Shown here in pieces: positions 1-64,000 of a stretch of DNA of 64,000 bases. Below the pieces are notes generated by a model, which saw only the letters and a list, made by a program, of their open reading frames with translations, made no database searches and was not told where the DNA came from. A program made the position numbers and the translations under genes. Every line of letters starts with the position of its first letter. Position 1 is the first letter of the stretch. Source of the DNA: Sphingomonadales bacterium (GTDB lineage: Bacteria > Bacteroidota > Bacteroidia > NS11-12g > UBA955); assembly GCA_016872175.1 (NCBI GenBank), contig VHBA01000004.1, positions 1 through 64,000 on the forward strand, written 5' to 3'.

Positions 1-318
1 ACCGATACATTCAGGAAGAATGTGTTTGTGGGTCCTGATATCATTGTTTGGATACCGGATGTGTTCACCCCGGATGGCGCAGGCCCCGGCAAGAACAACA
101 CATTCAATGTGACGGCCAGCAACTTCAAGGGAATAACTGTAACAGTTTACAACCGATGGGGAGAAAAGATGTTTCAAACCAATGATATAAATAAAGGATG
201 GGACGGCATGGCAAATGGACAGGAATGTCAGTCAGGAGTTTATGTCTACCATGTAGAGGTGATATCCTATGAAGACAAGGTCTATAAATTTGATGGAACA
301 ATAACCTTACTTCGATAA
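1..318 (+). CDS. C-terminal fragment of a T9SS type B (CHU_C/gliding motility-associated) sorted protein; 5' end outside window
   Basis: Open from base 1 in the frame of ORF 22..318; VFTPDGAGPGKNNTFNV...VYNRWGEKMFQTND..KGWDGMANGQECQSGVYVYHVE matches the CHU_C domain pattern. Confidence 0.9.
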   Translation, partial: TDTFRKNVFVGPDIIVWIPDVFTPDGAGPGKNNTFNVTASNFKGITVTVYNRWGEKMFQTNDINKGWDGMANGQECQSGVYVYHVEVISYEDKVYKFDGTITLLR

Positions 319-326
319 ATTTAATT

Positions 327-370
327 TCATAATAAAAAAGGCTGCTATAAAGCAGCCTTTTTTATTATGA
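327..370. terminator. Bidirectional intrinsic terminator between convergent genes
   Basis: tcataataaaaaaggctgct-ataa-agcagccttttttattatga: perfect 20-bp inverted repeat with 4-nt loop and A/T tracts on both sides. Confidence 0.92.
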
Positions 371-376
371 GTAAAT

Positions 377-1363
377 TTAAATACCCAGCGATTTTGCCTC
401 TTGAAACAAATGATCAGGGTTAATGGGCACAACCCCTGTGTGTTCGCAAACAAGGCCACCTGCAAGATTGCTAAGTTCGGCCAGACGCTTAAGTGACGTT
501 TTCATGGCAAGGCACATGGCGGCTACGCTAATAACGGTGTCACCCGCTCCGCTTACATCAGCAATATCCCGAACATGCGCGGGAAGCCGATGGGTTTCAA
601 TACTACTATGAATAAATACTCCATGTTCGCTAAGCGTCAATAAAGAAATCTCATTTTCAAGCTTCTCTTCAAGTTTGACAACTGCATTAACAAGTGAGTT
701 TTCATCAGCAGGATTTATATCCAGCCCCATACCTTCCTTTATTTCTTTTAGATTGGGTTTGAAGAGGGTACAGCCTTTGTATGCGTCAAAATTCTGTTTT
801 TTAGGATCAACAACCACAGGAACACCAGCCTTTTTGGCCTTGGCAATGAGTTGTGGGATATTAATACCATGAAGTACACCTTTGTTGTAATCTTCCATAA
901 TTACCACATCCGCTTGTTCAAGTTCGCGGTTGTAATGTTCTTCCAGGTAATACGTGTCAAGTGTATCCAGATCAGAAGTTATTTCATGATCTATGCGAAC
1001 AATTTGTTTGTTATTGCCGATGATGCGTGTCTTAGTTGTGGTTTTACGTTTTTGGCTATAAACAATAGCCCTGTCTGTTAAACCTGCTTTTTTAATAAGT
1101 TCACGCAGATCGTCGGCTTCAGCATCTTTTCCGATTACTGAGCACAAAATGGGAGTTCCACCCATAGCACGCACATTGAGTGCAACATTACCGGCACCTC
1201 CTAATCGTGCATCAAAATTGTCTGCATCTACAACAGGGACGGGTGCCTCAGGCGACATGCGGTTTACACGGCCAAAAATGTATTTATCGACCATTACATC
1301 GCCCACTATAAGTACTTTCAATCCTTGAAACCCTGAAAATAGCTGATCTAGTTCCTGACTCAT
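377..1363 (-). CDS. RfaE1/HldE-type D-glycero-beta-D-manno-heptose-7-phosphate kinase (PfkB family)
   Basis: VLIVGDVMVDKYIFGRVNRMSPEAPVPVV and C-terminal DVSGAGDTVIS PfkB signature. Confidence 0.85.
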   Translation of the reverse strand: MSQELDQLFSGFQGLKVLIVGDVMVDKYIFGRVNRMSPEAPVPVVDADNFDARLGGAGNVALNVRAMGGTPILCSVIGKDAEADDLRELIKKAGLTDRAIVYSQKRKTTTKTRIIGNNKQIVRIDHEITSDLDTLDTYYLEEHYNRELEQADVVIMEDYNKGVLHGINIPQLIAKAKKAGVPVVVDPKKQNFDAYKGCTLFKPNLKEIKEGMGLDINPADENSLVNAVVKLEEKLENEISLLTLSEHGVFIHSSIETHRLPAHVRDIADVSGAGDTVISVAAMCLAMKTSLKRLAELSNLAGGLVCEHTGVVPINPDHLFQEAKSLGI

Positions 1364-1391
1364 TTATGTTGCAAAGTTACGTGGGTTTGTG

Positions 1392-2585
1392 TCAAATTAT
1401 CTTCGCAAAGGCGTCTTTCAGGCGAGCAATCGCCTTTTCAATAGTTTCTATATCTGTGGCGTAAGAAATTCTTATACATTCAGGCATCCCGAAAGCAGTG
1501 CCGCTTACACAAGCAATTCCTGCATCATTCAACAAATAAAAGCAGAGCTTTTCGGCTGAATCTATTTTTTCATCACCTGCCGATTTTCCCAAATAATAAG
1601 ATACGTCCGGAAATACATAAAACGCACCGTCAGGAATATCAAATTTAAGCCCGGGTATAGATTTGAGTAGTTCCAATATTCTATTTCGTCTTCCCAGGAA
1701 AGCTTTTCTCATGTCTTCAACAGGTTGCTGATTACCTTCAAGCGCAGCAATACCCGCCATCTGAGATATGCTATTTGTGCCACTTGTGAACAACCCCTGC
1801 ATTTTTTCACAGGCAGTTACCAACCATGCAGGCCCTGCCAAATAACCAATTCTCCAGCCGGTCATAGCGTAGCCTTTGGCCAAGCCATTAACTACGGCAG
1901 TGCGTTCGCGCATACCAGGGAAGGAGGCAATACTTACATGTGGCCCACAATAATTAATTTTTTCATATATCTCATCGCTGATTACAAACACATGGGGATG
2001 TTTTTGCAGCACTTCTGCAATAGCCTTCAGTTCCTCATGGCTAAAAACCGCTCCGCTTGGATTGCAAGGTGATGAAAATATCAGAAGTTTGGTGCGTGAT
2101 GTAATAGCCTTGTCTAGTTGCTCAGCGGTAAACTTGAATTTTTGTTCTACGCCTGCCCTAATAAACATACTTTTACCTCCCGCATAGCTTACCATACTTG
2201 GGTAGCTTACCCAAAATGGTGCAGGAATTATTACTTCATCACCAGGATTAATAATGCTAAGCACTGCATTAATAATACTGTGTTTGGCGCCATTGCTAAC
2301 GATAATGTCAGAAGGTTTGTATTCGAGTTCATTTTCATTTTTTAACTTTCGGCAAATGGCTTCTCGGAAAGGCAACAAACCTGTAACAGGCGGATAATGT
2401 GTGTAGCCGGCTTCCATCGCAGCGGTGGCTGCCTGGCAAATGTGCTCCGGTGTATTAAAGTCAGGCTCTCCAATACTCATACTGATTATATCCTTGCCCT
2501 GCTCTTTAAGTTCTCTGGCACGCTTGGTCATGGCAAGAGTTTCCGATTCAATTATTTCTGAAATTCTGTTGCTTGCGCTAAACAT
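1392..2585 (-). CDS. Pyridoxal phosphate-dependent class I aminotransferase (aspartate aminotransferase-like)
   Basis: ISMSIGEPDFNTPEHI, YEKINYCG, NGLAKGYAMTGWRIGYLAGP PLP-lysine motif. Confidence 0.88.
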   Translation of the reverse strand: MFSASNRISEIIESETLAMTKRARELKEQGKDIISMSIGEPDFNTPEHICQAATAAMEAGYTHYPPVTGLLPFREAICRKLKNENELEYKPSDIIVSNGAKHSIINAVLSIINPGDEVIIPAPFWVSYPSMVSYAGGKSMFIRAGVEQKFKFTAEQLDKAITSRTKLLIFSSPCNPSGAVFSHEELKAIAEVLQKHPHVFVISDEIYEKINYCGPHVSIASFPGMRERTAVVNGLAKGYAMTGWRIGYLAGPAWLVTACEKMQGLFTSGTNSISQMAGIAALEGNQQPVEDMRKAFLGRRNRILELLKSIPGLKFDIPDGAFYVFPDVSYYLGKSAGDEKIDSAEKLCFYLLNDAGIACVSGTAFGMPECIRISYATDIETIEKAIARLKDAFAKII

Positions 2586-2671
2586 AAGTTTTGATAACGC
2601 AATATTACCAAATCAAAGGCAAATAATCTCTTATTGCAAATACTTTAAAGCAATACATGTAACGTAAATCC

Positions 2672-2679
2672 TATTTTTG
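2672..2679 (+). promoter_or_regulatory. Putative Bacteroidota -7 element (TAnnTTTG)
   Basis: tatttttg 8 nt upstream of ATG 2687. Confidence 0.45.
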
Positions 2680-2686
2680 CAGTGCT

Positions 2687-3868
2687 ATGAAAGTTATGTT
2701 TGTTGCCAATCGTGTGCCTTATCCACCGTACCGGGGCGACAAGCTTAAAATTTGGAATTTGGCAAAAAGGCTATCTAAACATCACGAACTCCACCTTTAC
2801 ACAATAGCTCAGGAGAAGGAAGAACTGCAGCATTTAGAAATACTTAAAACGGTATTCAAAGAAGTTCATATCGTTTATTTACCCAAATGGAAAAGTGTAC
2901 TTAATTCAGCCTTTGCTGTATTTGGTAAAACTCCCTTTCAGGTTGCATTTTTCCTTTCCCTTTCATTTGCTAAAATACTTAACCAAGTATTGCAAAAAGA
3001 TGAATTTGATGCTATCCACATTCAGCATATTCGAATGAGCCGTTATTTCAAGAATTTGCCCAAAAACAATACAGTGCTTGATTTGCCTGATGCTTTTAGT
3101 TTGTATTGGAAAAGAAGAACAGACAGAGCTAGATGGCCATGGTTAAGATGGTTTGCGGCGGTAGAACAAAAAAGGTTGCTTAGAATGGAAGGTTCCTTTT
3201 TGAAGGAATTTCCCCTTACATTGGTTTGCAGTGAAGAAGATAAACAATACCTGTCAGAATTTACAAATGCTAATATTCAGGTGCTGCCGAATGGGGTAGA
3301 TACAGATGTTTTTTACCCAAGGGAAACTATACATCATGAGCCTTACCGTTTATTGTTTACCGGCAATATGGATTATGCCCCAAACGTAGATGCTGTTGAA
3401 TATTTCTGTGCTGAAATTCTACCTCGTATCGAAATAGGACATCCTGATGTGAAATTTGTGATTGCAGGGCAACGACCAGTAAAACGTGTATTGGATCTCG
3501 CTTCTGATAATGTTTTGGTTACTGGTTTTGTAAAAGATCTTTCAGAGGAATATGCCAAAGCCGCCGTGGTGGTTGCTCCGCTTAGGTTTGGTGCCGGCAC
3601 ACAGAATAAAGTACTTGAAGCCCTTGCAATGGGTGTGCCTGTTGTATGCACGCAGGTTGGCTTTAAAGGACTCGGAATACAAAATGGAGAAGGGGCTTAC
3701 ATGGCTCAAAATACGGATGAATTTGCAGCAGAAGTAAACAGACTTCTTGATTCAGAAGAAAACCGTAAGATGATGGCAGGAAAGGGAATACAAAAAATTG
3801 TCACTACCTTTGGGTGGGATGCTGTAGCTGCAAAACTGCTGTCGTATTTCGAAACTGTAAAAAAGTAA
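2687..3868 (+). CDS. Glycosyltransferase family 4 protein (TIGR03087-like sugar transferase)
   Basis: MKVMFVANRVPYPPYRGDKLKIWNLAKRLSKHHELHLYTI; FTGNMDYAPNVDAVEYF; APLRFGAGTQNKVLEALAMGVPVVCT. Confidence 0.85.
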   Translation: MKVMFVANRVPYPPYRGDKLKIWNLAKRLSKHHELHLYTIAQEKEELQHLEILKTVFKEVHIVYLPKWKSVLNSAFAVFGKTPFQVAFFLSLSFAKILNQVLQKDEFDAIHIQHIRMSRYFKNLPKNNTVLDLPDAFSLYWKRRTDRARWPWLRWFAAVEQKRLLRMEGSFLKEFPLTLVCSEEDKQYLSEFTNANIQVLPNGVDTDVFYPRETIHHEPYRLLFTGNMDYAPNVDAVEYFCAEILPRIEIGHPDVKFVIAGQRPVKRVLDLASDNVLVTGFVKDLSEEYAKAAVVVAPLRFGAGTQNKVLEALAMGVPVVCTQVGFKGLGIQNGEGAYMAQNTDEFAAEVNRLLDSEENRKMMAGKGIQKIVTTFGWDAVAAKLLSYFETVKK

Positions 3869-3873
3869 TCCGC

Positions 3874-5961
3874 ATGAAAAAAAATGTTTTAGTAACTATT
3901 GTTTCTTCAATATGCAGTTTTTTGGCAGCACAAAGCCAGTCTCAGCTTTTGTTTCCGGATTTTCATAATGGTGCTGTTACTGCAATGGATATAAGCAGAA
4001 ATAACAAATGGTTACTAACCGGCGGAGCGGATGGCCGGGCAATGATTACTGAAGTTGAAAACCGTTTATTAATAAGACAATTCAGAGGCCACAACGACGC
4101 AATTACAGGGGTCTCTTTCGCTGCTAAAGACAGCAGGGTGATTACGAGTTCATTCGATGGGAAACTGGTGATTTGGGAGTCTAAGTCAGGCACACAGAAA
4201 AGAAGCTGGAATGCTTTCAGTGGAGCTATTGATCCACAAAAAAAATGGAGCCGAAATCCACTTTTTCCACCTTTTTGTTTGGATAGCGCAAAAAGCAAAA
4301 TGGTGTTTTATTCACCGCAATCTTACGGGAAGACAGAAACTAATTTGCCGGGCAAAAATCTTAAACTATGTTTTTACGATTTTAATGCAGACAGTGTTTT
4401 GTGGAGTATGCCGGTAAATGGATGTGATTTGGAAGGACGTCCGTTTACCCTCAGTAATTCAGGGGTCTGGTTGTTGTTGACCGATTACAAAAGAAATACG
4501 GGAACAGGCGATATGGAGCCATTCATTCGCCTTATTTACACGGCTGACACTGCCCTTCAATACAAGTGGTGGGGGAATGAAGCTGCATTTGATGGCAATA
4601 ATGTTGTAGTTTGCAACGGTCACAACATACTGCGGTTTAACCCTTCCCATGAAACAGCAGTTGTCAGGAACTTGAATGGTGGTTATGGCTATTACAAACA
4701 ATTTTCAGGTTCCGGTTATTTGCTGATGCAGTGCATGCAACAAAAAGAGGCTGGCAATATTGCTGCACGCAATTTTAATGTTAAAAACCCTTTTCAACCT
4801 ACATCAGATTCCATTCTGTATTATCTTACAGGAAGCCGTGAAATGAAATTGCCATATTGGCGCATGACAGATTTAAAAAACCAGCAAACTTTCACCCTGC
4901 GCATCCAAAATGATTCCGGCGCATCATGGCAGCCGGTTTACCGTTTGAATGAATCATTATCAAACTACGGCTTGGTAGCTTTCACAAAGGGAAATGAAAA
5001 ATTCGCCTTTGTCGAAATTAGCACCGGCAATACAGTGGTGCTGAAATTTTTTCCCGGTAAGTCTTACCCTAAAACAATTATACCATCGAAAAACAGCGCC
5101 GGAAAATGGTTGGTTTCAATTGAACATGAGCCGTCTAACAAACATGAATTTGCCTTGTATGAATTGACCTTGGACTTTTCAGCCGGCGCTTACTCATTAT
5201 CTGAATTTATTTCTTCTCCTATATTAAATCAATCTTTATCGGCAGAAGATGATAATCAAATTCTTGCTGATCTCATTATTTTTCCTAACGGCAATCGTGT
5301 TCTCTCCTCAGATAAAAAGGGGGGAATTATAATTTCAGACTACAGCAATGGTCTGATTAAAGAGAAGGCTGCACTGCTACCTGATAGTAAAGCTTCATTG
5401 GGTCCTGCCGCTGTAAACGCTACAGGCTCACTTATTCGTTGTTTTAACAGTGAATACAACATCTATACTTTTTCATCTAAAGCAGGAGAGTTGAAGACTG
5501 CAAAGAAAGCAGAATTGTGGCGCCTTTTACCCGATCAAACCTTGTTCAATAGAAACATAGTATGTTATGATGCTGACAGTATCTGGAAAGTTGAATATTC
5601 AGCCGGTAAAGCATTGGTCACTAATCAAAAGACAAAAACCTACTCTCTGATTTATACGGGTGAAACAGGAATGGCCGATTTTCAGGTGGTGAATAATAAG
5701 TTTCTTTTTGGAATGGCCACAGATGGCGGACTAAGGGCTTTTTCTTTGGATTCAAGACAACTGCTCTTTACACAATATCTTTTCAAAAATGGGGGTGATT
5801 TTATTTATACACCCGATGGCAGAATGGATGCCAATGAAACTGCACTCAAAAATTTATACAATGTGCAGGGTTTTAACATCAGTAAAATAAACGGATTAGC
5901 CGATATTGTCAGCATCGGATATGTCAAAGTTCCGGGGCTTCGCAAACAGTTGCTGCGATAA
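3874..5961 (+). CDS. WD40 repeat domain protein with signal peptide
   Basis: Start re-assigned from 3814 to ATG 3874, after the GT stop at 3868; WD-like repeats HNGAVTAMDISRNNKWLLTGGADGRAMI and GHNDAITGVSFAAKDSRVITSSFDGKLVIWE. Confidence 0.75.
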   Translation: MKKNVLVTIVSSICSFLAAQSQSQLLFPDFHNGAVTAMDISRNNKWLLTGGADGRAMITEVENRLLIRQFRGHNDAITGVSFAAKDSRVITSSFDGKLVIWESKSGTQKRSWNAFSGAIDPQKKWSRNPLFPPFCLDSAKSKMVFYSPQSYGKTETNLPGKNLKLCFYDFNADSVLWSMPVNGCDLEGRPFTLSNSGVWLLLTDYKRNTGTGDMEPFIRLIYTADTALQYKWWGNEAAFDGNNVVVCNGHNILRFNPSHETAVVRNLNGGYGYYKQFSGSGYLLMQCMQQKEAGNIAARNFNVKNPFQPTSDSILYYLTGSREMKLPYWRMTDLKNQQTFTLRIQNDSGASWQPVYRLNESLSNYGLVAFTKGNEKFAFVEISTGNTVVLKFFPGKSYPKTIIPSKNSAGKWLVSIEHEPSNKHEFALYELTLDFSAGAYSLSEFISSPILNQSLSAEDDNQILADLIIFPNGNRVLSSDKKGGIIISDYSNGLIKEKAALLPDSKASLGPAAVNATGSLIRCFNSEYNIYTFSSKAGELKTAKKAELWRLLPDQTLFNRNIVCYDADSIWKVEYSAGKALVTNQKTKTYSLIYTGETGMADFQVVNNKFLFGMATDGGLRAFSLDSRQLLFTQYLFKNGGDFIYTPDGRMDANETALKNLYNVQGFNISKINGLADIVSIGYVKVPGLRKQLLR

Positions 5962-6012
5962 TTTGCGCTAATTTTTGGTTGCAGGATCTGTGGGGATTAT
6001 TTTCGCAATCCC

Positions 6013-9000
6013 ATGAAGAAAATTTATTTTTCCCTGACCTTTCTGGCTGGGTCTTTGAGCACTCTCAATGCCCAGGATAGTCTGTCTTCTGATATTGTTA
6101 ACGCATTTCAGTTTCGCAGTATAGGACCGGCTACAACCGGCGGACGTATTGTTGATATTGCCGTTAATCCCAATAATTACAGCGAATATTACCTGGCCGC
6201 TGCCTATGGCGGGGTATGGAAAACCAAAAACAACGGAACAACTTTTGAACCCATTTTTGATGGATACGGCACCCAAAGTATTGGTTGCCTGGCCTTGGAT
6301 CCCCAAAATGCCAATGTGGTTTGGGTAGGTTCTGGGGAAAACAACAATCAGCGCAGCGTAGGCTACGGAAACGGAATCTACAAAAGCCTTGACGGTGGCA
6401 AGTCATTTACCAATATGGGGCTTAAAAACAGTGAACATATTGGGATGATAAAAATACATCCTACAAACAATAACATTATTTATGTGGCTGCTTATGGCCC
6501 GCTCTGGAAAGAAGCAGGGGAGCGTGGTCTTTATAAAACAGAAGATGGGGGTAAAACTTGGAACCGAATATATCATGTGAGCGACAATACCGGCTGTAAT
6601 GAAATACACCTGGAGCCAACAAATCCTGAAATAATATATGCTGCTTTTCACCAGCGCAGAAGGCATGAATGGACATACCTGGGCGGTGGGCCTGAAAGTG
6701 CGTTATACAAAAGCACTGACGGTGGCAAAACATGGAGAAAATTATCCGGTGGCCTGCCTGGGGGCGATGTGGGACGAATTACACTTTGCATAGCTGCCAA
6801 AAATAGCAACCGTATCTATGCCATGGTGGAAGCCCAAGCGGGTAAATCGGGCGTTTATGTATCCAACGACAAGGGTGAGAGCTGGTCAAAAACCAATGAT
6901 TTTTCAACTGCAGGAAACTATTACCAGGAAATCATGGCCGATCCTTCCGACCCAAACCGCATCTTCATCATGGATACATGGCTGAAATGGAGCAAAGACG
7001 GTGGCACAACTGTTTTGAATATTGGTGAAAAATGGAAACATGTTGATAACCACGCCATCTGGATACAGCCCGACAATACCGCACACTGGATTGTGGGCTG
7101 CGACGGTGGACTCTACGAAACCTGGGATGACGGAAAAAGCTGGATTCACAAAGACCACCTGAATATTACACAGTTCTACCGCGTTACCGTAGATAATTCA
7201 GAGCCTTTTTATTACGTATATGGCGGAACACAGGATAATAATACGCTGGGCGGTCCTTCTGCCAATGCCAGCTCAAATGGTATTCCCAACAGCGATTGGT
7301 TCATTACCGTAGGTGGTGATGGCTTCAAAACTCAGGTAGATCCTACCGATCCTAATATCGTATACAGCCAATGGCAATATGGCGGGCTTATTCGCTATGA
7401 TCGCAGAACAGGTGAGCAAATAGACATTAAGCCAATTTCTGGTTTGGGCGAAAACGGGCTGCGCTGGAACTGGGATGCACCGCTGATTATCAGTGCGCAT
7501 AATCCCAAACGTCTGTATTTTGCTGCCAATAAGGTTTACCGAAGCAACGACCGTGGTAATAGCTGGGAGGCCATCAGCCCTGACTTGAGCCGTGGTATTG
7601 ACCGAAATAAACTGCCCGTGATGGGGAAGGTGTGGAGCATGGATGCCGTGGCAAAAAACCAGAGCACATCCATTTTTGGCAACATCATGTGGCTGGCCGA
7701 AAGTCCTAAAGACGAAAATCTGCTGTATGCCGGAACAGATGACGGTTTGATTCAAATTACGACCGATGGTGGCAAAACATGGACCAAGCTGAGCAAATTT
7801 ACCGATGTGCCGGATATGACGCTGGTGAGCTGCATTACGCCTTCACAGCACAACAGAAATGTGGTATACGCTACTTTTGACAACCACAGGCAAGGTGATT
7901 TTAAGCCGTATGTTTTGAAAAGTTCAGATGCCGGAAAAAGCTGGACTTCAATTGCAACCAACCTGCCACAGAATGGTTCTGTAAAAACCTTTGCAGAGGA
8001 TTTTGTAAACGAAAATCTTTTGTTTGTGGGAACAGAGTTTGGATTCTTTGTTTCCAATAATGGCGGGAAAAAATGGACCCGGTGGACTGCCGGTCTGCCG
8101 CCCATTGCCATCAAGGACATTGCCATACAGAAAAGAGAACAGGACATTGCACTCGCCACTTTTGGTCGGGGTTTTGTTATTCTGGATAATTACGCACCAT
8201 TGCGTGAAGCCACTCCCGAAAACCTGTCAAAGGAAGCGTATCTGTTTTCGGTAAAACCTGCCAAAATGTTTATTCCTCGTTCTCCCCTTGGAGGCAGGGA
8301 TAAATCATCCAAAGGAGCATCCTATTTCAATGCGCCCAATCCTGCTTCCGGTGCCGTAATTCGTTTTCATCTGAAAGATGAATTCAAAACCATCAAGGAA
8401 ACCCGACAGGCAAAAGAGGGCAAAGCTAAAAACAATTATTATCCTTCTGCGGATTCAATGAGAATCGAGGCCAGAGAAGATCAGATATTTGTTTTATTGG
8501 TAATTACCGATGAAAAAGGCAGGGAAGTTCGACGTTTGAAATCAGCTGCCAAAAAGGGAATGGGCAAGGCCGAATGGGACCTTCGTTATGCAAGTACCAA
8601 TCCGCTTACACAAGGTCAAAGGGATTTAAGCGATCCATACACGGAACCTGATTACGGACCTTTTGTGGCACCCGGAAATTATCAGGTTTCGCTTTATCTG
8701 GTAAAAGATGCTGAAATGAAGCCCCTTGGCAATAAACAAACCATTTCGGTGGATTATCTCGTGAAACCAACATTAACCAGTTTTCCGGCCGAGGAAAGGG
8801 CTAAAATCGTGGATGAAATTGCAGAAACACGCCGTAACATATCAGCAGCTGCCGAATATATAAATGATGTTTCCAAGGGTCTGCAATCGGCCAAAAATGC
8901 CATATTTAGCATGGGTGTGGATGTCGGTTTAATGAAAGAGATTGCCGATATTCAGCAGAGCATCGAAAAACTGAACACACGCCTGAACGGTGATGGTTTG

Positions 9001-9255
9001 CTGGCATCCAAAGAATTTGAGACCGCGCCCGGAATATACGACCGCATAGAGACTGCCGTTTATGGAATGGTTTATAGCAGCAATGGCCCCACGATTACCC
9101 ATGTGAACGCTTTCCGCGACGGTAAAAAAGTGTTTACAGAGTGGGTAGCCGAATTAAAGCAGGTTCATAACCGTATACAGATGCTCAATACAAAACTTGA
9201 TGCTGCTAAAGTTCCCTACACACCCGGCAGAACATTCTTCTTTGATGTGAAATAA
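6013..9255 (+). CDS. Sortilin/VPS10-like BNR-repeat protein (glycosyl hydrolase-like beta-propeller), secreted
   Basis: Multiple SxDGGKxW / S.D.GKSW Asp-box repeats; N-terminal signal peptide; 1080 aa. Confidence 0.85.
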   Translation: MKKIYFSLTFLAGSLSTLNAQDSLSSDIVNAFQFRSIGPATTGGRIVDIAVNPNNYSEYYLAAAYGGVWKTKNNGTTFEPIFDGYGTQSIGCLALDPQNANVVWVGSGENNNQRSVGYGNGIYKSLDGGKSFTNMGLKNSEHIGMIKIHPTNNNIIYVAAYGPLWKEAGERGLYKTEDGGKTWNRIYHVSDNTGCNEIHLEPTNPEIIYAAFHQRRRHEWTYLGGGPESALYKSTDGGKTWRKLSGGLPGGDVGRITLCIAAKNSNRIYAMVEAQAGKSGVYVSNDKGESWSKTNDFSTAGNYYQEIMADPSDPNRIFIMDTWLKWSKDGGTTVLNIGEKWKHVDNHAIWIQPDNTAHWIVGCDGGLYETWDDGKSWIHKDHLNITQFYRVTVDNSEPFYYVYGGTQDNNTLGGPSANASSNGIPNSDWFITVGGDGFKTQVDPTDPNIVYSQWQYGGLIRYDRRTGEQIDIKPISGLGENGLRWNWDAPLIISAHNPKRLYFAANKVYRSNDRGNSWEAISPDLSRGIDRNKLPVMGKVWSMDAVAKNQSTSIFGNIMWLAESPKDENLLYAGTDDGLIQITTDGGKTWTKLSKFTDVPDMTLVSCITPSQHNRNVVYATFDNHRQGDFKPYVLKSSDAGKSWTSIATNLPQNGSVKTFAEDFVNENLLFVGTEFGFFVSNNGGKKWTRWTAGLPPIAIKDIAIQKREQDIALATFGRGFVILDNYAPLREATPENLSKEAYLFSVKPAKMFIPRSPLGGRDKSSKGASYFNAPNPASGAVIRFHLKDEFKTIKETRQAKEGKAKNNYYPSADSMRIEAREDQIFVLLVITDEKGREVRRLKSAAKKGMGKAEWDLRYASTNPLTQGQRDLSDPYTEPDYGPFVAPGNYQVSLYLVKDAEMKPLGNKQTISVDYLVKPTLTSFPAEERAKIVDEIAETRRNISAAAEYINDVSKGLQSAKNAIFSMGVDVGLMKEIADIQQSIEKLNTRLNGDGLLASKEFETAPGIYDRIETAVYGMVYSSNGPTITHVNAFRDGKKVFTEWVAELKQVHNRIQMLNTKLDAAKVPYTPGRTFFFDVK

Positions 9256-9635
9256 TGAATATGAATTCAACGGCTGTTGATGATTATCTGGCATTAATAA
9301 ACAGTGAAAAACTACCATTACTTCAGCAGCTTAGAAATGTAATACGTTCAAGTGTTCCTGAGGCAGAAGAAGGGATTTTCTGGAATATGCCGGGATATCG
9401 CTGGAATGGTCCATTGGTGTATTACGCCGCCTACAAAAATCATGTTGGGTTTTATCCGGGCCCGGAGATTATTTCCGCATTCTCTGATAGGTTATCAGCA
9501 TTCAAAACAAGCAAAGGAGCCGTTCAATTTGATTATCAGCAGGAATTACCGATTGATTTAATCAAGGCTATGGTAATTTTTCGAATGAATGCAAACGAAC
9601 GGAAGAAAGCATTCAAAAATAAATCAATGAAATAA
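9255..9635 (+). CDS. DUF1801 (YdhG-like) domain protein
   Basis: VDDYLALINSEKLPLLQQLRNVIRSSVPEAEEGIFWNMPGY...YYAAYKNHVGFYPGPE; TAATG overlap with upstream stop. Confidence 0.8.
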   Translation: MNMNSTAVDDYLALINSEKLPLLQQLRNVIRSSVPEAEEGIFWNMPGYRWNGPLVYYAAYKNHVGFYPGPEIISAFSDRLSAFKTSKGAVQFDYQQELPIDLIKAMVIFRMNANERKKAFKNKSMK

Positions 9636-9637
9636 TC

Positions 9638-10609
9638 TTAATGTGCCCGTTGGTTAAGCCATTGCGCAAGACCACGCAAAGCACCGGTTTGCACTCCCAA
9701 AACATCCAATGCCTGTAAATCTTCCATGGATTTTTCATGGAATGTATCAGCTTTGGCTTTTAATTTCTTGTCAAGTTCCATCTCACACCACAACAACAGC
9801 GTTGGGTTCACCCGGTCTGTTCCGCTGTGTCTGCTCCATAAATCTTCCGTTGCTCCTTGCGGATTGCCATGTATATAAAGCCATGTTTTCTTGCCTTCGG
9901 CAATATCACCTCCGGCTACTTTGCCCGTTTGCGCGGGATCACCAAAGGCATCCAGCCAGTCGTCATTAAGCTGAAAACACAGGCCCATGTTAATGGCAAA
10001 ATCGTATAATAGCTTTTGGACTTTACTATCAGCACCGGCACAAATGCCTCCGCCTTGCAGGCTGCAACCCAGCAATACTGCAGTTTTCAAACGAATCATT
10101 TCAAGATAATCCGCTTCTGTTATGTTGTTTTTCGTCGCTGAATCCATGTCCATCTGCTGTCCCTCGCAAACTTCACGGGCGGTTTTTGAAAGCAACTGCA
10201 GTAATTCCATTTTGTGAGCATAACCCGAGTTAAGCAATCCCTCGTAAACAGCAATCAGCATGTTGTCACCTGACAAAATACCTTCTGCAATGCCCCATTT
10301 TTCATGCACAGTGGCCATACCTCGGCGGGTAGAGGCATTGTCCATAATATCATCATGAACCAAGGTAAAATTGTGAAAGACTTCCACTAAGTGTCCCCAC
10401 AGAAGAGCATCTTTAGCATCGCCACCACAGGCTTCTGCACCCAATAAAGCAAGGAGCGGTCTTACACGCTTTCCACCCAGTCCCATGATGTAATTCATAG
10501 GCTCGTAAAGCGTTTCAGGGTTTCCGGTAAATTTATTTTTTACCAGATAATCAGCATACAGTGCAGATAAATGCTTGAGGTTTTCCAACTGCGCGAAGTT
10601 ACAAAACAA
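9638..10609 (-). CDS. Polyprenyl (geranylgeranyl-type) diphosphate synthase
   Basis: GGKRVRPLLALL; HDDIMDNASTRRG first Asp-rich motif; LNDDWLDAFGD second Asp-rich motif. Confidence 0.92.
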   Translation of the reverse strand: MFCNFAQLENLKHLSALYADYLVKNKFTGNPETLYEPMNYIMGLGGKRVRPLLALLGAEACGGDAKDALLWGHLVEVFHNFTLVHDDIMDNASTRRGMATVHEKWGIAEGILSGDNMLIAVYEGLLNSGYAHKMELLQLLSKTAREVCEGQQMDMDSATKNNITEADYLEMIRLKTAVLLGCSLQGGGICAGADSKVQKLLYDFAINMGLCFQLNDDWLDAFGDPAQTGKVAGGDIAEGKKTWLYIHGNPQGATEDLWSRHSGTDRVNPTLLLWCEMELDKKLKAKADTFHEKSMEDLQALDVLGVQTGALRGLAQWLNQRAH

Positions 10610-10703
10610 AGGCGTCTTTCTTAAACAGGGCAGAACCGGTGGAAAAGAAGCATGACAGCTATAGCCTTGGGTATGCCAATTTTATCCTTACTTTGTAACA
10701 ACA

Positions 10704-12074
10704 ATGCGCGTTTATCCCAATATTTTAAAAACCATTGGCAACACGCCTCTGGTGAAAATCAACCGCATCACCCGCGATTTGCCGTGTGAAGTTTATGCCA
10801 AGGTAGAAACCGTAAACCCCGGAAATTCCATCAAGGACCGCATGGCCCTGAAAATGATTGAAGATGCCGAAAAATCCGGATTACTAAAGCCCGGCGGAAC
10901 CATCGTAGAAGGCACCAGTGGCAATACAGGAATGGGACTTGCCATTGCGGCTGTCATTAAAGGTTATAAGTGCATCTTTACCACTACTGATAAGCAAAGC
11001 AAGGAAAAGGTAGACGCTTTGAAAGCCTTTGGTGCTGAGGTAATTGTTTGTCCCACCGATGTAGAACCCGAAGATCCGCGCAGCTATTATAGTGTGAGCA
11101 CCCGTTTGGCAAAGGAAATTCCCAATGCCTGGAAGCCCAATCAATATGATAATCTTAGCAATTCACAGGCACATTACGAACAAACAGGCCCGGAAATATG
11201 GGAGCAAACCGAAGGTAAAATAACGCATCTTGTAGTTGGCGTAGGAACGGGCGGTACAATCTGCGGAACCGGGAAATATCTTAAAGAGAAAAACCCGGAC
11301 ATTCAGGTGCTTGGGATTGATACCTTTGGATCTGTATTCAAGAAGTACAAGGAAACCGGTATTTTTGATAAAAACGAAATCTATCCCTATATCACAGAAG
11401 GGATAGGAGAAGACTTTCTGCCTGCAAACGTGGATTTTAATATTATCGACTACTTCGAAAAAGTAACCGATAAGGATGCTGCCGTAATGACACGCCGCAT
11501 TCCACGCGAAGAAGGCATTTTTGTGGGAAATAGTGCCGGTTCGGCCATGGCAGGTTTAATGCAAATGTCTAGTCGATTTAAAAAAGGCGATGTGGTGGTG
11601 GTGATTTTCCACGATCACGGCACTCGGTATCTCGGAAAAATGTTTAATGATGATTGGATGAGAGATCGCGGTTTTCTTCCTGCATCGCCCAAAGTCCTGG
11701 CGTTGGACTTGGTGAAAGGTCACAGCCATTTGCCCTTGCTGACCATTAAAGAAACCGACACCTGCGAAACCGCATTTGCACTGATGCAGAAATATGGGAT
11801 TTCTCAAGTTCCGGTGTTGGATGAAAACAAGAATTTTTCGGGTGCGCTGGAAGATGCCGGTTTATATGCAGCCATGCTCAAAAACCGCGATCTAATGCAG
11901 TCGCAGGTAAAAGAGGTGATGCGAAAACCTTTTCCCATCGTTTCTTATTCCGATACCATTGACCATGTCTCATCTTTAATTAACAAAGACAATAATGCTG
12001 TTTTAATGATGGATTTGGGGGGCAACTGGCACATCATCACACGCTATGATGTGATTGATGCGATGAGTGAATAA
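10704..12074 (+). CDS. Cystathionine beta-synthase / cysteine synthase with C-terminal CBS domains
   Basis: IGNTPLVKINRI, NPGNSIKDRMALKMI PLP-lysine, EGTSGNTGMGLA, GTGGTICGTGKYL; two CBS-like repeats at the C-terminus. Confidence 0.9.
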   Translation: MRVYPNILKTIGNTPLVKINRITRDLPCEVYAKVETVNPGNSIKDRMALKMIEDAEKSGLLKPGGTIVEGTSGNTGMGLAIAAVIKGYKCIFTTTDKQSKEKVDALKAFGAEVIVCPTDVEPEDPRSYYSVSTRLAKEIPNAWKPNQYDNLSNSQAHYEQTGPEIWEQTEGKITHLVVGVGTGGTICGTGKYLKEKNPDIQVLGIDTFGSVFKKYKETGIFDKNEIYPYITEGIGEDFLPANVDFNIIDYFEKVTDKDAAVMTRRIPREEGIFVGNSAGSAMAGLMQMSSRFKKGDVVVVIFHDHGTRYLGKMFNDDWMRDRGFLPASPKVLALDLVKGHSHLPLLTIKETDTCETAFALMQKYGISQVPVLDENKNFSGALEDAGLYAAMLKNRDLMQSQVKEVMRKPFPIVSYSDTIDHVSSLINKDNNAVLMMDLGGNWHIITRYDVIDAMSE

Positions 12075-12083
12075 TGCACTGTC

Positions 12084-12644
12084 ATGCTCAGATTCATTGT
12101 CATCCTTGTTTTACCTTTGATACTCGTCTTTAGTTGCGACCCCTGCGGTAAGGGCTATAATCCGAGGAGAAAAATATCAGGATTTAGGATTACCGCGTCA
12201 GACAGCACTGCAAAATATCTCGATCAGGACAGTGCTTTCATTCAGGCAGACACGGCCTTCTTCAGGATTCAATTTGAAGTAATACCCGTTGCAGCTGCGT
12301 CTCATTCGTTTGAGTTTATTTCAACCGCTACAGCCTTTAGTCTTGTAGAGCCTTATTTGATTTATACCATTGACAGTATTGCAGTCGTTACCGTTGATGC
12401 GTGGGATACAAACCATCCTGCATTGTCAAATATTTCTGAATATGTAACATCTAAAAAACAATTGGGCACTTTAGGGCCTGTTGATACAACCTTTAGTCAA
12501 TATAATGGAAGTGTTAAAAGCGACCGTTGGTTTTACCGGGCAATAACTGGTTTGGAATTCATACATTGCCGGTTTCAAGAAAGGGAAGGTTTTATGTTTG
12601 GTTACGGCTTTCAAACGGAGCAGTATTTAAGTCCAATGAGTTGA
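12084..12644 (+). CDS. Hypothetical lipoprotein
   Basis: MLRFIVILVLPLILVFSCDPCG lipobox-like N-terminus; ORF follows CBS gene by 9 nt. Confidence 0.6.
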   Translation: MLRFIVILVLPLILVFSCDPCGKGYNPRRKISGFRITASDSTAKYLDQDSAFIQADTAFFRIQFEVIPVAAASHSFEFISTATAFSLVEPYLIYTIDSIAVVTVDAWDTNHPALSNISEYVTSKKQLGTLGPVDTTFSQYNGSVKSDRWFYRAITGLEFIHCRFQEREGFMFGYGFQTEQYLSPMS

Positions 12645-12671
12645 AACTGGTTGAATAATTGGTAGTTAGAA

Positions 12672-13454
12672 ATGCGACAATTGGTCGATCAAATGGGGCG
12701 AACCGTATGGGTTCCAGAAACCCCAAAGCGGGTTGTTTCCTTGGTGCCAAGCCAAACAGAGCTTTTGTATGATTTAGGCCTCAAAGATATTATAGCTGGG
12801 CAAACCCAATACTGCATCCATCCCCAAAATCACTTTGAGTTCGCAACAAAGGTTGGTGGCACAAAAAAGCTCAACATTCAGGTTATCCGAGACATTAAAC
12901 CTGATTTGATTATTGGCAACAAAGAAGAAAATGAGCAATCGCAGATTCAGGAACTTGAAAACGAATTTCCGGTTTGGATGAGTGATATATTCAACCTGAA
13001 TGACGCATTGAACATGATTAAAGCGCTGGGAGCCATCTTTAATCTTTCAGAAAAAGCAGACGTTATGGCTTTTGAAATTGAACAGGGCTTTTCAGTACTT
13101 AAAAACAGTAATGTAAAGACTAAAACTGCCTTGTATTTCATCTGGAGAAAACCTTTTATGGTAGCCGGAAGAAATACCTTTATCAATAACATGCTGCAAT
13201 GCTGCGGTTTGGAAAATGCCATTTCAGATCCCGATTCAAGGTATCCGCAATTGAGCGCAGAAATAATTTCATCGTTAAAACCCGATTGTATGTTGCTTTC
13301 TTCTGAACCTTATCCCTTTAAAGAAAAACATATTGCCGAATTGGCCGTATTATGCCCTAATGCTACCATCAATATTGTTGATGGTGAAATGTTTAGCTGG
13401 TATGGCAGCCGGCTGTTGAAGGCGCCGGATTATTTCAGCAATTTGATTACGTAA
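12672..13454 (+). CDS. Helical backbone metal receptor / BtuF-like ABC substrate-binding protein
   Basis: TPKRVVSLVPSQTELLYDLGL...AGQTQYCIHP; IKPDLIIGNKEEN; no obvious signal peptide. Confidence 0.82.
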   Translation: MRQLVDQMGRTVWVPETPKRVVSLVPSQTELLYDLGLKDIIAGQTQYCIHPQNHFEFATKVGGTKKLNIQVIRDIKPDLIIGNKEENEQSQIQELENEFPVWMSDIFNLNDALNMIKALGAIFNLSEKADVMAFEIEQGFSVLKNSNVKTKTALYFIWRKPFMVAGRNTFINNMLQCCGLENAISDPDSRYPQLSAEIISSLKPDCMLLSSEPYPFKEKHIAELAVLCPNATINIVDGEMFSWYGSRLLKAPDYFSNLIT

Positions 13455-13473
13455 TTATTATCGAATTCTGTTT

Positions 13474-13517
13474 GCTGCATTATTTAATTGTATTGTGTAT
13501 TTAATGTGAAATGCAGC
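13474..13517. repeat. 8-bp inverted repeat (gctgcatt/aatgcagc) with 28-nt AT-rich loop
   Basis: Directly visible in the intergenic region between 13454 and 13544. Confidence 0.4.
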
Positions 13518-13543
13518 TTGTGAAACGCCATGAAATTTGAATC

Positions 13544-13765
13544 ATGGAAAAAAATATATGCAGTCACTGCGGATCGCACGGAATGATCCTAAACCTTCAT
13601 GGATGCTACCATTGCTCGGTTTGTAAATGTGTAATTTTTCAGGAGCAGGATGTACAAGAGCAAGATTTGTTTGATGAAGACCATACTGAAACGGATTATC
13701 TATCCAGGGTGTCTTTTCATACCGACAACAACCGCTTCGTAATGGGTTATGCCGCCGGCATGTGA
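13544..13765 (+). CDS. Small zinc-ribbon protein (copy 1)
   Basis: ICSHCGSHGMILNLHGCYHCSVCKCVIF: CxxC-x12-CxxC pattern. Confidence 0.65.
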   Translation: MEKNICSHCGSHGMILNLHGCYHCSVCKCVIFQEQDVQEQDLFDEDHTETDYLSRVSFHTDNNRFVMGYAAGM

Positions 13766-13810
13766 CCAATTTGTGTATTAGCTGTCATTGGCAGCACTTT
13801 CCTTCGTATT

Positions 13811-13987
13811 GTGAAACCTACGCATTGCGATTTTTGCGGCCTTCAGGGCGACATGGTTTTTGTGCACAGCCATTATCAGTGTCCGCGTTGTGGTATCAAT
13901 GTTGCACCCTGTTGTCAGGGAGAACAATGCGAGTGGGAGGAAACAACCAATAGGGAGGATGCTGACCCCGAAACCAATCAGGCCTAA
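13811..13987 (+). CDS. Small zinc-ribbon protein (copy 2), GTG start, absent from supplied ORF track
   Basis: (V)KPTHCDFCGLQGDMVFVHSHYQCPRCGINVAPCCQGEQCEWEETTNREDADPETNQA*; same CxxCG..G.....H..Y.C..C layout as copy 1 and in the same frame. Confidence 0.6.
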   Translation: MKPTHCDFCGLQGDMVFVHSHYQCPRCGINVAPCCQGEQCEWEETTNREDADPETNQA

Positions 13988-14025
13988 AAAACCTGATTTT
14001 TCTTTTTTTATTAAATAGTAATGTT

Positions 14026-14033
14026 TATTTTTG
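14026..14033 (+). promoter_or_regulatory. Putative -7 element (TAnnTTTG) of rpsA
   Basis: tatttttg upstream of the rpsA leader. Confidence 0.45.
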
Positions 14034-14042
14034 CCGCCCCTT

Positions 14043-14050
14043 AAAGGAGG
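14043..14050 (+). promoter_or_regulatory. Strong Shine-Dalgarno sequence of rpsA
   Basis: aaaggagg ending 9 nt before the TTG start at 14060. Confidence 0.8.
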
Positions 14051-14059
14051 AACTATTCA

Positions 14060-16201
14060 TTGAGTAACGATCAAATTCAAAACCCGGAAGAAGTAGCGTC
14101 CGAAGTTGTAGCTGCGCCTTCCACCACAGAAACTACCAAATCATCTAAAAAAGCAGAAGCACCTAAGTCAAATCATGATGATTTTGATTGGGATGCAGAC
14201 GAAGCCGGTTTCCAGACCTACAATTCTGATGAAAAGAAGAAGCTGGAAGACGCCTACATGCAATCTTTTAACCCAGTTGCTGAAAAGCAGGTGGTTAAAG
14301 GCCGTGTAGTAGCCATTAACGACAAATACGTTGTTGTAAACATCGGCTTTAAGAGTGATGGTATGGTTTCACGTCAGGAATTCAGGGATATGCCCGATCT
14401 GGCCGTTGGCGACGAAATTGAAGTATTTGTTGATATCGCCGAAGACCGTTTGGGTCAGCTTATTCTCAGCCACCGTAAGGCTATGCAGGAAACTGCCTGG
14501 GACAAAATTATTGAAGCCCACAATTCTGACACCGTGGTTACCGGTTATGTTCGTTCTCGTACCAAAGGCGGTTTGGTTGTAGATGTTTTTGGCATCGATA
14601 CCTTCCTGCCCGGTTCACAAATTGATACCAAACCTGTACGCGACTACGACCAGTATGTTGGCAAGAACATGGACTTTAAAGTGGTAAAAATCAACGATGT
14701 GTTTAAAAATGTCGTTGTGAGCCACAAAGCGCTGATCGAAGACGATATCGAAGCACAGAAATCTGAGATCCTGAGCAAACTTGAAAAAGGCCAGGTAATT
14801 GAAGGTGAAGTTAAAAACATGACTTCATTCGGTGTATTCGTTGATCTCGGCGGTATTGACGGCCTGCTGCATATCACCGATATCAGCTGGGGTCGCATCA
14901 ATCATCCTGAAGAGGTTCTCAAACTTGGCGATAAAATCAATGTGGCCATCCTTGATTACGATGATAGCAAGAAGCGTATTTCACTGGGTCTTAAACAGCT
15001 CACGGCCCACCCATGGGACAGCCTGGCCGGTGCTATTGCCGAAGGCAGCAAGGTTAAAGGTAAAGTTGTGAGTGTTGCAGATTATGGTGCGTTCATTGAA
15101 ATCAGCACCGGTGTTGAAGGTTTGGTTCACGTAAGTGAAATGAGCTGGAGCAGCCACCTGCGAAATCCTTCAGAATATCTGAAAGTAGGCGAGGAGGTTG
15201 AAGCACTTGTATTAAACCTCGCCCGCAATGAGCACAAAATGAGCCTGGGCATTAAGCAATTAACGCCTGATCCATGGGTTACTATTGAAAACAAATATGC
15301 CTTGGGAACTAAGCACAGCGGGATAGTTAAAAATCTTACCTCTTACGGTCTGTTCCTTGAACTTGAAGAAGGCATTGATGGTCTTGTTCACGTGAGCGAT
15401 CTTAGCTGGAACAAGAAAATCAAACACCCAAGTGAGTTCGTTAAAAAAGGCGAAAAACTGGATGTTATTGTACTAGAAGTAGACAAAGAAAACCGTCGTT
15501 TGAGCCTAGGCCACAAACAACTGGAAGAAAATCCATGGGATACATTTGAAACTATATTTACTGTTGGTTCAGTTCATGAAGGCACAGTGATGAACATCAA
15601 CGATAAAGGCGCTACCATTCAGATGCAGTATGGCGTTGAAGCTTTTGCTCCTTCCCGTCACATCAAGAAAACAGGAAACGCTGCTGTGAAAGAAGACGAA
15701 AGTCTTGAGTTTGAAGTAATTGAATTCAGCAAAGACAGCAAGCGCATTATCGTTAGCTACACCAATACCTGGAAGGCTGCAGAAAAAGCCAAAAACGAAG
15801 CTGAAGATAAGTCTCGCGACAAGGCCCGTAAGAATGCCAGCAAAGCGGTTAAGAAAATTAACCAAAATGCACAGGCTACCACCATGGGTGAACTCGATGC
15901 ACTCAGCGAATTGAGGGCTAAATTTGCTCAGGCCGAAAAAACCGAAAAAGCAGCTCCGAAAGCAGCTGAAGCACCCAAAAAAGAAGAAGCGGCTGCTCCT
16001 GTTACTGAAACCGGTAAAGATCTTAAAGATATAGCCGGAGTAGGACCTGCAGCTGTTAAGAAAATGAATGCCCTGGGCATCAATTCTGTGTCCGATCTAA
16101 TTGCTCTGAACGAAGAAAAAATTGCCGCCCTGGTAGAAAAGGACAGCAAAACCTCTGCCGATCAGTGGAGCAAGTGGGTTGAAGGCGCAAAGGCACTGTA
16201 A
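14060..16201 (+). CDS. rpsA: 30S ribosomal protein S1 (six S1 repeats) with a C-terminal helix-hairpin-helix-like extension; TTG start
   Basis: Repeated S1 motifs (VVKGRVVAIND.., GQVIEGEVKNMTSFGVFVDLGGIDGLLHITDISW, GSKVKGKVVSVADYGAFIEI..GLVHVSEMSW etc.); tail KDLKDIAGVGPAAVKKMNALGINSVSDLIAL. Confidence 0.95.
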   Translation: MSNDQIQNPEEVASEVVAAPSTTETTKSSKKAEAPKSNHDDFDWDADEAGFQTYNSDEKKKLEDAYMQSFNPVAEKQVVKGRVVAINDKYVVVNIGFKSDGMVSRQEFRDMPDLAVGDEIEVFVDIAEDRLGQLILSHRKAMQETAWDKIIEAHNSDTVVTGYVRSRTKGGLVVDVFGIDTFLPGSQIDTKPVRDYDQYVGKNMDFKVVKINDVFKNVVVSHKALIEDDIEAQKSEILSKLEKGQVIEGEVKNMTSFGVFVDLGGIDGLLHITDISWGRINHPEEVLKLGDKINVAILDYDDSKKRISLGLKQLTAHPWDSLAGAIAEGSKVKGKVVSVADYGAFIEISTGVEGLVHVSEMSWSSHLRNPSEYLKVGEEVEALVLNLARNEHKMSLGIKQLTPDPWVTIENKYALGTKHSGIVKNLTSYGLFLELEEGIDGLVHVSDLSWNKKIKHPSEFVKKGEKLDVIVLEVDKENRRLSLGHKQLEENPWDTFETIFTVGSVHEGTVMNINDKGATIQMQYGVEAFAPSRHIKKTGNAAVKEDESLEFEVIEFSKDSKRIIVSYTNTWKAAEKAKNEAEDKSRDKARKNASKAVKKINQNAQATTMGELDALSELRAKFAQAEKTEKAAPKAAEAPKKEEAAAPVTETGKDLKDIAGVGPAAVKKMNALGINSVSDLIALNEEKIAALVEKDSKTSADQWSKWVEGAKAL

Positions 16202-16224
16202 TTCCAAACTAACTGATTATAAAG

Positions 16225-16252
16225 TCCTCGCTCACAGCGAGGATTTTTTTTC
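16225..16252 (+). terminator. Intrinsic terminator of rpsA
   Basis: tcctcgct-cac-agcgagga followed by a T-run. Confidence 0.88.
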
Positions 16253-16264
16253 TTTTACAAAGTG

Positions 16265-16272
16265 TAATTTTG
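16265..16272 (+). promoter_or_regulatory. Putative -7 element (TAnnTTTG)
   Basis: taattttg 4 nt upstream of ATG 16277. Confidence 0.45.
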
Positions 16273-16276
16273 TTTT

Positions 16277-17863
16277 ATGAAAAAAGGAATAGCTAAGATA
16301 ATAATTGTTGCTTTATTATTTAATTATGCGGAAGCGCAGACAATCCCCCAGCGGAATTTTGTTGAAGCTTTTGATGGTATATATGATGGGCTACCTGGTA
16401 TTACAGCGCAAAATAACTTTGCTTTGTATCTTAATAAAAATACCTCTAATGTGGGGGTTCAATTAAAGGCAATGTTTATGGATCCCGATAGTGTTTGGCA
16501 TAAAGAACTCGCCTCTCCATATTTAGATTCCTTAGATTCTACTTGGGGTAACTGGTTTCCTAAAAGCATATCTTATCTTCCTTTTTGAATATGTAAAAGA
16601 GACTCTTCAACTTTTGATAATTTTTCCATCTCAGGAGACAAATATTGTCAATCAACAGGGATTTATACGTATTATTCAACACGGGGCTACCTTTACAAGG
16701 TAAATGATTCCATATTTGATGTAATCAGTATGTTTCTTTCACAAAGGAACGAAAAGGGAACCAAATTTTTACTTCACGTCTATGTTGTAGAAGATAGTAT
16801 CTATTACAGACAGCCGGGTAGTCCTAATAATATCTACCATCGAAATGTAATGGTTGGTTATGTGACAAAACCTCCGGTATTGCCGTCTACAATTGTGGCT
16901 AATCAAAAATATTATTTCTATAACAGATTGAAAATCAAACCTTTTTCTTCTGATAAGCAATTTTCCGTAATTGTTGTAGCTTATGATATCGCAAATGGAA
17001 AATATTTAAATAGCAGTAATTCCAAAAAAGATATAAATTACATTCCTGAAATATGCATTGCAAGTGTTGACTCCCTAAACAGGTGTAATATTATCTGGAA
17101 TCCAACTGAAATTAATGGAAAAGTATATCTTGAGAAAGAAACCAATGTGACCAATAAATATTTGATTGTAGACAGTGCTTTTTCAAGTAAGCCTCGAATC
17201 TTAATTGATTCAAAATCTGATGCTGCTATCAAATCGGAAGCATATCGTCTTAGATTATTGGACACAACCAAGTTGCCGGGCTACAAACGCATTTTATCGG
17301 GTTTTGGAAAACCCCATAGAACAATCCATTTGTCAATAAATAAGGGAACTGGAAATAATTGGAATTTGATATGGTCTAGCTATGAGGGTTTTTCAGTGGT
17401 ATCTTATGATATCTACAGAAGGTTTGGAACGTCTACATGGTCAAAGATTGCTTCTGTCTCAGGTAATGTAAATTCATATACTGATGTAAACGTAAGTGGT
17501 TCAAATGTTGCATACAAAGTGTCCGTAATCGCTCCCAGTGCTTGTGATCCCAATGCGTGGGCCATTTTTAGCAGTGAGTCCAATGTGGCAGATCAAAATT
17601 CAAGCAGGGCAATAGTGTTGAGACGGGAAGATTTATCTGTATATCCCAATCCCACAGATCAAAAATTGAGCATTGTTTCCAACGTAAGATCGGGTTTAAT
17701 GAAGTCTTATGAAATAAGAGATGTAAGCGGTAGGATAATATGCCGAGGTTTAATGAATTGTATGCAGAAAGAACTGGATGTTTCACCGTTGAAACAGGGT
17801 ACATATGTTATTGCAGTGTTTTTTGAAAATGGTGTATTGGATAAGAAATTAATCAAACTGTAA
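16277..17863 (+). pseudogene. Secreted protein with Fn3-like region and T9SS type A sorting domain, interrupted by a single in-frame TGA at 16586-16588
   Basis: ORFs 16277..16588 and 16730..17863 share a frame and the frame is open between them apart from that TGA; C-terminus LSVYPNPTDQKLSI...YEIRDVSGRII...GTYVIAVFFENGVLDKKLIKL. Confidence 0.75.
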
Positions 17864-17876
17864 GCTTCTAATGGAT

Positions 17877-18479
17877 TCAAACCAGCAGAATTAGTAGTCC
17901 GGAAAGAATCAAAACCACGCCTGTAATAATTCCGGCACTGTGCGTCCAGCGGTGGGCATTTATCTTTTCTAGTCCTTTGTAAGCAATCCAAATCCAGGCA
18001 AGTATACTGGCAAGGGTAGTGGTTAAATAAACTGCCGATAAAATTGCAATTCCTGTCCACCCTTCAAAAGATAGAGAAAAATAAAAACCTTCAATCTCCA
18101 GACAAGGTGAAAGAAACATGGCCAGTAACAAGGGCCAGATGCTAAATGTATTTAGTTTGCCTTCGCCGTGAATATGAAAATGGTGGTGTTTGTGGTGTCT
18201 GTATAAAAACCATATTCCCATACCGAATAACAGGGTAGCTGGCAGCCACTTAAACCATGATGCATGCACATCGATGAAAAGATTGCTTTGGGTAGCAATT
18301 ACAATGCCAATTAACATTGTGCTGATGGCGTGTGTTATGGCCAGAAGGAAGGATAGTCTAAGTGTTTTTGGGAGATTCCAGCCCTGCTGCTTTGCAATAC
18401 TTACCACTGGAAGCCAATGGCTGGGAATCAGTCCGTGCAGCAAACTGATTAGAAAAGCTCCCAGTAATTGTTCTTTCAT
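17877..18479 (-). CDS. Multi-TM His-rich membrane protein, NicO/HupE-like putative metal transporter
   Basis: About 6 hydrophobic segments, SLLHGLIPSHWLPV, HHKHHHFHIHGEG cytoplasmic-type His cluster. Confidence 0.55.
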   Translation of the reverse strand: MKEQLLGAFLISLLHGLIPSHWLPVVSIAKQQGWNLPKTLRLSFLLAITHAISTMLIGIVIATQSNLFIDVHASWFKWLPATLLFGMGIWFLYRHHKHHHFHIHGEGKLNTFSIWPLLLAMFLSPCLEIEGFYFSLSFEGWTGIAILSAVYLTTTLASILAWIWIAYKGLEKINAHRWTHSAGIITGVVLILSGLLILLV

Positions 18480-18510
18480 GGAAAGGCAAAACTAACCACA
18501 ACGCACCATC

Positions 18511-19287
18511 TTATGAGCTTTCCATGGCAGTTTTCATCATATTCTGGCTTAATTCCTTGCCCAGAAAGCGATCTATGCCAGCATGAACACCATATAAAAC
18601 AGGCGTAAGCAAAATAGCGACCCCAAGTTTATAGATGTAATTGATGGTCCCGATTTTTAAAACTGTTACAGCTGACCAGTCAGCACCCCAGTAAAACGCG
18701 ATAAACAGCACAACATAACTATCAATAAACTGGGAAATTAGGGTGCTGCCCGTGGCTCTCAGCCATATCATGTTATTTCCTGTTCGCTTTTTTACCTGCG
18801 TAAAAACAAACGCATCCACCATTTGCCCTATTAGAAACGCAATCAATGAGCCAATGATAATGAATAAACCCTGGCCTAAGATGGCGTTGAAGGCTGTGTC
18901 CATTTCAGGAATGCCCTGTCCTTGCTTGCTTTTGATCCAAAAATCAGCACCTTCCAGATTCATGGCGCCTAAAATCATCAGAAAACTGTATACCAACATG
19001 CCGGCCGCTAGGTAAGATAATTTTTTAACACCTTTTCTGCCGTAATATTCATTGATAATATCGGTTAATACAAAAACCACCGGCCAAAGCATTACGCCGG
19101 CTGTAAGGTTGAAACTAAATGTTTCACCACCCAAGGAAATGTTGGCAGGAGGGATTCCCAATGAGCCTTCCAACGAAAATATTTTGGTACCGATAATCTC
19201 GGCAATAATGGCATTGGTTAAGAATAAAAAGCCCAGAAGCAAAAACAATTTCTGGAATTTAGGGTGTTGATTTACATTGTTTTCCAT
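18511..19287 (-). CDS. Queuosine precursor transporter (YhhQ/VUT family)
   Basis: LFLTNAIIAEIIGTKIF; WPVVFVLTDIINEYYGRKGVKKLSYLAAG; FLIGQMVDAFVFTQVKKRTG. Confidence 0.9.
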   Translation of the reverse strand: MENNVNQHPKFQKLFLLLGFLFLTNAIIAEIIGTKIFSLEGSLGIPPANISLGGETFSFNLTAGVMLWPVVFVLTDIINEYYGRKGVKKLSYLAAGMLVYSFLMILGAMNLEGADFWIKSKQGQGIPEMDTAFNAILGQGLFIIIGSLIAFLIGQMVDAFVFTQVKKRTGNNMIWLRATGSTLISQFIDSYVVLFIAFYWGADWSAVTVLKIGTINYIYKLGVAILLTPVLYGVHAGIDRFLGKELSQNMMKTAMESS

Positions 19288-20690
19288 TATGCTATTTCAA
19301 TGGTTTGTTTATCTTCTGCAATCACCACATTTTTATAACCATGTTCTATCAACCGGCTTTTCCAGGCTGCAAGGGCCGGCTGATCACCATGCACCAGAAA
19401 TATGCCTTTCACACTTGATCTTCTTTGGCAGGACAAGTATTCCAGCATTTCGTGGTAATCAGCATGGGCACTAAAATAGGGCATGCTGGCAATACGCGCC
19501 TCTACCGGATAATCTTCACCAAAAATCCTTACAGGATTAACACCGTCTCTCAATCTTCCTGCAAGGCTATCCGGTGTAGCATAACCCACCAGTAAAATGG
19601 TGTTTCTGGCATCCTGAATATTGTTGGCGATATGGTGTTTAATCCGGCCTGCATCTGCCATTCCACTGGCCGAAATGATAATGCATGGACCGGGATTTTC
19701 ATTAATCTTCTTTGAATCCTCAACATCTGAAACGTAATGCAGTGTGGGAAAATCAAAAGGATTTCCGTCTTTGCTTATGTAGTCCAGAATTTCGCGATTG
19801 AATTCCTCTCGGTGACGTCCCATAATGTGGGTAGCCTGAACACTAAGTGGAGAATCAACATATACATCAATATTGGGAAGTTTGCGCTGATAGGCAAGCC
19901 TGTCAAGCATATAAATAATTTCCTGGGTGCGGTCTACACTAAATGCCGGGATTATAATTTTTCCTCTCTTATCTAAGCATGTTTCGGAAACGAGCTGTAA
20001 TAAGGCTTTTTCGGCATCTTCAGCAGTGGGGTGTAATCTGTCGCCGTAAGTGCTTTCGCAAATGATATAGTCTGATTGGGGAAAAGCCTTAGGACCTTCA
20101 AGAATACTGTCACCTGGCCTTCCAATATCGCCTGTAAATGTTAGTATGCTAGGGACACCGTTTTTCTGGAGTTCCAGTGTTATGGAAACAGAACCAAGAA
20201 TGTGTGAATTGGGTATCAGAAAAACTTTGGTGTCTTTACCTACTGTTGTCCAATGCTCATTTCGCAATATTTGAAACAAACCAAGCGTTTGCTTCACATC
20301 ATCCTCGTCATACAGCATTTCCAAAGCGGGCTCCCCCCGGGCAATTCTTCGCCTGTTTACCCTTTCAAGGTCTGATTTTTGGATTTTGGCACTGTCCATT
20401 AGCATTAAGCGGCACAAATCAGAGGTTGCATCGTTGCAATATATTGGACCGCTGAAACCTTCTTTGACGAGACGGGGCAGAAGCCCTGAGTGGTCTATGT
20501 GAGCATGTGACAGAATAACGTAGTCAATATCTGCAGGATTAAAACCAAAATGACGGTTGAGAAAATCTCCGGCTCGTCCTTCACCTTGAAAAAGTCCGCA
20601 GTCTAATAAGATACGTTCATCATTATCAGTGGTGATGAGGTGTTTTGTACCGGTAACCCGCCCGGCTGCTCCGTGAAAAGTTATATTCAT
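19287..20690 (-). CDS. MBL-fold/beta-CASP RNA-metabolizing metallo-hydrolase (Ysh1/CPSF-like)
   Basis: VILSHAHIDHSGLLPRLV; YICESTYGDRLH; IIISASGMADAGRIKHHI; start re-assigned from 20816 to MNITFHGAAGRVTGTKHL at 20690. Confidence 0.9.
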   Translation of the reverse strand: MNITFHGAAGRVTGTKHLITTDNDERILLDCGLFQGEGRAGDFLNRHFGFNPADIDYVILSHAHIDHSGLLPRLVKEGFSGPIYCNDATSDLCRLMLMDSAKIQKSDLERVNRRRIARGEPALEMLYDEDDVKQTLGLFQILRNEHWTTVGKDTKVFLIPNSHILGSVSITLELQKNGVPSILTFTGDIGRPGDSILEGPKAFPQSDYIICESTYGDRLHPTAEDAEKALLQLVSETCLDKRGKIIIPAFSVDRTQEIIYMLDRLAYQRKLPNIDVYVDSPLSVQATHIMGRHREEFNREILDYISKDGNPFDFPTLHYVSDVEDSKKINENPGPCIIISASGMADAGRIKHHIANNIQDARNTILLVGYATPDSLAGRLRDGVNPVRIFGEDYPVEARIASMPYFSAHADYHEMLEYLSCQRRSSVKGIFLVHGDQPALAAWKSRLIEHGYKNVVIAEDKQTIEIA

Positions 20691-20754
20691 GGTGTTAACA
20701 TCTTTGGTAAAGTAATATTGGTTTTTGGCTCGTGTTTTGCAAATATCTGTTAGA

Positions 20755-21807
20755 ATGAAGCTCGGGGCTCGTATAATTTTCACGTTTTTAACCACATTTT
20801 GCTTTTGTGCCACCAATAGTGCTATGGCCCAAACAGCAGAAGAATGCTTGAAAAGAGGAATGCAGGCAGAAGAAGCGGGAGATTTTAAAAATGCAGTTGA
20901 GTATTACAATCTGGCCATTAAAGCGGAGCCTGCACTTGCTACAGCCTGGTACAACAGGGGCATTGCCAGAACTAAACTTAAACAGTATAGTTTGGCCGTT
21001 GTAGACCTGAATAAGTGTATTTTAATTGATACCGGTTTCAAAGAGGCATATTTCAGCCGTGCTTCGGCACTCTGGCGCACGGGTAATCTTCAGTTTGCAC
21101 TCACAGATGTATCCAAGTATATAAGTTATTTTCCAGCACATCCAGAAGCAAGGGAAATGCGTTATTTGATTGCACTGGAAGCTGAAGACTGGGAAGTGGC
21201 CATTCAGGACTTAAAATGGAGAGAAAAAAACAACCCGCAGAGTGATAATAAAAAGCAGCTGGCAACATTATACGAAAAGTTAGGCAAGTCGGATAATGCT
21301 GTTTACTATATGGAACAGGCTTTATCATTATCACCCGATAATAATGAACTTCAATTAGAGGCAGCAGCCATGTTTCAGAGAATTGGGATATATCAGCGCA
21401 GCTTGGACTATCTAAACAGAATTTTACTGAACGAAGATGTATCAGAATACATAAAACAAGAAGTTCAGCATCTAAAAGCGGATAATTATTTTTTTATGAA
21501 AGATTATGCTTCAGCAGTTGATATCTACACAACACTTTTACAAAAAGATACCGGCAATGCCAATATTATGGCGGATTATGGCCACTGTCTGCTGCAGCAG
21601 GAAAAATTCAATGAAGCCGAAATTGTGCTTACCCGAGCTTTAAAAATGAAAAATATGTCTCCTGCATACGCCTATTTGGGTCGAGGTCTTGCGCGACTTA
21701 AACTCGAAAGGGGAGCGGAAGCTTGTGAAGACTGGGAAAAAAGCTATAAACTTGGCGAGAAAGCTGCTAAAAAATATCTGGATATTTACTGTGATAAAAA
21801 AGAATGA
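20755..21807 (+). CDS. TPR repeat secreted protein
   Basis: AEECLKRGMQAEEAGDFKNAVEYYNLAIKAEPALATAWYNRGIARTKLKQY TPR pattern; signal peptide if started at ATG 20755. Confidence 0.85.
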   Translation: MKLGARIIFTFLTTFCFCATNSAMAQTAEECLKRGMQAEEAGDFKNAVEYYNLAIKAEPALATAWYNRGIARTKLKQYSLAVVDLNKCILIDTGFKEAYFSRASALWRTGNLQFALTDVSKYISYFPAHPEAREMRYLIALEAEDWEVAIQDLKWREKNNPQSDNKKQLATLYEKLGKSDNAVYYMEQALSLSPDNNELQLEAAAMFQRIGIYQRSLDYLNRILLNEDVSEYIKQEVQHLKADNYFFMKDYASAVDIYTTLLQKDTGNANIMADYGHCLLQQEKFNEAEIVLTRALKMKNMSPAYAYLGRGLARLKLERGAEACEDWEKSYKLGEKAAKKYLDIYCDKKE

Positions 21808-22826
21808 CTTCGAAATTTAACACCTTTAAGACCATGCAATCCTTGCTGGGTGCAACTTTTATCCTGGCCGTGTCATGCAATTCTGCATCAGTTAGTGATG
21901 GAGCAAATAAAAGCAATGAGCAACCGGACGTCAGATGCATCAGAGAAATCTGTACTGTACGAAAAAGCGATGGAGCAAGAATCTGTTATTTTAAGGTGGG
22001 CTGTATTCAAAGGGATGGATGGGATACCTTGCCGGAAATAAAATTTTGGTGTAAAATTATTACGCTAAGTAAAGATAGTGTTCTTGCTAATGTGGTTGAG
22101 AACAGAAAGGGACTCGCAGTTTTCTCAAAAAGAATCATTGATAGTCTGGAGCAAAAAGGTCATTTGCAGCGTTTCAGAGATGAGCTAGCAGAAAAATATT
22201 TAATTGATTCTACTTTGCATATTCGATTTACCTCAGGCAAAAACCACTTTTACCGATTTGATAAAATTGGAGATAATATGAAAAGGGGAATTGAGTTGTT
22301 TGATAGTTTTGGTGTTGATCCATTCTATGCGCAGAGTGTACTGTTAATTGAAAGTCCGGGTTCTAATAAACAAAAGAGTACTGCAGGAGCGTATGGTAAT
22401 TTTCAGTTGATGCCTTTTGTTGCACGTAAATATGGTCTGCGGGTTGACAGGTATTTGGATGAAAGAGAAAATTTCGACCGCAGTGCCTATGCTGCGGCCA
22501 TGCTTATCAAAGAAATTTGCATTCCGTATGCCCGAAAATGGTGCGAAACGTATGGCTTTGAGGTTGATGAAAGTGCCCTGTGGTTTAAATTGCTCGCCCT
22601 TCATAATTATAATGCAGGTGCAGGCACAGTTAGAGGTGCCATGGCTGTTTTACCTAAAAATGCACAGGGTAATGATTTAATAAAGTCCTTATGGAAAACC
22701 AGTGCTGGCTACTTCAAGAGTGAGGCTCAGAATTATTCACAGCTTGCGTTGGCATGTTACCTTGAATTTGAGAAACTGAATTTGCTCCACACTGAGGAAA
22801 CGCGGGTGCCTTATGTAAAATATTAG
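21804..22826 (+). CDS. Transglycosylase SLT-domain protein (putative lytic transglycosylase, lipoprotein)
   Basis: [37 protein letters not shown]-like motif; ATGA overlap with TPR gene; LAVSCNS lipobox-like. Confidence 0.75.
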
Positions 22827-23563
22827 CGAAAAATAGGGCTTCGGTACAATCCCCATTTGCAAAGCCGGTAGGTGATGCTTACCCGTAAAACGCCAAGACC
22901 ATATTTAGCACTCCTGGCAAAATTGATAGAACTTGCCTCTTCAAAATACTTTGTAGGACAGGTTATTTCACCAATTTCAAATCCATTCATGAATATTTGT
23001 CCTATCATTTCGTTGTCAAAAACAAAATCATCAGAATTGAGGTCATACTTAACAGTATTTAGTACTTCACCTGAGAAAGCCCTATAGCCGGTGTGGTATT
23101 CGGCCAGTTTTTGGTTAAGCAGAATGTTTTGAAAAAGTGTCAGCACACGGTTAGCTATATATTTATAGAGTGGCATTCCCCCTTTCAAAGCGCCTTTTCC
23201 CAGAATTCTGCTGCCAAACACAACTGGATAAACTCCCTCTGCTATTAGGTAAGCCATACTGCGAATCAGTTTCGGAGTATATTGATAATCGGGATGAAGC
23301 ATTACTACCACATCCGCCCCAAGTTGTCTTGCTGTGTCATAGCAGGTTTTCTGATTTCCACCGTACCCGCGGTTGTTTTTGTGAACTACTACATGCCCGA
23401 TTCCCAGTTCTCGAGCCAGTTGTGAGGTGTTGTCCTTGCTGGCATCATCCACGAGTATAACTTCATCAACAATGTCAAACGGAATTTCATGGTAGGTCTT
23501 TTCCAGGGTTTTACCAGCATTATATGCCGGTAAAACCACTATTATCTTTTTTCCGAGTATCAC
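22823..23563 (-). CDS. Glycosyltransferase family 2 (DPM/DPG synthase-like)
   Basis: [55 protein letters not shown]. Confidence 0.9.
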
Positions 23564-23756
23564 GATGCAAAAATCACATTCTTTTTTCAGAACTTCGACA
23601 TGATGTTAATGTGTACTATCTTTTATACATGTACAAAACGATTTACAAGTAGAATTTATATAGTATTGATATACAACATATTAATATTATTATTTAGAAT
23701 GTTTTTAAATTGTTTTTAATGTGAACAATTTGTTTTAACCGCCTGATTACGTTTTC

Positions 23757-23764
23757 TATCTTTG
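23757..23764 (+). promoter_or_regulatory. Putative -7 element (TAnnTTTG) for the act operon
   Basis: tatctttg 28 nt upstream of ATG 23793. Confidence 0.5.
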
Positions 23765-23792
23765 CACCGCGAATAACAGCGTTCAATTAAGC

Positions 23793-25097
23793 ATGCAAAG
23801 ACAAATGAGAACTTTGGCACTCGCAGCCACACTCTCGCTTTCATTTTCACTGAAAGCACAGTTTAAGGCAAGTGCAGAGGAAGGTAAAAAGCTCTATGAA
23901 GCGAACAACTGTGGCAGTTGTCACGCGTTTGACAAAAAAGTTGTGGGGCCTGCGCTCCGAGGCGTTAATCAAAGAAGGGACGAGGAGTGGCTCATAAAGT
24001 GGATTCGGAACAACGAAGCATTTAGAAAAAGTGGCGATGCCGATGCAAATGCTCTTTACAAAGAGTATGGCGGTGCCGCTATGAATATTTTCGAAAACCT
24101 TTCACCGGATCAGGTAAAGCATATTCTTGAATATATTAAAACGGCTCCTAAGCCTGCTGCGAAAGCCACTGCAGTTGTTGCAGATGGAGATAAAACCAAG
24201 ACTGATTCCAATTCGCTCTATATATTGTTAGCTCTGATTGGTATTTTCATCATTGTGCTAATTATCTTGGGGAAAGTGCGTAATACACTTCGGAGGCTTG
24301 CTGCAGAACAAGATGGAACAGCCGAAGATGAAGGTCAAGGTTCCTTTATTAAAGGCCTACTGCCAGAGAAGTTAGCCAAAATGAACCCTACCGTTCTGAC
24401 AGTCTTTACAGTTGTTATTTTGGGCGGAATTGGGTTCGTTTGGTCATACAAATTCGGCATCACAGAAGTTGGCGTTCAAAAGGGTTACGCACCTACACAA
24501 CCCATATCCTTTAGTCACAAGCTTCACGCCGGCGACATGAAATTGGATTGTAAATATTGCCACATAGGGGTTGAAGAAAGCAAATCTGCTACCATACCAT
24601 CTACCAATATTTGCATGAACTGTCACAAAGGCGTACAAAAAGCATCAACCGCTGAAGGTGACGACATTTCTCCAGAAATTGCAAAAATTTACAAGGCACT
24701 TGATTACAATCCGGAGAAAATTGGAGCAGAAGCCTTTGGTTCGAATCCTAAGCCTATTCGTTGGGTACGTATCCACAACCTGCCGGATCATGCTTATTTC
24801 AATCACAGCCAGCACGTTAAAGTGGCCGGGTTGGCTTGTCAGACTTGTCACGGTCCCATCGAAAAAATGGAGGTTGTACAGCAGTGGAGTTCATTGCAAA
24901 TGGGCTGGTGTATTGATTGCCACAGAAATGCAGGCATAGATGCGGCAAACAATAATTATTATGCTGCACTGCATGAAAAGGCAGCAAAAGATTTGAAAAA
25001 TAACAAAAACAAAAGCCAATACTTCGGTCCCGACGGCAAGGTGAGAATTACCCCTGCCATGAACGGAGGTTTGGAATGTGCCAAGTGTCACTACTAA
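23793..25097 (+). CDS. actA: Alternative complex III subunit ActA, multiheme c-type cytochrome with N-terminal monoheme cytochrome c domain
   Basis: Six CxxCH motifs (CGSCH, CKYCH, CMNCH, CQTCH, CIDCH, CAKCH) and a TM segment after the first domain. Confidence 0.9.
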   Translation: MQRQMRTLALAATLSLSFSLKAQFKASAEEGKKLYEANNCGSCHAFDKKVVGPALRGVNQRRDEEWLIKWIRNNEAFRKSGDADANALYKEYGGAAMNIFENLSPDQVKHILEYIKTAPKPAAKATAVVADGDKTKTDSNSLYILLALIGIFIIVLIILGKVRNTLRRLAAEQDGTAEDEGQGSFIKGLLPEKLAKMNPTVLTVFTVVILGGIGFVWSYKFGITEVGVQKGYAPTQPISFSHKLHAGDMKLDCKYCHIGVEESKSATIPSTNICMNCHKGVQKASTAEGDDISPEIAKIYKALDYNPEKIGAEAFGSNPKPIRWVRIHNLPDHAYFNHSQHVKVAGLACQTCHGPIEKMEVVQQWSSLQMGWCIDCHRNAGIDAANNNYYAALHEKAAKDLKNNKNKSQYFGPDGKVRITPAMNGGLECAKCHY

Positions 25098-25112
25098 TAG
25101 CAAAGAATTACA

Positions 25113-28100
25113 ATGTCCAATAACATAAAGTACTGGAAAGGTGAGGAGGAACTGGCAAAAGATCCGGCATTCCTTGCAGCGCGTAAAAATGAATTCCCCG
25201 ATGCACCTCCCCTGGACGAAGTGCTCGGTGAAGATGGTGTGGAGCTAAACTCAAACCGCAGGGATTTTCTCAAATTCTTTGGATTTAGTGTGACGGCTGT
25301 TGCACTGGCTGCCTGCTATAAAACCAAAGTAAGGCACGCTGTCCCATATTTGGTAAAACCTGAAGATGTTACACCTGGTGTAGCTTCTTACTATTCCTCT
25401 ACCTGTGGAGCTTGCAGCACAGGTTGTGGCGTTGAAGTGAAAGTTCGTGAAGGGCGTCCTATTAAAGTTGATGGCAACCCACGCTCATCAATAAGTAAAG
25501 GTGGTTTGTGTGCTACCGGTCAGGCCAGTATACTTTCATTATACGACACCGAAAGGCTTGCCAATCCTTTGGCGAACGGTGCAGAAACTGCAGACTGGAC
25601 TAAAATAGATCAGTCTATTACCGCTAAGCTTAAAGAAATAGATCAGGCCAAAGGCAAAATTGTAATTCTTAGCAATACAATTCATAGCCCTTCGACACTG
25701 AAGGCTGTTGATGCTTTTAAAGCAAAATTCACCACGGCAGAGCACATTACATTCGATGCCATTTCTTACAGCGGTATTATCACAGCCAACAAAGAAGATT
25801 TTGGCAAAGCGGCAATTCCTGCCTATAAATTCGAAAATGCAGAACTCATTGTAAGTTTTGGTGCAGATTTCCTCGGTTCATGGATTTCACCTGTAGAATT
25901 TACCAAAGGTTATGTAGCTAATAGAATCCCAACTGTAGGAAAAGCAATGAGCAAACATATTCAGTTTGAATCAAACCTGAGTATGACTGGAACAAATGCA
26001 GATGAGCGCTTTCCAACAAAAGCCTCCAAGGAGCTATTATACCTCACCAGTTTATATAATTATCTGGCCAACAATTCCGGCAGTAAACAAATTCCTGTTG
26101 CCCAGAATGCTGAACTTGCAGGTAATAGCCTCAAGAAAACAGCTGAACTTCTTTGGAATGCCAAAGGAAAATCACTGGTTATATCAGGTTCAAATGATTC
26201 TGTTGCTCAAAAATTGGTAAATGGAATCAATATGCTGCTGGAAAACTACGGTAAAACAATTGATATTAGCAATCAAAGCAATCAATACAAAGGTGTTGAT
26301 GCGGATACAGATAACTTGCTTAAAGAGTTGACTGCAGGCAAAGTATCAGCTGTTATTTTTTACGACACAAATCCCGTATACAACCACAACGCTTCATGGG
26401 CAGAAGCAATTAAAAAAGCTTCTCTGTCAGTAAGTTTTGCAGCTTCTAAAGACGAAACAGCAAGCGTATGTCAGTTCGTTTGTCCGGATAACCATTTCCT
26501 GGAAAGTTGGGGAGATGCTGAGCCACGTTCTGGTGAGTTTCATTTCATGCAGCCCACCATCAGCAATGTGTTCAATACACGTCAGGCTCAGTTAAGTCTT
26601 CTTAATTGGGCTGAAGCTACTCCTAAAGCAGAAAACGATCCTTTTGCTTCAAAAGCTATTCTTTCTCAAAAACTCAGCGCATCACCCTATTACATTTACA
26701 TAAAAAGTAATTGGGCCGGCAAGCTTACCAGCAATGAGGCCTTCAACAGAGCACTGCATGATGGTGTTTGGTCAGAAACCGCAGAAAGCAAGCCTGCTTC
26801 CTATTCAGGAGACGTTGTGACATTGGCCGATGCCATTACCCGCAGCAACAAAAACAGTGGTACCGATCTAATTCTATATTCTCAGGTATATGTGAAAGAT
26901 GGTGCACACGGCAACAACCCATGGTTGCATGAAATGCCCGATCCGGTTAGCAAAGTAACATGGGATAACTACGTTTCGCTGCCTAAATCGTTGGCTCATA
27001 AACTGAGCCTTAGAGAAGGTGATACTGTAAACGTTAAATTAGGAAATGTTACCTTAAATAGTGTGCCTGCAATGGTACAGCCCGGACAAGCCAATGAAAC
27101 CGTTGGTTTGGCACTGGGTTATGGAAGAACCGCCGCCGGAAAAGTGGGTGGCAGCAAAGAAAAAGGTTTTGATACTGTTGGCGTTTCTGCCTGGCCACTA
27201 GCTACCGCACAAAATGGAAGCAGAGGATGGGTAGTAAGTGGTGTAGAAATATCCAAAGGAGATGAATCCTATGCACTTGCACAAACCCAAACACACCACA
27301 GTATTGAAGGTCGTGATCTTGTGCGTGAAGCCTCTTATGCTGATTGGAAAAAGAATTCAAAGGCAGGTAACGACAAAGAAAAAACCCATGTTTATACCAT
27401 TTGGGAAAAACGTGAATACCGTAAAGATGGTTCACCCAACCACCTGTGGGCCATGGCTATTGACTTGAATGCATGTACCGGCTGCGGAAGCTGCGTGGTG
27501 AGTTGTTCAATTGAAAACAATGTACCGGTTGTTGGTCGTGATGAAATTCGTCTGCGTCGTGAAATGACATGGATTCGCATAGACCGTTATTACAGTTTTG
27601 CGAATTCTTCGAAAGAAATTGAAGGTAATTATGTTACCCGCGAAAAGGAAATTGGACAAATTGACAAAGCAGATAAAGGAGACTTTGCTCATTGGGAAAA
27701 CATTAAGGTTGTTCACCAACCAATGATGTGTCAGCACTGCTCACAGGCACCCTGCGAAACTGTTTGCCCTGTTCTCGCCACTACGCATAGCACTGAAGGC
27801 CTGAACCAAATGACGTACAACCGTTGTATTGGTACCAAATATTGCGGAAACAACTGCCCTTATAAGGTACGTCGATTCAATTGGTTCCGCTACAATGACA
27901 ATGATAAGTTTGATTTCCACTTCAATAACCCGCTGGGTAAAATGGTAATCAACCCTGATGTAACAGTTCGCACACGTGGTGTCATGGAAAAATGCTCTTT
28001 CTGTGTTCAAAGAATACAGGAAGGGAAACTAATGGCCAAGCGTGAAGGTAAATCACCAAGTGAGGTAAAGGTTGAAACCGCCTGTCAGCGTGCATGTCCT

Positions 28101-28253
28101 GCCAATGCAATCGTATTTGGCGACCTTCACAATCCTGATAGCGAAATCAGCAGGTTATATAAAAATGACCGTGCTTTTGGCGTGCTCGAAGAGATCAACG
28201 TGCAGGGCAGCGTAAGGTACATGACTAAAATTCGTAATACTGAAACTATCTAA
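25113..28253 (+). CDS. actB: Alternative complex III subunit ActB (molybdopterin oxidoreductase-like plus Fe-S domain)
   Basis: TAT-like NRRDFLKFFGFS; CGACSTGCGVEVKVREGRPIKVDGNP; CTGCGSCVVSC, CQHCSQAPCETVCP, CGNNCPYKVRRFNW, CSFCVQRIQEGK. Confidence 0.93.
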   Translation: MSNNIKYWKGEEELAKDPAFLAARKNEFPDAPPLDEVLGEDGVELNSNRRDFLKFFGFSVTAVALAACYKTKVRHAVPYLVKPEDVTPGVASYYSSTCGACSTGCGVEVKVREGRPIKVDGNPRSSISKGGLCATGQASILSLYDTERLANPLANGAETADWTKIDQSITAKLKEIDQAKGKIVILSNTIHSPSTLKAVDAFKAKFTTAEHITFDAISYSGIITANKEDFGKAAIPAYKFENAELIVSFGADFLGSWISPVEFTKGYVANRIPTVGKAMSKHIQFESNLSMTGTNADERFPTKASKELLYLTSLYNYLANNSGSKQIPVAQNAELAGNSLKKTAELLWNAKGKSLVISGSNDSVAQKLVNGINMLLENYGKTIDISNQSNQYKGVDADTDNLLKELTAGKVSAVIFYDTNPVYNHNASWAEAIKKASLSVSFAASKDETASVCQFVCPDNHFLESWGDAEPRSGEFHFMQPTISNVFNTRQAQLSLLNWAEATPKAENDPFASKAILSQKLSASPYYIYIKSNWAGKLTSNEAFNRALHDGVWSETAESKPASYSGDVVTLADAITRSNKNSGTDLILYSQVYVKDGAHGNNPWLHEMPDPVSKVTWDNYVSLPKSLAHKLSLREGDTVNVKLGNVTLNSVPAMVQPGQANETVGLALGYGRTAAGKVGGSKEKGFDTVGVSAWPLATAQNGSRGWVVSGVEISKGDESYALAQTQTHHSIEGRDLVREASYADWKKNSKAGNDKEKTHVYTIWEKREYRKDGSPNHLWAMAIDLNACTGCGSCVVSCSIENNVPVVGRDEIRLRREMTWIRIDRYYSFANSSKEIEGNYVTREKEIGQIDKADKGDFAHWENIKVVHQPMMCQHCSQAPCETVCPVLATTHSTEGLNQMTYNRCIGTKYCGNNCPYKVRRFNWFRYNDNDKFDFHFNNPLGKMVINPDVTVRTRGVMEKCSFCVQRIQEGKLMAKREGKSPSEVKVETACQRACPANAIVFGDLHNPDSEISRLYKNDRAFGVLEEINVQGSVRYMTKIRNTETI

Positions 28254-28274
28254 AAACCCCAAGCACCAACAAAA

Positions 28275-29624
28275 ATGATACATGATTCGCTCATTAGGGA
28301 ACGCCTGGTAACCGGAGGCAAAACTGCCTCGGATGTAACCCGTGATATAGCCAGGCCCATTTTGAATAAACCCTCTACCGCGTGGAAAGTGGGTTTCACC
28401 CTTTCTGTAATCTTTTTGGGTATTTTCGTGGTAAGCCTTTTCTGGACCCTTTGGACCGGTATAGGAACATGGAATATCAACAAATCCGTAATGTGGGGAT
28501 GGGATATCACCAACTTCGTATTCTGGGTAGGTATTGGTCACGCCGGCACCTTGATTTCTGCGATTCTCCTGCTATTCAGACAGAAATGGAGGATGAGTAT
28601 TAACCGTTCTGCAGAAGCGATGACAATTTTCGCAGTTATCTGTGCTGCCATGTTCCCTGTGTTTCACATGGGCCGTGTATGGGTAGGATACTGGGCTCTG
28701 CCTCTGCCAAACGCTTTTGGTTCTCTTTGGGTAAACTTTAACTCCCCACTTTTATGGGACGTATTTGCGATCTCAACATACTTTAGCGTATCGCTTTTGT
28801 TCTGGTATATTGGTTTAATTCCTGATATAGCAACCATACGTGATAAAGTCAAAACCAAAGCAGCTCAGTACTGGTATCGTTTTTTCTCTATGGGTTGGAA
28901 CGGCAGCACCCGTATCTGGGCTCGCTATGAATTAATCTCTTTAATTCTGGCAGGTTTGAGTACGCCACTGGTATTGTCAGTACACACCATCGTATCAACA
29001 GATTTTGCTACTTCCGTGGTACCCGGTTGGCATACCACAATCTTCCCTCCATACTTCGTTGCCGGTGCAATTTTCTCTGGTTTCGGTATGGTGGCTACCC
29101 TGCTGGTAGTTGCCCGTAAAGTGATGAACTATGAAAATTACATTACCATCGGGCACTTGGAAGCCATGTGCAAAATAATTATGCTTACCGGTACATTGGT
29201 AGGTATTGCCTATTTGACAGAATTTTTCATCGCACAGTATTCAGGTGTTGAATATGAACAGTATGCATTCTTTAACCGTGCAAGCGGTCCTTACTGGTGG
29301 GCCTACTGGAGCATGATGTTCTGTAATCTGGTTTCACCCCAGGTTTTCTGGTTCAAATGGGCCCGCACGACACCTTGGTTTATTTTCATAATGAGTATCG
29401 TAGTAAACGTAGGTATGTGGTTCGAACGTTTTGTGATTATTGTTACTTCTCTGCACCGTGATTATCTGCCAAGCAGTTGGGTAATGTATTCAGGCTCTCT
29501 GACCGAAATAGGTTTGTTTTTGGGAACATTCGGAATATTCTTTACATGTTTCTTCCTGTTTGCCAAATTCCTGCCTGTAATTAACATGTCTGAAATTAAA
29601 ACCATTCTTCGCAATCGCGAATAA
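28275..29624 (+). CDS. actC: Alternative complex III subunit ActC (NrfD/PsrC family)
   Basis: Multi-TM; WGWDITNFVFWVGIGHAGTLISAILLL; SVHTIVSTDFATSVVPGWHTTIFPPYFVAGAIFSG. Confidence 0.93.
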   Translation: MIHDSLIRERLVTGGKTASDVTRDIARPILNKPSTAWKVGFTLSVIFLGIFVVSLFWTLWTGIGTWNINKSVMWGWDITNFVFWVGIGHAGTLISAILLLFRQKWRMSINRSAEAMTIFAVICAAMFPVFHMGRVWVGYWALPLPNAFGSLWVNFNSPLLWDVFAISTYFSVSLLFWYIGLIPDIATIRDKVKTKAAQYWYRFFSMGWNGSTRIWARYELISLILAGLSTPLVLSVHTIVSTDFATSVVPGWHTTIFPPYFVAGAIFSGFGMVATLLVVARKVMNYENYITIGHLEAMCKIIMLTGTLVGIAYLTEFFIAQYSGVEYEQYAFFNRASGPYWWAYWSMMFCNLVSPQVFWFKWARTTPWFIFIMSIVVNVGMWFERFVIIVTSLHRDYLPSSWVMYSGSLTEIGLFLGTFGIFFTCFFLFAKFLPVINMSEIKTILRNRE

Positions 29625-29646
29625 TTAAAATAGGAGATTACCATTC

Positions 29647-30213
29647 ATGGGAATAATTGATAAAAACCTTAGCCTGCGCGACAGAAATAAAATGTTGCTG
29701 GGTATTTGGGAAAATGAAGACAAACTGGTTGAGGCAACCAGTGAATTGGTTCACGCCAGAGTTAAAATACAAGATGTATACACCCCTTACCCCGTTCACG
29801 GATTGGAAAGAATTATGGGTGTTCGTCGGAGTTGGCTCTCTATTGTTGCTTTTTTATGCGGCATGACAGGGTTTAGCCTGGCGTTCTGGATGATCTATTA
29901 CATGTATGTTCAGGATTGGCCTATTGATGTAGGTAACAAACCTGTTCGCTTCAGCCCTAGCTGGGTTCCTGTTCTTTTTGAAGCAACAGTTTTGTGCACG
30001 GCTTTCGGTATGGCATTCTTTTTCTTCTTCAGAAACAGAATGATTTGGGGAATAAAGCCAGAACTTTTGGATGACAGACAGACCGATGACCGAATGGTTA
30101 TTGCCGTTGAAACAGGTGAAGGTGTTGATGAAAAGAAAGTATTGAAGATTATGAAGGATCACGGTGCTGTGGAACTTCGTGAAAAAACAGGAGGGGTGCA
30201 AACCACCATTTAA
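29647..30213 (+). CDS. actD: Alternative complex III subunit ActD (DUF3341)
   Basis: YTPYPVHGLERIMGVRRSWLSIVAFLCGMTGFSLAFWM; order in operon. Confidence 0.92.
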   Translation: MGIIDKNLSLRDRNKMLLGIWENEDKLVEATSELVHARVKIQDVYTPYPVHGLERIMGVRRSWLSIVAFLCGMTGFSLAFWMIYYMYVQDWPIDVGNKPVRFSPSWVPVLFEATVLCTAFGMAFFFFFRNRMIWGIKPELLDDRQTDDRMVIAVETGEGVDEKKVLKIMKDHGAVELREKTGGVQTTI

Positions 30214-30225
30214 TTTAAATCATTC

Positions 30226-30846
30226 ATGAAAAGCGTTTTGTATATCAGTGCTGGTATGATTGCCCTTGCGGCAATATGTACCGGATGTGTGAGCCGTGGT
30301 AATGACACAGGCTGGGAATATGCACCGGACATGGCCTATTCCAAAGGTTATGAACCATATAATCAGGGCGACAGCAATGTTGTTAATCCTTATGGAATGA
30401 GTATGCGCGAACCTGTTGCCGGTACAGTGGCTAAAGGAAAAGAAGCTACACATTACCCATATGACAATAGTGCAGACGGATACGAGGCTGCCAAATCCTT
30501 TAATTATCCTTTAGATTTTGAGGACAAAGCCGAACGTGGAAAATATTTGTTCGGAATTTATTGCACACCTTGTCACGGTGACAATGGCGGTAATGACGGA
30601 GAAGTTTTCAAAAGAGGACTGGGTAAGCCCGCATGGCCTAATTTCCAGGATAAATATATTAAAGAAATTTCTGTTGGTCAGATTTACCATACCTTAACTT
30701 ATGGTAAAAATAACATGGGGAGCCATGCTTATGCACTAAAGCCTATGGACAGATGGAGGGTAATCAGGTATGTGAAACAATTAAGTGGTGCCGGCGCAGA
30801 ACCAGCTGCAGCTTCAGATAGCACTGCTGTTAACCCCAACAACTAA
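30226..30846 (+). CDS. actE: Alternative complex III subunit ActE (monoheme cytochrome c lipoprotein)
   Basis: ICTGCVSRG lipobox; GIYCTPCHGDNGGNDG; operon order. Confidence 0.92.
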   Translation: MKSVLYISAGMIALAAICTGCVSRGNDTGWEYAPDMAYSKGYEPYNQGDSNVVNPYGMSMREPVAGTVAKGKEATHYPYDNSADGYEAAKSFNYPLDFEDKAERGKYLFGIYCTPCHGDNGGNDGEVFKRGLGKPAWPNFQDKYIKEISVGQIYHTLTYGKNNMGSHAYALKPMDRWRVIRYVKQLSGAGAEPAAASDSTAVNPNN

Positions 30847-30859
30847 TTAAGATCACTCA

Positions 30860-32287
30860 ATGGGACACGGACATCATAAAATTGAGATTACACAGGAACA
30901 ATTTACCGTTCCGGCAAAAGGGAAAAGATTTGCAATAGGTCTTACCATTTTAGGTTTGATACTTGCAGGTATTGGTATAGCTACAATCGATAGAAGCGGT
31001 TCTCACAGTCATGGACATGAAACTTCAACCACCAAGCATGAACATGCGGAAACTGCTGCAAAAGGTGGCGAAATTGCAGTGAATGAACATGCGACAGAGG
31101 CTCATGCTGAAGCAACTGAGCACCATGGCAATGTTGAGAATAAAAGTTTTGGACCCAGGGCTGAATTTCATGAGCAAAACAAACCATGGACAACCCGCAT
31201 TTGGTCTAATGTGCTGATAGTTGGTTATTTATTATTTATGGTTTCTTTGGCAGCCCTTTTCTTTGTGGCGGTGCAATATATTGCCAATGCTGGCTGGAGT
31301 GCTGCAATAAAAAGAGTACCTGAAGCTATTGCCACTTTCTTTCCTGTAGGATTTATACTGGCTTTTGTCGCTATACTTATCGCAAAAAATGAACTTTACC
31401 ATTGGGTTCACTATGAACATCAACACCTAACAAATGGACAGCCCGGTTTTGACGCCATTTTGGACGGAAAATCATGGTTTTTGAACAGTAAAATGTTCCT
31501 CATTTTTCCTGTTGTATTGGTAGCCATTTGGTGGTTGCTTGGCCGCAAACTGAGAAGTTTGTCAGTTGCCGAAGATGCCGCACAGCCCGGTGATGTTTCA
31601 TTCTTCAAGAAAAGTATTCGTTACAGCGCCGGTTTTGCCGTGATTTATGGATTTACTATTGCAGTGGTAGCCTGGTTATGGATGATGAGTATTGATGCCC
31701 ATTGGTATAGTACCATCTTCGGAGTTTATAACTTTGCCACTTCTTGGGTGACCGCACTCACCATCATTTGCTTATTTGTACTTTACCTCAAATCGCAGGG
31801 ATACCTGAAGCTGGTGACAGACGAACATATTCATGACCTAGGCAAATTCATGTTTGCCTTCTCTATTTTCTGGACATATATCTGGCTTAGCCAGTATCTG
31901 TTAATCTGGTATGCACACATACCCGAAGAGATGGCTTATTACCAAATTCGCTACGAGGAGTACAAGTTCAATTTCTTGTTGAATATTATACTGAACTTCT
32001 TATGCCCTTTCCTCATCCTAATGATGAGAAATGCAAAAAGGAATCCGGTTGTGCTTACCATCATTGGTTGCATCCTCATTTTTGGTCACTACCATGATGT
32101 ATGGCTGATGGTTGCTCCTGGAGTATTTGGTTCCGGACAACAAATTGGTTTGCTTGAAATAGGAACGCTCTTCACTTTCGGTGGAATCTTTATTTACTGG
32201 GTGTTGATTGCCTTGACCAAGCGTGGTTTGGTTCCGGTAAATCATCCATACATAGAAGAATCTGCTCACCACGATGTGGGAGTTTAA
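30860..32287 (+). CDS. actF: Alternative complex III subunit ActF (quinol:cytochrome c oxidoreductase membrane subunit)
   Basis: Multi-TM; WMMSIDAHWYSTIFGVYNFATSWVTALTI; His-rich segment near N-terminus; operon order. Confidence 0.92.
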   Translation: MGHGHHKIEITQEQFTVPAKGKRFAIGLTILGLILAGIGIATIDRSGSHSHGHETSTTKHEHAETAAKGGEIAVNEHATEAHAEATEHHGNVENKSFGPRAEFHEQNKPWTTRIWSNVLIVGYLLFMVSLAALFFVAVQYIANAGWSAAIKRVPEAIATFFPVGFILAFVAILIAKNELYHWVHYEHQHLTNGQPGFDAILDGKSWFLNSKMFLIFPVVLVAIWWLLGRKLRSLSVAEDAAQPGDVSFFKKSIRYSAGFAVIYGFTIAVVAWLWMMSIDAHWYSTIFGVYNFATSWVTALTIICLFVLYLKSQGYLKLVTDEHIHDLGKFMFAFSIFWTYIWLSQYLLIWYAHIPEEMAYYQIRYEEYKFNFLLNIILNFLCPFLILMMRNAKRNPVVLTIIGCILIFGHYHDVWLMVAPGVFGSGQQIGLLEIGTLFTFGGIFIYWVLIALTKRGLVPVNHPYIEESAHHDVGV

Positions 32288-32302
32288 TTACTAACAATAA
32301 TG

Positions 32303-32332
32303 AGCCCCGGACAACCTCCGGGGCTTTTTATT
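32303..32332 (+). terminator. Intrinsic terminator at end of act operon
   Basis: agccccgg-acaacct-ccggggct followed by ttttattt. Confidence 0.9.
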
Positions 32333-32369
32333 TTATGGTGTTAGTAAAGTTCCTTCCGTTAAAATAAAT

Positions 32370-32377
32370 TATTTTTG
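32370..32377 (+). promoter_or_regulatory. Putative -7 element (TAnnTTTG) of valS
   Basis: tatttttg 5 nt upstream of ATG 32383. Confidence 0.45.
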
Positions 32378-32382
32378 CACCC

Positions 32383-34995
32383 ATGGAAATTAGCAGCAAG
32401 TATGACCCGTCGTTGATTGAAGATAAGTGGTATCAGTACTGGATGGAGAAAGGGTTTTTTCATTCGGCCCCGGATGAACGCGAATCGTATTGCATTGTAA
32501 TTCCACCTCCCAATGTTACTGGTGTGCTTCATATGGGGCATATGCTCAACAACACCATTCAGGATGTGCTTATTCGCCGCGCACGTATGCAGGGTAAAAA
32601 CGCCTGTTGGGTACCAGGAACAGATCACGCCAGTATTGCTACAGAAGCCAAAGTAGTGAAAATGCTTGCAGAAAAAGGTATTGCAAAAAAAGATCTCAGC
32701 CGTGAAGAGTTTTTGGAATACGCATGGGAATGGACCCATAAGTATGGTGGTATAATATTGGAACAGCTAAAAAAACTGGGAGCCAGTTGCGATTGGAATC
32801 GCACACGTTTTACCATGGAGCCTTCCTTGTATGATGCAGTTATTGATGTTTTTATAGATCTGTATAAAAAAGGATTGATTTACCGCGGAACAAAGATGGT
32901 AAACTGGGATCCGCAGGGAAGAACAACACTTAGTGATGAAGAGGTAATATTCAAGGAGGTAAATGATAACCTGTATTATGTTAAATATGTTTCAGCTGAT
33001 AATACTGAGGAATTTATTAGTGTTGCAACCGCCAGACCGGAAACCATTGCCGGTGATGTAGCCGTTTGTGTGCACCCCGAAGATGAACGCTACAAAGCAT
33101 GGATTGGGAAGCAAGTAATTGTTCCGCTAATAAACCGTAAAGTTCCTGTAATTGCAGATGATTATATAGCCATAGATTTTGGAACCGGTGTTTTGAAAGT
33201 AACACCGGCCCACGATATAAATGACTATAAAATAGGAGAGAAGTATAAACTGCCGGTTTATGATACGCTGAACGAAGATGGAACTATTTCTGAAGCCGGA
33301 ATTTTATTCGTGGGTAAAGATCGTTTTGAGGCCAGAAAGCTATGGATTAAAGAATTGGAGCACAATGGACTTTTGCTGAAAACAGAAGCTTACAGACATA
33401 ATGTTGGTTTTAGTGAAAGAACTGATGCTGTGGTTGAACCCCGCATTAGCACACAATGGTTTATGAATATGCAGGCATTCATGAAGAAGAATCCTGCTGT
33501 TCTTTCATCGGTAATGAACGATGAAATATCGTTTCATCCACCTAAATTTAAAAATACCTACAATCACTGGATTTCAAATATTAAAGACTGGAACATCAGC
33601 CGGCAATTGTGGTGGGGGCACAGAATCCCTGCCTGGTATAGCGCTGACGGAAATTTTGTGGTTGCAAAAGATGCCGATAATGCTGCAACTGAATTTGCAA
33701 AAAGAAAAATTGTTATAGCGCCTGAGTCACTGAAACAGGATGAAGATGTGCTGGACACCTGGTTTAGCAGCTGGCTTTGGCCCATAAGTGTATTTGATGG
33801 ATTTACGGAATCCGGTAAAAAAGAACTTGATTATTATTATCCTACCAATGACCTGGTAACAGCCCCGGAAATTATCTTTTTCTGGGTGGCCAGAATGATT
33901 ATGGCTGGTTATGAGTATGGAGGTGAAAAGCCCTTTAAAAATGTTTACTTCACCGGCATTGTCAGAGATAAACAGCGCCGAAAGATGAGCAAAAGTCTGG
34001 GTAATAGCCCTGATCCGCTTGATTTGATTGCTAAGTATGGTGCAGATGGTGTTCGAATGGGAATGCTGCTATGTTCGCCTGCGGGCAATGATATTTTGTT
34101 TGATGAATCCCAGGTGGAGCAAGGTAGAAACTTCTGTAATAAAATATGGAATGCTTACAGGCTCGTATCAGGTTGGGAAACAGAAGGAAATATTGCTGTG
34201 AGAGCCAACGAAAAGCAGGCTTTGCAATGGTTTGAGGCTAAGGCAGATAACACTGCCGGAGAGATGGATAAGGCTTTTGAAGAATTTAGACTTAACGATG
34301 CACTGATGGCTGTTTACAAGCTGATATGGGATGATTTCTGCAGTGTGCTGCTTGAGACTATTAAACCACCTCACGGAGAAAAATTGAATCCGGAGATTTT
34401 ACACGGTGTAATGCAGCATTTTGACAAGGTTTTGAAATTGTTACATCCATTTATGCCATTTATCACCGAAGAACTTCATCATGCTTTGCACGGTTTAAAT
34501 CCTGATAAACCTTGTATTATTGATACTTATCCCAAATCAGTGGGGTTGGAGCGTCCATCAGAATTGCCCCTGATATTGGTGGCCGAAATTAGAAATATGC
34601 GTAATAGCAAGGGTATTTCACCAAAGGAAAAACTTGAGGTAGTATTGCTTAGCAACGATCAAATATTCACCCAAAACCAGGCACTTATTGAAAAAATGGC
34701 CAATATTACACTTGAAATAAATGGTGATAAACCAGAAGCTGCTGTATCTGTTATGGCCGGCACATCTCAGGCCTTTATAAAATTGAACATTGAAATAAAT
34801 ACAGAGGCTGAGAAAAAAAGATTGCAGGAGGAAATTGCCTATTTAGAGGGCTTTATGCGCAGTGTGGATGCCAAATTGTCCAATGATAAGTTTGTAGCAA
34901 ATGCAAAGCCTGACGTAGTGGAAAGAGAAAGGCAGAAAAAAGCTGATGCTGAACAAAAAATTGAGAGCTTGCAATCCCAGTTGCAGTCGCTGTAA
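32383..34995 (+). CDS. valS: Valyl-tRNA synthetase
   Basis: PPPNVTGVLHMGHMLNNTIQD HIGH-type motif; RKMSKSLGNSPDPLDLI KMSKS motif; C-terminal coiled coil. Confidence 0.97.
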   Translation: MEISSKYDPSLIEDKWYQYWMEKGFFHSAPDERESYCIVIPPPNVTGVLHMGHMLNNTIQDVLIRRARMQGKNACWVPGTDHASIATEAKVVKMLAEKGIAKKDLSREEFLEYAWEWTHKYGGIILEQLKKLGASCDWNRTRFTMEPSLYDAVIDVFIDLYKKGLIYRGTKMVNWDPQGRTTLSDEEVIFKEVNDNLYYVKYVSADNTEEFISVATARPETIAGDVAVCVHPEDERYKAWIGKQVIVPLINRKVPVIADDYIAIDFGTGVLKVTPAHDINDYKIGEKYKLPVYDTLNEDGTISEAGILFVGKDRFEARKLWIKELEHNGLLLKTEAYRHNVGFSERTDAVVEPRISTQWFMNMQAFMKKNPAVLSSVMNDEISFHPPKFKNTYNHWISNIKDWNISRQLWWGHRIPAWYSADGNFVVAKDADNAATEFAKRKIVIAPESLKQDEDVLDTWFSSWLWPISVFDGFTESGKKELDYYYPTNDLVTAPEIIFFWVARMIMAGYEYGGEKPFKNVYFTGIVRDKQRRKMSKSLGNSPDPLDLIAKYGADGVRMGMLLCSPAGNDILFDESQVEQGRNFCNKIWNAYRLVSGWETEGNIAVRANEKQALQWFEAKADNTAGEMDKAFEEFRLNDALMAVYKLIWDDFCSVLLETIKPPHGEKLNPEILHGVMQHFDKVLKLLHPFMPFITEELHHALHGLNPDKPCIIDTYPKSVGLERPSELPLILVAEIRNMRNSKGISPKEKLEVVLLSNDQIFTQNQALIEKMANITLEINGDKPEAAVSVMAGTSQAFIKLNIEINTEAEKKRLQEEIAYLEGFMRSVDAKLSNDKFVANAKPDVVERERQKKADAEQKIESLQSQLQSL

Positions 34996-34997
34996 GG

Positions 34998-36308
34998 TTA
35001 TTTTCTGGTTTTAATGTGCTTTAGGTGGTATTCGCCCAGCATATTGCCCATCATTTTACCTTTTTCAATACCATCAATGAAGTGGATACCACCGTATAAG
35101 CGGCTCATACAAGCTTCGCTTGCAGCTTCACGGAAGTTTTTAAAACTTCTGGCTCCCAGTCCAAATTCCATTTGTGTGCTATCAGTAAAGGCATATTCAC
35201 CAAACATAGAGGTTAAAAGAGCAGCTGAGGAAGAACTAACCACACTGTGCGCACTGGGGTATTCAGGGAAAGGAGGAGTTTGAATGGCGGGTGTCCAACT
35301 GCTGTCTATTAATTTTCTGACAACAGTTTCAGGTCTTACGTATTCTGTCTTGTATTTTGTATCCCAGCAAATTATAAAAGCATCATAAATTACGGCACTC
35401 AACCTGGCGATACCTTCTGCTGATTTAAGCAAATCGTATTTCTTTTGTTTCGCAACATTACTAAAAATACTGAGCCAGTGTCCGGGAGGAGAGATGCGCA
35501 AAACGCCAATGGTAGCATGACCATAGTGAATCGATGAATTTGGATTATCATCCCAGTATTTGGCTATTCCAAGTAATGAACTATCCTGATTTTTACTTTG
35601 ATCATAAACCTGTTTGGTGATTTTATAAAAACGACTGTTTTTTTCTTTGCTGTAGGGTTCAGGTTCAGGTATACTTATACTTGAAGCTGCAGGAACTGCA
35701 GCTGTTCGTAATTTAAACCAGTTGGGTTCAAGAGCATCTCCAAATTCAGGTAGGGTAGGCTCCCATTTTCCATCCTCGTGTTTCACAAGATAGAAACCTG
35801 TTCCCCTGGTTTCGCGGTATTGGTCACTTTTCGACCATCTTACAATCGCTGCGCCAACGGAATCTCCGTACTCGACAGAGTTTTCAAAGGTAGAAGAGGG
35901 CAGATTTTTTTGGTAATAATCAAGTTTCCTTGAACGGAAATTGGCAATGCTGTCTTCCTGAAAAACAAGTTTCTGACTTGTGAATGTGTGTGCGCACAAC
36001 GCTATCAGATCGAGACAATAGCCTTTGCTGGTATCCGGTTTAGGAATGTTCTTAAGTCCGTTTAACTGGCCGGCCAGCGAAATATAATCTTTTGAAAAAG
36101 GTACCAGCGATTCATAGGCAGCAACTCCGGCATAATAGTAACGACGACTTGCTACCGGTGGGGGAATACGGTCTACAACAACAGCATTTTGAATGGCCAC
36201 ATTGCATTCCGTGAGGACGTCATGCTTGAGTATAATCTTGTCAGTATTTATTTTGGTGCAGGCAGAAGTCAGCAAAACAAACGATAAAACAACAATATTA
36301 AATTTCAT
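34998..36308 (-). CDS. Vanadium-dependent haloperoxidase / PAP2-superfamily lipoprotein
   Basis: EYVRPETVVRK, PPFPEYPSAHSVVSS, CMSRLYGGIHFIDGIEKG PAP2-like motifs; start re-assigned from 36404 to MKFNIVVLSFVLLTSAC at 36308. Confidence 0.82.
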   Translation of the reverse strand: MKFNIVVLSFVLLTSACTKINTDKIILKHDVLTECNVAIQNAVVVDRIPPPVASRRYYYAGVAAYESLVPFSKDYISLAGQLNGLKNIPKPDTSKGYCLDLIALCAHTFTSQKLVFQEDSIANFRSRKLDYYQKNLPSSTFENSVEYGDSVGAAIVRWSKSDQYRETRGTGFYLVKHEDGKWEPTLPEFGDALEPNWFKLRTAAVPAASSISIPEPEPYSKEKNSRFYKITKQVYDQSKNQDSSLLGIAKYWDDNPNSSIHYGHATIGVLRISPPGHWLSIFSNVAKQKKYDLLKSAEGIARLSAVIYDAFIICWDTKYKTEYVRPETVVRKLIDSSWTPAIQTPPFPEYPSAHSVVSSSSAALLTSMFGEYAFTDSTQMEFGLGARSFKNFREAASEACMSRLYGGIHFIDGIEKGKMMGNMLGEYHLKHIKTRK

Positions 36309-36371
36309 GGTGATTACAAAGTTACAGTTTCCCGCCAATTGATAAATAATGATTGTTGAATTTAGAATGAA

Positions 36372-36400
36372 TAAAAAAAGCGACCCGATTGGATCGCTTT
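36372..36400 (-). terminator. Intrinsic terminator downstream of the 49-aa basic ORF
   Basis: Minus strand: aaagcgatcc-aatc-gggtcgcttt then tttttat (one G-U wobble). Confidence 0.85.
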
Positions 36401-36420
36401 GCATAGTTGTTTATTTAAGG

Positions 36421-36570
36421 TTATTCCTGATCTTCCAGAATGATACCTGATTCACCTTTGAAAGGAGAGGCAAGTAAAACTACGGATTTAAGGCGCTTAA
36501 TGGTTTGCACCCTGCGGTTTGATCTGGCTCTGATTTTGGCTTCTTTACGCTTAAGTCTGGTAACTCCCAT
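36421..36570 (-). CDS. 49-aa highly basic conserved-looking small protein (not in ORF track)
   Basis: MGVTRLKRKEAKIRARSNRRVQTIKRLKSVVLLASPFKGESGIILEDQE*; own consensus promoter (36590-36619) and terminator (36372-36400). Confidence 0.7.
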   Translation of the reverse strand: MGVTRLKRKEAKIRARSNRRVQTIKRLKSVVLLASPFKGESGIILEDQE

Positions 36571-36589
36571 GGCTGTTTTTTTAGAAGTG

Positions 36590-36619
36590 CAAATATAGGA
36601 TTTTATTTTGAATATTCAA
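36590..36619 (-). promoter_or_regulatory. Consensus Bacteroidota promoter TTG-N19-TAnnTTTG
   Basis: Minus strand: ttg-aatattcaaaataaaatcc-tatatttg, spacing exactly 19. Confidence 0.75.
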
Positions 36620-36625
36620 TTAAAA

Positions 36626-39600
36626 TTAGAGTTTATTGCCATAAACATCAAGAAACTGAACAGATTTTACTTGCTCATTCATCCATACACCCGGTCTTGA
36701 GGCTGATAAATAGCCCCAACCATGCGATAGATTTTCCACGCGTGATCCGCCATTTTTCAGGAAAACCTTTGCCCTTGCAGCTTTTGTGGGTGAAGCAATA
36801 AACTTCATGTTATTTTTACTAAGTCTGAATGCCTTGGAATTGCTATTGTTTTGCGTTGCAACCAAGCATAATGATTTTCCCGGAAAATCCATCCATACGA
36901 GCGATTTAGCATCTCCATCCACAACAAAGCCATTTTCTCTTCCATGGCTGAAACTGAACCCTTTTCCATTATTGTTATAGAGAACAAATCCTGACATAGC
37001 ATCATCCCTACCATACTCGACCTTTGGAGCGTAACTGTTACCAATACCAATAATATCCAAAAATCCGTTTCCATCTACATCTGCTGAGGCAATACCGTAT
37101 AACGGTCCTGACTGCGCAAGCCTGGGCAACGTCTCAACGCCAAAGGAACCTCCGTTGTTTCTTAGCAATAAACTATTAAACTGAGATGCACGCATATTAT
37201 TATTTTTTAAGTTATTGTCTCCAAAAATTTCTTGTACAGTTTTTCCGGCAAAGGAGGCATACGTTGTGAATCTTTTCTTCATAAACAAAGGGTAGGCAAC
37301 TCCCATTTCATCTAGTTCATGAATGGGATATTCTTTTCGGTCTTTGCTGTAGGTTAGCCAGAAATCAACATTCCCGCTTTGGTCCAGATCAGTCCAGTAT
37401 ATTTTAACGTTATTTTCCTCAGTAGCCTGAAAAAACGAATTCATACCTTTATTTCCTGCAATAATATCAAGGTCTTCATCATTGTCTATATCTACTGCCA
37501 TTAAGCTATTATACCAACCCGGAATACCTACCGTTCCTGCCTCTCCGGTCTGGTTTACCAGCTTGCTGCCATTATTGGCCAGAAAGGCTACAGGCATCCA
37601 CTCTCCTGAAACAATAAGGTCCATTTTGTTATCGTTGTTATAATCGCAGAAAACAGCAGCACAAACCATCCCAGGCTGGTATAAGTCAGGAGCGGCATAT
37701 TCTGTCACATCCACATACACACCTTTATTATTTTGAAGAAGGTAGCTTCTTATTTTTACATCGGGGAAACTCCCGGGTTTAAGGCGCCCACCAACAAATA
37801 AATCCAGATCGCCGTCACCATCAATATCACCGGCAGCTACACATGCACCACTTGCATTAAGGTCTGGTATGGCACCTGTCCTTTCAGTAAAATTGCCTTT
37901 ACCGTCATTGAAATACAATCTATGTTTATATGCATGATTAGGGAAACCATATTCACTGCCGCCTGCTGCCATATAAATGTCATTATCACCATCTGCATCC
38001 GCATCATAAATCAAACAACCCAATACATCCACATTATTCATTGATTTCCATGGTTGAGATGGAGATACAGTGAGCTTTCCATCTTTGGTTTGAAGGTAAA
38101 GCATAGAACCACTGCTTTCTCTGGCATTGCTTATCAATAGGTCCGTAAGTCCGTCTCCGTTCACATCTCCGGTTGAACTACCGGGTCCTAACATGGAATA
38201 TCGGTGGGGAATAAGAGGCTCTCGTTTAAAATCGGGATTATCGCCTTCCTTATGAATAAAGTTTAGACCTATTTCTCCTGTTATTTCTTCAAATGTATAA
38301 GTTTCCTTTTGTGTATAATCCCATTTTCCTGCTGCATTATTTTCATCAACCTCAAGAACCTGGTTTGACTTTACATTATTAAAAACCTGAAACTCTCCAT
38401 TGGGCCAAATTACGGTTAATTTTTTCAGAACGGACTGTTCTCCAAGGCCTATGTGAACTAACGGCTCCGTAGCACTTTGGTAACCTCTGGATTGTTGCAT
38501 TTCTGCAATTTGCTGGCCTGAATCGGTATCTGTAATAATTTTACAACCAATACCGTATCGGTTATTCTTTTTACCCCCTTTACATTTTATCCGGAGATAA
38601 TTTTTGTCAGGTCCAATATTTTTGTATACATGGGCTGCATCGCCCTGATTACAAACAATAAGATCTAGCTTGCCGTCTGCATTTAGGTCAGCATAAGTAG
38701 CACCTGAACTTAGCGTCGGCTCTTCAAGCCCCCACTGTTGGGTGACATTGGAAAAACTGTAATTACCGGTGTTTTTATAGGCATAATTAGAAAGCTTTTC
38801 GAAAGGGAGTTTTTCAAGTATTTCTTTGTGGTTAATGGTGGTGCCATAAGCCAGTTTTTCAGCTTCAATCTCTGAAATATTAAGCTTTGAGGCTATTTCT
38901 TTTATGGTAGGCTCTCTGTTTAGTTCGCTTTTCAATATGTTAAGAGGTTTTTTCAACTGCTGATCTTTTCGTTGTTGAAACAACATGAAATCCAGGTTGG
39001 TGACATCACGGTAATATCCATTTGTAATAAACAAATCCGGGTTGCCATCATTGTCATAATCAGCAAACAGGGGGCTCCAGCTCCAGTCGGTTCTGGCTAC
39101 CCCATTCAGATAAGCTAAATCTGCAAAATGACCTTTAAAATTGGTTTGTAAATTGTTGTGCATATATTGATAACCGTATCCACTGCGCAGCGCCGTGGTA
39201 AAGAAATCATACTTTTTGGGTCCTGCCAGTAAACCAAATCTTCTTGGATCTTCAGAAAGCATGTCTACAGTAAACAAATCCATCCAACCGTCTTTGTTGT
39301 AATCTGCTGCATCTGCCCCCATACTATTCGCACTGCTATGTTTGAAATTAGAATTAAACTGATTTTTAAAAGTACCATCGCCATTGTTTATGTAATAATA
39401 ATCCGGCACATGGTAGTCATTACAGATGTATAGATCTGTAAAACCATCTTTGTTGAAGTCTGCAGCTGTGGCACTTAAGCAGTATCCCATAGTATTAACA
39501 CCGGCAGCTTCACTTACGTCGGTAAATTTTTTACCGTCATTCACAAACAAATGCTGCTGGCTTTTTTCATCCCTGTGTAGAGCAGGGGTAAAGGGTGTGG

Positions 39601-40216
39601 CAATGTCAGCAAAAAATCTGTCGGCATGATTACCCAGATACATATCAAGATCACCATCATTATCCATATCGAAAAAGGTGGCACATGTAGCATTGCCCGG
39701 GTCATCAACGCCCCATTCGGCAGCTTTTTCCGTGAATGTCAGGTTACCGTTGTTGATGAAAAGCAAATTTCGTTTACGATCTTTATTTTTATCAGGTCCG
39801 CTGCGGCAGATATAAATATCCTGAAACCCATCATTATTCACATCGGCCAGGCTAATTCCACTCATCCAGTATGCGGTTTTTAATCCAGCTTTTTCTGTGA
39901 TGTCCTCGAAGGTGAAATTTCCCTTGTTGAGATAAAGCACTGCTGGTTTTTCATTACCGGTAAAGATGATTTCGGGCAATCCATCATTGTTTAAATCTCC
40001 GGTTGCAACCCCATTTCCATTGAAAAGATAATGATATGTAAACTGATTAAGTGTATCATTTTCAGGAATTGTATTCACAAAGGTGATACCGGTTTCTTCG
40101 GGTTTGGTTAACTCAAAGATAGCCTCCTGTTCATCATCGGTTTTTTCGCATGAAGTAAAGATTGACAAGGCGGAAAGTGTGAAGCAGGCAGAAATGAAAA
40201 ACGGAATATTACGCAT
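36626..40216 (-). CDS. VCBS/FG-GAP repeat plus ASPIC/UnbV domain lipoprotein (CRTAC1-like), 1196 aa
   Basis: Many DxNxDGxxDL repeats (DLNNDGLPEIIF, DVNNDGFQDIYI, DMDNDGDLDMYL...); PLVHIGLGEQSVLKKLTVIWPNGEFQVF ASPIC/UnbV-like; TSCEKTDDE lipobox. Confidence 0.9.
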   Translation of the reverse strand: MRNIPFFISACFTLSALSIFTSCEKTDDEQEAIFELTKPEETGITFVNTIPENDTLNQFTYHYLFNGNGVATGDLNNDGLPEIIFTGNEKPAVLYLNKGNFTFEDITEKAGLKTAYWMSGISLADVNNDGFQDIYICRSGPDKNKDRKRNLLFINNGNLTFTEKAAEWGVDDPGNATCATFFDMDNDGDLDMYLGNHADRFFADIATPFTPALHRDEKSQQHLFVNDGKKFTDVSEAAGVNTMGYCLSATAADFNKDGFTDLYICNDYHVPDYYYINNGDGTFKNQFNSNFKHSSANSMGADAADYNKDGWMDLFTVDMLSEDPRRFGLLAGPKKYDFFTTALRSGYGYQYMHNNLQTNFKGHFADLAYLNGVARTDWSWSPLFADYDNDGNPDLFITNGYYRDVTNLDFMLFQQRKDQQLKKPLNILKSELNREPTIKEIASKLNISEIEAEKLAYGTTINHKEILEKLPFEKLSNYAYKNTGNYSFSNVTQQWGLEEPTLSSGATYADLNADGKLDLIVCNQGDAAHVYKNIGPDKNYLRIKCKGGKKNNRYGIGCKIITDTDSGQQIAEMQQSRGYQSATEPLVHIGLGEQSVLKKLTVIWPNGEFQVFNNVKSNQVLEVDENNAAGKWDYTQKETYTFEEITGEIGLNFIHKEGDNPDFKREPLIPHRYSMLGPGSSTGDVNGDGLTDLLISNARESSGSMLYLQTKDGKLTVSPSQPWKSMNNVDVLGCLIYDADADGDNDIYMAAGGSEYGFPNHAYKHRLYFNDGKGNFTERTGAIPDLNASGACVAAGDIDGDGDLDLFVGGRLKPGSFPDVKIRSYLLQNNKGVYVDVTEYAAPDLYQPGMVCAAVFCDYNNDNKMDLIVSGEWMPVAFLANNGSKLVNQTGEAGTVGIPGWYNSLMAVDIDNDEDLDIIAGNKGMNSFFQATEENNVKIYWTDLDQSGNVDFWLTYSKDRKEYPIHELDEMGVAYPLFMKKRFTTYASFAGKTVQEIFGDNNLKNNNMRASQFNSLLLRNNGGSFGVETLPRLAQSGPLYGIASADVDGNGFLDIIGIGNSYAPKVEYGRDDAMSGFVLYNNNGKGFSFSHGRENGFVVDGDAKSLVWMDFPGKSLCLVATQNNSNSKAFRLSKNNMKFIASPTKAARAKVFLKNGGSRVENLSHGWGYLSASRPGVWMNEQVKSVQFLDVYGNKL

Positions 40217-40256
40217 ACTGCAAACTTACTAAATCGGCATGATTGTTTTGTATAGT

Positions 40257-40937
40257 TCAGCGGTTCTTTATTGCCCTCAGCATGTGTTTTTTCCCCGGCG
40301 GACCAGGAAGGCGCTGTAGGGTAAAACCGGCAGAAATTAATGCTCGTTTTACAATGCCGGCGCTGCTGTATGTTACCAGAATGCCTTCCGGATTCAAACG
40401 GCTGTGTAGTGCTTTAAAAATCACCGGGGTCCACAGTTCAGGTTGGACAGACGGAGCAAAAGCATCGTAAAATATTATATCATAGGTTGAATAGTGTTCA
40501 AATTCAGCTATGTCGACATTGAGTTTAGTCAAAATGAATGAATTGTCAACATTTCGGGTGCTATTCCATGCTGCCTGCTGAATATTATTCCATGCAGTTA
40601 AAGAATCCAGTCGATTTTCAATAAAGGAGGGTACAGGTAAAAAGTCAACAGAAACCGGAAACTTTTCAATGCTTATGAAATGAACTATTTTATTGTATTC
40701 CTGCGCGTATGTCCATGCCAGATATGCATTTAAGCCAGTACCAAAACCCATTTCAAAAACGTGAATCACTTCTTTTTGAATCATGGAAAGACCTTGTTTT
40801 ATATATACATAATTACTTTCCGTTTGGGCGCCAAATTCAGAATGGTAGTTTTCATTTAATTCAGAATTATAAATGGTGTAACTGCCATCAGGAGTAGATT
40901 TAATGGAAAGATAGCGCTGGTCAGCGACGTTTTTCAT
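40257..40937 (-). CDS. mnmD: tRNA (mnm5s2U34)-methyltransferase MnmD
   Basis: FEMGFGTGLNAYLAW; IIFYDAFAPSVQPELWTPVIFKALHSRLNPEGILVTYSSAGIVKRALISAGFTLQRLPGPPGKKHMLRA. Confidence 0.9.
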   Translation of the reverse strand: MKNVADQRYLSIKSTPDGSYTIYNSELNENYHSEFGAQTESNYVYIKQGLSMIQKEVIHVFEMGFGTGLNAYLAWTYAQEYNKIVHFISIEKFPVSVDFLPVPSFIENRLDSLTAWNNIQQAAWNSTRNVDNSFILTKLNVDIAEFEHYSTYDIIFYDAFAPSVQPELWTPVIFKALHSRLNPEGILVTYSSAGIVKRALISAGFTLQRLPGPPGKKHMLRAIKNR

Positions 40938-42195
40938 CTACTTTCAGAAATAAAAACAGCAAAAGTGTAAAGGCCCACAGACTGCTTCCACCAAAACTTA
41001 TGAAGGGGAGGGGTATACCAATGACAGGGACAATCCCTATGGTCATACCGATATTGATGGCTAAATGAAAAAACAAAATACAGATCACTCCATATCCTAG
41101 AACACGTCCAAATGCTGTAGATTGTCGCTCTGCCAGACTTATAAGTCTGTATAATAACCCAAAATAAAGACCAAAGAATACCAGTACCCCTGCAAAGCCC
41201 CATTCCTCACCAATCGTGCAGAAAATAAAATCTGTATGTTGCTCGGGCACAAATCCCATTTTGGTTTGAGTGCCTTTAAGAAATCCACGTCCTACAAATT
41301 GCCCTGCACCAATAGCAATTCGCGATTGCTCGAGGTTATACCCCATATTTCTTGTGTCCTGTTTTAGGTTTAGTACAAGTTCAATTCGGTCTCGCTGGTA
41401 TCCTTTCAAAATTTTTGTATACGCGAAGCCCACTGCAATACTAAAAATTGCACTTGAGGCAGCAACAACCAAAGTGGCAATGATTAGTTGCTTGTTCTTT
41501 CTGCCGAAGTAAATAATAATTCCGGTAATGGTTGACAGGATGCTCATTGTCCATAAATGACTAATTCCGGTGGCTTCCATAACAATTCGAGCTATGGCAA
41601 TAATCAAAAGCCAGACAGCACTGAGTAGGATCCAGCCTGGTAAGCCTTCACGGTATAGAACAAGAAAAAAAGATAGGAAAACCAATGCGCTGCCTGTGTC
41701 ATTTTGTGCCAGAATGAGTAACATTGGTAACAGAAATAGTAACAATGTGATAACTACATTTCGGGTTCCCTTGAAACGAATACCATAAGTGCCTAAATAT
41801 TTGGCAATAGCCAGCGCAGTGGCCACTTTGGCAAATTCACTTGGCTGAATGCCGAAACCTCCAAAACCAAACCAGCTTTTTGCTCCAGAAACTTCTTTTC
41901 CTAAAAATAGTACTGCAATATTCAGAAAAATGGCAAAACCATAAAACCCATAAGCAAAATAATCTATTATTGCCACGTTGGCAAAAGCGATTGTGAGTAT
42001 AATTATAATAGCTCCACCAATCCAGATGAGCTGCCGGCCAGCTACAGAGGAAAATGTAAACTGAAACGTCTGATTTACTTCTGATGTTGCAGAATAAATA
42101 CTGATTAGACCAATTAGCACCAACAGCACATAGAGCCATACAGCTATCGTATCCAAGACCGGATTTTCTTCTCTGCTTGAATAGGTTCTGCTCAT
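40921..42195 (-). CDS. rodA: Rod shape-determining protein RodA (SEDS family)
   Basis: QPSEFAKVATALAIAKYL; ILAQNDTGSALVFLSFF; AIGAGQFVGRGFLKGTQTKMGFVPEQHTDFIFCTIGEEWGF. Confidence 0.96.
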   Translation of the reverse strand: MSRTYSSREENPVLDTIAVWLYVLLVLIGLISIYSATSEVNQTFQFTFSSVAGRQLIWIGGAIIIILTIAFANVAIIDYFAYGFYGFAIFLNIAVLFLGKEVSGAKSWFGFGGFGIQPSEFAKVATALAIAKYLGTYGIRFKGTRNVVITLLLFLLPMLLILAQNDTGSALVFLSFFLVLYREGLPGWILLSAVWLLIIAIARIVMEATGISHLWTMSILSTITGIIIYFGRKNKQLIIATLVVAASSAIFSIAVGFAYTKILKGYQRDRIELVLNLKQDTRNMGYNLEQSRIAIGAGQFVGRGFLKGTQTKMGFVPEQHTDFIFCTIGEEWGFAGVLVFFGLYFGLLYRLISLAERQSTAFGRVLGYGVICILFFHLAINIGMTIGIVPVIGIPLPFISFGGSSLWAFTLLLFLFLKVDEKRR

Positions 42196-42198
42196 GAT

Positions 42199-44034
42199 TT
42201 AATAAACCGTGGATGTTTTAATACGATCCAGCATGTCCGGACGCTGTGGCTCTTTGCCCCTGTTAAGATAGTTTTCAATCATTAAATTAGCAATTGGTGC
42301 TGCCCAGGTTGCGCCGTACCCACCATTTTCAACAATCACTGCTATGGCAATTTTTGGTTTGTCTCTTGGCGCAAAGGCAATATAGAGTGAGTGGTCTTCT
42401 CCATGCGGGTTTTGGGCAGTTCCAGTCTTTGCGCATATGACAATATCATTAATTCCGGTTCCAAAGGCGGTTCCACCTGGTTTTGTCACCATTTCCATTC
42501 CGTCAATAATCCAGTCGTAATATAACTCTCCTACAGATGCGAAATGTTTCTTTTTATATTCATCAGGCAGGTATTTATTCGAACCAATGCCTTTTACAAG
42601 ATGGGGCGTTATAAACCAACCCTTATTGGCGATGGTAGCAGCACAGTTTGCCATTTGTATAGGAGTTAGCAGAATTTCCCCCTGTCCGATTGCAAGCGAA
42701 ATGATCATACTGCTTTTCCAGTTTTTTCCGTGTCGTTTATCAAGCTGTTTTATGCTGGGAACATTTCCTTTGTTTTCACCGGGAAGGTCTACTCCCAGCT
42801 TATTTCCTAATCCAAAACTATGAAGGTGTTTTTCTAAAGCAGCATAGCCCGATTTAACATTCTGATATTTTGGATTATCAATGATATCGCGGAAAACCTG
42901 ACAATAATAAGCATTGCATGAAATGCCTATACTGCCTTTCAAATCAGTTGGTGAACCATGGGGGTGACATCCAACAGTCAAACTACCAAGATGATAACCT
43001 CCGCTACATCCATGTAAGGTAGCTTGTTTTAATACGCCTTCCTGACAACCGATTAACGCCATCACTGTTTTAAATGTGGATCCTGGCGGATAAACCCCTT
43101 TAATTGCTCTGTTGTATAATGGTTTTTTAGGGTCTATTAATAGTTGACGGAAAGATTTAGCACGCGATTCTCCAACCAACAAGTTAGGATCATAGTCCGG
43201 TTTATTAATCAGTGCGAGTATTTCACCAGTAGACGGTTCAATGGCAATAACACTTCCTCTTTTGTTTGCCAGTAAGCTTTCGCCAAATTCCTGCAGATCA
43301 AAATCAATACTGCTGTAAAAATCCGGACCTGCCTGTGCGGGTGAATTGAATTCGTTGTCCTTGGCTTCACCACGTTCTGTGTAGGTTCTGTCTTGCCAAA
43401 CGGTCTTCACGCCTTTTACACCTCTTATATAAGCTTCATATGTATTTTCTATTCCTGTTACCCCCACAAGGTCGCCGGGTCTGTAATACGGATCTTTTGC
43501 CAGTAATTTTTTACTGGCCTCACCAAGATATCCTAATATATGTGCTCCTCCTTTTACCGCGTATAGTCGGTCTGTTTTGGGTTCAACTGAAAATCCCGGA
43601 AAACGGTAGAGGTTTTCCTGTACGGCACTGTATTGATCTTTACTTAGATTACTCATGAAAACTGCCGATCCATTAAAAACATTGTTTTTTTGTCTCTTTT
43701 TGGAGTTCTCTTTGGCTGTCTGCATGAATTTATGGTATTCAGTACCGGTGATGCCCATTATTTCACAGAATGCAGCAGTGTCAATATCTTTGGTTTTAGA
43801 TGGAAAAACCACCAAATCGTATATGGCAATATTGTGTACTAAAAGCTTGCCATTACGGTCATATATTATACTTCGGTCAGGATAAATTGGTATTTTATTA
43901 AGTGCATTGTTAATTGCTTTTTGCTCATATTGGTTATCAATTATCTGCAGCTGAAAAATTTTTACAAGGTAAACAATTGCTACCAGACTTAAGAGTCCAA
44001 CATATACAAATTTTCTGTTGCGATGCAAATCCAT
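42199..44034 (-). CDS. mrdA: Penicillin-binding protein 2
   Basis: GVYPPGSTFKTVMALIG SxxK; SIGISCNAYYCQ SxN; CAKTGTAQNPHG KTG motif; start taken as MDLHRNRKF at 44034 (44052 also possible). Confidence 0.95.
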   Translation of the reverse strand: MDLHRNRKFVYVGLLSLVAIVYLVKIFQLQIIDNQYEQKAINNALNKIPIYPDRSIIYDRNGKLLVHNIAIYDLVVFPSKTKDIDTAAFCEIMGITGTEYHKFMQTAKENSKKRQKNNVFNGSAVFMSNLSKDQYSAVQENLYRFPGFSVEPKTDRLYAVKGGAHILGYLGEASKKLLAKDPYYRPGDLVGVTGIENTYEAYIRGVKGVKTVWQDRTYTERGEAKDNEFNSPAQAGPDFYSSIDFDLQEFGESLLANKRGSVIAIEPSTGEILALINKPDYDPNLLVGESRAKSFRQLLIDPKKPLYNRAIKGVYPPGSTFKTVMALIGCQEGVLKQATLHGCSGGYHLGSLTVGCHPHGSPTDLKGSIGISCNAYYCQVFRDIIDNPKYQNVKSGYAALEKHLHSFGLGNKLGVDLPGENKGNVPSIKQLDKRHGKNWKSSMIISLAIGQGEILLTPIQMANCAATIANKGWFITPHLVKGIGSNKYLPDEYKKKHFASVGELYYDWIIDGMEMVTKPGGTAFGTGINDIVICAKTGTAQNPHGEDHSLYIAFAPRDKPKIAIAVIVENGGYGATWAAPIANLMIENYLNRGKEPQRPDMLDRIKTSTVY

Positions 44035-44035
44035 A

Positions 44036-44548
44036 TTATCTGATACCGGCAATTATTTTGTATAAAAGTATCAATAGAAATGATCCAACACTGCTAACAA
44101 TGGAAACCAATAGTACCGGGAAAAATGAGTAAATAGAGGAAAAGTCCAGGGTGAAATAAATCCAGTGATGCAAAAATGTCAGAAAAAACAGGTACAAGGC
44201 ATAGAACCTGAAATTTTTATAAACAGGAGTCAGATAACGAAACCCTTGTAATTGAATGGCATCGGTATCAAGAATTTTTGTGTCAACTATTATTCGTGTA
44301 AAAGCAAGGGTTGAACAAGCTGCAGCATGCAAGCCGCCGCTATTATTAAGGGCATCAAGAAATAAACCCGAAAAAAAAGCTGTAAGCAATATTAAATATC
44401 GATTGTATGTAAAGGGCAAAAGAAAAACAAATAACACGTAAGGCATGGGTTTTAACCAAGTACCAAAATTTATTTCCTGTATGAGGAAAAACTGAAATAA
44501 TATAAGAAGGACTGCCCCAAAAAGATACCTTAAAAGATCAATTGCCAC
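44036..44548 (-). CDS. mreD: Rod shape-determining protein MreD
   Basis: 170-aa multi-TM protein between mreC and mrdA. Confidence 0.85.
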   Translation of the reverse strand: MAIDLLRYLFGAVLLILFQFFLIQEINFGTWLKPMPYVLFVFLLPFTYNRYLILLTAFFSGLFLDALNNSGGLHAAACSTLAFTRIIVDTKILDTDAIQLQGFRYLTPVYKNFRFYALYLFFLTFLHHWIYFTLDFSSIYSFFPVLLVSIVSSVGSFLLILLYKIIAGIR

Positions 44549-45374
44549 GTTTTGCCCTCCTGTTTAGTGTGTCTATCTGAGAAGAATGACGGTAATTTAC
44601 TACATATACATGGCTGAGTTTACGAAAATCAGTAGATAATTTAACGTCAATATCGTAAAAGCTACTTCCACCGGACTGTTTTACATTGAGTATTTTACCA
44701 ATAGGAACTCCTGACGGAAACTTCACTGAATAGTTGCTAGTCACTACTTCCATACCCGTTGCAATTTTTTCAAACCTACTAACTCCATTTAATTGTATTA
44801 CTGTGGGGTCTTTTCCATTCCAACTGACTGACCCATCTCTGAAATTGGCCGCAGGTATCATGGGGGTGGCTTTAAATTGTGAGTTTATGACAGACAAAAC
44901 CAATGAAAAATCTGGTGAAACATCGATTACAATTCCTGCAATGCCGGATGGACTCAAAACAGCCATGTCTTTCTTAACGCCCTGGTTACTGCCTTTATCA
45001 ATGGTGATGAAGTTGTTTTGAAGGTGAGTAGTGAACTGCACGACATTGGCAGTCAGGTAGGAGTATTTTTTATTTCCTGAAGAATCTTTTGCAATAAATT
45101 GCTGAGTGTCAGAAAACTTCCTGTTTTCGTTTGAAGATTCCTTTAGTTTATTATTTTCTTCTAAAAGCGCTTTGTTTACATCGGCCAATTTAAAATAGTC
45201 TGTGATATCGGTTTTTATTCGAGACATACCATTAAAAAAGGCACTGCTTGTATTAAAGTAATAACTTTGCTGGTATATATTAAATCTGACTACCTGGCCT
45301 GTACTAAAAATCATTAACAGCAGGTAGACTATCAGAAACAGGTTTTTCCTTATAAATCTGATCAGAAAAACCAT
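44538..45374 (-). CDS. mreC: Rod shape-determining protein MreC
   Basis: VVQFTTHLQNNFITIDKGSNQGVKKDMAVLSPSGIAGIVIDVSPDFSLVLSVIN; position after mreB. Confidence 0.92.
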   Translation of the reverse strand: MVFLIRFIRKNLFLIVYLLLMIFSTGQVVRFNIYQQSYYFNTSSAFFNGMSRIKTDITDYFKLADVNKALLEENNKLKESSNENRKFSDTQQFIAKDSSGNKKYSYLTANVVQFTTHLQNNFITIDKGSNQGVKKDMAVLSPSGIAGIVIDVSPDFSLVLSVINSQFKATPMIPAANFRDGSVSWNGKDPTVIQLNGVSRFEKIATGMEVVTSNYSVKFPSGVPIGKILNVKQSGGSSFYDIDVKLSTDFRKLSHVYVVNYRHSSQIDTLNRRAKRGN

Positions 45375-45384
45375 TTTTCACTAA

Positions 45385-46410
45385 TTAGGCAGTCATCAAG
45401 AATTTGAATTTTCCGATGTTTCTCAGGGCAATGCCTGTGCCACGCACAACAGCTCTCAAAGGGTCTTCAGCAATAGAAACCCGCAATTTTGTTTTGGCAC
45501 CTATGCGCTTATCCAAGCCTCTAAGCAAGGCTCCTCCGCCAGTTAGCCAAATACCATTGGTTAAAATATCTGCACTAAGTTCGGGAGGCGATTGTTCAAG
45601 CGCCCTAAGAATGGCCTCTTCAATCTTCATTACACTTTTGTCCAATGATCTGGCTACCTCAGAATAACTTACCATGATCTGTTTAGGTATGCCGGTCATA
45701 AGATCTCTGCCAAATACAGGGTAATCCTCAGGAGGGTTATCAAGCTCCTGCAATGCGCTTCCAATATGGATTTTGATTTTTTCAGCGGTTCGCTCACCGA
45801 TTAAAAGATTATGTTCCCTGCGCATGAATTCAACAATATCCAGGTTAAATTCATCACCTGCTACCCGAATACTTTCGTCGCAAACAATACCGCCAAGGGC
45901 AATGATAGCGATTTCGGTGGTACCACCACCAATATCAATTATCATGTTGCCTTGTGGCTGAACTACATCTATACCTATACCTACGGCAGCTGCCATGGGT
46001 TCATGAATTAAATATACTTCCTTGGCTCCAGATCTTTCTGCACTGTCTTTAACAGCTCTTTTTTCTACTTCTGTGATACCTGAAGGTATGCAGATAACCA
46101 TTTTCAACTGAGGAGAAATCCACTTTTGTTTTTGGTTAATCATCTTAATCATGCCTCTAATCATATGTTCTGCGGCCTGAAAATCTGCGATTACACCATC
46201 TTTAAGCGGGCGAATAGTTTTAATGCCTTCGTTTTCCTTTCCGAACATCTGCATGGCCTCTTTACCAATGGCAATGACATTGCCGGTGGCTTTTTCCAAG
46301 GCTATTATGGATGGTTCATCTACCACCACTTTATCTTTGTGTATTATTAGCGTGTTGGCCGTTCCGAGGTCAATAGCGAGTTCCTGTGTCAGAAAACTGA
46401 ATAAGCCCAT
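45385..46410 (-). CDS. mreB: Rod shape-determining protein MreB
   Basis: AIDLGTANTLIIHKDKVVVDEPSIIAL; IIDIGGGTTEIAIIALGGIV; IWLTGGGALLRGLDKRI. Confidence 0.97.
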   Translation of the reverse strand: MGLFSFLTQELAIDLGTANTLIIHKDKVVVDEPSIIALEKATGNVIAIGKEAMQMFGKENEGIKTIRPLKDGVIADFQAAEHMIRGMIKMINQKQKWISPQLKMVICIPSGITEVEKRAVKDSAERSGAKEVYLIHEPMAAAVGIGIDVVQPQGNMIIDIGGGTTEIAIIALGGIVCDESIRVAGDEFNLDIVEFMRREHNLLIGERTAEKIKIHIGSALQELDNPPEDYPVFGRDLMTGIPKQIMVSYSEVARSLDKSVMKIEEAILRALEQSPPELSADILTNGIWLTGGGALLRGLDKRIGAKTKLRVSIAEDPLRAVVRGTGIALRNIGKFKFLMTA

Positions 46411-46510
46411 TTTTTAGTTTGGATATCAGTCTGCAAAATAAACATAAAACTTGCTACTTTCTCGTATTTTGAGATAAAAAATTTAGCTGCAATTCTTTGG
46501 GAAAGCCATC

Positions 46511-49500
46511 TTAAAAATCAAGTCCCATACTCAGATAGTGCATGGATCTTTCCCAGCGGCCTTCCTGCAAACCGCGGGCTCTGTCATACTTTACAAAATA
46601 TCCAAGTATTCTTGACCTTACACCATATCCAACTCCCAAAAGCCAAGGGTTTCTGCGCGAAGTGATTGACATCGTATAGTTGGGTGTGCTGAGGTATTTT
46701 GTATTGTATGAATTTTCATTGTCAGCAGGCGATTTTCCTGTAAAGGCACAACCAGCGTCTGCAAAAGCTGTTAAAGTAAAGTGCTTGAGAAATTCAGATG
46801 CAAGTGGGCGTTTGTATAACATTTTCATTACGGGTAAACGCAGCTCGGAATTACTAACCACATAGCTATGTCCCATTCTGGCTCCTCTGTAAAATCCGCG
46901 CAGGTTACAAACCCAGGTTTGAAACAGAATTCCGTCGGGATTGAGGAAAACCGGTTTGTCAGGTAGTTGGTTTTTTTGAATCCAGTTTTCTACACCACCC
47001 AGATAAAAACCATTTTTATGTCTACCTAAATTATAAGCACCTGCTATTCTTTGAGCAAAGGTAATACTCCGCCAAACCGGAATATAGAACCTCATGTCAG
47101 ATTCTGACCAAATTAAAGCATCTTTATTTGAAGGCGAAAGATAACTGTTTAGGCCAAACTTAATCTTATTTCCGTCAATTTGATTGAGACCTGAACTCAC
47201 ACTGTTGTCAAATAAAATTTCAAGTTTGTTGGTCCAATAGTTTTTTATAAAATCATTAATTTCAAGAGTCTGTTTTTCAGTGATTTTTGTGATGATGGTC
47301 TCCTGTCGCCAGCCCGTTGTGTATGAGTATCTGAGGCGTTCATCGGTCGGCAGCATAATCTTGTATTCAATCAATTGAGTTGCATATTGCTGATACAGAT
47401 TTGGAACATTATCAAATTTTCTTATTCTTCTGAAATAGCTTAATTCATGGTCCATTAATCCTGCAAAATAGCCTGTTTTAAAATGAAAATCCGTGTAGGC
47501 TAGATCCAAACTGCTTCTTGCACCGGCTTCAATGTTTATATTTCGCTGCAAATCTGAAAGTGAAATTCTTAAATAGGGCATCAGCCAGGGGTTTCTCATT
47601 ACCATCATAGGAACATTGTTATCGTATAGATACGTCCCAATGTTTTTGTTGTCCAGCTGTGTAACAATAAAGTCAGGTAAAATAGGATTGAGATTAGTAC
47701 TTGGTTTTGGGATAGGCTTTTTTACTTCATCAACTTGAATACCTGCACTGTAATCAACTTCGGGAAAACCTGTCTGATATCTGTAAGCCCTGCCATTATT
47801 GCCTACTGCCTTTTGCAATGTGTCTGGATTAGACGTTCTTATGGAATTATCCAATCTTTTATCCAGTCGGAAAATAATCGACTTATCTTTCCATTTAACT
47901 GTATATTCGACTGCCGGTACCTCTGTAATCTCGTTTAATGGGTTTTCATTTACACTACCTGTGAAAATGGTATTTCGGTTATTTATTTTCACCAGTTCTA
48001 CAAACATACTTCTATCGCCTGAAATAGCCTGACAAGCAACGGATCTCGCATAATTGGTGAGTCCTTGGGGAGGCAAGTACCGGTTGATGTTTGTAAACCA
48101 TGCATTTTGCAAACCATTTAAATCAGATAAAAATCCCAGCATACTATCATTTAACAGGATGGGAGAACGAATGGATTGCGGTCTGTCAAATTGCGTCAGC
48201 CTTGTAACCTTGTCCTCATTTTTTTTGTACAGGTTCTGGATATTATCAGACGAACTTGCTGTGTAAATTAAATCTTTATTTTTCAGGTAAAGCAAATTGT
48301 TCTCATGCAATGAGTCATGGGTGATTTGCACAAAATCGCCTCCTGAGAGTGATACGCTGTAAACATCAGCAATGCCGTCTTTCACGCCGGAAAAGACTAT
48401 ATTTTGCTGTGAAGGAAGTAAGGCAAAATCATTTACTGCTAAAAAACCATTGAAGGAAAGTTTTGAAAGTATTTTACCATGTAGATTATAGGTTATAAGC
48501 GCGTAATTTCCTTTTTCAAATGTCAGCACATACAACCTATTATCTTTCCATTTTACCTTTGGAATACTGTTATCAACTATTTGGTTGAGAACCTTTAGTC
48601 CACCATTATATATCTTTTTAACCCGGTTAGTTTCTAAAAAACACAACCAAACAGAAAATTTCCCGTGATCTTGGGTTACAAGCGACAAAACCTTGCCATT
48701 TTCATTTAAATCCATGCCCGAAATATCCAGTCTGTTGATTTTTGCTGGAATTTGCGCTTTGCCTTTGGGCAGCACCATGCGGGTTTTACTTTCAAATTCC
48801 CTTATATACTTACCTTTCCATTCTGCCAAAAAATCAGTCAACTGATTTTTTGTATAGTAGGAAATTCCTGCTTCTGCCGAATGGGTATAGCGAGCAATAA
48901 ACATAATGCCCGATACTACATCAATTCCATATTTTTCAATTATATACCTCCAGATACTTCGTCCCAGCAAAACTTGCTGATCGCGATTTAATTCATTAAA
49001 ATTTTTAAAATTACCAGCTTCAAACCCATCGCGAATTGCCGTTTCCTGTTCAGCCCCCCAGCCGTCGGCTATCAGGGTGCTTAGACCTTCGGTAAACCAG
49101 TAGGGCAGAGCAGGGCTTTTAAGTCGTGCAAACCTATCCTGTAAGGTTCCTCCGAATACCATTTCACGTATCATAAAATCGCTGAGTCCTTTAAGAATCT
49201 GTGTAGAAAAAACAGCGTAATCTCCATTAAAATAAATGGGCAATGCCTCCGCAGGAATAAAGGTAATCCCACCGGAATGCCATTGTGGATTAACATATCC
49301 GATGTTGTTTTGCTTATAGTCGCTTAAGCTCCCGTAAACCATAAACTGGGGCCTGTTAGACGGTTTGTATCCTAGTAAATTTTCCAACTTAGGTAAATAT
49401 GCTGAAATCTTTTTTTCTGCAAATCCAACAACTTTTTTAAGTTGTGTGTCATTGTAAAGCAAATCCGCATTTTCACCCTCAAAAGCCAGCCAGTGAAACT

Positions 49501-49615
49501 TTTTGAACTGCACACGGTTTTGTCCGAATTCTGTGTAAATTCCTTGTGCCTTGCAAAACAAACAGCATGAAAACAAGTACCAACCGAATACTGTGCGCAA
49601 TAAACTCATCAGCAT
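46511..49615 (-). CDS. Large secreted protein: peptidase-MA-like N-terminal region, TolB-like propeller, predicted C-terminal outer-membrane beta-barrel
   Basis: 1034 aa; signal peptide; PYWFTEGLSTLIADGWG; propeller-like DFALLPSQQNIVFSGVKDGIADVYSVSLSGGDFVQITHDS; barrel-like C-terminus ending MHYLSMGLDF. Confidence 0.6.
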   Translation of the reverse strand: MLMSLLRTVFGWYLFSCCLFCKAQGIYTEFGQNRVQFKKFHWLAFEGENADLLYNDTQLKKVVGFAEKKISAYLPKLENLLGYKPSNRPQFMVYGSLSDYKQNNIGYVNPQWHSGGITFIPAEALPIYFNGDYAVFSTQILKGLSDFMIREMVFGGTLQDRFARLKSPALPYWFTEGLSTLIADGWGAEQETAIRDGFEAGNFKNFNELNRDQQVLLGRSIWRYIIEKYGIDVVSGIMFIARYTHSAEAGISYYTKNQLTDFLAEWKGKYIREFESKTRMVLPKGKAQIPAKINRLDISGMDLNENGKVLSLVTQDHGKFSVWLCFLETNRVKKIYNGGLKVLNQIVDNSIPKVKWKDNRLYVLTFEKGNYALITYNLHGKILSKLSFNGFLAVNDFALLPSQQNIVFSGVKDGIADVYSVSLSGGDFVQITHDSLHENNLLYLKNKDLIYTASSSDNIQNLYKKNEDKVTRLTQFDRPQSIRSPILLNDSMLGFLSDLNGLQNAWFTNINRYLPPQGLTNYARSVACQAISGDRSMFVELVKINNRNTIFTGSVNENPLNEITEVPAVEYTVKWKDKSIIFRLDKRLDNSIRTSNPDTLQKAVGNNGRAYRYQTGFPEVDYSAGIQVDEVKKPIPKPSTNLNPILPDFIVTQLDNKNIGTYLYDNNVPMMVMRNPWLMPYLRISLSDLQRNINIEAGARSSLDLAYTDFHFKTGYFAGLMDHELSYFRRIRKFDNVPNLYQQYATQLIEYKIMLPTDERLRYSYTTGWRQETIITKITEKQTLEINDFIKNYWTNKLEILFDNSVSSGLNQIDGNKIKFGLNSYLSPSNKDALIWSESDMRFYIPVWRSITFAQRIAGAYNLGRHKNGFYLGGVENWIQKNQLPDKPVFLNPDGILFQTWVCNLRGFYRGARMGHSYVVSNSELRLPVMKMLYKRPLASEFLKHFTLTAFADAGCAFTGKSPADNENSYNTKYLSTPNYTMSITSRRNPWLLGVGYGVRSRILGYFVKYDRARGLQEGRWERSMHYLSMGLDF

Positions 49616-49649
49616 TGCAATTTACAAAAGAAATCCATCATGTATAAAC

Positions 49650-49657
49650 TAATTTTG
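49650..49657 (+). promoter_or_regulatory. Putative -7 element (TAnnTTTG) of rocD
   Basis: taattttg 4 nt upstream of ATG 49662. Confidence 0.45.
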
Positions 49658-49661
49658 CCGT

Positions 49662-50909
49662 ATGAAGCATGATAGCATAACCGGTTTGTCAGGAGAATTT
49701 ATAGATTTGGAAAACAGATACGGCGTTCACAATTATCATCCACTACCGGTAGTGCTTGCAAAGGGGGAAGGTGTTTGGTTATGGGATGTTAAAGGTAAAA
49801 AATATCTAGATTTTTTATCTGCATACTCTGCTGTAAATCAAGGTCATGCGCATCCTGAAATCTTGGAGGCACTGTGCAAACAGGCTGGAAAATTAACACT
49901 AACAAGCAGGGCTTTTCACAATGATCAGCTTGGGCCTTATGAAAAATTCATGACAGAAACTTTTGGCTATGATCGCATACTGCCAATGAATACAGGTGTG
50001 GAGGCTTCCGAATCGGCTGTAAAACTGTCAAGAAAGTGGGGTTATGAGGTTAAAGGCGTATCTGAGAATAAAGCCAATATAGTTTTTGCCGCCGGTAATT
50101 TTTGGGGAAGAAGTATTGCAGCAGTTTCGTCGAGTACAGATAAAAACAGCAGAAATAATTTTGGTCCGTTTGTGCCGGGATTTGATATCATACCTTACAA
50201 TGATTTAAACGCACTGGAAGAAATTTGCAGTAATAACAATACGGTAGCATTCATGGTAGAGCCAATACAGGGTGAGGCCGGAGTAATTATCCCTGATAAT
50301 GGCTATCTTAAAGGTGTTAGGGATATATGCACACGACACAATGTTCTATTTATTGCCGATGAAGTGCAAACAGGCCTGGGGAGAACCGGTACGATGACTT
50401 GTTGCGAGCAGGAAGGTGTAAAGCCCGATCTGCTTGTTTTAGGAAAAGCCTTGGGGGGAGGTGTTTATCCGGTCAGTGCTGTGTTGGGGAGAAATGATGT
50501 AATGGAATTGCTCAAGCCGGGGCAACATGGCAGTACTTTTGGCGGAAACCCACTCGCATGTGCGGTGGCTATGGCATCAGTCAGGGTTCTGCAGAATGAA
50601 GATTTATGCCGCAATGCTAGAGAAATGGGGCAGATATTTAGGATGGAATTGCAAAATTTGGAAAGTCCTGTAGTTAAAACGGTCAGGGGCGCAGGTTTGC
50701 TAAATGCCATTGAAATTAGGCCTTATGGAAAAAACAGAACAGCCTGGGATGTTTGTATATCAATGCTGAAGAAAGGTTTGTTGGCAAAACAGACCCATCA
50801 GCACATTATAAGGTTTGCTCCGCCGCTTATTATTAACAAAAAACAAATACTGGATGCTTGCGATATCATCAAATCAGTGATATTGGAAGAAGAAAAACAC
50901 AATATTTGA
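49662..50909 (+). CDS. rocD: Ornithine--oxo-acid transaminase
   Basis: [77 protein letters not shown]. Confidence 0.95.
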
Positions 50910-50992
50910 ATTTTTATTGATAAAATGTGGGATAATTGCGAAGGAAATTCATTTGAAAGATACCTCAAAAGCCATATTTTCGCACAAAAATC

Positions 50993-52210
50993 ATGATGAA
51001 AAACCATTGTGTTCTTGCTGTAATCCTTTTGGGATTGATGTATTCATCAACAGCTTGGTCTCAGACCACAAACCCTAGACCTGCTCAGCCCCGGCCAGCT
51101 GCTAACAAGCCCAAACCACCGAAGGAAATTGCTCCTGCTGTGCAGATTTACTTCGATTTCAATAAATCGACTCTAAAAAAAGCAGAGATTGAAAAATTGG
51201 AGAAGCTGCTGGAAGATTTGAAGTCAAAGAGTGAATATAAAATGATGCTGACCGGTCATACAGATAGCACCGGAAACGACGATTACAACATGCAGCTATC
51301 TCAGCGCCGTGTGGATGAGGTTTACGACTGGCTAATGGAAAGAGATATTGACACTTCAGTTGTTGGTCGTGTTTATTTCGGTCGCTCAAAACCCCGTGAA
51401 AAAAATGAGGGTGATGAGGAGAAAAAAGCCAAAAATCGCCGTGTTGAAATCACAATTATTGAGAAGCCGGCACCACCACCGCCACCACCGCCACCACCAC
51501 CCAAAGATACTTGTGTGAAAGACACAACTGTGTTTATTGGGCAAGGTGTCTCTATTACTTTAAATCGCTGTGATTATTTCCGCATGTGCAGAAATAGCAA
51601 TGCCTGCGTTTCTATAGATCGTAAGTCTGACCTTGAAGAGATTTTCGAAAGTGGTACTCCGCTGAAAACGCAGAAAGGCGATGGATTTAACTGGGCAGGA
51701 ATTTACAATATTAAAATGGCAGGCGATACATGTCTTAAAAAACCTGCAAGCTTTTCAGTGAGTCTTGATCTTGAAACATATAAAAAAGCCAAACTAAGCG
51801 TTTACAAGCCTAAAGGTGAAGATTATTTGGAACAGGATAAATCGGTGCGTGTTAATATGGCAAAAACCAAAGACAATATTAAAGTGACTCTTCCGCTCAA
51901 ATGTCCCGGTCAAATCAATCTTTGTGGTGTTACCGGTAAAAGCAAAGTCGCAGCCTTCAAGGATAAAAGCTCTAAAATCAAAGATATTTATGTGGTAACT
52001 TATGAACCGCCTACCATAATCCCTGCTACCAAAAAAGGAAGCAAATGGTATGTGAATTATGGTAACATACAGGATGGTAAGTTATTCTTGGTACTTAATG
52101 ATGGTGAAACAGTGGTTAAAGATGTTGATCTTAATGGTATACGCAAAACCAAAACCCAAGGCGTACTGAGGAAAAAATATAAAATCAAGGCCAAACATAT
52201 CAAGCGCTAA
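50993..52210 (+). CDS. OmpA-like peptidoglycan-binding domain protein with polyproline linker and unknown Cys-containing C-terminal domain
   Basis: VQIYFDFNKSTLKKAEIEKLEKLLEDLKSKSEYKMMLTGHTDSTGNDDYNMQLSQRRVDEVYDWLMERDID...AKNRRVEITI; P10 run. Confidence 0.88.
   Translation: MMKNHCVLAVILLGLMYSSTAWSQTTNPRPAQPRPAANKPKPPKEIAPAVQIYFDFNKSTLKKAEIEKLEKLLEDLKSKSEYKMMLTGHTDSTGNDDYNMQLSQRRVDEVYDWLMERDIDTSVVGRVYFGRSKPREKNEGDEEKKAKNRRVEITIIEKPAPPPPPPPPPPKDTCVKDTTVFIGQGVSITLNRCDYFRMCRNSNACVSIDRKSDLEEIFESGTPLKTQKGDGFNWAGIYNIKMAGDTCLKKPASFSVSLDLETYKKAKLSVYKPKGEDYLEQDKSVRVNMAKTKDNIKVTLPLKCPGQINLCGVTGKSKVAAFKDKSSKIKDIYVVTYEPPTIIPATKKGSKWYVNYGNIQDGKLFLVLNDGETVVKDVDLNGIRKTKTQGVLRKKYKIKAKHIKR
51473..51502 (+). 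repeat. CCA/CCG trinucleotide microsatellite encoding Pro10
   Basis: ccaccaccgccaccaccgccaccaccaccc read directly. Confidence 0.9.
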
Positions 52211-52243
52211 TCCGATTTATTAGGTGTCGTTTGGAATTGTAGT

Positions 52244-52783
52244 ATGGAACCGTTAACCCAGAGAAGTAAGCAGGTTGTCAATAAAAAGATGACCTTCATG
52301 GAAAGGATTTATTTGCCTGCTATTCTGCATGGTATGTGGATTACTTTCAGCCATTTTTTCAAAAAAAAAGCTACTGTAAGTTATCCCGATGTACTAAGGC
52401 CAATTGCCCCTGTATACAGAGGACAGCATGTTTTGAAGCGGGATGAAGAAGGTAAAGAAAGGTGCACGGCCTGCGGTTTATGTGCTGTAGCCTGCCCCGC
52501 AGAAGCCATTACTATGATTGCAGCAGAAGCTAAGCCGGAAGAATCACATTTGTACAGAGAAGAAAAATATGCAGCTACCTACGAAATCAATATGCTACGC
52601 TGCATTTTCTGTGGCTTGTGTGAGGAAGCTTGTCCCAAAGAGGCAATATTTCTTACCGACCGAATTGTAGACGCTGAATATAACAGAGGCAGTTTTATAT
52701 ATGGGAAAGACAAATTGGTAGAGCCTGTGGACGATAGAGTCGACGTATCAAAAAGACAAGTGTGGACATATCAAAATCAGTAA
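52244..52783 (+). CDS. nuoI: NADH-quinone oxidoreductase subunit I
   Basis: CTACGLCAVACPAEAI and CIFCGLCEEACPKEAI 4Fe-4S motifs. Confidence 0.95.
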   Translation: MEPLTQRSKQVVNKKMTFMERIYLPAILHGMWITFSHFFKKKATVSYPDVLRPIAPVYRGQHVLKRDEEGKERCTACGLCAVACPAEAITMIAAEAKPEESHLYREEKYAATYEINMLRCIFCGLCEEACPKEAIFLTDRIVDAEYNRGSFIYGKDKLVEPVDDRVDVSKRQVWTYQNQ

Positions 52784-52784
52784 C

Positions 52785-53330
52785 ATGCTATTATCATTAT
52801 TAGGACTTCCCCCGGCGTTTCTTATTCTTTCTTTTATTACCATTCTTTGTGCTTTGTATGTCGTAACCAATAACAATCCGGTTTACAGTGTGCTGGCGCT
52901 TATTCTAACATTTTTTAGTATTTCTGCACATTACATTTTGTTAAATGCACAATTTTTGGCCGTGGTCAATCTTATTGTTTATGCGGGTGCGATTATGGTG
53001 CTTTTTCTTTTTGTACTTATGCTTCTTAACCTAAACAAAGAGAATGAACCATTAATAAAAACGGGATGGTACGTAGCAGCTGCTATTTCTGCTGGATTAC
53101 TTCTGGTTATTCTTGCTGCTGCATTACACCGCTCTTCAGAGAGTATCATGCAAAATCCTTCCCAAGACATTGGGTTGGTCAAAAATCTAGGGAAGGTGTT
53201 ATTCACAGATTATCTTGTCCCCTTTGAATTATCCGGTATATTGTTCCTTGCAGCTATGGTAGGTGCAGTGCTGCTTGGGAAAAAACAAAGCGCCGAAGAA
53301 ATCAGTACTTCAGAAACATCAGAAAAATGA
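52785..53330 (+). CDS. nuoJ: NADH-quinone oxidoreductase subunit J
   Basis: [54 protein letters not shown]. Confidence 0.96.
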
Positions 53331-53653
53331 ACCCCGATTCTATTTTTAACGCATTAGATATCAGTCATTACATTTACCTCAGCAGTGTGCTGTTTTGTAT
53401 TGGTTTATTTGGTGTTTTGACACGCAGAAATGCCATTGTGCTGCTTATGTGCATTGAATTGATGCTAAATGCTGTAAACCTGCTGTTTGTGGCATTTTCA
53501 TCTTACATGGGAGACACCGCAGGCCAGCAGTTTGTTTTTTTTATTATGGTAGTGGCTGCTGCAGAAGCCGCTGTGGGTCTTGCTATTATAGTGATGATAT
53601 ACAGAAATACCAGAAGCACGGATGTAGGGTTGTTTGTTAAACTGAAAGGCTGA
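53327..53653 (+). CDS. nuoK: NADH-quinone oxidoreductase subunit K
   Basis: [50 protein letters not shown]. Confidence 0.97.
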
Positions 53654-55545
53654 TGAATATTCTCCTTATCATTTTACTTTCTCCCTTTTTTGGATTCCTG
53701 TTTTCAGGATTGGCAGGGAAGTACTTATCAGAAAAATTAACCGGCTGGATTTCCTCCCTAAGCTTACTCGTATCCTTTATTATTTCACTTCAGGTATTCA
53801 TGGGACTTGGTTCAGGTGCGGCTGCATTTGAATCAACAGGATTTACTTTTTTGGCCGTGGGAGATGTGTTTGTTGATTTCGCCATTCAGGCAGATCGTTT
53901 AACCTCTATAATGATGTTGGTTATCACGGGTATCGGCTTTCTTATACATGTTTATTCTATTGCCTACATGCATGGAGATGCAGGTTTCTATAAGTTTTTT
54001 GCTTATCTGAATCTCTTTGTTTTCAATATGCTGGTACTGGTTATGGGAAGCAACTTCCTAATGCTGTTTTTTGGCTGGGAAGGTGTGGGACTTTGTTCAT
54101 ACTTGCTTATTGGTTTCTGGTACCGCAATGCTGAATACGGAAAAGCGGCACGCAAAGCATTTATCATGAACAGGATTGGTGATCTTGGCTTGCTGGTCGG
54201 ATTATTTCTCGTTATTGCAAATTGCAAATCCCTCAGCTATAGTGATGTTTTTACGGCTGCGAAATCCGGTGCATTGTCCACCGAGCTGGTTACTGCTATT
54301 TGTATATCATTCTTTATTGGTGCTATGGGCAAAAGTGCCCAGATTCCACTATACACATGGCTTCCGGATGCGATGGCCGGACCTACGCCGGTTTCAGCAC
54401 TCATCCACGCAGCTACTATGGTTACCGCAGGTGTCTACCTGGTAGTTCGTTGTAATGTTTTATTCGAAATGGCTCCGGCAGCGCAACAGCTCATCCTTTG
54501 GGTGGGCCTGGCAACAAGTATTTTGGCTGCACTGATTGGGCTCAAGCAAAATGACATCAAAAAAGTGCTTGCCTACAGTACGGTAAGCCAATTGGGTCTA
54601 ATGTTCATTGCACTGGGTGTGGGTGCATACTCAGCAGCTATGTTCCATTTGGTAACGCATGCTTTCTTCAAGGCTTTGCTGTTTCTGGGTTCGGGCAGTG
54701 TGATACACGGAATGGGAGGTGAACAGGATATTCGTAAAATGGGTGGATTAAAATCTCACATGCCCATTACTCATTACACTTTCCTCATCGGAACGCTGGC
54801 AATTAGCGGAATGCCTCTTTTAAGCGGTTTCTTCAGCAAAGACGAAATTTTGGCCATGGTGTTTGCTGAGCAGCCTGTGGTTTGGTTTCTGGCAGTTTGC
54901 AGTGCTTTGATTACCGGAATTTACATGTTCAGGGTTTTTATGGTGACTTTCCTGGGTGATTTCAGAGGAACCGAAGACCAGAAACATCATTTGCATGAAT
55001 CCCCGGTGCTCATTACCATGCCATTGCTGGCGCTTGCAGTGCTGAGTTTGGCGGGTGGGTTATTGAACCTGCCTGAACTTTTCACCCATGAACATTCACA
55101 ATGGTTAAAAACCTGGCTGGCACCTGTTTTAGGTACTTCTCAAGAAGGATTACACCATCCATCACATCAAACCGAATGGATTTTAATGGGAATAGCGGTG
55201 AGTGCTTTTGTTATAGCTTGGTTATTTACCAGAAATAAATACATCGCAAAATCATCGGTACCGGAATCAGACGAAGACATTCAGGGACTTGCAAAATGGC
55301 CTGCAGGCAAATTCTTTGTGGATGAATTGTATGATGGAGTATTTGTGAAAAGTATAGAAAAGGCAGGAAACGCAATGATCAATGCAGATAGTGGAGTTTT
55401 TTCTGCAGTCATGGATTGGGTCAGCGCCGGAATATCTTGGATTTCCGGTTTGTTTGGTAGAATTCAAAACGGCAGGATTCAATATTACCTGCTGTATATG
55501 GTAGTCGGCATTATACTGATGTTGGTCATTAATATTTTTAGATAA
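53653..55545 (+). CDS. nuoL: NADH-quinone oxidoreductase subunit L
   Basis: GWEGVGLCSYLLIGFWY; WLPDAMAGPTPVSALIHAATMVTAGVYLV; KKVLAYSTVSQLGLMF. Confidence 0.97.
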   Translation: MNILLIILLSPFFGFLFSGLAGKYLSEKLTGWISSLSLLVSFIISLQVFMGLGSGAAAFESTGFTFLAVGDVFVDFAIQADRLTSIMMLVITGIGFLIHVYSIAYMHGDAGFYKFFAYLNLFVFNMLVLVMGSNFLMLFFGWEGVGLCSYLLIGFWYRNAEYGKAARKAFIMNRIGDLGLLVGLFLVIANCKSLSYSDVFTAAKSGALSTELVTAICISFFIGAMGKSAQIPLYTWLPDAMAGPTPVSALIHAATMVTAGVYLVVRCNVLFEMAPAAQQLILWVGLATSILAALIGLKQNDIKKVLAYSTVSQLGLMFIALGVGAYSAAMFHLVTHAFFKALLFLGSGSVIHGMGGEQDIRKMGGLKSHMPITHYTFLIGTLAISGMPLLSGFFSKDEILAMVFAEQPVVWFLAVCSALITGIYMFRVFMVTFLGDFRGTEDQKHHLHESPVLITMPLLALAVLSLAGGLLNLPELFTHEHSQWLKTWLAPVLGTSQEGLHHPSHQTEWILMGIAVSAFVIAWLFTRNKYIAKSSVPESDEDIQGLAKWPAGKFFVDELYDGVFVKSIEKAGNAMINADSGVFSAVMDWVSAGISWISGLFGRIQNGRIQYYLLYMVVGIILMLVINIFR

Positions 55546-55547
55546 TC

Positions 55548-56990
55548 ATGGAACTTATCTTAATCCCCATAATAACGGCTTTAATATCGGCATGGGCAGG
55601 CAAGTGGTCCAGGCGGGCAGCCTTATTGGGTTCTCTGATTACAGGTTTATTTATACTGTATTTCTTTCAGAATTTCAATCCGGCCGGTGGCCTTCAGTGG
55701 CAGTGGGATAAAGCCTGGTTTTCTTCTGCTATTCATTTTCATACCGGCATCGATGGTATCAGTATGATTATGCTGATTTTAACCAATGTTTTAACTCCTG
55801 TAATACTTTTATCCGCTTTCAATAAAAAAGAAGATACACCGCTGTTGTTTGCTTTAATCGTTGGCATGCAGGGCGCCTTGAATGGTGTTTTTGTAGCCAG
55901 AGACGGACTGATGTTCTACATTTTTTGGGAACTGGCACTAATCCCTGTTTACTTCATTGCCGGTTTATGGGGAGAAGGTAATCGATTTAAAACAACCCTC
56001 AGATTCTTTATTTGTACCTTCATTGGAAGTCTTGCCATGCTGGCTTCGCTGATATATCTGTTCAGCAAAACTCCGGATGCATCGTCTTTTTCTTATGAAG
56101 CGTTGGTTGCAGTAAAGCTTAGTGCAAATGAGGCCCTTTGGGTTGGATTAGGACTGCTGCTGGCCTTCGCAGTAAAAATCCCACTTATGCCATTGCATGG
56201 CTGGCAACCTTCAACCTACACAGAGGCACCTGCCGCAGGAACAATGCTGCTCTCAGGTATTATGCTAAAAATGGGGCTTTATGGCTTGCTGCGGTGGTTT
56301 ATGCCGATGGTGCCGGAAGCGTTACCAACCTTTGTTCCTGTAATTGTTGCTGCAGGTATCACGGGTGTCATCTTTGCTGCTCTAATTGCAATCAGGCAAA
56401 ACGACATGAAACGCATAGTGGCGTATTCTTCATTATCACACGTTGGCCTTATTGCGGCAGGCATTGCTGTAGCTGGCGAAACAGGTATTCAAGGCGGTTT
56501 GCTGCAGATGTTCAGTCATGGTGTTAATGCTGTCGGGCTTTTCCTGGCCATTGATATTATAGAAAGACGAAATAACACTCGTTTGCTAGATTCGCTGGGC
56601 GGCATGGCCGGACAATCCAGGGCTTTCGCTGTGTTTTTTCTGATTATAGTGCTGGGTGCAACAGCGGTTCCTTTTACCAATGGATTTCCCGGAGAGCTGT
56701 TATTGCTTAAGTCAGTGTTTGGTTTTCATCCATTTTGGGGTATACTAGCCGGAATAACGGTGATTCTTTGTGCTGTTTATATGCTCAGAATGTATCAGTT
56801 TTCCATGTTTGGAGAACCTAAAGGCACTTCATTTCCTGCACTTCAATGGCATGAGTGGACTGCACTTTCAGTTATTTTAATCATGATATTATTCTTTGGA
56901 TTGTTCCCTCAAAAAATGCTGGATATCAGCGCTCCTGAAGTAAAAAATCTCTTATTGCTGATTAAAAATACCGGGGAGGCAATGTCATGA
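55548..56990 (+). CDS. nuoM: NADH-quinone oxidoreductase subunit M
   Basis: HTGIDGISMIMLILTNVLTPVILL; FWELALIPVYFIAGLWG; PLHGWQPSTYTEAPAAGTMLLSGIMLKMGLYGLLRW. Confidence 0.96.
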   Translation: MELILIPIITALISAWAGKWSRRAALLGSLITGLFILYFFQNFNPAGGLQWQWDKAWFSSAIHFHTGIDGISMIMLILTNVLTPVILLSAFNKKEDTPLLFALIVGMQGALNGVFVARDGLMFYIFWELALIPVYFIAGLWGEGNRFKTTLRFFICTFIGSLAMLASLIYLFSKTPDASSFSYEALVAVKLSANEALWVGLGLLLAFAVKIPLMPLHGWQPSTYTEAPAAGTMLLSGIMLKMGLYGLLRWFMPMVPEALPTFVPVIVAAGITGVIFAALIAIRQNDMKRIVAYSSLSHVGLIAAGIAVAGETGIQGGLLQMFSHGVNAVGLFLAIDIIERRNNTRLLDSLGGMAGQSRAFAVFFLIIVLGATAVPFTNGFPGELLLLKSVFGFHPFWGILAGITVILCAVYMLRMYQFSMFGEPKGTSFPALQWHEWTALSVILIMILFFGLFPQKMLDISAPEVKNLLLLIKNTGEAMS

Positions 56991-58399
56991 CATCATTATT
57001 AATTCTGTTTCTGGGTGCCATACTGGTATTGTATTTCGGCATCCACAAGCCTGAAAAAAAATCTTTAGGTATAACTGTATTGCTGCTTATTTCGGCACTT
57101 TCCTTTTTGGTAAAGGATTGGTTTGCATTTATCAGTAAGAATTTACCTGCGTGGCAAATCAAGCTGGTGCCTGCAAATATGCTTATTTGGGACTCTACAG
57201 CCATAGCCTTTTCAATTGTTATTGTTCTAAGCCTGTTGCTTGTAATTGGCTTGTTCTCCAGAAACAATAATATGGGTGCAGATCTATTGGGTCTTATGCT
57301 TTTCAGTGTTTGTGGCGGAATGCTTATGACGTCATTTAGCAACCTGATTATGCTGTTTCTTGGTATTGAATGTCTGTCAATTCCGCTGTACGTACTTGCA
57401 GGAAGTAAAAAATCCGACCTGGCATCCAACGAATCTGCCGTTAAATACTTCCTGATGGGTGCATTTAGTACTGCCATCTTCCTGATGGGCTGCGCCTTTA
57501 TTTATGGTGGATCAGGCAGTATTGAACTGGAAAGCATCAGCCGTTCATTGGCAATGCTAGGACATATTGGTGTTAAAAGCAATCTCATTTTTGCAGGTAT
57601 CATTCTGCTGATGGCTGGTATGCTGTTTAAAGTTTCTGCATTTCCATTCCATTTTTGGAGCCCTGATGTGTATGACGGTAGCCCAAACAGAACAACGGTA
57701 TTCATGGCTACTGTGGTAAAAATAGCCGCCTTTGCCGCATTTTTCCGTTTATTCAATTACGCCTTGTCGGATGTGAAGAACTGGTGGGGGATGACCTTGG
57801 CTATTTCAGCCGCAGCCACCATCCTTTTTGGAAATATTGCGGCAATTAGGCAAACTTCCTTTAAGCGCACACTGGCCTACTCCAGCGTGGCACATGCTGG
57901 CTACATGCTCATGGCTATACTTGCCGTTCCTGTAGATGGTTTTTGGGCCTTGTTGGTCTATTTGCTGGCTTATGCAAGCAGTGCGGTTATTGTCTTCTAC
58001 ATTCTTGACAGAACATCGGACGGCAAGCCTGACTTTTCCTTCGATAATTTCAATGGCCTGGGTAAAAATAATAAATGGCTTTCCTTGCTGCTTATAGTTT
58101 CCTTGTTTTCCATGGCAGGTATTCCGCTTACAGCAGGTTTTGCGGGTAAATACGGTTTGTTTAGCGGTATTATTGCCTCTTACCCATGGCTTTTAGTAAT
58201 TGCTCTGGCGGGATCCGCCATCAGTATTGCCTACTACTTTAGGGTTTTCAAAAATGCATTTTTCTCCAACCAAGGTGCAGGATTTAAACAGGAAATTGGA
58301 TTAACAGAAATAATATTCCTTTTTCTTGCACTGATGCTTACCCTACTGGTGGGGTGCTGGCCGGCTGTGATTACTTCACTGCAGATAATTCCGGCTTAA
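56987..58399 (+). CDS. nuoN: NADH-quinone oxidoreductase subunit N
   Basis: LFLGIECLSIPLYVLAGSKKSDLASNESAVKYFLMGAFSTAIFLMG; FKVSAFPFHFWSPDVYDGSPNRTTVFMATVVKIAAF. Confidence 0.96.
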   Translation: MTSLLILFLGAILVLYFGIHKPEKKSLGITVLLLISALSFLVKDWFAFISKNLPAWQIKLVPANMLIWDSTAIAFSIVIVLSLLLVIGLFSRNNNMGADLLGLMLFSVCGGMLMTSFSNLIMLFLGIECLSIPLYVLAGSKKSDLASNESAVKYFLMGAFSTAIFLMGCAFIYGGSGSIELESISRSLAMLGHIGVKSNLIFAGIILLMAGMLFKVSAFPFHFWSPDVYDGSPNRTTVFMATVVKIAAFAAFFRLFNYALSDVKNWWGMTLAISAAATILFGNIAAIRQTSFKRTLAYSSVAHAGYMLMAILAVPVDGFWALLVYLLAYASSAVIVFYILDRTSDGKPDFSFDNFNGLGKNNKWLSLLLIVSLFSMAGIPLTAGFAGKYGLFSGIIASYPWLLVIALAGSAISIAYYFRVFKNAFFSNQGAGFKQEIGLTEIIFLFLALMLTLLVGCWPAVITSLQIIPA

Positions 58400-58998
58400 A
58401 AAGTCAGTCCGATTCGGTAAACAATGGATCCCAGTGGCTGGGTAGAGGCATATTCCGTGTTTGATGCATAGCCAATTAAAAACCACGATCTCATTCCTGA
58501 ACTTTGAGCCATTCCTAAACCCAATATGGGTGATGTTACCCATTTTCTTTCGCTGGAAGATAAAGGACCTGTGCCCGGGAGTAAAGCATTTACAGCCCTC
58601 ATCTCGGCGTGTAAAAAAGCAACTTCCCCTAAATTAAGGCGCAAAAATCCATGTCCACCGTATGTGAAGCCACTGTTTCCCTGTCCGTTTCCGGCATAAA
58701 AAGCACCATTAACGCCTGCACCCAGCATCAATGGTTTGGCGATTTTAAAGCCCGCAAATGGAGAAATTTCGCCAAAAATGAATCCATTGCTCAAGGAAAA
58801 CATGAATTCTGTTCCTTTAATCAAATTGTCAGCTCCCGGTGCTTTGAAAAACGGTGGTTTGTTTACCGAGGTTGTGTCAAAAGATTGACGCGGAGCATCA
58901 TCTTCATACTGTGCCTGGCTATAACCGACAGCAAAAACCGTGAAAATCAATAACAAAGCTTTTTTGCACATAAGATTAAGATACTTGATTACCCGCAA
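58396..58998 (-). CDS. Hypothetical secreted (probable outer-membrane beta-barrel) protein
   Basis: Signal peptide ALLLIFTVFAVGYSQAQ; alternating Gly/aromatic barrel-like sequence ending YRIGLTF. Confidence 0.6.
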   Translation of the reverse strand: MRVIKYLNLMCKKALLLIFTVFAVGYSQAQYEDDAPRQSFDTTSVNKPPFFKAPGADNLIKGTEFMFSLSNGFIFGEISPFAGFKIAKPLMLGAGVNGAFYAGNGQGNSGFTYGGHGFLRLNLGEVAFLHAEMRAVNALLPGTGPLSSSERKWVTSPILGLGMAQSSGMRSWFLIGYASNTEYASTQPLGSIVYRIGLTF

Positions 58999-59033
58999 TT
59001 ATAGCACTAAAATTGTACCACGATTCAGTGAGT

Positions 59034-60101
59034 ATGTCTAAAATACATAATTTTTCTGCAGGACCATCCATATTAGCGCCTGTAGCATTTGAAAAAAGCA
59101 TAGAAGCCATCAGAAATTTCGCCGGAACCGGTCTGAGCATTTTAGAAATCAGCCACCGCACCAAAGAGTTTGAAGCGGTGATGGAGGAAACCCGTCAATT
59201 GGTTAAGTCCCTGATGTCGGTTCCTGATGGTTACGACATCCTCTTTTTGCAAGGTGGAGCATCAACCCAGTTTTTTCAGATTCCGCATAATTTTCTAAGA
59301 ACATCAGCAGCATACCTGAAAACCGGTGTATGGGCAGCTGGTGCTATTAAAGAGGCTAAATTATATGGTGAGGTCAATGTGGTTGCCAGCAGCGAAGAAG
59401 ACAATTACAACTACATTCCTAAAAACTACAATATTCCTGCAACTGCTGACTATTTCCATTGCACCAGCAACAATACCATCTATGGAACGCAAATGCAGGA
59501 TTTTCCGGATAACCCTGTTCCCATGATTTGTGATATGAGCTCCGATATATTCAGCAGGCCTGTAAACACCGCATCTTTTGATTTGATATATGCCGGGGCA
59601 CAGAAAAATATGGGGCCTGCAGGTGTTACGTTGGTTATCGTTAAAAAATCCATGTATGAAAGGCGTCCGGAAGGCAGAGCCATTCCATCTATGCTGGATT
59701 ATAAACTGCACGGCGAGAAGGAAAGTATGTATAATACGCCGCCTGTATTTCCTATACTCGTCAGCAAATTCAACCTGGAGTGGGTGAAAGAAAATGGTGG
59801 CTGTGAAGGTATGCAGGCTCGCAATGAGGCCAAAGCCAAGCTGCTTTACGATGCCATAGACAACAGTCCTTATTTCAAAGGAACAGTAAACAAGGAAGAC
59901 AGAAGTCGCATGAATGTGTGCTTTGTTTTTAATGAACCTACTCCGGATCTCGAACAAAAATTCAATGCTGCCTGCAAAGAAGCGGGTATCAGCGGCATAA
60001 AAGGGCACCGCAGCGTGGGTGGCTACAGAGCCAGTTTATACAATGCACTTCCTTTGGATAGCGTGAAGGCTTTGGTTAATGTAATGGAGACATTTGCGTG
60101 A
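59034..60101 (+). CDS. serC: Phosphoserine aminotransferase
   Basis: HNFSAGPSILAPVAFEKSI; ILEISHRTKEFEAVMEETRQLVKSLM; FDLIYAGAQKNMGPAGVTLVIV; start re-assigned from 59013 to ATG 59034. Confidence 0.96.
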   Translation: MSKIHNFSAGPSILAPVAFEKSIEAIRNFAGTGLSILEISHRTKEFEAVMEETRQLVKSLMSVPDGYDILFLQGGASTQFFQIPHNFLRTSAAYLKTGVWAAGAIKEAKLYGEVNVVASSEEDNYNYIPKNYNIPATADYFHCTSNNTIYGTQMQDFPDNPVPMICDMSSDIFSRPVNTASFDLIYAGAQKNMGPAGVTLVIVKKSMYERRPEGRAIPSMLDYKLHGEKESMYNTPPVFPILVSKFNLEWVKENGGCEGMQARNEAKAKLLYDAIDNSPYFKGTVNKEDRSRMNVCFVFNEPTPDLEQKFNAACKEAGISGIKGHRSVGGYRASLYNALPLDSVKALVNVMETFA

Positions 60102-61057
60102 TGAAGATATTAGCCAACGATGGAATTGATGCTGCAGGTAAAGCCTTGCTGGAAAAGGCCGGCTTCAGCATAGATACGCAGAAAATACCTCAAGCAGAGC
60201 TTGCTGCCGGAATTAAAAATTATGACATTATAATTGTGCGCAGCGCTACCAAGGTTACTGCGGATATTATGGATGCCGGGCAACTGAAATTGATTGCAAG
60301 GGCAGGTGTAGGATTGGATAATATAGACATAAAACATGCGGGTTTGAAACACATTCCTGTAGTAAATACCCCAAACGCCAGCAGTCGTTCTGTGGCAGAA
60401 TTGGTTTTTGCCCACATCTTTTCTTGCTATCGATACCTGTATCATACCAATAGAGAAATGCCATCTAACGGGATCAAAGATTTTAATGAACTGAAAAAAT
60501 TGGCAGGAAAGGGATTTGAAGTACAGGATAAAAAAATCGGTATAATTGGTTTTGGCAGAATAGGACAGGAGGTAGCCAGAATGGCCATTGGGCTGGGTAT
60601 GGAAGTGCTTGCCAACGATTATAAAAAACGGGATGTTGAATTGACGTTGTCGTTTCATCGTAAATATGCGTTTAATAATTTCAAGGTTGTTCTGCCAGGT
60701 ATGAGCTTGGAAGATGTATTGAAGAATAGCGACATTATTACATTGCATACACCAGGTAGCGAAGAGGTGATTGGTGAAAAAGAGCTATCGCAAACGAAAG
60801 ACGGCTCTATGCTTATCAACTGTGCCAGAGGTGGCGTGGTAAATGAATTAGCGCTTAAGAATGCTGTTGATTCGGGAAAAATTGCCTTTGCCGGTGTAGA
60901 TGTGTTTGAACAGGAACCTCCTGTAAATGATGATATGCTGCAACTCGCCAATACATCGCTGTCTCCGCATATTGGAGCCAGTACTGCTGAAGCACAGGAA
61001 CGTGTGGGCATTGAGCTGGCTGAGAGGATCATTCAGTTTTTTAATACCAAAAGGTGA
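60101..61057 (+). CDS. serA: D-3-phosphoglycerate dehydrogenase
   Basis: NYDIIIVRSATKVTADIMDAGQLKLIARAGVGLDNIDI; IGIIGFGRIGQEVARMAIGLGMEVLANDY; TSLSPHIGASTAEAQ; TGATG overlap with serC. Confidence 0.93.
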   Translation: MKILANDGIDAAGKALLEKAGFSIDTQKIPQAELAAGIKNYDIIIVRSATKVTADIMDAGQLKLIARAGVGLDNIDIKHAGLKHIPVVNTPNASSRSVAELVFAHIFSCYRYLYHTNREMPSNGIKDFNELKKLAGKGFEVQDKKIGIIGFGRIGQEVARMAIGLGMEVLANDYKKRDVELTLSFHRKYAFNNFKVVLPGMSLEDVLKNSDIITLHTPGSEEVIGEKELSQTKDGSMLINCARGGVVNELALKNAVDSGKIAFAGVDVFEQEPPVNDDMLQLANTSLSPHIGASTAEAQERVGIELAERIIQFFNTKR

Positions 61058-62229
61058 TTCACCTCAAACCTTTTACCGCACTAAGACCGGTAGCCGCACA
61101 TGTGGACCAGGTGGTTTGTGGCAAACATGGCAGTAATCTGCATTTTGGTAATGTTATTCGTTCGCTGGTTGGAATTACGCTCCGCAACCACAGCGAAGAA
61201 AACTATCGTGAAGCACTACATTACTTTAATAAATTACAAACAGCCAGGGTACTGGTGAGAGAAAGTAAGGAGGGTGTATACATCTACAAGCAAACCCTAC
61301 CCGATGGCAAAGAATTTCATGGGATTATAGCGTGCCTTGCCTACGAAGATTATGTAAATGGCGATATATGCAAGCATGAAAACACGCTGACATCCAAACA
61401 AAATCTGATGGTTAAGCATATTGAAGCCATTCAGAAGGTAGGTGAACCGGTATTGCTGGCCAATCCCAATGATGAGTTTATGAGCGACTGGATACAACAG
61501 CATGAAAGTGCCGATATTGTTTTTGAATTCACTGACAATCACGGCAAACATCATGAAATCTGGTTTGTAAGCGATTCGTATTCATTGGAAAAGCTGAAAA
61601 TTAGTTTTTTGAAAACACCACGGCTTTATATTGCAGATGGGCATCACCGTATTGCCTCTGTCGCTTCCTACCTTAATCTGCATTCCGATAAATCAGAAAA
61701 AAGCGGAATTATGGCTTACATACTTCCCGAATCTTCATTGCAGATTAAGCCATTTCATAGAATATTAAAGCACACCGACAGGGAAGAGTGGCTTGATATG
61801 ATTCACAATGCTTCAGCTGATTTTTATGTAGACTTACTCAGCAAATCCGAAAGACCTGAAAAGAAAGGGGATATTGTAACATTGACACCAATGGGTTGGT
61901 ATCGTTTAAGGCTTAAACCCGGGCACACCCGTCCTAATCCGTCAGAAAATCTGGATGTTTACAGGCTCGAAGAATTTGTTTTTAAAAAGTTCTTCCATAT
62001 CAAAGACTCAAAGAATGATAGCCGTTTGGAATTTGTTCGCGGAGATGAAGATCTGAAGGTATTGCAGCAACGGCAAAAAAGAGGAGAGATTGATGGTGCT
62101 TTTATTTTGTATCCCAATACAATAAAGGAAATTAAAGACGTAGCTGATGCCGGCGAGACCATGCCCCCCAAAAGCACTTGGATTGAACCTAAAATACCTG
62201 CCGGAATGCTGATTAACGTATTTGAATAA
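61054..62229 (+). CDS. DUF1015 family protein, GTG start
   Basis: IHLKPFTALRPVAAHVDQVVC...; LYIADGHHRIASVASYL; GAFILYPNTIKEIKDVADAGETMPPKSTWIEPKIPAGMLI. Confidence 0.9.
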   Translation: MIHLKPFTALRPVAAHVDQVVCGKHGSNLHFGNVIRSLVGITLRNHSEENYREALHYFNKLQTARVLVRESKEGVYIYKQTLPDGKEFHGIIACLAYEDYVNGDICKHENTLTSKQNLMVKHIEAIQKVGEPVLLANPNDEFMSDWIQQHESADIVFEFTDNHGKHHEIWFVSDSYSLEKLKISFLKTPRLYIADGHHRIASVASYLNLHSDKSEKSGIMAYILPESSLQIKPFHRILKHTDREEWLDMIHNASADFYVDLLSKSERPEKKGDIVTLTPMGWYRLRLKPGHTRPNPSENLDVYRLEEFVFKKFFHIKDSKNDSRLEFVRGDEDLKVLQQRQKRGEIDGAFILYPNTIKEIKDVADAGETMPPKSTWIEPKIPAGMLINVFE

Positions 62230-62242
62230 AGTGTTTTATGGA

Positions 62243-62271
62243 TTTTAATTAAAGTAACACTTTAATTAAAA
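62243..62271. terminator. AT-rich 13-bp perfect inverted repeat between convergent genes (possible bidirectional terminator)
   Basis: ttttaattaaagt-aac-actttaattaaaa read directly. Confidence 0.55.
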
Positions 62272-62610
62272 CATGCTCAATTGTTTGTCCTGCTTACGGG
62301 TACTAAACAATTCCTGAAACAACATTTGAAAATCCTGAATGGCGCCGGACTTCAAACTGAAAATAGTACTGGTTTTGAAGCCCTTGCTTTCCAGGAAACC
62401 TGCACTAACCAATGCATATAAGTGCTGCGAAACGGTACTCTGGGTAAAGGGAAGTTGCGAAACCAGTTCTTTGCACGTCTGATGATTATTGGTCTGTAGC
62501 GATAGCAATATCAGGATTCGTGCCGGATGTCCGAGAGCCTTGGCTTTATTGCTGTATTCCTCAGCTTTTGCATCAAATTCGTGTTTGTTCTTTCTGGCCA
62601 TTATATTCAA
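62266..62610 (-). CDS. ArsR-family winged-helix transcriptional regulator
   Basis: AKALGHPARILILLSLQTNNHQTCKELVSQLPFTQSTVSQHLYALVSAGFLESK. Confidence 0.88.
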   Translation of the reverse strand: MNIMARKNKHEFDAKAEEYSNKAKALGHPARILILLSLQTNNHQTCKELVSQLPFTQSTVSQHLYALVSAGFLESKGFKTSTIFSLKSGAIQDFQMLFQELFSTRKQDKQLSMF

Positions 62611-62647
62611 CGCAAAAGTACAATGAAACGAATAATTGAAGCGTTTT

Positions 62648-63514
62648 TTATTTGTTTTTTTTATGTTTCCAGCGTCTATGGCTCCACAACCACAGTTCCG
62701 GCTGACTCATAATATCTTCCTCCGTGGCCCTGGCCAGCATTTCAGTAATTTCGCCTTCTTTCGTTTCAGCCGGTTTTGAACACAGCAACCGGGAATGGGC
62801 CTCATAATACCCCCGTTTAATCTTGCGAACCTGCAAATACCAAACTTCCTGATTGGTTTTGCGGGCAATTTTTTCTGTTCCCCACATGAAAGCGGTATCC
62901 TGGTTCAGGAACTGGGTCCAATAAGCGTTCTTTCCATTGGAAGGGTTTTGGTCTGCAATGAATGCTGTCGCTGTAACCAACCCGGTCTGACTGGCTAAAA
63001 CCCGCAGCGTTTGCTCCATGGGAATGGGCATGGTGCCGAATTTGGTTCTAATGCCCAGGGTCAGCTTTTCGAAAAATGGATTTTTAAGTTGCTTGTATAT
63101 ACACTGTGCTTTCTGCCTGGCATGGAGTTGGGCCGACATACAAACCCATTCCCAATTGCCTTTATGGCTCATGATGATGATGCAGCTTCGGCCGTCTTCA
63201 AATGCCTTGTCATATAGTTCTTGAGGATTGTTGGTCATTCTTTTTAGCAGCTCATCCTCACTCAGACTTATACCCTTTAATGTCTCCAAAATCAAGTCGC
63301 TGAGGTGTTTGTAAAACTTTCGCTCTGTTACCTTGCGCCATGCATCGCTTTTATCAGGGAAAGCATTTTGAAGATTGGTTCTTACGACCTTTTTGCGGTA
63401 ACCCGCAACATGATACAGCAGAAAATACAATGCGTTTGACAATCCGTACAACAAAGGAAAAGGCAATAATGAGATGCCTTTTAGGAGAGGATACACCAGC
63501 AGTTTGTAAATCAA
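62648..63514 (-). CDS. LpxL/HtrB-like lysophospholipid (lipid A) acyltransferase
   Basis: LSLLPFPLLYGLSNALYFLLYHVAGYRKKVVRTNLQNAFPDKS-type N-terminus; IIIMSHKGNWEW; ADQNPSNGKNAYWTQFLNQDTAFMWGTEKIARKTN. Confidence 0.9.
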   Translation of the reverse strand: MIYKLLVYPLLKGISLLPFPLLYGLSNALYFLLYHVAGYRKKVVRTNLQNAFPDKSDAWRKVTERKFYKHLSDLILETLKGISLSEDELLKRMTNNPQELYDKAFEDGRSCIIIMSHKGNWEWVCMSAQLHARQKAQCIYKQLKNPFFEKLTLGIRTKFGTMPIPMEQTLRVLASQTGLVTATAFIADQNPSNGKNAYWTQFLNQDTAFMWGTEKIARKTNQEVWYLQVRKIKRGYYEAHSRLLCSKPAETKEGEITEMLARATEEDIMSQPELWLWSHRRWKHKKNK

Positions 63515-63524
63515 TTTTTGCTAT

Positions 63525-64000
63525 TTATGTGAAATACCTGAAATCTTGTCCTGATTTAATGCTCAGCAGTGTTTCATACATCAGGTTAATACAGCTTTCA
63601 ATATCCGCCTCATGAACCATTTCTACCGTGGTATGCATGTATTTCAGCGGCAGTGAAATCAATGCTGAGGCAACACCATGAGAGCTGTAGGCAAAGCTAT
63701 CCGTATCGGTACCGGTGCTTCGGCTTACCGCACTTCGCTGTATGTCTATCTTTTTCTTTTTGGCAGTTTGAATCATCAATTGCAGCAGATTGTTCTGCAC
63801 AGCAGGCCCATAGGTAACCACAGCACCCTTTCCGCATTTGCATTCGCCTTGTTTTTTCTTATTGTAAAGGGGAGAAGCGGTATCATGCGTTACATCGGTG
63901 CAAATGGCTACATCAGGTGCCAGTCTGCGGCTGATCATTTCTGCACCACGCAGACCAATTTCCTCCTGAACACTGTTTACCACGTAAAGTGTGAAGGGAA
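63525..64000 (-). CDS. M42-family metallopeptidase, partial (N-terminal part outside window)
   Basis: Frame open through the window edge (PFTLYVVNSVQEEIGLRGAEMISRRLAPDVAICTDVTHDT); GTDTDSFAYSSHGVASALISLPLKYMHTTVEMVHEADIE. Confidence 0.85.
   Translation of the reverse strand, partial: PFTLYVVNSVQEEIGLRGAEMISRRLAPDVAICTDVTHDTASPLYNKKKQGECKCGKGAVVTYGPAVQNNLLQLMIQTAKKKKIDIQRSAVSRSTGTDTDSFAYSSHGVASALISLPLKYMHTTVEMVHEADIESCINLMYETLLSIKSGQDFRYFT

Follow-up and report, generated by a model that had tools for sequence, protein, structure and literature searches.

A lineage-specific single-copy micro-gene in part of the class Bacteroidia encodes a small basic protein that may be ribosome-associated

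Translation initiation in Bacteroidota departs from the standard Shine-Dalgarno scheme. The described systems closest to the micro-gene reported here, which lies in a 64,000-nucleotide stretch of Bacteroidia DNA (contig VHBA01000004.1; hereafter the window), are small ribosomal proteins. The protein bS22 of the F. johnsoniae 30S subunit (7jil chain 5, AURKAIP1/COX24 type) is, like the predicted micro-protein, very small, very basic, helical and single-copy, and both are lineage-restricted and missed by annotation in some genomes. The two differ in sequence and are encoded by separate genes, with bS22 located at C10:45659-45745 of genome G000 and present in 37 of 38 relatives; identity with bS22 was rejected because there is no sequence match and the same genomes carry a separate bS22 gene. 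Another parallel is bL38 (Borrelia BB0162), a small ribosomal protein restricted to certain lineages, which was first observed and named in the ribosome of F. johnsoniae, a member of the Bacteroidota. It is described as containing beta-strands (PMC10618245), whereas the micro-protein is predicted to form one helix and a tail, so that bL38 as described would be a poor fit. The eukaryotic protein eL41 is also a short Arg/Lys-rich helix, and its profile (PF05162, Ribosomal_L41) gives a weak local match to residues 4-17 of the window micro-protein, with 16.3 bits against a cut-off of 22.3 (E 0.0095). No other scanned family member scores, and this match of 14 basic residues is most likely compositional.

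Comparison with the curated collections returned nothing above the cut-offs, either in Pfam (24 members) or in NCBIfam (24 + 16 members), and an NCBIfam match to ATP synthase epsilon (E 7e-4, one member only) was taken as compositional. PDB searches with single sequences and with profiles A1, A2 and A5 gave chance-level matches only, the F. johnsoniae ribosomes (7jil and others) included; the species of those ribosomes may simply lack the micro-gene. The motif M[GA]VTxLKRK occurs in no open-access paper searched. Bacteroidota are not known to form endospores, so the name 'spore protein' given to one family member is unfounded and misleading, and literature searches with this name provided no lead on the family. 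That member, RefSeq WP_181718607.1 from the Pedobacter plasmid pA27BH1, shares 66.7% identity along its entire length with a version of the micro-protein from Sphingobacteriaceae.

The micro-gene and its flanking signals are arranged in the window as follows:
36590-36619, minus strand: Bacteroidota-type promoter TTG-N19-TATATTTG (sequence; TAnnTTTG in 66/78 distinct homologs)
36421-36570, minus strand: gene of the 49-aa basic protein MGVTRLKRKEAKIRARSNRRVQTIKRLKSVVLLASPFKGESGIILEDQE, stop codon included (sequence, homologs, dN/dS 0-0.06)
36487-36570, minus strand: residues 1-28, predicted basic helix with the core M[GA]VTxLKRKxxxN (alignments, AlphaFold2)
36424-36468, minus strand: residues 35-49, SPFKGESGIILEDQE, with the C-terminal motif SPYKGESGIxLED (alignments; low-confidence extended in AlphaFold2)
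36377-36400, minus strand: intrinsic terminator-like hairpin of 10 pairs (5 GC) with a loop of 4, then TTTTATTC

The reading frame, which closes with the stop codon at 36423-36421, gives a translation identical to that proposed in the initial annotation, and the promoter and the GC hairpin with its U-run lie where they had been placed, at 36619-36590(-) and 36400-36377(-). The ATG starts 19 bases past TATATTTG, and TTG-N19-TATATTTG has the Bacteroidota sigma-factor layout, as judged by inspection. When the hairpin was scored against shuffled sequence, a mean of 0.4 such sites was expected by chance. The promoter is conserved: of the 78 distinct homologous loci that have no tRNA upstream, 66 show TAnnTTTG within the 60-nt leader, compared with 2.8 expected from shuffled sequence. 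An Rfam search of the window found no family, so no RNA element accounts for these signals, and a tRNA search of the window found none. The haloperoxidase open reading frame had been thought to overrun the micro-gene; its extended form (34998-36404) stops at 36404 and covers the terminator only. This N-terminal extension is spurious, and the true start of the PAP2/haloperoxidase neighbour is likely the lipoprotein-like MKFNIVVLSFVLLTSAC at 36308, judging from its sequence.

Comparison of six same-genus genomes, in which the micro-protein is 96-100% identical to the window copy, revealed dN/dS values of 0-0.06 over 15 pairs at dS of 0.3-1.7; one example pair differs by 23 synonymous and 2 nonsynonymous changes. 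The frame is certainly protein-coding and under strong purifying selection. That so short a gene, lying under the open reading frame cut-off of the first reading, might be a chance or spurious frame is contradicted by these ratios, by its presence as a single copy family-wide and by its conserved promoter, leaving that explanation a negligible probability.

The window protein belongs to the M[GA]VTxLKRK family of Bacteroidia, which has no curated name, by its N-terminal core, single copy and small size, and the earlier impression that MGVTRLKRK-like proteins recur in Bacteroidota was borne out by homologs across many Bacteroidia families. Of the outcomes that the initial annotation had listed as refuting it, missing homologs and missing purifying selection are therefore both excluded. 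A single micro-gene copy is present in 34 of 34 near-complete relatives, in 41 of the 42 genomes of its own family (the exception is a draft assembly) and in 81/81 genomes of family f3, named Sphingobacteriaceae via the 67%-identical Pedobacter plasmid protein. A single copy in nearly every genome is what would be expected of a gene of the core machinery. Among 395 sampled Bacteroidia genomes, profiles widened stepwise (A1, A2, A4 and A5) detected the micro-gene in 94-95 (about 24%), with one copy each, and its presence follows families rather than scattered strains; in about 300 genomes, and in many families as a whole, no copy is detectable, which means that not all of the class relies on this function. 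The final profile rounds gained only family f73 and weak matches, indicating that the homolog search is near saturation. The weak matches in f77 and f78 are candidate members; at the f78 site, the core motif does not open a clean reading frame. Phage-borne spread was considered and rejected, as the family has no match in phage records or IMG/VR contigs. The micro-gene is thus a lineage-specific single-copy core gene in part of the class Bacteroidia.

Alignments A1-A4 revealed that the part common to all versions of the protein is N-terminal: the core M[GA]VTxLKRKxxxN, continued by basic sequence up to about position 28. In the window copy, Lys/Arg make up 12 of residues 1-28. The C-termini vary by lineage and fall into three main types: SPYKGESGIxLED in the own order, f68 and f87; KNVDxEELKxxF in Pontibacter, f10 and f12; and ELGSRSxxPKxxQIxKNNAVL in Sphingobacteriaceae, the motif of the window copy being replaced in the latter two. 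AlphaFold2, run with 28 sequences, predicted one helix at residues 5-28, followed by a low-confidence extended tail, with a pLDDT of about 90 across residues 1-20. Small proteins that take up their fold on RNA usually have a shape like this modelled basic helix with a loose tail, but the shape is not specific to them.

In most loci of its own family, the micro-gene lies between VCBS/ASPIC and PAP2/haloperoxidase genes. In the window, the PAP2/haloperoxidase gene occupies 34998-36308(-) and the VCBS/UnbV-ASPIC gene 36626-40216(-); outside the genus, these neighbours show roughly 40-65% identity in the same order, and their pairing may itself be functional. The initial description of the micro-gene as stand-alone is right as to its own promoter and terminator and needs qualifying as to its position, which is fixed between these two genes in most of the family. 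Other families place it elsewhere. In Sphingobacteriaceae, it directly follows tRNA-Cys in 11/11 loci scanned, and in nine of these a gene for a SpoU-type rRNA methylase also lies a short way upstream. In f10 and f12, the micro-gene and hisS are divergently oriented (15 genomes, 18 locus records). Pontibacter and f11 have an ltaE-like gene on one side of it and a yfcE-like gene on the other, and in f68, f87 and f97, it adjoins a speA-like gene. Single relatives have tRNA-Gly/tRNA-Leu or tRNA-Arg near it, and the loci with VCBS/PAP2, speA or ltaE neighbours, those of the own family among them, have no adjoining translation gene. Comparison of loci across families indicated that the neighbours are largely fixed within a family and differ between families. 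The occurrence of translation genes beside the micro-gene in two separate lineages is suggestive rather than decisive.

These arrangements bear on whether the micro-protein is a partner of the flanking surface proteins, for example by regulating their gene pair or by acting as its leader peptide. That most own-family loci keep the micro-gene between VCBS and PAP2 would fit such a partnership. Against it, other families have the same protein beside quite different genes, the micro-gene is flanked by a promoter and a terminator of its own, and no signal peptide is apparent; together, these points make the partnership very improbable. The micro-gene passes on by vertical inheritance and does not belong to the adjacent surface-protein pair.

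In the sister family f2, one branch carries a longer version of 158-181 aa, in which the basic core is joined through a linker to a helix-hairpin-helix domain. In NCBIfam, this tail is most similar to tails at the C-terminus of ribosomal protein bL21 and less so to bS2, and a bL17 in the same order (genome G019) also has a helix-hairpin-helix tail, recognised by eye from its sequence. In another f2 genus (G025:C42:45800-46700), the tail is a frameshifted, stop-broken remnant right after an intact small gene; the tail has decayed while the basic core is intact, so the core is what selection keeps. We consider the domain a mobile accessory tail. Within the own order, the same kind of tail also occurs on coiled-coil membrane proteins and ActD-like respiratory proteins. 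Since it is found on membrane proteins and a respiratory-complex subunit, the link of the tail to ribosomes is loose.

Taken together, the composition, the single-copy core status, the extreme conservation, the independent promoter, the translation neighbours in two lineages and the tail in common with ribosomal proteins favour the reading of the micro-protein as a lineage-specific ribosomal or ribosome-associated protein, to which we assign a probability of about 0.55. Its near-universal single-copy presence in the carrier lineages (81/81 and 41/42 genomes) is what a ribosomal protein would display. The initial proposal of a ribosome- or RNA-associated product thus stands as the best reading, as deduced from what the protein is made of, its place in the single-copy core, the genes beside it and its fusion to another domain. 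The narrower proposal, an unrecognised ribosomal protein common to several but not all Bacteroidia orders, is put forward more tentatively, with the odds somewhat against it; such a protein could have escaped notice because the Bacteroidota lineages whose ribosomes have been solved so far seem to lack it. In the ribosomal reading, a short-leader promoter of its own would drive expression of the micro-protein, perhaps at a high level, and the product would be present in the ribosome. There, its basic helix near the N-terminus (about residues 5-28) may bind rRNA and sit in an rRNA pocket, while the short C-terminal tail, which varies by lineage, may touch a neighbouring protein or rRNA surface.

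Two other explanations are live rivals to the ribosomal reading. The protein could be a non-stoichiometric RNA-binding factor that binds rRNA or tRNA transiently as a helper in ribosome assembly, rRNA/tRNA maturation or hibernation. The patchy presence between families would suit an accessory factor, and tRNA-Cys, the SpoU rRNA methylase and hisS are its neighbours in other families; yet these neighbours differ from family to family, and near-universal presence within families with very strong conservation is more like a structural component, so that we regard such a factor as unlikely, with perhaps one chance in several. Less likely again is a small DNA-binding or transcription-associated protein, such as a nucleoid protein or an RNA polymerase accessory, for which the basic helix, the Lys/Ala-rich tails of some versions and the helix-hairpin-helix domain of others (a domain that often binds DNA) could be cited. 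The family matches no DNA-binding family, the model is a single basic helix with no dimerisation element, and the same kind of tail is found on bL17 in the own order, all of which speak against it.

The micro-protein belongs to the core set of several large environmental families, Sphingobacteriaceae and genera like Pontibacter included, and it has no curated family or structure and bears a misleading database name. Should it be ribosomal, it would be a new component for a phylum that already departs from Shine-Dalgarno initiation, and this is testable in cultivable species that are not pathogens. A profile for the family would stop gene callers from missing the micro-gene. On the Pedobacter plasmid, two genes for DNA cytosine methyltransferases follow closely downstream of the copy (NZ_MN657144.1 65199-65372).
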